From NCBI GenBank assembly GCA_905480575.1, contig CAJQQZ010000083.1, forward strand, positions 1-33,809: DNA of 33,809 nt, read 5' to 3'. Each line of letters begins with the position of its first letter. Positions within the stretch are counted from its first letter, which is position 1. The translations under genes and the position numbers were made by a program. The stretch is from an uncultured Alphaproteobacteria bacterium (lineage in GTDB: Bacteria > Pseudomonadota > Alphaproteobacteria > UBA7985 > CAJQQZ01). Below the pieces are notes generated by a model. It was not told the origin of the DNA. It saw nothing but the letters and a program-made list of their open reading frames with translations, and ran no database searches. Below, piece by piece: positions 1 to 33,809 of this stretch.

Positions 1-3
1 AAC

Positions 4-141
4 ATCGTGGTTTCCTTTGTTTGATGTTTTTGGTTTGCACCTACATCAAAACCGGAAACGGCTGGCTCCTTCAAGAGCCGAACGTAGTCCTTCCAGCTAG
101 CTGGAAGGACTACTATGTCAGATTAAGTCGGAACTAATTCA
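4..141 (-). repeat. Left copy of 138-bp terminal inverted repeat (probable IS end)
   Basis: Bases 4-141 are the reverse complement of 33672-33809 with a single mismatch (position 9). The copy contains a perfect 30-bp palindrome at 84-113 centred on AGCTAGCT, and a smaller hairpin with arms GGCTC (64-68) and GAGCC (75-79). Read outward (minus strand) it ends with AAAGGAAACCACG followed by an ATG at 5-3, as if a gene of the element starts at the very edge of the window. The shared sequence begins with TG on its genomic side (TGAATTAG...). I infer the end of an insertion sequence, with the palindrome in the leader of its first gene; the family is not assigned. An assembly break at a repeat is the simplest reason both contig ends stop here. 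Confidence 0.85.
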
Positions 142-196
142 GCTAAAGCCAAACTGGCGATACTCCAATCTATAGATCCGTACAGAGTGACAACCG

Positions 197-1660
197 TTAG
201 ATTGGATCGCAAGAGAAGCCAGTAGCTTCTTTGAAGTTTCTAATGGCCTTTAGTTTGCTTTCGAACATCGACCAATTGTCATCTTCATGGATTGGTCGCC
301 ATAAGTCTTCGATTTCCTCATAAAGGAGGGAGCAAGGGCGTTCTCTTTTGAAATAGTCATGCTCTAAGCGTTCTGGCTTGATTGCCTGTCTGGCAAGTAG
401 TTCAGTACGCAGCCCCTCAAAACCAATGTTTTCATAAAGATGGCTTTGTGGGCTCTTTTTCGCACGGGCTTCGCTTTCACCACCACAGAACCAATCAAAG
501 AAAAAGAGATCATATTCGGCTTGGCTTTCATGAAGAAACTTGAACAAAGTCACCATGAAGGCCTGATCCGCTTCCATAGCTGAAGTCTCTAGGCCCAACC
601 TTTGGAAGGTTTTGTCACGAAAAGAGCGCTGAAAACTAGGGCCATAAGAAGCGAGCGCTTCACTTAAGAGTTCTGTGTCGTCAAGTATTCGGGTGAAAGC
701 ACCACCCAGCATTTCTAGGTTCCAGGCACAAGCCTGAGGTTGGCGCCCAAAGGCATAGAGGCCATTCTGGTCAAAATATGCGGCGGTGAACCCTGGTTCA
801 TAGGTTGGAAGGAAGCGATAGGGGCCGTAGTCAAAACTTTCCCCGTTTATGTTCATGTTGTCGGTGTTCAGAACTCCATGCACGAAGCCAGCCGCAAACC
901 ACGATCCCACGACTTGACCTGTATTCTCAGCCACTTTTTTCAGGAAGGCTGGAACTTTGACTTTCAATTCAGTGTTGGCTGGGTCAGCACTCAAAATTTC
1001 CGGCATGTAGTGCCGGATAGCGTGATCAAGCAGCTCTTCCATTTTGTCGAGTTCATTGAGATAGGCATGGCGTTGGAATGAGCCAAATCGAATGTGGCTG
1101 TGTCCCAAGCGAACAAGAACCGATGACCGAGTAGGAGAGGGCTCATCTCCTCTTTGGAGGGCCTCTCCGGTTTCGATCAAAGAGAAGCTTTTTGATGTGT
1201 AGACACCCAAGGCTTCAAGGAGTTCAGTTGCCAGAACCTCCCTAACACCACCCTTCAAGGTCAGTCGACCGTCGCCCTGGCGCGAATAAGGTGTTTGGCC
1301 GCTGCCTTTTGTGGCGAGGTCCAGCAGGCGCCCGTCTTCCGACGATTCGAGTTGTGCGAACAAGAAGCCACGACCATCACCCAGTTCGGGGTTGTAGCTC
1401 TGGAACTGATGGCCATGATAGCGAAGGGCGACTGGTTGGGGGAAGTTGTCTGGAAGGGGAGTGAATTTCCCAAAGTGTTCAACCCATTTTTCATCACTTA
1501 GGCCATCTAACCCCAGCTTTTGTGCCCAGCGCTGATTTCGATAGATCAGACGATGTTTTGGAAAGGCCGGAGCATTTACTGGGTCGAAAAAGCCGTCACC
1601 TAAAGAGAGGTGAGACTGTTTTGGTCTGTAGTTGGGTGTGAAATCTGTCATGGACTGCAT
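197..1660 (-). CDS. selO: Protein adenylyltransferase SelO (YdiU/UPF0061 family)
   Basis: The 487-residue product matches the SelO/YdiU pseudokinase-fold family (usual length about 480), which transfers AMP from ATP to Ser/Thr/Tyr of target proteins and is linked to redox stress. Family motifs are all visible: YHGHQF at 81-86, GDGRGF near 94-99, KGSGQTPYSR at 118-127, GVREVL at 138-143, HGVLNTDNMN at 261-270 and DYGP at 277-280, the last two holding the metal and catalytic Asp/Asn residues. A single Cys sits near the C-terminus (FSCDPI); many relatives carry a C-terminal Cys or Sec motif there. Start is either Met1 or Met4; neither has a clear ribosome-binding site. The gene stands alone, divergent from a lipoprotein gene. 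Confidence 0.93.
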   Translation of the reverse strand: MQSMTDFTPNYRPKQSHLSLGDGFFDPVNAPAFPKHRLIYRNQRWAQKLGLDGLSDEKWVEHFGKFTPLPDNFPQPVALRYHGHQFQSYNPELGDGRGFLFAQLESSEDGRLLDLATKGSGQTPYSRQGDGRLTLKGGVREVLATELLEALGVYTSKSFSLIETGEALQRGDEPSPTRSSVLVRLGHSHIRFGSFQRHAYLNELDKMEELLDHAIRHYMPEILSADPANTELKVKVPAFLKKVAENTGQVVGSWFAAGFVHGVLNTDNMNINGESFDYGPYRFLPTYEPGFTAAYFDQNGLYAFGRQPQACAWNLEMLGGAFTRILDDTELLSEALASYGPSFQRSFRDKTFQRLGLETSAMEADQAFMVTLFKFLHESQAEYDLFFFDWFCGGESEARAKKSPQSHLYENIGFEGLRTELLARQAIKPERLEHDYFKRERPCSLLYEEIEDLWRPIHEDDNWSMFESKLKAIRNFKEATGFSCDPI

Positions 1661-1761
1661 AAAATGGGGGTGGAACTGAACCGAGAGTAGAGATAGACTC
1701 GACTTTAGTAGCAGTTTTTGTTATTTTAACACCATTCTATTTATTTGTTTGATCTAGCTTG

Positions 1762-2139
1762 ATGCGGAAATATTTTTTCCCACTCCTTCTTATTGCTTCG
1801 ACAGCAGTTGTTTCGGCTTGCACCCAAGATGGGTTTGATTGCCGTGAAGCAACTGCTTGCGCTTTGCTGCGGGACAAAGTTGATGGTGTGAATTATGCTC
1901 TTGAAGATACCGTCCAGGCGACAGCCATTTATGGCAGCGATACGGGACAACAGTTCGAAAACTGGTCAAATGAACTGGATGTACCATCCCGCAAGGACGT
2001 TACAAGCAAGGCACAATCCACGTGGTTGGCGGTGAAGCGCGAAGTTCCCGCAGCCAAGCAAGAAGTTTCGCGTTGGCGGTTTGATCCCGCTGCCGTCCCT
2101 CAAAGCTGGGAAAAGTTTAAGTTTCTCTATTTGCCTTGA
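1762..2139 (+). CDS. Small putative lipoprotein of unknown function
   Basis: A 125-residue protein with a type II signal peptide: MRKYFF, a hydrophobic stretch, then the lipobox VSAC, so the mature protein should start at that Cys and be anchored in a membrane. I chose ATG 1762 over the TTG just before it because it gives the usual positively charged N-terminus. The mature part has further Cys residues (DCREATAC) and a Trp-rich C-terminal half, but I recognise no domain. It converges on the L,D-transpeptidase lipoprotein gene 25 bp away, so it may be another envelope protein; that is only positional. Confidence 0.7.
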   Translation: MRKYFFPLLLIASTAVVSACTQDGFDCREATACALLRDKVDGVNYALEDTVQATAIYGSDTGQQFENWSNELDVPSRKDVTSKAQSTWLAVKREVPAAKQEVSRWRFDPAAVPQSWEKFKFLYLP

Positions 2140-2164
2140 TCAAGGCTCTCCTAGGCGGCGACCT

Positions 2165-3520
2165 TTAAAGCCCCATCTTCTTTTGAAGCCAGCGGTCATG
2201 ACCGTATGAATCCTTTGCAAATCTCAACTGACCCGCGCCATCGACCCAAGCCGTCAAATACATCAACGAAACCGGAACCGGTGTATCTAGCTTTTTGAAC
2301 GAAGACTTGCGTTGCTTCATGGCTTTCTTGATTTCTGCATCACTCATAGGGTTGGATTGCCCTAGCATTACCCAAGAGGCCAGAGCCGGTGCGTTTTGCA
2401 CCCGCACACAACCGGAGCTGTCGTAGCGCGTGTTCTTATTGAACTGGTTGCGACCGATCGTGTCGTGTAAATAGATGCCTTGTCCGTTCGTCAGAGAGAA
2501 ACGAACGCCGCCTAGAGGGTTGCCTTTGCCGGGTGGTTTGCGGAATTGGTAATCCTTGAAGTTTGCTTTTGACCAATCGACCTTACTGGCGTCAATCGAT
2601 TTCCCATTTTTGTAGACCTTAAAGCCTTTGCTGCTTGCGTAGTTCGCGTCTTTCTTGAGGCGGGGAAGGTAATCCTTTTCCATGATGGTTTCTGGAACCG
2701 ACCAGTCAGGACTGAATTTCAGATTAACGATCTGGTCTTCTAACGCTGGTGTCTTGCGACTGCTGCGTCCTACCACGACGTTCATGGACAGTTGCACACG
2801 ATCATCGTGGAAAGCTTCAAGTTCCTGTCCGGCAATGTTAACCCGAATTCTTCTGCCATTGACTTGCTCATGGCGCCAGCGTTGGCGTTCCATGTTGATC
2901 AGGATCTTCTTGCGTTGCTTTTCGGAGATAGAACCATAGGATCCGCCTAATGCTAGCTTTAGCTCTTGGTATGTTTTGCCGATAGGGGTAAGGGCGGCAA
3001 GCCAGCCTCCAAAGTTACCAGCATTCAATCCGCTGCTTAAGAGCTCGCCTCCGTCAACAGAGTTGCGAGGGTTGAAACGACCGTGGCGAACATCCCGCAC
3101 GTAGGCGAGCATTGCCTTGGTCAATTTCAGTTCGGCATCGGCGATTAAGCTTGGTTCTTTTGTGTCAGGCAGGCCATAGGAAATAGCCAGGTATTGCGCT
3201 GAACTTAGGCCTTCACGATCAGCGGACTGCAGTGCGGAGAAAGCCGCTTGTGCTCGTTTAGTCCAACCGCGCCGTCCTCGCCAAACGAAACTGTTCCCGC
3301 GCGCCGCGTAAAAGGCTTTGATGGCTTGCATGTCACTACTTGTAAAGCCATCGGGCCGACCTAGTTCGCCTGAGAGATAACCGGACAAATAGCCATCTTT
3401 GTCTTCTTGACCAACTTCGGCAGAACCACAGCCGGTGGAAACGCCACTAACCTCGCAAGACGTAAGAAAGGCGGAAAACGTGAACAAGAGAGCGAGAGTG
3501 AGAAATTTTTGAGGTAACAT
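2165..3520 (-). CDS. L,D-transpeptidase lipoprotein (YkuD domain, LdtD/YcbB-like)
   Basis: A 451-residue protein with signal peptide and lipobox LTSC near residue 22, so probably a membrane-anchored periplasmic enzyme. The YkuD catalytic core is clear: H352 in LHDTIG and the nucleophile C371 in SSGCVRV, spaced as in L,D-transpeptidases that make 3-3 cross-links in peptidoglycan. The N-terminal part resembles the scaffold region of LdtD/YcbB (QSADREGLS, YVRDVRHGR, ERQRWR). The peptidoglycan-binding domain usually placed between scaffold and core seems missing: LKLALGGSYG runs almost directly into EKQRKKILINMERQRW. An amidase or anchoring role is less likely given the intact H/C pair. It stands alone with its own upstream gap. 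Confidence 0.9.
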   Translation of the reverse strand: MLPQKFLTLALLFTFSAFLTSCEVSGVSTGCGSAEVGQEDKDGYLSGYLSGELGRPDGFTSSDMQAIKAFYAARGNSFVWRGRRGWTKRAQAAFSALQSADREGLSSAQYLAISYGLPDTKEPSLIADAELKLTKAMLAYVRDVRHGRFNPRNSVDGGELLSSGLNAGNFGGWLAALTPIGKTYQELKLALGGSYGSISEKQRKKILINMERQRWRHEQVNGRRIRVNIAGQELEAFHDDRVQLSMNVVVGRSSRKTPALEDQIVNLKFSPDWSVPETIMEKDYLPRLKKDANYASSKGFKVYKNGKSIDASKVDWSKANFKDYQFRKPPGKGNPLGGVRFSLTNGQGIYLHDTIGRNQFNKNTRYDSSGCVRVQNAPALASWVMLGQSNPMSDAEIKKAMKQRKSSFKKLDTPVPVSLMYLTAWVDGAGQLRFAKDSYGHDRWLQKKMGL

Positions 3521-3712
3521 AACCAGTTTCTAACGTGGAATGCGATTTGCAAATTGCAGTATGACGTCGGGTTTTTCCAATTTGCGAGGTGTTTACATCA
3601 AATTTGATGGAATTACTCTTTAGTTTCTTCTTCAGTCCCGATAAGCAGCCTTTTATTCAGTGTCGTGTCTTCGACGCAACAACTCATTAGCTTTGAAATG
3701 GAGCGATCACCT

Positions 3713-4318
3713 ATGTTTTACCAACCAGAGAAAGAACCACACGGATTGCCGCATAGTCCGTTGAAGGCCTGCGTTGCTCCAAGACCTATTGGGTGGATCG
3801 CGAGTGTCAATAAAGACGGGCAGGCTAACCTTGCTCCTTATTCTTTCTTCCAAATGCTGAATGACCGTCCGCCAGTCGTGATGTTTTCGTCAATTGGCGA
3901 CAAGGATTCAATCAGTAATTGCCGCGCAACAGGTGAGTTTGTTTACAACATTGTGCCAAAGTCACTGACTGACCAAATGAACGCCAGCTCCATCAACGCT
4001 CCGTCCGGTGTTGACGAGTTCGAATTCGCAGGCCTGACGAAAGTAAAGTGTGAATTGATTGGTGTGCCAAGAGTGAAAGAATCACCGATAGCTTTCGAGT
4101 GTAAGGTTCATCAGATCATTGATGTGTCGAGCAATCATGAAGGCATGCCGGTCACTGCAGTCATCGGTCTGGTGGTTGGTGTGCACATTGATGATGCAGT
4201 AATCACCAACGGCATCGTCGACACAAACCTGATCCAGCCATTGTCACGACTGGGATACATGGAATACGCGGCGGTCGAGGAAGTCTTCTCCCTCAACCGG
4301 CCGGTTTGGGAAGATTGA
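3713..4318 (+). CDS. Flavin reductase-like FMN-binding split-barrel protein
   Basis: A 201-residue protein of the flavin reductase-like (FMN-binding split barrel, DIM6/NTAB) family. Typical signatures are APRPIGWIAS at about 22-31, NLAPYSFF at 39-46 and PPVVMFSS at 53-60. Members bind FMN and reduce flavin or small substrates with NAD(P)H; the exact substrate cannot be read from sequence. The frame stays open upstream to a GTG at 3665, but ATG 3713 has GGAG nine bases before it, so I take that start. It ends one base before the stop of the convergent ppiC gene. Confidence 0.85.
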   Translation: MFYQPEKEPHGLPHSPLKACVAPRPIGWIASVNKDGQANLAPYSFFQMLNDRPPVVMFSSIGDKDSISNCRATGEFVYNIVPKSLTDQMNASSINAPSGVDEFEFAGLTKVKCELIGVPRVKESPIAFECKVHQIIDVSSNHEGMPVTAVIGLVVGVHIDDAVITNGIVDTNLIQPLSRLGYMEYAAVEEVFSLNRPVWED

Positions 4319-4319
4319 T

Positions 4320-4640
4320 TTAGCTAGTGCGCTTGATCAAGTGGTAACCGAATGAAGTTTCAACAACGTCACTGACGTCGCCAACATTCATTGAGAATGC
4401 GGCTTGTTCAAATTCGGGAACCATCTGGCCTTTGCCGAAAACACCAAGTGCGCCGCCGTCTTTGCCCGAAGGACAGTCTGAGTTGGCACGTGCCAAAGCT
4501 TCGAACTCGATGCCGTCGTCCATCATTTGCTTGTAGCCCTGGATTTCTTTCAGGGCATCGTCTTTGCTGCGTGTTGCAGTAGAGCGAGAAGAACCTGCGT
4601 ACATGAGGAGGATGTGGGAAGCGCCAACGCTATCGGCCAT
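4320..4640 (-). CDS. ppiC: Parvulin-type peptidyl-prolyl cis-trans isomerase
   Basis: A 106-residue stand-alone parvulin domain, close in length to E. coli PpiC (93). Landmarks are ASHILL near the N-terminus, CPSGKDGGALGVFGKGQMVPEF in the middle and the terminal FGYHLIKRTS; these match the PpiC/parvulin core, including the His pair and the substrate-pocket Met/Phe. There is no signal peptide, so it should act in the cytoplasm, catalysing proline isomerisation during folding. It lies 47 bp downstream of hisN on the same strand and may be cotranscribed with it. No strong ribosome-binding site is seen before the ATG. Confidence 0.9.
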   Translation of the reverse strand: MADSVGASHILLMYAGSSRSTATRSKDDALKEIQGYKQMMDDGIEFEALARANSDCPSGKDGGALGVFGKGQMVPEFEQAAFSMNVGDVSDVVETSFGYHLIKRTS

Positions 4641-4687
4641 AATTCTATCTTTCTATGAGAGTAAGTTAAGTTTCCGGCTGCCTAACA

Positions 4688-5461
4688 TTATCCCGCCAGG
4701 ACTTTCAAGGCTGATTCGTGCAATTGACGCGTTGCTGCGGCCACAACACGGCCATCTGATCGTAAATGGAGGGGCTGGCCGTCCCAATCTGAGATAATGC
4801 CGCCGGCTTGTTCGATAACAGGGATAAGCGCCATGTAATCATAAGGTTGGAGGTCGGCCTCCACCACAAGGTCGACGTGACCGGAAGCCAATAGGCCGTA
4901 ACTGAAGCAATCTCCACCGAAACGACGACGTTTACAGGCGGAACTTAGGCGATCAAAGGCTTCTAGATCTTCCTCGTCGAACATGTCTATCGAAGTGCTG
5001 ACCAGCTGGATATCTTCTAGGTTTCGCGCTTCGGATGTCCGACAGGGCTTTCCATTGAAGAGGCTGGCGTCGCCGACAGAAGCCGACCAGGTGTCGCCTA
5101 GGGCAGGCATGGCAATGACACCGGCGACTGGCAGGCCCTTGTGTTGCAAGCCAATCAGCGTACCAAAGGTGGGCATGCCGAGGATAAAAGCCTGTGTTCC
5201 ATCAATCGGATCGATTACCCAAACATAATCACGATCGATACCCATTTGGCCGTGTTCTTCACCATAGATACCGTGGTCTGGAAAGCGTGTTTCAATCTCT
5301 GCTCGGATGAGACGCTCGATTTCTTTGTCAGCAATGGTAACGGGCGTATTGTTCATGGCCGCTTTGTCTTCGACCTCAAGGGCGGTGCGAAAAGTGCGCC
5401 CTACGACGGGGTTGGCCAGTGTAGCCAGTTCTTCAGCGAAATCTTGATAGACTTTGTACAT
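4688..5461 (-). CDS. hisN: Histidinol-phosphatase, inositol monophosphatase family
   Basis: A 257-residue member of the inositol monophosphatase fold. Metal-binding motifs are GEEHG at about 67-71, DPIDGT at 84-89 and the C-terminal Asp near 208 in LQPYDYMAL. The form VIDPIDGTQAFILGMPTFGTLI and the PYDYMAL variant are characteristic of the HisN branch, which removes phosphate from histidinol phosphate in the eighth step of histidine synthesis; inositol or other sugar phosphates remain possible. ATG 5461 is preferred to the TTG just upstream because AGGAG lies six bases before it. It is divergent from yaaA and followed by ppiC. Confidence 0.85.
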   Translation of the reverse strand: MYKVYQDFAEELATLANPVVGRTFRTALEVEDKAAMNNTPVTIADKEIERLIRAEIETRFPDHGIYGEEHGQMGIDRDYVWVIDPIDGTQAFILGMPTFGTLIGLQHKGLPVAGVIAMPALGDTWSASVGDASLFNGKPCRTSEARNLEDIQLVSTSIDMFDEEDLEAFDRLSSACKRRRFGGDCFSYGLLASGHVDLVVEADLQPYDYMALIPVIEQAGGIISDWDGQPLHLRSDGRVVAAATRQLHESALKVLAG

Positions 5462-5576
5462 CAACAGCTCCTTTAGTCGCTGGCTTTACTAACAGATAAA
5501 TGTACGCTCAGGCATAGAAATTGAGTGAGGGTTGCTTTAAGAAAGAATCCGATATGACTTTCTTGGAGCTAATGCG

Positions 5577-6359
5577 ATGCTAGCGGTTGTTTCACCGGCA
5601 AAATCTTTGAATTTTGAAATGGAATTTTCAGGGCCTGCGAAAATCGAACCAAGGTTTTTGAAAGAGACCGCTGAGTTGTCAAAAGTAGCGGCCAAACTTA
5701 GCCGTAAGAAACTGCAGCAGTTGATGTCGATCAGCGAAAATCTGGCGGACTTGAACTTTCAACGTTTTCAGCATTTTGTGGCTGACGAGACGCCTGATAC
5801 GGCTCGCGAGGCAATCTTTGCCTTCCGTGGCGATACTTATATCGGCTTTGATGCTGATACGGCTGATGAGGCTTCGCTTGCCTTTGCGCAAGATCACCTG
5901 CGTATTCTGTCAGGGCTTTATGGCTTGCTTCGTCCACTTGATCAGATCCAACCCTACCGTTTGGAGATGGGCACAAAGCTGAAGTTCAAGAAAAACAACA
6001 ATCTCTACGATTTTTGGGGAATGAAACTTGCTGAAGCGATCAACGAAGATACGAAGGCGCACAACGATCGGACGTTAGTTAACTTGGCTTCGAACGAATA
6101 TTTCTCAGCCGTTAAAGTGAAAGCCCTAGAAGGACCAGTTGTAACGCCTCAGTTCAAAGAGATCAAAGATGGCGTTGCCAAAATGATTGGTTTTACAGCC
6201 AAGCGAGCGAGAGGCATGATGGCGCGTTACATTGCCGACAACCAGATCAACGATCCGGAAGCGCTGAAAAACTTCACCGTTGCTGGTTATGAATACCGTG
6301 AAGATCTTTCTAACGCGAAAGATTGGGTCTTCACAAGAGAAGCGGTGCCGGTATCATGA
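5577..6359 (+). CDS. yaaA: Peroxide stress protein YaaA (DUF328)
   Basis: A 260-residue protein beginning MLAVVSPAKSLNFE, the family signature, with further conserved blocks LMSISENLADLN, AIFAFRGDTYIGFDA, HLRILSGLYGLLRPLDQIQPYRLEMG and NLASNEYFSAV. YaaA is a cytoplasmic DNA-binding protein that limits iron-driven damage during hydrogen peroxide stress. The ATG has GGAG eight bases upstream. Its stop overlaps the next start by four bases (ATGA), so it is the head gene of a run of five close-packed genes. An oxidative-stress theme for the run is plausible but not shown by the other members. Confidence 0.95.
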   Translation: MLAVVSPAKSLNFEMEFSGPAKIEPRFLKETAELSKVAAKLSRKKLQQLMSISENLADLNFQRFQHFVADETPDTAREAIFAFRGDTYIGFDADTADEASLAFAQDHLRILSGLYGLLRPLDQIQPYRLEMGTKLKFKKNNNLYDFWGMKLAEAINEDTKAHNDRTLVNLASNEYFSAVKVKALEGPVVTPQFKEIKDGVAKMIGFTAKRARGMMARYIADNQINDPEALKNFTVAGYEYREDLSNAKDWVFTREAVPVS

Positions 6360-7195
6360 AGCGCGGCATTGATCATCTCGTCCTTTGCGTCCACGATTTG
6401 GATGCAGCCAGGGCTTTCTATGAGCGTCTAGGCTTCACAACTACACCAACAGGGCATCATGATTGGGGAACGTCCAACTTCTTGGTTCAATTCGACGGCG
6501 CGTTCCTTGAAGTTTTGACGGTAACACGGCCAGAATTGTTGAAACCCCATGCAGAAGGCTTTTTCTCTTTTGGGCAACATAACGCCGACTTCCTTGCCAA
6601 ACGGGAAGGGCTGTCCATGTTGGTCTTTGAAGGGTTTGATTCGCGAGCAGACCAAAAAGAATTCGCCGAGAAAGGTATTGGTGCCTACCAGCCGTTTGAC
6701 TTTACTCGTCAGGCAAAGCAACCGGACGGGTCGTCGGTTGAAGTCTCCTTCTCGTTGGCCTTCGCAACAGATCTCAGCATGCCTGAGTTGGCCTTCTTTA
6801 CCTGCCATCAAGGCGCACCTGAGTATTTTTGGAAACCCGATTATCAGCAGCACGCGAACAGCGCTCTTCAAGTTGGGGATTGTATGGTCACGAGTGACAG
6901 CCCCAAAACACAACGAACCTTCTTCGAGAAGTTGTTAGGAGCAGACAATTGCAAGGAAAATAGTCGGGGCTATGCGCTCGCTCTCACAAGAGGCGGAATG
7001 GTCATTGAGCAAGGAGATCGGCTATCTACTTACTCTGGACCAGGCTTTAGCTCGTTTTCTATTATGGTTTCGGACTTAGCAGAAACACAAACCGTATTGA
7101 GCGCCAACGAAATTCCCTACAAAATGATCGACCATGCATTGCAGATCAGCGCTAATGATGCATTTGGTGTCTCGATCTTTTTTGAACAGTCATAA
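6356..7195 (+). CDS. Glyoxalase-like VOC family protein
   Basis: A 279-residue protein beginning KRGIDHLVLCVHDLDAARAFYERLGF, a clear vicinal-oxygen-chelate (glyoxalase/bleomycin resistance) first strand-helix unit with a His ligand at HLVL. A second, weaker repeat lies in the C-terminal third (DSPKTQRTFFEKLLG). The length and layout fit the Glyoxalase_3 type of two-module VOC proteins; substrate unknown. I start it at ATG 6356, which overlaps the yaaA stop as ATGA, rather than at the longer in-frame start at 6323. Twelve bases separate it from the next gene, so coupled translation within one operon is likely. Confidence 0.8.
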   Translation: MKRGIDHLVLCVHDLDAARAFYERLGFTTTPTGHHDWGTSNFLVQFDGAFLEVLTVTRPELLKPHAEGFFSFGQHNADFLAKREGLSMLVFEGFDSRADQKEFAEKGIGAYQPFDFTRQAKQPDGSSVEVSFSLAFATDLSMPELAFFTCHQGAPEYFWKPDYQQHANSALQVGDCMVTSDSPKTQRTFFEKLLGADNCKENSRGYALALTRGGMVIEQGDRLSTYSGPGFSSFSIMVSDLAETQTVLSANEIPYKMIDHALQISANDAFGVSIFFEQS

Positions 7196-7207
7196 AAGGA
7201 GCCTGTA

Positions 7208-7804
7208 GTGGCCTACCAGATCGACTATTTTTACTCTGTTCTTTCTCCGTTTACCTATTTGGCTGATAACCGCCTTGATGTGATAGCAGCCAAGTATGGC
7301 GCGACTGTTGTTCATAAGCCGCTGGATATTTTCAAAATGTTTAGTGAAACTGGCGGTACGCCTCCACCCAAAAGACACCCTTCACGTCAGGCCTATAGAA
7401 AAGCGGATCTCGTGCGTGTGGCTCGGCGCGCAAAGCTGCATCTCAATGTTGATCCGGCGCATTGGCCGACTAATCCGCTTCCAGCTTCCAAATTCTTAAT
7501 CGCCGCTCAGGAAGCTGGATATCCTATGGGGCCGCTCAGCTTTTCTGTCATTCGGGCGGTTTGGTCAGAGGAGAAAGATATTGCGGAAGAAGCGACACTT
7601 CGGGAAATAGCAGAAGAAAATGATGTTCCGTTTGACGGAGTTTGGAAGGCAGCTCAATCGAAGGATCAAGTTTTCGAAGACAACACTGCCGAAGCCATCC
7701 GCAGAGGCGTTTTTGGGGCGCCCTCCTATGTTCTTCGCGATGAAGTCTTTTGGGGGCATGATCGTTTGGATCATCTCGAAGACGCGCTCTATGATCTGAA
7801 ATAA
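7208..7804 (+). CDS. 2-hydroxychromene-2-carboxylate isomerase-like protein (DsbA/kappa-GST fold)
   Basis: A 198-residue thioredoxin-fold protein of the HCCA isomerase / kappa glutathione S-transferase family. The active-site region YFYSVLSPFTYLA near residues 7-19 places Ser13 before Pro14 where these enzymes have their catalytic Ser, and the cis-Pro block GVFGAPSYVL with EVFWGHDRLD near the C-terminus is typical. Known members use glutathione to isomerise naphthalene-degradation intermediates, but many are uncharacterised relatives. It starts with GTG at 7208, supported by AGGAG six bases upstream. It sits in the yaaA run, two bases before the aminotransferase-fold gene. Confidence 0.88.
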   Translation: MAYQIDYFYSVLSPFTYLADNRLDVIAAKYGATVVHKPLDIFKMFSETGGTPPPKRHPSRQAYRKADLVRVARRAKLHLNVDPAHWPTNPLPASKFLIAAQEAGYPMGPLSFSVIRAVWSEEKDIAEEATLREIAEENDVPFDGVWKAAQSKDQVFEDNTAEAIRRGVFGAPSYVLRDEVFWGHDRLDHLEDALYDLK

Positions 7805-7806
7805 AA

Positions 7807-8946
7807 ATGCTGACCTGTCAAAAACATCTCTTCGATATCCCGGAGGACGTCACCTATTTGAATTGCGCCTATATGGGGCCATTGCCTCGTGTGGCAGCTG
7901 AGGCAGGACAAAGAGGGATCAAGGTCAAACAAGAACCTTGGAAGCTATCCACTGACGACTTTTTTCCCGAGGTTAAACGGTCTAAGGAACTTTTCGCCGT
8001 TATCATTGGTGCTAACGCACAAGATATTTCCATCGCGCCCTCAGCCTCTTACGGAATTGCCACGGCTGCAAAGAACCTCACGATAAAACCAGGTCAATCA
8101 ATTGTCGTCTTGGACGAGCAGTTTCCGTCAAACGTCTATTCGTGGCGTCGTAAAGCTGCAGAAAATGGCGCGACGATCAAGTTTGCCAAGAGGCGCGAAG
8201 ATTATGATTGGGCAGCTTCGATCATTGAGCAAATCGACGAGAATACTGCGCTGGTTGCCACCGGTAACGTACACTGGACAGACGGTTCTGTAATCGATCT
8301 GGTGAAAGTGTCAGCGGCTTGCAAAGCAGTCGGAGCTGCTCTCGTCATTGATGGCACTCAGTCTATTGGTGTTCAGCCGCTAGATGTCAAAGCAATCCGA
8401 CCGGATTTTGTCGCTGTCGGTGTCTACAAATGGATGCTTGGTCCTTACTCCTATGCTTATCTCTATTCCGCGCCTTGGCAGCAAAAAGGTGTGCCGTTGG
8501 AGGAGAACTGGATCACACGCAAAGGGTCAGGAAATTTCGCAGGTCTCGTCGATTATGTTGATGACTATGGCCCAGGGGCCGAACGCTACGACCAGGGAGA
8601 GCGTTCAAACTTTATCCTAACGCCAATGACAGTGGCGTCATTGGAGCTCTTCCAGAAATGGACAGTTCCTGCCGTCGCAGAATATATTGAAAAGCTGACA
8701 GATAAGGCTGCGGCAGCCGCAGGTGATCTCGGGTTGTCTGTTGCACCTAAATCGGCCCGTTCACCACACATGTTAGGCATCCGATTAGCTGGACAGGACC
8801 CTCAGGCGGTCGCCGCAAAGATGGCCGAAGCCAAAGTGATGGTGTCTGTGCGAGGAACAGCGGTTCGGCTTGCACCACATGTTTTTAACGATGAAAGTGA
8901 CATAGATCGCTTTTTCAATGTCTTAGAAGGTTGTATCAGAAGCTAA
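7807..8946 (+). CDS. Class V aminotransferase-fold PLP-dependent enzyme
   Basis: A 379-residue fold-type I PLP enzyme of the aminotransferase class V group (cysteine desulfurase, isopenicillin epimerase and kynureninase relatives). Visible landmarks are VIDGTQSIGVQPLD with the cofactor Asp182, and YKWMLGPYSYAYLY with the Schiff-base Lys208; the N-terminal FDIPEDVTYLNCAYMGPLP is typical of the substrate entrance. There is no obvious cysteine-desulfurase active-site loop Cys, so sulfur transfer from cysteine is not supported; the reaction is unknown. It begins two bases after the preceding stop and is 24 bases from the DUF2339 gene, in the same operon. Confidence 0.85.
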   Translation: MLTCQKHLFDIPEDVTYLNCAYMGPLPRVAAEAGQRGIKVKQEPWKLSTDDFFPEVKRSKELFAVIIGANAQDISIAPSASYGIATAAKNLTIKPGQSIVVLDEQFPSNVYSWRRKAAENGATIKFAKRREDYDWAASIIEQIDENTALVATGNVHWTDGSVIDLVKVSAACKAVGAALVIDGTQSIGVQPLDVKAIRPDFVAVGVYKWMLGPYSYAYLYSAPWQQKGVPLEENWITRKGSGNFAGLVDYVDDYGPGAERYDQGERSNFILTPMTVASLELFQKWTVPAVAEYIEKLTDKAAAAAGDLGLSVAPKSARSPHMLGIRLAGQDPQAVAAKMAEAKVMVSVRGTAVRLAPHVFNDESDIDRFFNVLEGCIRS

Positions 8947-8970
8947 CTGTGCAGCTCAAAGGATAAAGAA

Positions 8971-11712
8971 ATGGATGATCTGTTTGGTCTTCTCATTATA
9001 CTCGCGGTTTTGGTTTTTGTTTCGCCTCTGATTTTGTCAATCGTTGCGCTCGTAAAAGTCAGTGGACTAAGACGAGAGATTGCTAGTTTGAGAACTGGTC
9101 AGATCAAAACCGTAGGTGTCCCGCCTTCAGAAGCGGAGCAAACCGCAGCCCACTTGCAGCCAGTTCAAACAGAGTCAAAAGAAGCACCTAAGCCCCCGCC
9201 AGAAGTAAAGGCGGAGAATTCAATTTGGAAACGGGCCGATGCAGCAGTTGATGAAAAAACACAAACACCACCACCAGTCACCCCAGCTAAGCCAAAACCG
9301 GTCAAAAAAGCCCCACGCGATTTCTCGAACTGGATGGTTTGGGTCGGCGGCATTGCACTCGCCCTCGGTGGCTTGTTCATATTGAAAGTGGCGGCAGAAC
9401 AGGGTTACTTCGGTCCTTCTGCGCGCATTGGGTTTGCTGTATTTGCCGGTCTTGCAATGATTGCGGCGGGCGAATGGACCCGGCGAAAAGGCAAGTTGCT
9501 TAAACTAACACTAGCTGGTGCACAGGGGGATTGGGTGCCTGTTATCTTGGCCTCTGCTGGTCTCGTGACGCTTTACGGCGCTTGTTATGCAGCCTTTTCA
9601 CTCTACGGTATGGTTGGAACGACGGCAGCATTCGTTTTGTTGGCGATCATATCGGCGGCGGCTTTTGTTGCGGCCTTCTCCTTTGGGGCATTGTTGATCG
9701 TCGCTGGCTTGGTTGGTGCCTACGTTGCGCCTCTGTTGGTCTCCACCGAAGCGCCAAACATTTACATCTTCTCCCTCTACCTGATTTTCCCTGCCGCTAG
9801 CGCGCTTTTTGTTGGGCGCTACATTGAGAAACCACACGTTGGTTGGGTGGCATTGATAGGCTCATTTCTGTGGGGACTTATGCTTGTGGGTATCACGGCC
9901 AAGGGCGATGAACTTCTAAGTTCAAGTGGTTACAACTTGGCACTGATTGCTATCTTTGCGCTGGCTGCTTGTTGGGGGAGGGATAGGGCTCTGCCGTCCG
10001 AAAGCCAGTCACTCAAACAATGGGTTCGTGAAATTCCACCGCTGGTGACTGCCGCTTTTGTCAGCTCTCTTTGTTTTGGTGCTTTACTCATTTTGAATGT
10101 TGTTTTGGTCATCGGTGGATTTACGGAGATCACAATCATAACCGGCGCAACTCTGGTGACATACCTGGCAATCGCTCTTTGGCGACAAGCATTGGCGGTT
10201 TACGCTCTTCTCGGTTTGGTGCTCACGCTTGTGATGGCTTACCTCTGGGCTTTCTCAGGGGTAACTGCTCCCTCTGAAGCTGGGCCATTAGTTCGCTATG
10301 GCATTTTCCCTTTCTGGAAACAATTTCCCGTCCTGTCAGGTGCGCTAGACTCTTTTCTTATGCTGATGGCGTCGTTGGCCGTCATTATGGCCGCTGCGGG
10401 CCTCTACAAAGTGTTCAAGCGTCAGCAAGCCGGATTATGGGGCGTGATTGCTGCTTTTGCTCCGGTGGCTTTCTTTACCCTTACGAAGCTGAAGATTGTT
10501 AGCTACGGTCACCAGTACGCTTGGCTGTCAGTTGCCTTCATCTTAGCACTCTACGCTTTTGTCGTTGTCTTACTGCTGCATAAACGTCTTCAGATCAAAC
10601 TGTTTGAAGCTGATGAGAAAGCTATGGGACTAATGGCAGCGGCAGTGATCGCAGCCATCTCTCTCGGTCTGACATTTGCCCTAGAGAAAGCCAGCCTGAC
10701 CGTTGCTATAGCGGCAATGTTACCAGCCTTAGCTTGGATCTACTCACGCTATACTTACCGTGTCTTTAGGTGGGTGGCCTTGTTCTTTGCCGTCATCATC
10801 TTAGGACGAATTGCGGTTGATCCCTGGTTGCTTTCCTTGCCGATGGATGGCTGGAGCCGTCTGCCTTGGGTGTGGTTTGCTTACGGATTACCACTGTTGT
10901 TCTTTGTCATTGCTGGAAAATACTTCAAGAGCGCCAAAGCCGATCTGACAACCCATGCTTTGGACATAGGACGTTTGGTCTTTGCTTCTTTGACAGTTGG
11001 TTTCTCTATTCGGGTGATCGCTGGTGCCGATAGCTTAGGGAGCCAGCAACTCGGTTATCTGGAACTCGCTTTAACGACAACCGCCTGGTTGGGCTTTGTT
11101 CTGGGGTTACGTCGGTTGAGCCGCAAATCCTATTCTTTGGTGTTTGACTACGGTTGGAAGCTCTTCGCCATTGTGGCTTCGATGCAGGCCTTCGCTTTGC
11201 TAACGGCCTTGAACCCGGTTCTTACCGGTACCCCAGTTGGTGATTGGCCTTTATTTAATGCTTTGGCTTTTGCTTACTTAGCGCCTGCAATTTTGTTGGC
11301 TTTGTTAGCATGGGACTTTAAACACAACGGCCCGAAGAATTTTGCTCTTATCGCACTAGTGGCCTCCGTCGTTATGGCGTTGATGTTTATTGGTCTTTCG
11401 ATCCGTCATCTTTTCCACGGAACTCACCTCGACGGAGGAGTGTTCCAAAGTGAAAGCCTGACTTATTCAGCGGTGGGCTTGGCTATTGGTGTGGGTTTGT
11501 TTCTTCTTGCTCATCTTTGGAACAGTGAAACGCTCCGGAGACCCGCATTGGCTATTCTCGCCGTTGTTGCTGCTAAAGTATTCTTGCTGGATACAGCGGG
11601 TCTGGATGGCCTTCTAAGAGCCGTGTCGTTCATGGGGCTCGGTGCGAGCCTTGTTGGTTTGGGGTGGCTCTATCAAAGAGGTCTCGCCAAGGCCAACGCC
11701 GAAGAGGATTAG
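8971..11712 (+). CDS. Large polytopic membrane protein, DUF2339 family
   Basis: A 913-residue protein. One N-terminal membrane segment (about 5-29) is followed by a short charged, coiled-coil-like stretch (LRREIASLRTGQ) and a Pro/Lys-rich linker to about residue 115. From WMVWVGGIALALGGLFILKVAAEQGYFGP at about 121 onward there are some two dozen hydrophobic segments to the end. That WVGGIALALGG...GEWTRRK block is the DUF2339 signature. The function of the family is unknown; an inner-membrane location is clear. The ATG has AAAGGA about ten bases upstream. It closes the yaaA run and meets ald tail to tail over a terminator. Confidence 0.85.
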   Translation: MDDLFGLLIILAVLVFVSPLILSIVALVKVSGLRREIASLRTGQIKTVGVPPSEAEQTAAHLQPVQTESKEAPKPPPEVKAENSIWKRADAAVDEKTQTPPPVTPAKPKPVKKAPRDFSNWMVWVGGIALALGGLFILKVAAEQGYFGPSARIGFAVFAGLAMIAAGEWTRRKGKLLKLTLAGAQGDWVPVILASAGLVTLYGACYAAFSLYGMVGTTAAFVLLAIISAAAFVAAFSFGALLIVAGLVGAYVAPLLVSTEAPNIYIFSLYLIFPAASALFVGRYIEKPHVGWVALIGSFLWGLMLVGITAKGDELLSSSGYNLALIAIFALAACWGRDRALPSESQSLKQWVREIPPLVTAAFVSSLCFGALLILNVVLVIGGFTEITIITGATLVTYLAIALWRQALAVYALLGLVLTLVMAYLWAFSGVTAPSEAGPLVRYGIFPFWKQFPVLSGALDSFLMLMASLAVIMAAAGLYKVFKRQQAGLWGVIAAFAPVAFFTLTKLKIVSYGHQYAWLSVAFILALYAFVVVLLLHKRLQIKLFEADEKAMGLMAAAVIAAISLGLTFALEKASLTVAIAAMLPALAWIYSRYTYRVFRWVALFFAVIILGRIAVDPWLLSLPMDGWSRLPWVWFAYGLPLLFFVIAGKYFKSAKADLTTHALDIGRLVFASLTVGFSIRVIAGADSLGSQQLGYLELALTTTAWLGFVLGLRRLSRKSYSLVFDYGWKLFAIVASMQAFALLTALNPVLTGTPVGDWPLFNALAFAYLAPAILLALLAWDFKHNGPKNFALIALVASVVMALMFIGLSIRHLFHGTHLDGGVFQSESLTYSAVGLAIGVGLFLLAHLWNSETLRRPALAILAVVAAKVFLLDTAGLDGLLRAVSFMGLGASLVGLGWLYQRGLAKANAEED

Positions 11713-11714
11713 GC

Positions 11715-11742
11715 AAAAAAGAGGGCGCCCGAAAGCGCCCTC
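11715..11742 (-). terminator. Rho-independent terminator of ald (possibly bidirectional)
   Basis: A perfect 8-bp GC-rich stem, GAGGGCGC at 11721-11728 with GCGCCCTC at 11735-11742, has a 6-base loop. On the minus strand it is followed by six T's (11720-11715), which fits intrinsic termination of ald. In the plus direction the U-tract is missing, so it is weaker for the DUF2339 gene. Confidence 0.85.
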
Positions 11743-11765
11743 CATTCTCAATTGTGTAAATCGAT

Positions 11766-12881
11766 TTAGCCCAGTAGTGAACTTGTTGGGACGTAATCGT
11801 ATCCAAGTTCGTCTGCGACGGCTTTATAGGTTACATTACCGTCAGCCACGTTGAGGCCTTCTGCGAGATGTGCATTGCCAGCAAGTGCTGCTTTCCAGCC
11901 TTTGTTTGCGAGTGCTAAGCCGAATGGCAATGTTGCGTTGTTAAGCGCAAATGTAGATGTGCGAGGCACGCCGCCTGGCATGTTGGCAACACAGTAGTGT
12001 ACAACTTCATCAACGACGTAGACTGGATCGTCATGTGTCGTCGCTTTCGCTGTCTCAACACAACCGCCTTGGTCAATGGCGACGTCAACGATGACAGAGC
12101 CAGGTTGCATTGCTTTGATATGCTCACGAGTAACGAGTTTAGGCGCTTCAGCACCAGGAATTAGAACACCACCGACAACGAGGTCGGCTGTCGTCACATG
12201 CTCGTCCAGGCTATCCTTTGAAGAATAGATTGTCTTAACAGCAGCGCCAAACTGCGCTTCCAATCGACGCAAAACATCAAGAGAGCGGTCCAGAATAACA
12301 ACTTCAGCGCCAAGACCGACAGCCATCATGGCTGAGTTTGTGCCAACCATGCCGCCGCCGATGATTGTGACTTTACCGCAGTCCACACCAGGTACGCCGC
12401 CGAGAAGGAGGCCACGACCGCCGTGAGCGCGCTCTAAGTAGTGTGCTCCGGCCTGAACAGCCATGCGACCAGCGACTTCCGACATCGGAGCCAAGAGTGG
12501 CAGGCCGCCGCGATTGTCAGTGATTGTCTCGTAAGCGATACAGATCGCGCCAGACTTGACGAGAGCCGCCGTTTGGGCGGGATCGGGCGCCAGGTGAAGA
12601 TAAGTGTAAAGGATCTGGCCAGGGCGAAGCAGCGCGCACTCGTCTGCTTGAGGCTCTTTAACCTTCACGATCATATCGGCTTTGGCGAAGATCTCTTCAC
12701 GCGTTGCCAATACTTTAGCACCAGCAGATTCGTAGTCAGCATCCGTCATGCGGATACCTTCACCACAGTTGGTCTCTACGATGACTTCGTGACCGTTGGC
12801 GACATATTCTTTCACTGAACCAGGTGTCAGGCCGACACGGTACTCGCGGTTCTTAATTTCCTTTGGAACACCAATAAGCAT
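11766..12881 (-). CDS. ald: Alanine dehydrogenase
   Basis: A 371-residue protein matching alanine dehydrogenase along its whole length. It interconverts L-alanine with pyruvate plus ammonia using NAD. Key residues are visible: R15 in EYRVGLTP, K75 in IVKVKEP, H96 in YLHLAPD, the NAD-binding GGGMVG at 175-180 and D270 in [11 protein letters not shown]. The length is the normal one and the protein should be cytosolic. It is divergent from a dimethylglycine/sarcosine dehydrogenase-like gene across a 232-bp gap that holds an inverted repeat, so shared control of amino-acid and methylamine-type nitrogen catabolism is possible. Confidence 0.97.
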
Positions 12882-12996
12882 GGTAAATCTCTTTTATTCC
12901 CGGGTAGATGATGGACGCCTTTGAACAGACAACTCGTCGCAGTCATAGAGCCAGATTAACTCAAGGCAACGGGCCACTTTGTTAGGCTGATTTTGT

Positions 12997-13019
12997 CTTC
13001 TTGACTTGGTTGCAAGAAG
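12997..13019. promoter_or_regulatory. Inverted repeat in the ald / dehydrogenase divergent promoter region
   Basis: CTTCTTG (12997-13003) and CAAGAAG (13013-13019) form a perfect 7-bp inverted repeat with a 9-base spacer. It lies roughly midway between the two divergent starts and includes TTGACT, a fair -35 hexamer on the plus strand (13001-13006). It could be an operator, but no regulator gene adjoins it, so its use is only inferred. Confidence 0.4.
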
Positions 13020-13113
13020 CTACTTTAGCTGTTTTTGTGAACGTTAATTTTGTAAGCGTTTAACTGTTTCAATTGCGACCGATAAGCGTCGGTTTTCCGG
13101 AGGATTAAGCAAA

Positions 13114-15564
13114 ATGGCAAAGACTCTCCCTAAAAAAGCGGAAGTTGTCATCATCGGTGGTGGGGTTATGGGAACCTCTCTGGCCTATCACTTGAGCAAA
13201 ATTGGTATAAACGACGTTGTGCTTTTGGAGCGAAAAACGCTCACATCTGGCACAACGTGGCATGCTGCTGGACTGGTTGGACAGTTAAGAGCCACCAGAA
13301 ACCTAACGAATCTAGCGCAATATACGACTGAATTGCTCGAGCAGTTGGAGGCTGAAACAGGCCAGGAGACTGGTTATCTCCAGCGCGGATCAATCTCTGT
13401 CGCCACGACCGCTCATCGCATGGAAGAACTGAAAAGAGGGGCTTCCACGGCAAAGTCGTACGGGCTCGATGTTAATGTCCTGAATAACGAGGAAATCAAA
13501 GAACTTTGGCCGTTGGTGAACACTGAAGATCTGTTGGGTGGCGTCCACTTGCCGAACGATGGTTCGACAAACCCCATCGATACGACCCAGGCATTGGCCA
13601 AGGGTGCTCGTGCTGGTGGTGTGCAGATATTTGAAAACTGTAAAGTCACCAAAATTCTACACGACGGCGAAAAAGCTACGGGCGTTGAGTGTGAGCAAGG
13701 CGTTATCGAGGCCAAGTATGTGGCGCTGTGTACCGGCATGTGGTCACGTGAAATTGGCAAATCGATCGGCGTGACAATCCCGCTTCACGCTTGTCAGCAC
13801 TTCTATATTGTAACCGAGCCTATGGAAGGCCTTTACCGCGATCTTCCTGTACTGAGAGATCCAGATGGCTGCGCCTACTATAAAGAGGACACGGGCAAGT
13901 TGTTGCTTGGTGCCTTTGAAGGCAATGCCAAATCTTGGGATGTTGATCCAATTCCTGAGAGCTTTGAATTCACTGCTTTGGATGAAGATTGGGATCATTT
14001 CGAGCCCGTCATGATGGCGGCTCTTAACCGTGTGCCAGCCCTTGAACATGCTGGAATTCAACTGTTCTTTAATGGTCCTGAATCCTTCACACCTGATGTT
14101 CGTTACTACCTCGGTGAAGCACCAGAGATGAGCAACTTCTTTGTTGGAACTGGTTTCAATTCCATCGGCATTCAGTCCGCTGGTGGTGCGGGTAAAGTCC
14201 TGGCTGATTGGATTAAAGACGGTCATCCACCGATTGATCTTTGGGACGTTGATATCCGCCGCGTCATGCCGTTCCAAAAGAACAAGGAATACACCCGTGT
14301 GCGTGCAGAGGAGAGCTTGGGCCTTCTCTATGCCGATCACTTCCCATTCCGTCAGGCCGAAACTGGTCGTGGCGTTCGCCGTTCACCGATCCATCATTTG
14401 CTTGCAGAAGAGGGGGCCTGTTTTGGTGAAGTCGCTGGCTATGAGCGCCCAAATTGGTTCGCGCCTGAAGGTGTGGAACCCAAATACGATTACAGCTGGG
14501 GCCGTCAGAATTGGTTTGAATACTCTGCCGAAGAACACCGCAATGTTCGTGAGAATGTCGGTCTGTTTGATCTTTCATCCTTTGCGGCATTCCTCGTACA
14601 GGGACGTGACGCAGAGGCTGTGCTTAACAACATTTCTGCTAACGACATGGCCGTTGAGCCGGGCAAAATCGTCTACACGCAGTGGTGTAATGAGCGCGGC
14701 GGCATAGAGGCCGACTTGACGGCAACACGCCTTAGCGAAACTGAGTACATGGTTGTGACCGCAGGCGCAGGCCAAACACGCGATTTGACATGGCTGAAGA
14801 AACACACACCAGCCGATGCCCATTGTTTTGCAACCGACATTTCGTCTGGTACAGCGATCTTCGGTCTGATGGGACCAAAGTCTCGTGATCTTCTCCAGCC
14901 CTTGGTGGACGTCTCTCTATCTAACGAAGATTTCCCATTCGGCACGAGCCAGGAAATCGACCTGGGATTTGCCCGTGTTCGTGCTTCGCGGATCACTTAT
15001 GTTGGCGAGCTGGGCTGGGAACTCTATGTTCCTGCTGAATTTGCAGTCGGTGTTTATGAGGTGCTGAGAGAAGCGGGGCAGGCGTTCGGCCTCAAACCCG
15101 CTGGCATGCATGCCTTGAACTCTCTTCGCATGGAAAAAGGCTTCCGCCACTTCGGTGATGATATTGCGGAAGAAGATACACCTTATGAGGCTGGCCTTGG
15201 ATTTGCCGTTAAACTTGGCAAGAACGGCGGCTTCATTGGTCGTGACGCTTTAGTGGAGAAGAAGGCAGAAGGCGTGCTGAAGCGTCGGATGATCCAAATC
15301 AAGCTGAAGGATTCTGCTCCGATGCTTTACCATGATGAGCCGATTTACCGCGATGGCATTCAGGTTGGAGAAACAACATCGGCGATGTATGGGCACATGC
15401 TTGATGGCGCCGTGGCTCTTGCTTACATCCACAACGAGGAAGGCGTCACCCTCGATTACCTCAAATCAGGTAAGTTCGAAGTCGATGTCGCGGGTGAGCT
15501 CTACGAGGCCGAAGTTTCATTGAAACCGATGTGGGATCCCAAATCAGAACGCGTGAAGGCCTGA
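13114..15564 (+). CDS. FAD-dependent dimethylglycine/sarcosine dehydrogenase-like oxidoreductase with GcvT domains
   Basis: An 816-residue protein with the full architecture of the dimethylglycine/sarcosine dehydrogenase family. The N-terminal FAD Rossmann motif is GGGVMG at 15-20. H50 in TTWHAAGL is the site of covalent FAD attachment in known members. A DAO-type oxidase region runs to about 370, then a short central domain and C-terminal folate-binding GcvT-type domains from about 430 (LDYVGELGWELY-like block YVGELGWELYVPAEF). Such enzymes demethylate N-methylglycines, passing the one-carbon unit to tetrahydrofolate; the exact substrate is not decided by sequence. GGAGG lies ten bases before the ATG. 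It is divergent from ald. Confidence 0.9.
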   Translation: MAKTLPKKAEVVIIGGGVMGTSLAYHLSKIGINDVVLLERKTLTSGTTWHAAGLVGQLRATRNLTNLAQYTTELLEQLEAETGQETGYLQRGSISVATTAHRMEELKRGASTAKSYGLDVNVLNNEEIKELWPLVNTEDLLGGVHLPNDGSTNPIDTTQALAKGARAGGVQIFENCKVTKILHDGEKATGVECEQGVIEAKYVALCTGMWSREIGKSIGVTIPLHACQHFYIVTEPMEGLYRDLPVLRDPDGCAYYKEDTGKLLLGAFEGNAKSWDVDPIPESFEFTALDEDWDHFEPVMMAALNRVPALEHAGIQLFFNGPESFTPDVRYYLGEAPEMSNFFVGTGFNSIGIQSAGGAGKVLADWIKDGHPPIDLWDVDIRRVMPFQKNKEYTRVRAEESLGLLYADHFPFRQAETGRGVRRSPIHHLLAEEGACFGEVAGYERPNWFAPEGVEPKYDYSWGRQNWFEYSAEEHRNVRENVGLFDLSSFAAFLVQGRDAEAVLNNISANDMAVEPGKIVYTQWCNERGGIEADLTATRLSETEYMVVTAGAGQTRDLTWLKKHTPADAHCFATDISSGTAIFGLMGPKSRDLLQPLVDVSLSNEDFPFGTSQEIDLGFARVRASRITYVGELGWELYVPAEFAVGVYEVLREAGQAFGLKPAGMHALNSLRMEKGFRHFGDDIAEEDTPYEAGLGFAVKLGKNGGFIGRDALVEKKAEGVLKRRMIQIKLKDSAPMLYHDEPIYRDGIQVGETTSAMYGHMLDGAVALAYIHNEEGVTLDYLKSGKFEVDVAGELYEAEVSLKPMWDPKSERVKA

Positions 15565-15618
15565 TTGCCAAAAGCTTCTGTCGTTTGGAAAACTCAGACG
15601 TAACTTATGTGGGAAAGG

Positions 15619-15648
15619 GGGCTCTGTTGTTTCTTTCAAACAGAGTCC
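15619..15648 (+). terminator. 3' hairpin after the dehydrogenase gene, in an otherwise empty gap
   Basis: A 10-bp stem with one G-U pair (GGGCTCTGTT at 15619-15628 with AACAGAGTCC at 15639-15648, 10-base loop) lies 55 bases after the stop. No U-tract follows, so it may be a weak terminator or a 3' stabilising hairpin. The rest of the 367-bp gap 15565-15931 shows no gene I can support; it should include the promoter of the thioesterase gene. Confidence 0.4.
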
Positions 15649-15931
15649 TAGTCCTGGGAACAGTTCGAGCCTGCGAAGTTGTTGCTTGAGTGCAGCGGTG
15701 ACGGTTGCCTGTTGAGTAAGATGAAAGACAGCCATTACTTGAGGCCGCTTCTTGGGTTGCGCTTGTGATTAAGTAAAGTGAACAAATGAGTAGTGTATTT
15801 CATAGTGTTTTCCACTAGTTCTGTTTTTGTTATTGTTGTCTCAGACTAAAGTCGCTTTGGATTTGGTCAAGTTTTCACAATCGCGTGACTCGGATTTTTC
15901 TCTAATACTATTAGATTTGGTAGGGTGTTTA

Positions 15932-16354
15932 ATGGATAGCAGCAGCAAGTTGCGCATGTGGGCGTCGGGTGAACTCCCTTTGCCGAGCATGTTTCAAACA
16001 ATGAATATCATACCGATTCACGTTGAAGACGGTTTTGCACAGATCACGGCAACGCCCGATGACCAGCATATGAATACGACTGGCAACGTTCACGGCGGAT
16101 ATTTAGCGACGGTTATGGACACCGTAACTGGGTTTGCCGTGAACTCTGCTTTGACGGGCGGATCTAACGCTGTGACCATTGACCTTCAAACAAAAATGTT
16201 AAGGTCACCACCACCAAATAAAACCTATTATGCCGAAGGAAAAGTTATTTCGGTGGGCCGCACGATAGCATCTTCCGAAGGTAAGATGTTTGATGACGAA
16301 GGCGTTGTCTACGCGTGGGGCTGTGCTACGTTTCGGGTTTTTCGTAAGGACTAA
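15932..16354 (+). CDS. PaaI-family hotdog-fold thioesterase
   Basis: A 140-residue hotdog-fold protein. The active-site block MNTTGNVHGGYLATVMDTVTGFAV is the PaaI/YbgC-like acyl-CoA thioesterase signature (the HGG followed by a helix with Asp), and VTIDLQTKMLRSP gives the central strand. Such enzymes hydrolyse aryl- or acyl-CoA thioesters in the cytosol. The frame is open upstream to 15827, but ATG 15932 gives the normal length and follows AGGGTG at a usable distance. An aromatic-catabolism role would fit the ring-cleavage genes 1 kb downstream, but the two are separated by non-coding sequence and a relic, so this is weak. Confidence 0.85.
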   Translation: MDSSSKLRMWASGELPLPSMFQTMNIIPIHVEDGFAQITATPDDQHMNTTGNVHGGYLATVMDTVTGFAVNSALTGGSNAVTIDLQTKMLRSPPPNKTYYAEGKVISVGRTIASSEGKMFDDEGVVYAWGCATFRVFRKD

Positions 16355-16623
16355 GAGCTAAAGAATCCTGGGTCCAATTTGGAAAGAATTGTCCCTGGAC
16401 GCGGCTCTAAGGTTCAATAATGTTGTGACTTTCATTGAGCACAGGTTCATCACCGACGAGAACTGTTTTGGGGTTTTGTTTTGAGATCGCCAATACAACC
16501 TCAAAATCAAAGAAATAGCGTCGCAAGAATCACAGTTGGACGTTTGAGCGTTCTACTTACATGGACAAGTGTTACTCAACAAAATTCAACGATCAGTCAT
16601 TAGAGCGAGAGAATGAGGACCAA

Positions 16624-16758
16624 TCAAGGCCCTGTGGTGTCAACGATGATGATCAATTCTGTTGTTGGAATTGGATACGTCTCGGTTTCAAATGAGGCCG
16701 AAAAAGCTGAAGATGAAGCAAGCAACGTTGCGGTGAAGCACGCTATAGCGAATTTCAT
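16624..16758 (-). CDS. Small secreted peptide, 44 residues, unknown function
   Basis: The open frame reaches 16833, but ATG 16758 is preceded at six bases by AAGGAG, the best ribosome-binding site in the region. From there the product is 44 residues. It begins MKFAIACFTATLLA and has a clean signal peptide ending near AFSA (about residue 21), leaving a mature peptide of about 23 residues rich in Thr, Ile and Pro (starting SFETETYPIP). No family is recognised. It lies alone in a gene-poor stretch, divergent from a broken gene; the 269 bp between it and the thioesterase stop show no other gene. It could be a real small exported protein or the 5' remnant of a decayed one. Confidence 0.5.
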   Translation of the reverse strand: MKFAIACFTATLLASSSAFSASFETETYPIPTTELIIIVDTTGP

Positions 16759-16884
16759 CGAATTCTCCTTTGTATGTTTAAAATGTACGTTTAAGACTTG
16801 AACAAAGGTAGTATTGGTAAGATCTGGCAACATGTAAAGGAGTATTTCTCATTTGCCTTGCTATCAATTTTAGGGGGTTGTGAA

Positions 16885-17283
16885 ATGTGGTTGTCGCTAT
16901 TGTTGGAGACGGTTTTTGTACAGAACGACATTTAGTTGGATCGCTCAAGCTAATGCTCAAGCCGTATCTGGAACAATGATGGCGACTTTGACGATTGAAG
17001 ATGGGAAACCATGCGCTCAATTTCACAAACACTGTTAGCAACTCAGTTACATCGAACCGGGCGGACAACGGGAACCTACTTTTGCTTGTTCGGCAGGTCT
17101 CAATTACGATGTCTATTCCAATCGTGTGACGGCCAATGGCCCCACCAACTGGCGGTTGCAGGGAGTAGCGAAACAGTCGATTGCTCCTTTAATGCTGCGG
17201 CGCCTGGCACGTACGCAAACATTGTCGAAGTCTTCATCCAATACAGAGGGGCCTTAGAGGGGCATCAGTCTTTAGCAAACTAA
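16885..17283 (+). pseudogene. Frameshifted relic of a small secreted protein (possibly spore coat U-like)
   Basis: ATG 16885 follows AGGGGG at seven bases and is in the same frame as the stop at 17281-17283, exactly 133 codons away, but the frame is broken between. Protein-like stretches switch frames. One frame gives an export-like end (ANAQA) then VSGTMMATLTIEDGKPCA, with a stop at 17036-17038, and after that FACSAGLNYDVYSNRVTANG. The original frame gives VDCSFNAAAPGTYANIVEVF to the end. The block APGTYANIVEVFIQY with an upstream LNYDVYSN resembles the C-terminal half of spore coat U / usher-type secreted proteins, but this is a visual likeness only. Sequencing error is an alternative to decay, though at least two or three changes would be needed. 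Confidence 0.4.
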
Positions 17284-17287
17284 TTTG

Positions 17288-17325
17288 AAAGAGCTTCATG
17301 CAATAACCTTGTGTGAAGCTCTTTT
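17288..17325 (+). terminator. Rho-independent terminator after the relic gene
   Basis: An 11-bp perfect stem (AAAGAGCTTCA at 17288-17298 with TGAAGCTCTTT at 17314-17324) is followed by a T-rich tail (TCGTTTTGGATTTTT). It lies five bases after the stop of the relic, which supports that frame as having once been a gene, and it isolates the ring-cleavage genes downstream. Confidence 0.75.
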
Positions 17326-17379
17326 CGTTTTGGATTTTTGCAGGAAACCCGTTAACCTAAATTCCAGGAAGGATTGTCG

Positions 17380-18354
17380 ATGGCAATTACAACTCTTGGA
17401 TATTTGGGTGTTCGTTCTGACCGGCTGGGCGACTGGTCTGACTTTGCTGGCGGTTTTCTCGGCATGCAAAAAGTTGACCAGGCTGGCAAGAACCTTTCCT
17501 TCCGAATGGATGATTGGAAACAAAGGTTTGTTGTTTCCGACGAACCAGGCGAAACTCTGGCTTTTATGGGGTGGGAAGTAGATGCGAAAAACGATCTCCA
17601 GGTTTATGCAGCCCGCCTAGAGGGAGCCGGCACCGCCGTATCCTTGGGATCCAAAGAACTTTGCGACAGGCGGTTCGTTTCTGAGTTGATCCATTTTGAC
17701 GATCCTGACGGCAATCGCAACGAGCTTTTTTGGAAGCCTGAAGTGACCAAGGAAGCGTTTGTTCCTGGTCGTGCTATATCGGGGTTTAACACTGGCCCTC
17801 TTGGGATGGGGCACGCGGTGCTGCACGTGCAGGATGCAACTGGGCTTTTACCATTTTATCGCGACCTTTTGGATTTCAAGGTCAGCGATTATGGCATGAC
17901 CCCTTACCCTATGTACTTCTTTCATGTGAACGGCAGGCATCACTCCTTTGCTATGATCGGATCGGGGCAGACAGGGTTTCATCATTTTATGGTGGAATTC
18001 TGTAACCTGGATGACGTCGGACAGGGCTATGATCTGGCACTCGAAGCACCGGAAATGATCGCCTATACATTGGGGCGGCACACGAACGACTACGCGACTT
18101 CTTTCTACACTAAGACGCCGTCTGATTTCTTTATTGAGAGCGGTTGGGGCGTGAGGGTGATCGACACAGAAACCTGGGAGCCCCATGAGACATTTTGTGG
18201 CCCGAGTTTTTGGGGGCATGATCGTCCTTATATGCCCCAAGACACACGGCAAAAGATGAAAGATATGAAGATGGCGGCAGCTGCTGAAGGACAAAGAACG
18301 CCACCGATCGTTGATTGTCCTTGGCTTTACAGTGAGCTGACGAAACGGAAATGA
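17380..18354 (+). CDS. Type I extradiol ring-cleavage dioxygenase (BphC-like VOC)
   Basis: A 324-residue two-domain vicinal-oxygen-chelate dioxygenase, similar in length to BphC (about 298 residues). The Fe(II) ligands of BphC (H146, H210, E260) correspond to H145 in GMGHAVLHV, H202 in GFHHFMVE and E253 in FFIESGWG. The other conserved active-site residues also appear: a His in GRHHSFAMI, H234 in LGRHTND and Y243 in TSFYTKTPSD. It should open a catechol-type ring next to the hydroxyls (meta cleavage). ATG 17380 is chosen because AGGAAGGA precedes it by six bases. The stop overlaps the hydroxylase start as ATGA. Confidence 0.9.
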   Translation: MAITTLGYLGVRSDRLGDWSDFAGGFLGMQKVDQAGKNLSFRMDDWKQRFVVSDEPGETLAFMGWEVDAKNDLQVYAARLEGAGTAVSLGSKELCDRRFVSELIHFDDPDGNRNELFWKPEVTKEAFVPGRAISGFNTGPLGMGHAVLHVQDATGLLPFYRDLLDFKVSDYGMTPYPMYFFHVNGRHHSFAMIGSGQTGFHHFMVEFCNLDDVGQGYDLALEAPEMIAYTLGRHTNDYATSFYTKTPSDFFIESGWGVRVIDTETWEPHETFCGPSFWGHDRPYMPQDTRQKMKDMKMAAAAEGQRTPPIVDCPWLYSELTKRK

Positions 18355-19709
18355 AAACTGAATTTGATGTCATAATTGTTGGGCTTGGCCCTGTTGGTGC
18401 GACCTTAGCGGCTTTGCTGGACCTTTGTGATGTGTCCGTCCTGGTTTTGGAACGAGAGGCCGACGTTTATCCCTTGCCGAGAGCTGTCCACTTCGATGAT
18501 GAGGTGATGCGGGTTTTCCAAACAATCGGCATTGCTGACCAAACAGAGGATGTCACAGTCGTTAACAAAGGGATGAGGTTTATTGATACAGATGGCCAAA
18601 TATTACTGGATTGGCCGCGACCACAGGAAATTGGCCCAAATGGCTGGTATCCGTCCTATCGCTTTAACCAACCGATTTTGGAGCGTTTGCTAAGATCCAA
18701 GCTCGACACTTGTTCGTATGTTGATGTGCGGTTGAATTCGGAAGTAACGGATGTAGTCTCTGGAGAAAGTAATGTTCGCTGTAGCTATCGTGATAGAATT
18801 ACCGGCGCACAACGTACAGCCTGTGCTGCCTACGTTGTCGGTTGCGATGGTGCAAACTCGATCGTTCGAGAAAAGATGGCAGTCGGCTGGGAAGATCTGG
18901 GCTTTGAAGAACGCTGGTTGGTTGTTGACGTACTCTTGAATGTAGAGAAACCGGAGCTTGGTGAATTTACTATCCAGCACTGCGATCCGGCACGGCCCTC
19001 GACTTTTGCTCATGGTCCTGGGATGCGCCGTCGCTGGGAGTTCACTTTGTTTGAGGAAGAAGATAGTGAGGTGGCCGTCGGTGACGAGTTTGCCCTGCAG
19101 CTCCTATCGAAATGGCTGAAACCGGGCGAGGCAGAAATCGAACGCAGAGCCGTTTACACCTTTGGATCGAAGCTCGCACATGACTGGCGGCAAGGTCGAA
19201 TGCTGGTTGCTGGCGATGCCGCCCATCTCATGCCGCCCTTTATGGGGCAGGGGATGTGTACTGGGATAAGGGATGCTTCTAACCTGGCTTGGAAGCTAGC
19301 GGCGGTCATAAAAGGCGAGACAGAAGAACAGCTGCTCAATACCTATAGCAGTGAGCGCCGCCCCCATGCACAAACCTATATTGAGACTGCGATCAAACTT
19401 GGGCAACTGATGAATTCATACAGCCGAGACGCAGCAAGTGGCGGCAAAATGGAATCACTTGTGGTGCGACTAGGGCCAGGTTTGGGCGATATGAACGATC
19501 CTCATCGTGGGAGGCTGTTCCCGCAACCACGGCTGGATGATGGTCGATTGATGGACGACGTCGTGGGATACCAGTCTGTGACGGTCAGCCTGTCAGGTGA
19601 CGGCGATCTAGATGCCAATGATCATCCTGAGTTAAAGTTGATTTTGAACGAACGTAGTCTGACCTCTGTTACGATCAGACCAGATCGCTATACGCAGGCA
19701 GCAAGTTAA
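18351..19709 (+). CDS. FAD-dependent aromatic hydroxylase, MhpA-like
   Basis: A 452-residue group A flavoprotein monooxygenase closest to 3-(3-hydroxyphenyl)propionate hydroxylase (MhpA). Landmarks are the FAD motif GLGPVGATLAALL at 11-23, LPRAVHFDDEVMRVFQ at 42-57, CDGANS at 165-170 and GDAAHLMPPFMGQGMCTGIRDASNLAWKL at 288-316. The usual thioredoxin-like C-terminal domain is short (MhpA is about 550 residues), but the end SVTIRPDRYT is the family's closing motif, so this is probably a natural short form. It would add a hydroxyl next to an existing one, making the catechol that the coupled dioxygenase cleaves. Confidence 0.88.
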   Translation: MKTEFDVIIVGLGPVGATLAALLDLCDVSVLVLEREADVYPLPRAVHFDDEVMRVFQTIGIADQTEDVTVVNKGMRFIDTDGQILLDWPRPQEIGPNGWYPSYRFNQPILERLLRSKLDTCSYVDVRLNSEVTDVVSGESNVRCSYRDRITGAQRTACAAYVVGCDGANSIVREKMAVGWEDLGFEERWLVVDVLLNVEKPELGEFTIQHCDPARPSTFAHGPGMRRRWEFTLFEEEDSEVAVGDEFALQLLSKWLKPGEAEIERRAVYTFGSKLAHDWRQGRMLVAGDAAHLMPPFMGQGMCTGIRDASNLAWKLAAVIKGETEEQLLNTYSSERRPHAQTYIETAIKLGQLMNSYSRDAASGGKMESLVVRLGPGLGDMNDPHRGRLFPQPRLDDGRLMDDVVGYQSVTVSLSGDGDLDANDHPELKLILNERSLTSVTIRPDRYTQAAS

Positions 19710-19767
19710 TAGGGTCGTTTTGCTTGCGTAAAAGGACTCTCTAACGGGTTTAGCTTTGAATGTGGTC

Positions 19768-21357
19768 TTAATAGCCTGATGCACAGCCATCCTTGCGTGG
19801 TTCGGAGCCACCGGTCAAAACACCGGATTCCCAATTGATCCAAATGCCTTGGCCGCCGCCATGTGGGGTCTTTACTCGGTTGATCGTATTGCCGACTGCC
19901 TCAAGTTTCGCAACGACATCTTCGGGAATGCCTTGCTCCACATCGACAGGCCCATCTGGATCGGCAAAAACACGTGGTGTATCGAGTGCCGTTTGCATGT
20001 CCATCCCGTAATCCAACATATTGGTCAGCACGTGAGCTTGACCCTGGGGCTGGTAATGGCCGCCCATAACGCCGAAGCACATTTGCGCTTTGTCGTCCTT
20101 GGTTACCATTGCAGGAATGATTGTGTGCATTGGGCGTTTGCCGCCTTCAATCTTGTTTGGATGGCTGTCGTCAAGACGGAAAGACATTCCACGGTTATGC
20201 AACAAGACACCTGTATCCGTTACATGGCCAGAACCAAAGGGATGGAAGATCGAGTTGATGAAGGAGACAGCATTCCGGTCTTTGTCGACCACTGTGATGT
20301 AGACAGTGTCCGCGTTGGTATCCATAACGTCGTCGTACTGTGGACCAAGGGCTTTCTCATCAGAAATACGAGCACGTTGCTCAGCGGCATATTCTTTCGA
20401 CAACAGACGGTCCAAAGGCACATCGGCGAACTTCGGATCCGCTGTGAAACGATCGCGGTCGCCGTAACCAATGCGAGCAGCTTCGATTTGGTGATGCAGA
20501 CGCTCAAAGGACAACGGATCTTTATCCTTGTCATCGAAACCATCGAGAATGTTGAGCATTTCCAGCGCAACCATGCCGTGGCCGTTTGGAGGAATTTCGT
20601 GAAGTGTGTAACCGCGGTAGTCCGTGCGAATAGTTTCCACATATTCACCTACGGCGTCTGCGAAATCGTCCATTGTGTGAACGCCACCGATGCCTTGCAG
20701 GTAAGATACCATGTCTTCTGCGATGTCCCCCTTGTAGAAAGCGTCTCTTCCACCTTCGGCAATGGCACGCAAAGTCTTACCCAGCGCGGGTTGTTTGTGA
20801 ATTTCACCTTCTTGGTATGAGCGGCCGTCCTTTAGGTAAACATCTGAGGCATTCTTTGTGTTGGACAGAATGTCGACCATTCCTGCCCAATCGAAAGCTA
20901 CACGTCCATGAACCACGTATCCATTTTCAGCATAATCAATTGCGGAACGGAGCACGCGGTCAAACCCCATCGTACCATGGTCTTTCAACAACTGAGCCCA
21001 ACCATCGATGGCACCAGGAACCGTGATAGAGTGGGGGCTTTGGTGACCTAGGCTGTCGCCATCTGTTGCCCGGCCTTTCTCAACAGTAATGCCCGCTGGC
21101 GCTTTGCCAGAACCATTGAAAGCAACGAGATCCGAACTACCTTGTGGCGCGATGATCGCGAAACAATCGCCGCCAATGCCCGTTGATTGTGGCTCAACCA
21201 CACACTGGACGGCGCAGGTTGCTATGGCCGCGTCAATGGCGTTGCCACCTTCTTTCAAAATCTCCAGGCCAGCTTGTGTGGCCAAAGGGTGAGATGACGA
21301 GACGACACCATTGGTCGCATGAATGGCAGAACGGCCAGGATTGTGGAAATTACGCAT
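19768..21357 (-). CDS. Gamma-glutamyltransferase, cytosolic YwrD-like type
   Basis: From ATG 21357 the product is 529 residues and starts MRNFHNPGRSAIHATNG without a signal peptide; AGGAG lies nine bases before it. The longer frame to 21489 would run through the divergent promoter and is not used. The family pattern is clear: GGNAIDAAIA, TGIGGDCFAI, and the autocleavage site at NADTVYITVVDKDRNAVSF with nucleophile Thr351, followed by MGGHYQPQGQ. Such enzymes self-process into two chains and hydrolyse or transfer gamma-glutamyl groups; the YwrD-type branch is intracellular and its natural substrate is uncertain. It is divergent from the acetoacetyl-CoA synthetase gene, 74 bp away. Confidence 0.9.
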   Translation of the reverse strand: MRNFHNPGRSAIHATNGVVSSSHPLATQAGLEILKEGGNAIDAAIATCAVQCVVEPQSTGIGGDCFAIIAPQGSSDLVAFNGSGKAPAGITVEKGRATDGDSLGHQSPHSITVPGAIDGWAQLLKDHGTMGFDRVLRSAIDYAENGYVVHGRVAFDWAGMVDILSNTKNASDVYLKDGRSYQEGEIHKQPALGKTLRAIAEGGRDAFYKGDIAEDMVSYLQGIGGVHTMDDFADAVGEYVETIRTDYRGYTLHEIPPNGHGMVALEMLNILDGFDDKDKDPLSFERLHHQIEAARIGYGDRDRFTADPKFADVPLDRLLSKEYAAEQRARISDEKALGPQYDDVMDTNADTVYITVVDKDRNAVSFINSIFHPFGSGHVTDTGVLLHNRGMSFRLDDSHPNKIEGGKRPMHTIIPAMVTKDDKAQMCFGVMGGHYQPQGQAHVLTNMLDYGMDMQTALDTPRVFADPDGPVDVEQGIPEDVVAKLEAVGNTINRVKTPHGGGQGIWINWESGVLTGGSEPRKDGCASGY

Positions 21358-21431
21358 AGACTTTAGCTCCTGTAGCGGGCAAATTCGGGCCAATTGAATT
21401 GACCCTTGATTAGAGAAAAAGAGATAAGCCG

Positions 21432-23381
21432 ATGGACGCTTTGTGGCAACCTTCAAAAGAGCGAATTGAGAGCACAAATCTTTTTGCACTCAAAAACATG
21501 ATCAATGATCGTCACGGCCTTAGCCTAGAGAGCTTCGATGAAATTCACGCCCATACAGTGGAGAATTCTGGTCAGTTCTGGTCAGACTTTTGGGATTTCA
21601 CAGCAATCCGCGCTGAAACCAAAGGCGAAAGGTATCTAATCAACGAAAACCAAATGCCGGGCGCTGAATTTTTCCCTGATGCGAAAATGAATTATGCGGA
21701 GAATTTACTTCGCCGCCGCGATGACAAAGTCGCGCTGGTCTTTAGTGCCGAGGGCCAAAAGAAAAGCCGGATGACCTACGGAGAGCTTTATGACGAAGTG
21801 TCAAAGCTTCAACAGGTCATGAAAGATTTGGGTGTGGTTGAAGGGGATCGCATAGCCGGTTACCTCCCTAATATGCCACAGTCGATTATCATGCTTTTGG
21901 CTGCTTCTTCACTGGGCGCAATTATCTCTACTGCATCGCCGGATTTTGGTGTTCAAGGTGTGCTTGATCGTTTTGGGCAGATAGAACCCAAGTTGCTCTT
22001 CACGACTGACGGCTATTGGTACAATGGCAAAGAACAAGACATCAGGGGGAAGGTGGCTGAGGTCGCTGCCGCGATGCCATCCTTTGAGAAAGTTATCGTT
22101 GCACCGCTTCTGAGTGACCGGCCGGATCTGTCCAACATTCGTGACGCAGTCGTTTGGTCGGATTTGACTGACCCCGTTGCGGCTAAAGACATCGAGTTTC
22201 TCCAGTTGCCGTTCTCTCATCCGCTCTACATTCTGTTTTCTTCAGGAACCACAGGCGTTCCGAAGTGCATTGTTCATCGCGCAGGCGGATCGCTGCTCAC
22301 TCATTTACGTGAACACATGCTGCATTGTAATTTGAAAGAAGAAGACAGGGTTTTCTTCTTCACGACATGTGGTTGGATGATGTGGAACTGGCTCGTTTCC
22401 GGCTTGGCTTACGAGACGACGTTGTTGCTCTTTGATGGTTCACCTTTTGCGAAGCCCGATATCGTTTTTGATTTCCTAGAAGAAGAAAAAGCCACTCATT
22501 TCGGCACATCAGGCAAGTACATCGATGCTATATCCAAGCTCGGGTTGGTACCAAAAGACAGCCATGATCTCTCAGCGATCAAGACAATATCATCAACAGG
22601 ATCTCCACTTGTTCATGAAGGCTTCGACTACGTTTATTCGTCGATCAAAGAAGACGTCTGTTTGGCGTCGGTGTCCGGCGGCACGGATCTCGTTGGTTGT
22701 CTGGTTGGTTGCAATCCTTGGGGTGCGGTTTACCGTGGTCAACTAATGGCTCCTTGTCTCGGAATGGATATCCAGGTTTTCAATGACGCCGGCGAAAACG
22801 TGGTTGATGAGAAAGGCGATCTTGTCTGCGTTAATCCGTTCCCATCAATGCCAATTGGCTTTTGGAACGACGATGACGGGCAAAAGTACCACAGTGCCTA
22901 TTACGACAAGTTCCCGAATGTTTGGTGCCATGGCGACTTCATTGAGCGCAGCACAGAGACTGGCGGTTACATCATCTATGGTCGTTCAGACGCGACACTA
23001 AACCCAGGCGGTGTTAGAATAGGAACCGCGGAGATCTACCGTCAAGTGGAGCAAATGCCAGAAGTCCTTGAAGGATTGGTTGTTGGGCAGGAATGGGAAG
23101 GGGATACGCGTGTTGTGCTCTTCATTCGCATTGCTGACGGAGTGGCCTTGACCGAGGATTTGGAGAAAGCGATTAGAACGAAAATACGAGTAGGTGCCTC
23201 GCCAAGGCACGTACCCGCTAAGATCTTGGTTGTAGATGATATCCCTCGCACGAAGTCTGGGAAAATTGTGGAACTTGCGGTTCGTGAAGTCGTCCACAAT
23301 CGTCCGGTCAAAAACAAAGAGGCGCTGGCTAATCCAGAAGCACTCGAACACTTTGCTAATCGCGAGGAGCTGCAATCATGA
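21432..23381 (+). CDS. Acetoacetyl-CoA synthetase
   Basis: A 649-residue ANL-superfamily ligase of the usual length for acetoacetate-CoA ligase (AacS). Visible motifs are the phosphate loop LFSSGTTGVPK at 268-278, TTCGWMMWNW, TLNPGGVRIGTAEIYR, and the C-terminal catalytic lysine at about 611 in PRTKSGKIVEL. It activates acetoacetate with ATP and CoA, linking ketone-body or polyhydroxybutyrate breakdown to acetyl-CoA. It is a cytosolic enzyme. The next gene starts inside its stop (ATGA), so it is the first gene of an overlapping trio. No strong ribosome-binding site is seen before the ATG. Confidence 0.95.
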   Translation: MDALWQPSKERIESTNLFALKNMINDRHGLSLESFDEIHAHTVENSGQFWSDFWDFTAIRAETKGERYLINENQMPGAEFFPDAKMNYAENLLRRRDDKVALVFSAEGQKKSRMTYGELYDEVSKLQQVMKDLGVVEGDRIAGYLPNMPQSIIMLLAASSLGAIISTASPDFGVQGVLDRFGQIEPKLLFTTDGYWYNGKEQDIRGKVAEVAAAMPSFEKVIVAPLLSDRPDLSNIRDAVVWSDLTDPVAAKDIEFLQLPFSHPLYILFSSGTTGVPKCIVHRAGGSLLTHLREHMLHCNLKEEDRVFFFTTCGWMMWNWLVSGLAYETTLLLFDGSPFAKPDIVFDFLEEEKATHFGTSGKYIDAISKLGLVPKDSHDLSAIKTISSTGSPLVHEGFDYVYSSIKEDVCLASVSGGTDLVGCLVGCNPWGAVYRGQLMAPCLGMDIQVFNDAGENVVDEKGDLVCVNPFPSMPIGFWNDDDGQKYHSAYYDKFPNVWCHGDFIERSTETGGYIIYGRSDATLNPGGVRIGTAEIYRQVEQMPEVLEGLVVGQEWEGDTRVVLFIRIADGVALTEDLEKAIRTKIRVGASPRHVPAKILVVDDIPRTKSGKIVELAVREVVHNRPVKNKEALANPEALEHFANREELQS

Positions 23382-23947
23382 GTGAGGCCATTTCGATCAT
23401 GCCAGAGGTTGATGAGGCCGATCTGGATGAGGATATTCAAACGGTTTACGCTAAATGTCGCCACAAACTAGGTCTCGTGCCCAATGTTATGAAGGTGATG
23501 GCCTACCATCCGGCTAAGCTTCGGAACTTCATGTTGACCTATAACGAACTGATGCTGGGTGAGTCTCCTTTATCAAAGCTCGAGCGAGAAATGATCGCTG
23601 TTGTTGTGTCCAGCCAAAACGATTGTGAGTATTGTCTGGCCTCTCATGGCGCGGCTGTGCGTTTGCTTTCCGGTAATCCGGAGTTGGATGGCCAGTTGGC
23701 TGAAGATCACCGCCGACTGGATTTAACAGAACGCGAGTGGGCCATGTTGGACTATGCTCTTAAACTGACCGCCGAACCGCAAAACTTCGGCCACGAAGAC
23801 CGTGACCGCCTCAAAATCGCTGGCTTCAGTGATGCTGAAATCTTCGACATTAATGACGTGGTTGCCTTCTTTAATTATTCCAACCGGATGGCACACGGCC
23901 TCGATATGAAGCCGAACCCCGAGTATGCAACAATGGGACGCAAGTAA
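23378..23947 (+). CDS. Peroxidase-related AhpD-like protein (carboxymuconolactone decarboxylase fold)
   Basis: A 189-residue alpha-helical AhpD-fold protein of the uncharacterised peroxidase-related type. The redox motif CEYCLASHG (C83, C86, H90) is intact, as is the long helix SKLEREMIAVVVSSQNDC before it and the C-terminal DVVAFFNYSNRMAHGL. AhpD-like proteins act as disulfide reductases for peroxidases; the partner here is unknown. It starts four bases inside the acetoacetyl-CoA synthetase stop and ends one base into the next start, so translation is likely coupled across all three genes. Confidence 0.85.
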   Translation: MSEAISIMPEVDEADLDEDIQTVYAKCRHKLGLVPNVMKVMAYHPAKLRNFMLTYNELMLGESPLSKLEREMIAVVVSSQNDCEYCLASHGAAVRLLSGNPELDGQLAEDHRRLDLTEREWAMLDYALKLTAEPQNFGHEDRDRLKIAGFSDAEIFDINDVVAFFNYSNRMAHGLDMKPNPEYATMGRK

Positions 23948-24726
23948 TGACTGAACTTGTACTAAGCTCGACGAACGACGACGGTGTCTGTCAGTTGGTC
24001 ATGAACCGACCTGAAGCCTACAACGCTTTGTCACGCCCGTTGATGTCCGCTTTGATTGCGGCGTTGGAGACAGCAGGCGACAATGAAGCCTGTAAGGTCA
24101 TTGTGATATCGGGTGCCGGCAAAGGCTTTTGCGCCGGTCATGATTTGAAGGAAGTCCGTGGACTGAATGACGTTGATGAGAAGCGTGCTTTGTTTGCGCT
24201 TTGCTCTCACCTTATGTTGACGATACAATCTTTGTCCAAGCCTGTTATCGCTCAGATCCACGGCATAGCTACGGCGGCGGGATGTCAACTGGCGGCCACT
24301 TGTGACTTGGCCGTAGCAGCAGAAGGAACGAAATTCGCAACACCAGGGGTGAACATCGGCTTGTTCTGTTCTACGCCGATGGTTGCACTCAGCCGTGCGG
24401 TGCCTAACAAACAATCCATGGAAATGTTGCTGACAGGTGAGATGCAATCTGCTGAACGCGCCGTCGAAATTGGCTTGATTAACCGTGTTGTCTCAGCGGA
24501 TAGTTTAGAGACTGAAACTGTGGCCTGGGCAGCGAAGGTTGCTTCGAAATCCCCGTTGGTCCTGAAGATCGGCAAGGAAGCCTTCTATCGGCAGAAGCAA
24601 ATGAGCACGGCTGAGGCTTACGATTATTGCAGTGAAGTCATGACGCAGAATTTGTTGGCCAAGGATGCAGAGGAAGGAATCTCTGCTTTCATAGAAAAGC
24701 GTTCTCCCGTTTGGACCGGTGAGTAA
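23947..24726 (+). CDS. Enoyl-CoA hydratase-like protein, ECHDC3 type
   Basis: A 259-residue crotonase-fold protein. The oxyanion-hole blocks are present (FCAGHDLKEV at 61-70 and IHGIATAAGCQLA at about 104-115). The two catalytic glutamates of mitochondrial enoyl-CoA hydratase are replaced, by Gln114 in GCQLA and Gly134 in TPGVNIG. The same changes and the FATPGVNIGLFCSTP block are typical of the ECHDC3 branch, so simple hydration of enoyl-CoA is doubtful. It is the third gene of the overlapping trio with acetoacetyl-CoA synthetase and the AhpD-like protein. It converges on the HxlR gene, two bases apart. Confidence 0.88.
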   Translation: MTELVLSSTNDDGVCQLVMNRPEAYNALSRPLMSALIAALETAGDNEACKVIVISGAGKGFCAGHDLKEVRGLNDVDEKRALFALCSHLMLTIQSLSKPVIAQIHGIATAAGCQLAATCDLAVAAEGTKFATPGVNIGLFCSTPMVALSRAVPNKQSMEMLLTGEMQSAERAVEIGLINRVVSADSLETETVAWAAKVASKSPLVLKIGKEAFYRQKQMSTAEAYDYCSEVMTQNLLAKDAEEGISAFIEKRSPVWTGE

Positions 24727-24728
24727 GT

Positions 24729-25067
24729 TTAGTCCTTTTGTTCCAATTGCTTGGCCCAATCTTCGGCCCAGCAATCGAGGTCAATGAACCTTTGGGTTAA
24801 CTCTTCACCTTTGGTGGTCAATGAGAAGCCATCGGAACCAAGTTCGACGAACGCGAGCTCTCTTAGGTTTTTGAGCCTTGCATTGAGCGACGTCGGCGAA
24901 ACCGCATCGCACTTTTCTCTCAGGGCCCTGAAAGTGATAGGCCGGTCACTTTGATAGAGTTCCCACAAAATTCTAAGGGTCCATTTTTGTCCTAACACGT
25001 CCAATAATACCATAATTGGACGTCCGCTGGTCGAGCCTCTTGACTGTTGCCCTGGTTGTTTGGTCAT
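24729..25067 (-). CDS. HxlR-family winged-helix regulator
   Basis: A 112-residue winged-helix protein. GRPIMVLLDVLGQKWTLRILWEL at about 15-37 is the HxlR signature, followed by the recognition region FRALREKCDAVSPTSLNARLKNLREL (46-71) and a wing FVELGSDGFSLTTKGEEL. The Cys that most redox-sensing HxlR proteins carry just before this signature (CP) is an Arg here; Cys53 and Cys99 remain. ATG 25067 is preferred to the TTG before it. It is divergent from a carboxymuconolactone decarboxylase-like gene, and two matching operators lie between, so it probably represses both its own gene and that one. Confidence 0.9.
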   Translation of the reverse strand: MTKQPGQQSRGSTSGRPIMVLLDVLGQKWTLRILWELYQSDRPITFRALREKCDAVSPTSLNARLKNLRELAFVELGSDGFSLTTKGEELTQRFIDLDCWAEDWAKQLEQKD

Positions 25068-25081
25068 CAATTTCGCATGTG

Positions 25082-25100
25082 TGCTACAAAAAGTGTAGCA
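25082..25100 (-). promoter_or_regulatory. Putative HxlR operator 1
   Basis: A 19-bp palindrome TGCTAC-N7-GTAGCA. Read on the minus strand it is TGCTACACTTTTTGTAGCA, differing from operator 2 at only two bases. It contains a minus-strand TACACT, a plausible -10 hexamer for the hxlR-type gene. The site lies 15 bp from that gene's ATG. Confidence 0.75.
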
Positions 25101-25114
25101 ATCTTGTTTGTTTG

Positions 25115-25133
25115 TGTTACACTATTTGTAGCA
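25115..25133 (+). promoter_or_regulatory. Putative HxlR operator 2
   Basis: TGTTACACTATTTGTAGCA on the plus strand, the inverted near-copy of operator 1. The centres are 33 bp apart, about three helical turns, so dimers on both would face the same side. TACACT at 25118-25123 is a plausible -10 for the downstream gene, whose ribosome-binding site follows at 25138-25142. Confidence 0.75.
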
Positions 25134-25146
25134 AGCCGGAGGTTCC

Positions 25147-25710
25147 ATGTCCAATTTTCTGAAGCCCTTGAACGAGCCATTTTCTGACGACGTCGCTCAA
25201 AAGCTTAGCGTTTACCCAAGAATTCAAGGTCAACTCTTGGCCCTCTTTCGGACTTTCGCCAATAGCGCTCGCTTTCTGGACAAGGGTGTTCCTAATCTTT
25301 TGGACCCAGACAGCCCATTGCCTTTGAAAATGAGAGAAATCGTGATTTTGCGAACCTGTTTTCGCCAGAATTGTGAGTACGAGTGGGGTGTGCATGCTGC
25401 AGTGTTTGGCGAAGCGGCTGACTTGACGGCTCAACGCCTCAACGACACCTGTTCCCCTGCACCAGACAAGATCCTTTGGAGCCAAGAGGAGCTCACGCTC
25501 ATCGAAATCGTCGATCAGCTTTGCTCCAAAGGAGATATAAGCCCCAGGGAGCAGAAGTTACTCGCCAAGTATTGGTCACCAGAGCAACAGCTCGAGATTT
25601 TCGCGCTGTGCGGCACCTATCATACGGTTAGTTTTGTCGCGAATGTCGCTGAGTTGGAAACTGAAGCATTCGCTAACCGCTTCCCCGAAGCGGAGCGTTC
25701 AGGCACTTAG
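25147..25710 (+). CDS. Carboxymuconolactone decarboxylase family protein
   Basis: A 187-residue AhpD/CMD-fold protein. The core block MREIVILRTCFRQNCEYEWGVHAAV (about 62-86) has the family's C76 and H83 but a Trp where AhpD has its second Cys, so disulfide exchange as in AhpD is not expected. The family includes decarboxylases and proteins induced by quinones or aldehydes; the substrate is unknown. GGAGG lies four bases before the ATG. It is divergent from the HxlR gene and its promoter overlaps one of the two operators, so induction by the ligand of that regulator is likely. Confidence 0.85.
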   Translation: MSNFLKPLNEPFSDDVAQKLSVYPRIQGQLLALFRTFANSARFLDKGVPNLLDPDSPLPLKMREIVILRTCFRQNCEYEWGVHAAVFGEAADLTAQRLNDTCSPAPDKILWSQEELTLIEIVDQLCSKGDISPREQKLLAKYWSPEQQLEIFALCGTYHTVSFVANVAELETEAFANRFPEAERSGT

Positions 25711-25784
25711 ATTCTGTCGCATAGACTTTGCCTGTCCTAACCACTATCATGCGTGCAGAGGTCAATTTATCTGAGTGAGTGGTC

Positions 25785-26276
25785 ATGCGGTTTGTTTTAG
25801 GTGCTTTGTTTGCATCAATGTTGGTTAGTGCATCGTTTGCTAGTGGCACAAAAGTGTACGACAGCGAAATCCCAGGGGTTGCTCTGGCTGGGACGATTTT
25901 CATCTCCGGTGCCTGGACGAGGCAATCGCCTCCTGGTGTAACCGTTGGTTCTGCCTATTTCCGAATCAAGAACAATGGTGATGTTGCGGAAAGGCTTTTG
26001 GGCGGTGAAGTCGACTTCGCTGACCGAGTAGAAGTTCACAAGATGGAAATGAAAGACGGTGTCATGTCCATGTTTGAATTGGAAGATGGGCTAACGATCC
26101 AACCCGGCGAAACAATTTCGTTTGAACCAGGTGGCTATCACCTGATGATCATGGGCTTGGAAGAACAGCCGATGGCAGGTGACATTGTCCCGATGACGCT
26201 GGACTTTTCTGAAGCTGGCTTAGTGGATCTTCTTCTGCCTGTGGCCCCAATAGGTGCTAAGGAATTTAGTCAGTAA
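25785..26276 (+). CDS. PCu(A)C-type periplasmic copper chaperone
   Basis: A 163-residue exported protein from ATG 25785 (an earlier GTG at 25779 is less likely) with a signal peptide ending near SFASG. The copper-binding pattern of PCuAC proteins is visible: H85 and M87 in VEVHKMEMK, M96, then H119 and M121 in GGYHLMIMG, close to the H-X10-M-X21-H-X-M pattern. It carries Cu(I) in the periplasm for insertion into the CuA site of cytochrome c oxidase. The stop overlaps the SCO start by one base, so the two are translated together. Confidence 0.9.
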   Translation: MRFVLGALFASMLVSASFASGTKVYDSEIPGVALAGTIFISGAWTRQSPPGVTVGSAYFRIKNNGDVAERLLGGEVDFADRVEVHKMEMKDGVMSMFELEDGLTIQPGETISFEPGGYHLMIMGLEEQPMAGDIVPMTLDFSEAGLVDLLLPVAPIGAKEFSQ

Positions 26277-26854
26277 TGAAAGAAGTTAGGATTGTTCTTT
26301 GGGCGCTGGTTCTGATTGCCTTGGTTGGCGGTGGTGTTGTTCTTTGGCAGAAGAACAGAGGTGACGGCAGCTTGGTCTCGATTGGCGGCGCTTTCACCCT
26401 GACGGATACAAAAGGAGAGCGGTTTACCGAGGCAGACTTAAAGGGAAAACCCTATGCCATGTTCTTCGGTTTCACCCATTGTCCCGACGTTTGTCCTACA
26501 ACGCTGTGGGAAATGACAACCCATCTCAAAGCGCTGGGTGACGACGGTGATAGGTTGAACATGGTCTTTGTTGGCGTTGATCATGAAAGAGATACGCCGG
26601 AACATTTGGGCACTTATCTTTCTGCCTTTGATGATCGAATTATTGGTCTTTCAGGAACGGAGGAACAAATAGCTCGAATGGCAAAAACCTACCGAATTTT
26701 CTTTGAAAGAGTCGAAGATGCGTCTGGCGATATTCTCTACAATCACAGTGCTCAAGTTTTGCTGTTCAAAGCTAACGGTCAGTTTAAGTCTACAATCGCT
26801 TACGAAGAGCGTGCGGAAACAGCGTTTGAGAAACTAAAGCTCCTCGTGGATTAG
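26276..26854 (+). CDS. SCO1/SenC family copper chaperone
   Basis: A 192-residue protein with one N-terminal membrane anchor (about 6-24) and a periplasmic thioredoxin-fold domain. The copper ligands are visible: C69 and C73 in THCPDVCPTT and H156 in YNHSAQVLLF. SCO proteins deliver copper to, or reduce, the CuA centre of cytochrome c oxidase. It is paired with the PCuAC gene, the usual partner. No oxidase gene lies in the window. It converges on the rhodanese gene 20 bp away. Confidence 0.95.
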   Translation: MKEVRIVLWALVLIALVGGGVVLWQKNRGDGSLVSIGGAFTLTDTKGERFTEADLKGKPYAMFFGFTHCPDVCPTTLWEMTTHLKALGDDGDRLNMVFVGVDHERDTPEHLGTYLSAFDDRIIGLSGTEEQIARMAKTYRIFFERVEDASGDILYNHSAQVLLFKANGQFKSTIAYEERAETAFEKLKLLVD

Positions 26855-26874
26855 AAAAGACGGACGATAGAGAG

Positions 26875-27279
26875 TTATCCCTGTCGCCAAGGCAAACCTG
26901 CGTGTTTCCAGCCATTGACGGTACTACGGTGACCGGAGGGGCCTATGTCGCCCTCAAAACCGTCAGAAACGTTGTAACAGGTTGGAAAGCCAGAGGCGGT
27001 CAACAATGAAGCCGCCGCTGCGGACCGTTGCCCAGACCGGCACAGTAGATAGAGGGTTTGGTCTTCTGTTATGCCCTTGGCTTTCACTTCGGCAACAAAG
27101 TTTTCGTTTCTGGCACCGGTGGGAAAGCTTGTCCATTGAACGAGATGAAGGTTTTCGATGGCCGGAAGGCCGACAAAATTCCACTCTGCATTTGTGCGGA
27201 CGTCGATGACGACGGCATTCGGATCGCTGGCAATGGCGTCGTAGGTCTCTTGTGAAGTGAGGTCGCCTTTATACGTCAT
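26875..27279 (-). CDS. Rhodanese-like sulfurtransferase
   Basis: A 134-residue single rhodanese domain. AVVIDVRTNAEWNFVGLP gives the CH2A-like start, and the active-site loop is CRSGQRS with Cys80, a full catalytic loop, so persulfide transfer is likely. There is no signal peptide. GGGAGG stands eight bases before the ATG. It is the last gene of the sulfur operon, 22 bp after metZ, which fits handling of the sulfide or persulfide made by the genes before it. Confidence 0.93.
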   Translation of the reverse strand: MTYKGDLTSQETYDAIASDPNAVVIDVRTNAEWNFVGLPAIENLHLVQWTSFPTGARNENFVAEVKAKGITEDQTLYLLCRSGQRSAAAASLLTASGFPTCYNVSDGFEGDIGPSGHRSTVNGWKHAGLPWRQG

Positions 27280-27301
27280 TAGATTTGCCTCCCTTGGCTA
27301 A

Positions 27302-28486
27302 CTAAGTTTTGGAAGTTCCGGCTCGTTCAATGTCAGCAATCAAATCGTCCGGCGCTTCCAACCCAATAGACAGCCTCAATAGATTGTCTGTAATGCCACA
27401 AATCTCTCTATCTTCGCCGGTTAGGGTGCGATGAGTGGTGGTGGCAGGGTGGGTCGCCAAAGTTTTAGAATCGCCGAGATTGTTGGAAATTTTGATGATT
27501 TGCAGATTGTTCAAGAATTTGAATGCCTCTGCTTTTCCGCCCTTAACGCGCAACGTCAGAAGTGAGCCCCCGGATTTCATCTGGGACTGAGCTAATGAAA
27601 ATTGAGGGTGGGAGGATAAACCAGGATAAGAGACCTTTTCTGTAAAAGGCATAGCCTCCAGCGCAGTAGCGATCTTAGCCGTTGTGGACGACATACGATC
27701 GACGCGCAGATCTAATGTTTCCAGAGATTTGGCCAGAACCCATGCATTGAACGGGCTCATGGCTGGCCCGGCATGACGCACAAAGGGTTGGAGTTTTTCT
27801 TTGAAAAAGTCGTTTGAACAGAGAACAGCACCGCCAAGGCAACGCCCCTGACCGTCAATGTGCTTGGTCGCGGAATAGACGACAACGTCGGCTCCGAGGT
27901 TTTTTGCATTCTGTACTGCAGGGGAAGCAAAGGCGTTATCAACAACAAAACAAGCATCCGCCTGCTTTGCCAACCGAGCAACGCCGGCGATGTCGACTAA
28001 AGCGAGTGTCGGGTTGGCTGGGCTTTCACAGAAGAACAATGCCGTGTTGGGGCGAATGGCTGCTTCCCAGGCGGCCAGATCAGCGCCATCAACTAAGGTG
28101 AACTCGACACCGAACCTCGGCAAGATCGATGTGATCACCTGTAAGCAAGATCCAAAGAGAACCTGTGACGCAACGACGTGATCGCCAGCCTTTAGTTGGC
28201 AAGTGAGGGCGGAGTAAACCGCTGCCATACCGCTGGCTGTGGCAAAGCAAGTCTCCGTGCCTTCCAACTCAGCCATCCGTTGTTCAAACAGACCGACCGT
28301 GGGATTGCCATAGCGCGAATAGATGAAGCCGTCGTCTTCGCCCTTGAAACGCGCTTCAGCTTGTTCAGCACTCTCATAAACAAAACCCGAGGTCAGATAG
28401 AGCGCCTCCGCTGTCTCGCCGAATTGGGAGCGTTCTAGTCCACCGTGGATTAATGCTGTTTCAGCAGCCAATTTTCTTTCGCTCAT
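27302..28486 (-). CDS. metZ: O-succinylhomoserine sulfhydrylase
   Basis: A 394-residue PLP enzyme of the Cys/Met metabolism family. The Schiff-base Lys208 stands in VVYSATKHIDGQGR, and SRYGNPTV, FCESPANPTL and VDNAFASP are family blocks. The GQGRCLGGAVL and SIGLEAPDDLIADIERA features fit MetZ, which joins sulfide to O-succinylhomoserine to give homocysteine; cystathionine gamma-synthase is the main alternative. Its start overlaps the fpr stop (ATGA). In the operon it uses the sulfide produced by CysI, so methionine synthesis by direct sulfhydrylation is the likely route. Confidence 0.92.
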   Translation of the reverse strand: MSERKLAAETALIHGGLERSQFGETAEALYLTSGFVYESAEQAEARFKGEDDGFIYSRYGNPTVGLFEQRMAELEGTETCFATASGMAAVYSALTCQLKAGDHVVASQVLFGSCLQVITSILPRFGVEFTLVDGADLAAWEAAIRPNTALFFCESPANPTLALVDIAGVARLAKQADACFVVDNAFASPAVQNAKNLGADVVVYSATKHIDGQGRCLGGAVLCSNDFFKEKLQPFVRHAGPAMSPFNAWVLAKSLETLDLRVDRMSSTTAKIATALEAMPFTEKVSYPGLSSHPQFSLAQSQMKSGGSLLTLRVKGGKAEAFKFLNNLQIIKISNNLGDSKTLATHPATTTHRTLTGEDREICGITDNLLRLSIGLEAPDDLIADIERAGTSKT

Positions 28487-29247
28487 TCCACGAAGGCTTT
28501 CTCGTATACAAACTGACCCGGTCTGGAAATTGAGCCTTCTTCAAAGTTTTTAGAAAGGCAAAGTCCTTTAATGTCATTGATCATGCCCATAGACCCGCAA
28601 ACCATGACGCGGTCTGTTTCTGGGTTGAGATCAGGCAAGCCTACAGCGTCAGCCAAGGTGCCATCAGCGATAAGATCAGTTATTCTTCCCTGGTAGGGAT
28701 AATCTTCCCGAGTGACAGATGTGAAGTGTTTCAGCTTATCGCCAATGATTTCTTTAAGGACCTCATCGCTCATCGTTGCCTGCATCAGGTCTTTACCGTA
28801 GTTCAGCTCCTTCACTGTGCGGCAAGTGTGGGTGAGCACGACATTGTCATAGCGCTCAAAGGTTTCAGGATCGCGGATGATTGAAGCAAAGGGTGCTAGG
28901 CCTGTGCCTGTGGAAAGCAAATACAAGTTTTTCGCTGGAGTAAGCGCATCCAGAACAAGTGTACCCGTTGACTTGCGCCCAAGGACGATTCTATCGCCAG
29001 GCTGAATGGCTTGCAGTTTTGATGTCAGTGGACCGTCAGGCACCTTGATGGAGAAGAACTCCAGCTTCTCGTCCCAACTGGGGCTCGCGATCGAATAGGC
29101 GCGGAGCAGGGGTTTTCCACCATCTTGCTCAAGGCCTAGCATGGTGAATTCGCCGGATCGAAAGCGGAAAGAGTCTGGTCTTGTGATCTCAAAAGAAAAC
29201 AAATTCTCGGTGTAATGGTTAGCGGCTAAAACAGTTTCTTGAAACAT
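28483..29247 (-). CDS. fpr: Ferredoxin/flavodoxin-NADP reductase
   Basis: A 254-residue FAD enzyme of the bacterial Fpr type. The FAD-binding RAYSIAS is at 49-55, DGPLTS at 71-76, the NADP-binding STGTGLAPF at 112-120 and VCGSMGM near 216; the end EKAFVE is typical of the bacterial subclass. It passes electrons between NADPH and ferredoxin or flavodoxin. Its place between DUF934 and metZ suggests it supplies ferredoxin-borne electrons to the sulfite reductase, since no cysJ-like flavoprotein is present. It overlaps metZ by four bases and follows the DUF934 stop by nine. Confidence 0.93.
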   Translation of the reverse strand: MFQETVLAANHYTENLFSFEITRPDSFRFRSGEFTMLGLEQDGGKPLLRAYSIASPSWDEKLEFFSIKVPDGPLTSKLQAIQPGDRIVLGRKSTGTLVLDALTPAKNLYLLSTGTGLAPFASIIRDPETFERYDNVVLTHTCRTVKELNYGKDLMQATMSDEVLKEIIGDKLKHFTSVTREDYPYQGRITDLIADGTLADAVGLPDLNPETDRVMVCGSMGMINDIKGLCLSKNFEEGSISRPGQFVYEKAFVE

Positions 29248-29256
29248 GAGTTTTCT

Positions 29257-29697
29257 TTATTCGTTGGTCGCAATGGATTGAGCCAAGGCTCGTTCTTGCC
29301 AGATTGAAGGAATGTTGGAGTGGACCTTACCTTCCACATAGGTTTTGTCGACGGACATTTCCACCGCTGTTTGCCAGGCTGATGCGCTTTGTCTCACAAC
29401 AAGTTCCTCGGACAGCAAGATTTCGTCGAAACCCGTTTGAAAACAAAGCCTTGCGTGGTCAGGAGTCAGTCCGCCGCTGGCTATAAGCTTCAACTCAGGG
29501 GCAAATTGCTTAAGGCGCTTGGCAAAAGAAAAACCACGCCCATCGTGGGGGCCAGAGAAGGAGATAATCACCGACTGTCCAGTTTGCGCGATGTGCTCAA
29601 GATCGCCATCAAAACTCTCAGGCGTCACACGATTAGCAGTGATCAATTCCGAAGAATCAATCGGTAGCCAAGAGCCATCTTTTTTAAGCAGCCACAT
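29257..29697 (-). CDS. DUF934 family protein of the sulfite-reduction operon
   Basis: A 146-residue protein matching the DUF934 family, commonly found beside cysI and cysH in alpha- and other proteobacteria. Typical parts are the N-terminal LLKKDGSWLPID, the barrel-like FSGPHDGRGFSFAKRLK block and GFDEILLSEE. The biochemical role is not established; a part in sulfite reduction is inferred from its constant position. Its ATG lies 14 bases inside the cysI reading frame, so translation should be coupled. Confidence 0.85.
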   Translation of the reverse strand: MWLLKKDGSWLPIDSSELITANRVTPESFDGDLEHIAQTGQSVIISFSGPHDGRGFSFAKRLKQFAPELKLIASGGLTPDHARLCFQTGFDEILLSEELVVRQSASAWQTAVEMSVDKTYVEGKVHSNIPSIWQERALAQSIATNE

Positions 29698-31324
29698 AAA
29701 CCGCCTCCCTGAATGCTGCTTTACCGAGCCGCCGGTAGGTTTGATTGAAGCTTTCGCCTTCTTGCTTTGAGCCGATGTAAAAATCTAAAATACGGTCTAT
29801 GGCGCCTGGTATCTCCGACTGAGCAAAGCCTGGCCCAAGAATTCCTCCGACGGATGCATTGTCATTGGAGCTGCCGCCGAGGGTGATTTGATAGCTTTCC
29901 GTTTCAGCTCGGTTCAGGCCTAGAATACCGATGGATGCCGCGTGATGATGACCACAGGCATTGATACAGCCCGAAATGTTGAGCGTTAGACCTGAGAGAT
30001 CGTCTCGTTTCTCCCTTTCCCGCAACTGGGTGCTGAGTTCCTGTGCAACTGGAATAGAGCGGGCGGTGGCCAGTGCGCAATAGTCGAGACCAGGGCAAGC
30101 GATGATATCACTCAGTTGTCCAATGTTGTCCTCGGCTAATCCTTGTTTTACCAGCGCCTCATGTAGTGCCGCGAAATCTTTTGCAGCGACAGATGGTAGA
30201 ACGATGTTTTGCCGATGCGTGACGCGCAACTCGCCCTGTGAGTAGCGATCCGCCAAATCGGCCAAAGCATACATTTGCTCAGCCGTCGCATCGCCGGGAA
30301 TGCCGCCTTTCGGCTTTAGCGAGATAGAAACCACTCCGTAGCCAGGCACTTTATGGCTCGTGACGTTCTGCTTTATCCAACTGGCCAATGCAGGAGGGTT
30401 ATCGCCGTTCGAGGCAGATGGTAGGGGTGTGAGATCAGATTGCTCAAAGTCTTTGGCAATACGGTGGTATTCTGCGACCGCTGGTTCAAAAGGCTCCAAG
30501 GATTGCAGTGCTAAATCCTCCTCCACATCGCGTCGGTAATTCTCGAGGCCATATTCAGCGACAAGGATTTTGATCCTGGCTTTGTATTTATTGTCCCGGC
30601 GACCATGAAGGTTGTAGACGCGCAGCATTGAGTCCAGCTTTGGGAGCAGCTCAGAAAGGGGGACATTGTCCTCGAACAGAACGGCGATCCGAGGCGTGCG
30701 GCCTTGACCACCACCGACCCAAATCTCATAGGCGGGATTGTCATCAACGCCTGGCTTAACCTTCAAGCCGATATCGTGGAATTTGAGCGCTGTTCTGTCT
30801 TCGGCGGCTCCAGTCACTGCGAACTTGAATTTACGCGGCAGGTAGGCGAATTCGGGATGCAGCGAGGACCATTGGCGCAACAATTCAGCCGTGGGTCTCG
30901 GGTCGATCCATTCATCGCCAGCAACACCTGCAAAAGGATCAGAGGTTACGTTACGGATGCAATTGCCAGAGGTTTGGATGGCGTGCATCTGCACCTCTGC
31001 CAAGTGATCCAGCATGTCGGGTATATCTATCAGCTTGGGCCAATTGTACTGAATGTTCTGACGTGTCGTGAAATGACCATAGCCACGGTCATACTTCTCA
31101 GCCAGGAAAGCAAGCTTGCGCATTTGGTCCGCCGACAGCGTGCCATAAGGGATCGCCACGCGCAGCATGTAAGCGTGAAGCTGGAGATAGACGCCGTTCA
31201 TCAAGCGCATAGGCTTGAACTCATCTTCGCTCAGCTTACCCGTAATACGGCGTTCGACCTGGTCACGGAACTCTCGTGATCGCGCTTCAACAAAGGCTTG
31301 GTCATGACTGTCGTAGTTGTACAT
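29684..31324 (-). CDS. cysI: Sulfite reductase hemoprotein (CysI/Sir type)
   Basis: A 546-residue siroheme protein reducing sulfite to sulfide. The four cysteines for the siroheme-linked 4Fe-4S cluster are at C410 and C416 (ACPGLDYCALA) and C453 and C457 (ISGCINACGHHH). Both halves of the pseudo-duplicated fold show the substrate-binding patterns GHFTTRQNIQYNW near the N-terminus and LRVTHRQNIVLP in the second half. The reductant is probably ferredoxin reduced by the Fpr encoded two genes downstream. A nitrite reductase is the main alternative, but the metZ/cysG/DUF934 setting supports sulfite. Confidence 0.93.
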   Translation of the reverse strand: MYNYDSHDQAFVEARSREFRDQVERRITGKLSEDEFKPMRLMNGVYLQLHAYMLRVAIPYGTLSADQMRKLAFLAEKYDRGYGHFTTRQNIQYNWPKLIDIPDMLDHLAEVQMHAIQTSGNCIRNVTSDPFAGVAGDEWIDPRPTAELLRQWSSLHPEFAYLPRKFKFAVTGAAEDRTALKFHDIGLKVKPGVDDNPAYEIWVGGGQGRTPRIAVLFEDNVPLSELLPKLDSMLRVYNLHGRRDNKYKARIKILVAEYGLENYRRDVEEDLALQSLEPFEPAVAEYHRIAKDFEQSDLTPLPSASNGDNPPALASWIKQNVTSHKVPGYGVVSISLKPKGGIPGDATAEQMYALADLADRYSQGELRVTHRQNIVLPSVAAKDFAALHEALVKQGLAEDNIGQLSDIIACPGLDYCALATARSIPVAQELSTQLREREKRDDLSGLTLNISGCINACGHHHAASIGILGLNRAETESYQITLGGSSNDNASVGGILGPGFAQSEIPGAIDRILDFYIGSKQEGESFNQTYRRLGKAAFREAVYVAA

Positions 31325-31335
31325 GCCGATCTGTC

Positions 31336-31659
31336 CTAGGCTGCGAGATCGTGAGAAAAAGAGGGAGCACCGTAGGCGATGGATGGACCCTTCACCCGAC
31401 GGCGTTCTCTCAATTCCACGGGAGTGATGGCGGCGGCGTTTTGCTGGACCGGTGTCAGGTATGCGCCAACGACTTCGTTAGCACGCTCGGACGAAGTGCC
31501 GATCTCGGCAAATGCTTCTGTCTCATCGTTGGAGATTAGTGATGCTTTCGCGAGAGTGTCCGTCCAGCTGTTTTCTCTTGACCAGAAGACGACGTCGCCA
31601 GTGGTTAGTTCGTTTGCGGTTAAGATGTATGAGAGGTCAGATTTGATTTTCTTAGCCAT
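31336..31659 (-). CDS. DUF2849 family small protein
   Basis: A 107-residue protein from ATG 31659, two bases after the stop of the cysG-like gene. The open frame extends upstream through that gene, but MAKKIKSDLSYILTANELTTGDVVFW is the normal N-terminus of DUF2849, a family typical of alphaproteobacterial cys operons between cysG and cysI. The C-terminus RRRVKGPSIAYGAPSF is also characteristic. Function unknown; a role with sulfite reductase is inferred from position only. It is 11 bp before cysI. Confidence 0.85.
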   Translation of the reverse strand: MAKKIKSDLSYILTANELTTGDVVFWSRENSWTDTLAKASLISNDETEAFAEIGTSSERANEVVGAYLTPVQQNAAAITPVELRERRRVKGPSIAYGAPSFSHDLAA

Positions 31660-31661
31660 GA

Positions 31662-32666
31662 TTACGCGGCTTCCTTGTGAATAAGGGGTGAAGGGGAGGT
31701 AATTGGGGTAACTGAGGCGGTCGCAACGCCAGGAATGACCTGTGCCGCTATACCTCGATCCAACAGAAGGCTCAGTTCGTCCAAATGGCTGGAGTGACGT
31801 GAACCACGGACTGAAACCACTTGTTGGCCGGATGAGGCCTGTTCCAAGGTCAAAGCAGTACGGTCGTAGGCAGGAGCAAGAATGAGAGTGGCCTCGCGAC
31901 GACACAGCTCTAAAACTGTGCCGGGCGTTTCCGTGTCGTACAAAACCACATCTGCTTGATCCAAAGCCTTGCGGGCTTTGAGAGTTAACAATTCTGGGTC
32001 GCTATTGCTGGCAGAAATGAAAGATACGAAACCGTTTTCTGGCTCTGAATGCTCACCTTCGATGTCCTGTGCCAGTTCGATCAAAGCGCTGGTTGAAGTG
32101 GTTTGCTGGCGGCGAGCGCCCTCGAATAATTTGTTCCAGAAGGTTCTTCTCGCTCTACCCGGCGCGATATGTTTGGCCGCCCAAGGTCTGAGCTTATTGG
32201 CCGCTGTCGCGATCAGGCCCAGCCCGGGTTCCAACAGGCTTTCAACAGAGGCCTTGATTTGGCGCGACAATACCGGGGCGGTTCCCTCTGTGCCGATGGC
32301 AACGATGACAGGATCACGGTCGACGATAGCAGGGGTTGAGAAATCGCTGACACTTGGTTGATCGACAGCACAAACAATGACGCCAGCGGCCCGGCAGCTG
32401 TCGGCTAGCGCGCGGTCAAGCCGTTGATCACCGGTGGCTGCAAAAGCGAAAGCAGTATTTTCAGGCAGAGCGAAATTGGTCGGCTCTGATTTGACCCAGG
32501 TCGCATGGCCAAGCTCTAAAACATCTCTATCCAAGTGTTCAGCGACGACCAGCACGTTGGCACAAGTCTTGAGAACCAACCGGAGCTTCGCCGCAGCGTC
32601 AGCCCCACCGCCAAAAACGATGATGGTCTTGTCTTCTACGCTCAGAAAGATCGGAAAGGCTTTCAC
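31662..32666 (-). CDS. cysG: Siroheme synthase-like protein with intact precorrin-2 dehydrogenase and degenerate, shortened methyltransferase half
   Basis: A 334-residue protein. The N-terminal part (1 to about 190) is a CysG/Met8-type precorrin-2 dehydrogenase and ferrochelatase: FGGGADAAAKLRL at 18-30, VDQPSVSDFSTPAIVDRDP with the likely catalytic Asp102, and GTEGTAPVLSR at 125-135. The C-terminal part (about 213-334) resembles only the first half of the uroporphyrinogen III methyltransferase domain (SDPELLTLKARKALDQADVVLYD; ends near VIPGVATAS). Its GxGPGDP loop has become SASNSDP and the GGDPxxFGRGGEE loop RGSRHSSHLDE, so methyl transfer is not expected. Full CysG is about 457 residues. 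It starts the sulfur operon. Confidence 0.85.
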   Translation of the reverse strand: MKAFPIFLSVEDKTIIVFGGGADAAAKLRLVLKTCANVLVVAEHLDRDVLELGHATWVKSEPTNFALPENTAFAFAATGDQRLDRALADSCRAAGVIVCAVDQPSVSDFSTPAIVDRDPVIVAIGTEGTAPVLSRQIKASVESLLEPGLGLIATAANKLRPWAAKHIAPGRARRTFWNKLFEGARRQQTTSTSALIELAQDIEGEHSEPENGFVSFISASNSDPELLTLKARKALDQADVVLYDTETPGTVLELCRREATLILAPAYDRTALTLEQASSGQQVVSVRGSRHSSHLDELSLLLDRGIAAQVIPGVATASVTPITSPSPLIHKEAA

Positions 32667-32700
32667 AGTCAGGACCCCATGAATTGTGTTTCTCTATTCC

Positions 32701-32749
32701 TTGACTAAATGGATAATTTCCCACTATTTTGCAATATGCGGGAAATAAT
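32701..32749 (+). promoter_or_regulatory. Promoter and palindromic operator candidate for the Lrp-type regulator and cys operon
   Basis: TTGACT (32701-32706) and TATTTT (32725-32730) with an 18-base spacer form a plausible plus-strand promoter for the lrp-type gene. Overlapping it is an inverted repeat, ATAATTTCCC (32713-32722) with GGGAAATAAT (32740-32749), one mismatch across ten positions and a palindromic core TATT-TTGC-AATA between. This would suit the AsnC-family protein encoded next door acting on both divergent units; the match is by eye. Confidence 0.5.
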
Positions 32750-32825
32750 AAGCACTAAGTGGCAATAAGCAGCTGAAATTCTGTTGTTCTGTTCTGGTTT
32801 TTACGTCTTATGGAGGAAAAAATAG

Positions 32826-33278
32826 TTGGTTGATGATCTGGATCGGAAAATTTTACGCGTCATACAGCGTGATAACTCCCTCGCATTGGAAGAAATCGCC
32901 GAAAAAGTAGGCTCTTCGAAGTCCCCAGTGTGGAACCGCATCAAAAAATTGAAAGCCAACGGCATCATTGCCAAAGAAGTTGCCTTGTTAGATGCCGACC
33001 AACTCGGCCTGACCGACACCTTCTTCGTCGCCATTCGCACCGATCAACATTCCGCAGAATGGTCCAAAGCCTTCGCGGAAACATTGGCCGACATGGACGA
33101 AATCCAGGAAGCCCACCGCCTAACCGGAGAAATCGACTACATTTTGAAGGTCAGAGTAGGCAACACCCGAGAATTCGACGCCTTCTACAAACGCTTCATC
33201 GGACGCATCAACCTGTTCAATGTGACGTCAAGCTTGTCGATGGAGACAATGAAGGAGACGACGGCGTTGAAGATTTGA
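32826..33278 (+). CDS. Lrp/AsnC family transcriptional regulator
   Basis: A 150-residue regulator with an N-terminal helix-turn-helix (LDRKILRVIQRDNSLALEEIAEKVGSSKSPVWNRIKKLKANGII, about 5-48) and a C-terminal ligand-binding RAM domain (about 68-140; the HRLTGEIDYILKV block). It starts with TTG 32826, backed by GGAGG nine bases upstream; no ATG in frame gives a full helix-turn-helix. It is divergent from the seven-gene sulfur operon across a 159-bp gap with a palindrome, so it most likely senses an amino acid such as cysteine or methionine and controls that operon. Its third codon positions are noticeably C-rich compared with its neighbours. Confidence 0.92.
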   Translation: MVDDLDRKILRVIQRDNSLALEEIAEKVGSSKSPVWNRIKKLKANGIIAKEVALLDADQLGLTDTFFVAIRTDQHSAEWSKAFAETLADMDEIQEAHRLTGEIDYILKVRVGNTREFDAFYKRFIGRINLFNVTSSLSMETMKETTALKI

Positions 33279-33409
33279 GGGCGGGGGAAGGGCGTTGTTG
33301 AGAACTGGCTGAGTAAGCTTGCGATAACCGATCAGGTAACACCTTACGAACAGTTCTTGTTCCAAAGTCCGAACTATGTACTTATTTGGGTAGCCACCCG
33401 GTAGTTCTT

Positions 33410-33437
33410 ACTTCCGCTTTTGGAAATAAGCGGAAGT
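33410..33437. terminator. Strong intergenic hairpin 3' of the Lrp-type gene
   Basis: ACTTCCGCTT (33410-33419) and AAGCGGAAGT (33428-33437) form a perfect 10-bp stem with an 8-base loop. No long U-tract follows on either strand, and it lies 131 bases after the regulator stop. It could be a weak terminator or a protein-binding site. The remaining sequence between 33279 and 33539 shows no supported gene. Confidence 0.35.
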
Positions 33438-33539
33438 TAATCATTTATAGAACGCACAGGTTTTCATCTTTTTATGCAGCTATTTGTTAGTGTAGAATTT
33501 AATCTCTATTCCTATAACAATCTTTACAGGTAGCGGCTA

Positions 33540-33674
33540 GTGACCTCAACAAATCAATCTGAAGAAGATATGACGCTTCGACATGCTTTCAAAATCTTAC
33601 GGAAGTGGTGTGCAGAAGAGACAAACGCATCGATGAAACGGGAAGCCGTCAAATTCATATCTCCGTTAATATGA
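33540..33674 (+). pseudogene. 5' fragment of an unknown gene, cut off by the right-hand repeat
   Basis: A short frame begins with GTG 33540 (AGGTAG six bases before it) or ATG 33570 and runs 44 codons or fewer. It is polar and basic, with a stretch MTLRHAFKILRKWCAEETNA. The stop TGA at 33672-33674 is formed by the first three bases of the repeat, so the original gene evidently continued and was interrupted. I do not recognise the family. The sequence just inside the left repeat is not an obvious continuation. Confidence 0.45.
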
Positions 33675-33809
33675 ATTAGTTCCGACTTAATCTGACATAG
33701 TAGTCCTTCCAGCTAGCTGGAAGGACTACGTTCGGCTCTTGAAGGAGCCAGCCGTTTCCGGTTTTGATGTAGGTGCAAACCAAAAACATCAAACAAAGGA
33801 AACTACGAT
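33672..33809 (+). repeat. Right copy of the 138-bp terminal inverted repeat
   Basis: This is the mirror of 4-141 with one mismatch; the 30-bp palindrome is at 33700-33729. The genomic edge begins TGAATTAG. Read outward it leads through AAAGGAAACTACG to an AT at the last bases, where an ATG may start outside the window. Both copies run outward, so two separate element copies in opposite orientation are implied, or one element joined to both ends. Confidence 0.85.

Follow-up and report, generated by a model that had tools for sequence, protein, structure and literature searches.

A remnant methyltransferase lobe as a probable active-site donor in short siroheme synthases of Alphaproteobacteria

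The siroheme synthase (CysG) encoded in the window, the whole 33,809 bp stretch of DNA from an uncultured alphaproteobacterium that was analysed here, carries a fused uroporphyrinogen III methyltransferase (SUMT) domain that has been reduced to its first lobe. It is likely that this SUMT remnant has been domesticated as an active-site donor for the neighbouring dehydrogenase/chelatase. On a wider scale, repeated destruction of the methyltransferase has probably taken place in two or more classes of Pseudomonadota, with the arginine helix of the lobe nearly always spared; the remnant would then be a new functional element, and the CysG fusion one that could mostly be undone only in part. The gene and the parts of its product are as follows.

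31662..32666, minus strand: short siroheme synthase gene (cysG), 334 aa, GTG start, TAA stop
32328..32666, minus strand: NAD(P)-binding Rossmann domain, residues 1-113, with D102 (whole profile of NAD_binding_7, PF13241, over residues 6-113)
32109..32327, minus strand: dimerisation/helical part, residues 114-186 (CysG_dimeriser, PF10414, positions 1-37 of 58, over residues 148-184)
31722..32036, minus strand: remnant N-terminal SUMT lobe, residues 211-315, SAM loops lost (Pfam, TIGR01469, alignment and model superposition)
31893..31901, minus strand: R256-R257-E258, aligned with Salmonella R260-R261-D262 (sequence alignments)
31665..31721, minus strand: tail of low conservation, residues 316-334, at the place where a second lobe would start (27.7% mean pairwise identity within the order)

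Residues 3-333 match residues 3-349 of the 457 of Salmonella CysG with E = 8.8e-39 (PDB sequence alignment), so that homology between the two proteins is far beyond chance, and the first residue coincides with the start of the alignment in relatives of the order. The earlier note on this DNA, made from the sequence alone, described a clean frame ending two bases before the next gene; this is exact, bases 31661-31660 lying between the cysG stop and the ATG (31659-31657) of a DUF2849 gene. A sequencing error or frameshift, which that note had also discounted, was rejected since all 11 genomes of the order that were examined (three families, three genera) have the short form, in open frames of 342-373 aa. 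Full-length CysG occurs in Rhodobacterales (L038-L040; open frames of 466, 480 and 492 aa).

The dehydrogenase/chelatase (CysG^B) part had been called intact, and this was borne out. The cysG_Nterm model TIGR01470 matches residues 4-188 with 165.8 bits, above its cut-off of 62.3, and mean identity within the order is 62.8% over this part. D102 corresponds to the catalytic D104 of Salmonella CysG, which is kept in all 75 short and all 40 full-length CysGs compared. Alignment to the Salmonella protein shows that the pocket residues K27, D102, P131, R135, R160, R173 and W177 (Salmonella K27, D104, P133, R137, R162, R175 and W179) are kept, as are the equivalents of R260 and R261, with Glu standing for D262. 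Five further pocket positions are changed (N101 to C, S128 to T, R140 to K, K166 to A and M172 to G), which counts against an active-site donor.

The window protein shares the domain order of trifunctional CysG from Salmonella and E. coli (NF007922; PDB 1PJQ, 6P5X) up to the first SUMT lobe; it differs in having neither the second lobe nor the SAM loops and would be bifunctional at most. Its TP_methylase match covers profile positions 4-124 of 212 (Pfam), the SUMT model TIGR01469 is matched over positions 1-134 of 238 with 49.4 bits (cut-off 185), and the trifunctional model NF007922 over positions 2-351 of 450 with 250.3 bits (cut-off 400). The first SAM loop reads SASNSDP where full-length relatives have GAGPGDP, and the second is RGSRHSS plus a gap in place of K(G/S)GDPxxFGR. 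A methyltransferase part of about half length with replaced loops, as first described, was thus found. With the SAM loops and the second lobe gone, the protein should not methylate: to judge from its sequence, the lobe should have lost both SAM binding and any action on uroporphyrinogen III.

In an AlphaFold model based on four sequences, those of the window protein and L038-L040, residues 210-315 superpose on residues 214-331 of CysG (6pr0_B) with Z 17.2 and 1.8 Å over 106 residues, from which it appears that one whole lobe was kept and the other lost. The model is a low-confidence monomer with a mean pLDDT of 56.4; values range from 53 to 84 across ten blocks of residues 211-310, reaching at least 70 in seven of the ten and 62 in the block with the motif, and fall below 50 for residues 313-334. 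Since the pocket is built by two subunits, a monomer model cannot show R256 in place.

Mean identity within the order is 43.1% for the half domain, 28.1% for the linker and 27.7% for the tail. CysG^B has a dN/dS ratio (Nei-Gojobori) of 0.155 in the closest pair (L010-L011), and the half domain one of 0.139. Nine of ten pairs gave an estimate, and over these the ratio ranges from 0.06 to 0.16 for CysG^B and from 0.14 to 0.33 for the half domain, rough ratios given that dS of both main parts exceeds 1.2 in every estimated pair other than L010-L011. Purifying selection acts on the half domain, for the most part less strongly than on CysG^B, and hardly at all on the tail. That the half domain is a decaying pseudo-domain, drifting away after a neutral truncation, is accordingly scarcely credible. 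The SAM loops are gone, some lineages have been trimmed much further, and the tail and linker change rapidly (dN/dS as high as 0.83 and 0.89, respectively), all of which would fit decay; the ratios for the half domain itself do not, nor does the maintenance of the short form across three families of the order, and the concentration of conservation at R256-R257 contradicts drift for the motif.

The position of that motif has a precedent. In Salmonella CysG, the residues that line the dehydrogenase/chelatase pocket include three from the SUMT module: R260, which binds the acetyl group on ring C of the tetrapyrrole, R261, which contributes charge, and D262, which lies above the ring (Pennington et al. 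2020, PMC7018833). According to the same account, the R260A protein had a dehydrogenase activity of 0 (parent 47.4) and a chelatase activity of 3.1 (parent 203), about 1.5%, and the R261A protein retained 1.4 and 13.6, respectively; both lost activity without gross change to the structure. A possible benefit of the CysG fusion, in the view of Pennington et al., is that the methyltransferase module lends residues to its neighbour (PMC7018833). In the window protein the lobe would have been retained because one helix carries the two arginines and the acid of the pocket. Against this stands Met8p, which works without the R260/R261/D262 segment (PMC7018833); the motif is thus no general need of the fold.

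Conservation was ranked, with sequence weighting, over the 129 positions from 206 to 334, none of them chosen beforehand. R256 ranks first of the 129 in 73 remnants (weighted conservation 1.00) and 92nd in CobA, the stand-alone SUMT; A259 (0.93), R257 (0.92) and L227 (0.91) come next in the remnants. Thirty-three positions are about 97% or more conserved in 40 full CysGs, and only R256, R257, A259 and L227 among them stay at 90% or above in the remnants. The SAM-loop positions 218, 220, 221, 222 and 287, invariant in full CysG, have fallen to ranks 35 to 100.

Such a pattern bears on whether the half domain might be a folding or dimer scaffold only, its arginines serving in packing or salt bridges and not in tetrapyrrole binding. 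The hydrophobic or small lobe positions L227, A238, A259 and G280 are also kept, and the lobe as modelled appears to match the first lobe of a complete SUMT, as a scaffold would. We nevertheless regard a scaffold as unlikely. It leaves unexplained why charged residues absent from CobA should be the most conserved; many remnants have been trimmed further and still have R260; and the Salmonella R260A and R261A proteins keep their structure while losing activity (PMC7018833). The earlier guess, that the half domain may be structural, is to be refined: the comparative evidence points to a more specific role, that of the pocket-lining R260-R261-D/E262 helix.

If the lobe is kept for the pocket, the motif should outlast the SAM loops, and the opposite pattern is expected of stand-alone methyltransferases. 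Both SAM loops were present in 40/40 full CysGs, 38 of which have RR[DE]. Stand-alone CobA proteins (n = 66) have both loops in 64 cases and RR[DE] in none, with Arg at the position of R260 in 18. In short or degenerate CysGs (n = 75) both loops were found once; Arg is present at 260 in 73 and RR[DE] in 65. A control set of 20 lower-scoring full CysGs gave both loops in 19/20, R260 in 19/20 and RR[DE] in 17/20. Pooled, the full CysGs have R260 in 58/60 and the exact RR[DE] in 55/60, much like the short forms.

Short forms were defined by the presence of CysG^B together with a match to profile A1 ending before position 430. This takes in L090, which has no second lobe and both SAM loops, and L107 (G171, open frame 851-2173), a protein of 440 aa that matches the profile to 423 of 454 and has no SAM loops; R-R-E is kept in L107. 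Sequences identical over the last 120 residues were counted once, and four contig-edge proteins (L126, L127, L128 and L131), eight other tetrapyrrole methylases and five proteins of 189-236 aa without a SUMT region were left out of the counts. The 40 full CysGs were largely the best-scoring ones; the 20 lower-scoring sequences were added later as a control and gave the weaker result. The CobAs were for the most part the top matches to a profile derived from CysG, a choice that if anything makes the motif more likely to turn up. Since the search profiles A1 and A3 include the columns of the motif, forms without it may be harder to find; L119, L120 and the five proteins without SUMT were found all the same, and such forms are thus not excluded by the profiles.

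Ten short forms depart from RR[DE]. Seven read R-A-D (L029, L114, L115, L116, L118, L226 and L227, all of family f15) and one R-S-E (L123), so that R261 is dispensable in places, a point against the donor role. In the remaining two (L119 and L120, 2/75) the SUMT remnant is wholly gone, which also counts against it; the L119 genome has a full CysG as well, and the L120 genome has no other CysG among the matches listed. The seven R-A-D proteins carry Ala for the platform Pro133; another member of the family, L223, has Ala at this position and keeps R-R-D. Judged by sequence, R-A-D with Pro133 to Ala is perhaps a coupled pocket change that goes with a changed metal step. The five full CysGs without the exact motif (5/60) read KRE (L129 and L244), RPE (L198), RKD (L240) and RSE (L248). 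L129 (G164) and L244 (G250), of family f38, are full-length with both SAM loops, and each of their genomes has another CysG match.

Siroheme would require a separate uroporphyrinogen III methyltransferase, as first proposed, and a search for cobA found one: the window genome encodes a stand-alone CobA (C38:14844-15557) that scores 289 bits against the SUMT cut-off of 185. It lies in a cobalamin cluster with CbiX, CbiC, CbiE-CbiT, CobI, a CbiG-CobJ fusion, CobM, CobB and CbiB. The earlier reading is supported in part (no break, no methylation, a separate CobA), its structural role being the point that is refined. A SUMT match above the cut-off was present outside the short gene in 43 of the 46 short-form genomes searched, all 46 from outside the second class described below, and in 9/11 genomes of the order. 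The three without one are G008 (79% complete), G010 (72%) and G116 (99%). Being 99% complete, G116 is a real exception and counts against the proposed scheme. A siroheme-type reductase match adjoins the short CysG (L113) in G116. Short and full CysG occur in one genome in G078, G287 and G364, and each of the three has a further SUMT match, which lies in a shorter frame.

The frequent company of CobA would also be expected if the remnant were a docking surface on which CobA hands over precorrin-2, in effect a split CysG. This we consider very improbable, as identity of the lobe within the order averages only 43% and CobA also occurs alongside full CysG (e.g. in G011, G087 and G380). Truncation, loss of the SAM loops and the presence of a CobA gene, together with selective retention of the motif in separate lineages, are documented at the level of sequence. 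That R256-R257-E258 do in the window protein what their counterparts do in Salmonella, and that CobA supplies the methylation, is what we infer.

CbiX is a class II chelatase and is not known to be homologous to the window cysG product. A two-domain CbiX is encoded in 11/11 genomes of the order, and the chelatase step may thus be shared or lost, which argues against a bifunctional short CysG. Paracoccus-type CbiX, of which the window genome encodes a family member elsewhere, is an alternative terminal enzyme of the siroheme pathway and serves as siroheme ferrochelatase in other alphaproteobacteria (PMC4063343). In the order CbiX may be the siroheme ferrochelatase or a cobaltochelatase for B12, and the short CysG may be mainly a dehydrogenase feeding both. 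It is possible, though the less favoured case, that the short CysG is a dehydrogenase only, that CbiX inserts iron (or cobalt) and that the remnant helps the dehydrogenase. Besides the universal presence of CbiX in the order, its position in the cobalamin cluster with CbiG, CbiE-CbiT and CobA, which looks early-cobalt, speaks for this, as does the observation that R260A hits dehydrogenation hardest (PMC7018833). The equivalents of D104 and P133, both needed for full Salmonella chelatase activity, are kept in the window protein, which points the other way. A dehydrogenase-only enzyme is compatible with a lobe that donates pocket residues; the argument from R260 holds whether the short CysG is dehydrogenase only or also chelatase.

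The region G000:C38:6757-17943 (L228), with the two-domain CbiX, the CbiG-CobJ fusion and CobA, looks like an early-cobalt set. The early-cobalt pathway requires sirohydrochlorin. By way of this intermediate the short CysG is perhaps needed for B12 too.

In the window, the short cysG heads a row of sulfur-assimilation genes comprising DUF2849, reductase, DUF934 and ferredoxin-NADP reductase-like genes, with an Lrp/AsnC-type gene on its other side.

31336..31659, minus strand: DUF2849 gene, 107 aa from the ATG at 31659 (PF11011); adjoins the short cysG in 11/11 loci of the order
29684..31324, minus strand: siroheme-type nitrite/sulfite reductase (PF01077, PF03460); beside the short cysG in 11/11 loci of the order
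29257-29697, minus strand: DUF934 gene, a diverged member with a weak match (32 bits, cut-off 25)
27302-28486, minus strand: PLP enzyme of Cys/Met metabolism, next after the ferredoxin reductase-like gene
32826-33278, plus strand: regulator of Lrp/AsnC type, divergent and upstream of the cysG row; weakly matches a siroheme decarboxylase NirDL-like HTH domain

The nitrite/sulfite reductase is the presumed user of siroheme, and since the PLP enzyme follows the reductase-like gene the row probably extends to sulfide incorporation. The Lrp/AsnC-type regulator may respond to the status of sulfur or siroheme; several relatives likewise have an AsnC-like frame next to cysG.

The short form is not peculiar to the window genome or its order, and recurs in many lineages of the class and in another class. 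At least 40 of the 386 genomes of the class that were drawn have it, among the matches listed; the short forms of the class come from this one draw, the rest of the order and part of a further search. In the other class, presumably Gammaproteobacteria, 20 of the 21 genomes taken have a short form, all with RRD, and one has a full CysG with RPE, these 21 of 397 having been picked only for low profile scores. In these 20 short forms the methyltransferase segment is otherwise difficult to make out.

A tree of the CysG^B part of 115 proteins, from which the remnant columns were left out, implies at least 18 changes between full and short forms; it does not distinguish loss from gain and many of its forks are weak, the starred branches forcing at least five. 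Genomes of the window's class group with the Rhodobacterales in it. Some proteins may mark stages of the process. L090 (G295, open frame 918-2003), in which the second SUMT lobe is gone and both SAM loops are intact, looks from its sequence like a young intermediate of the same truncation, and L091, with SAM loops partly changed, is another possible intermediate. In the order of the window protein the loops have gone, and other lineages are trimmed further still. The distance from R260 to the C-terminus ranges from 24 to 164 residues (median 61), counted in R260-bearing proteins only and hence no test of retention. This suggests an order of events in which the second lobe was lost, then the SAM loops, followed by trimming towards the arginine helix.

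A scheme may be proposed on this basis. The fused methyltransferase domain would have been cut back to its first lobe with the loss of SAM binding and methylation, and methylation of uroporphyrinogen III would fall to the stand-alone CobA of the cobalamin cluster. The R256-R257-E258 helix would make up the rear of the dehydrogenase/chelatase pocket, as a wall that holds the carboxylates of the tetrapyrrole, and the short CysG would oxidise precorrin-2 to sirohydrochlorin and probably insert iron.

Several known systems are related to this arrangement. SirC of Bacillus is not known to have a SUMT segment. Stand-alone CobA/SirA (TIGR01469) has a first lobe homologous to the window remnant; the remnant differs in having neither SAM loops nor a second lobe, and CobA has no R-R-D/E in 66/66. 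Yeast Met8p and Bacillus SirC share a homologous dehydrogenase part and take SUMT from another protein, and Met8p is without R260, R261 and D262 (PMC7018833), whereas the window protein retains a remnant of 105 residues. No account of a remnant SUMT lobe in CysG was found among the titles and abstract starts of the open-licence papers listed from PubMed Central, and one could have been missed.

The short CysGs seem to amount to a natural repeat of the idea of Pennington et al., in which the methyltransferase was given up many times and the arginine helix nearly always stayed. For annotation they carry a warning, as a short 'siroheme synthase' of such a kind is not to be counted as a uroporphyrinogen III methyltransferase. 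They also give a direct and cheap test of why the CysG fusion exists. If the proposal is true, the fusion made both modules interdependent, so that it became mostly only partly reversible, and the remnant would be a clean example of a domain that has outlived its own function by serving its neighbour.
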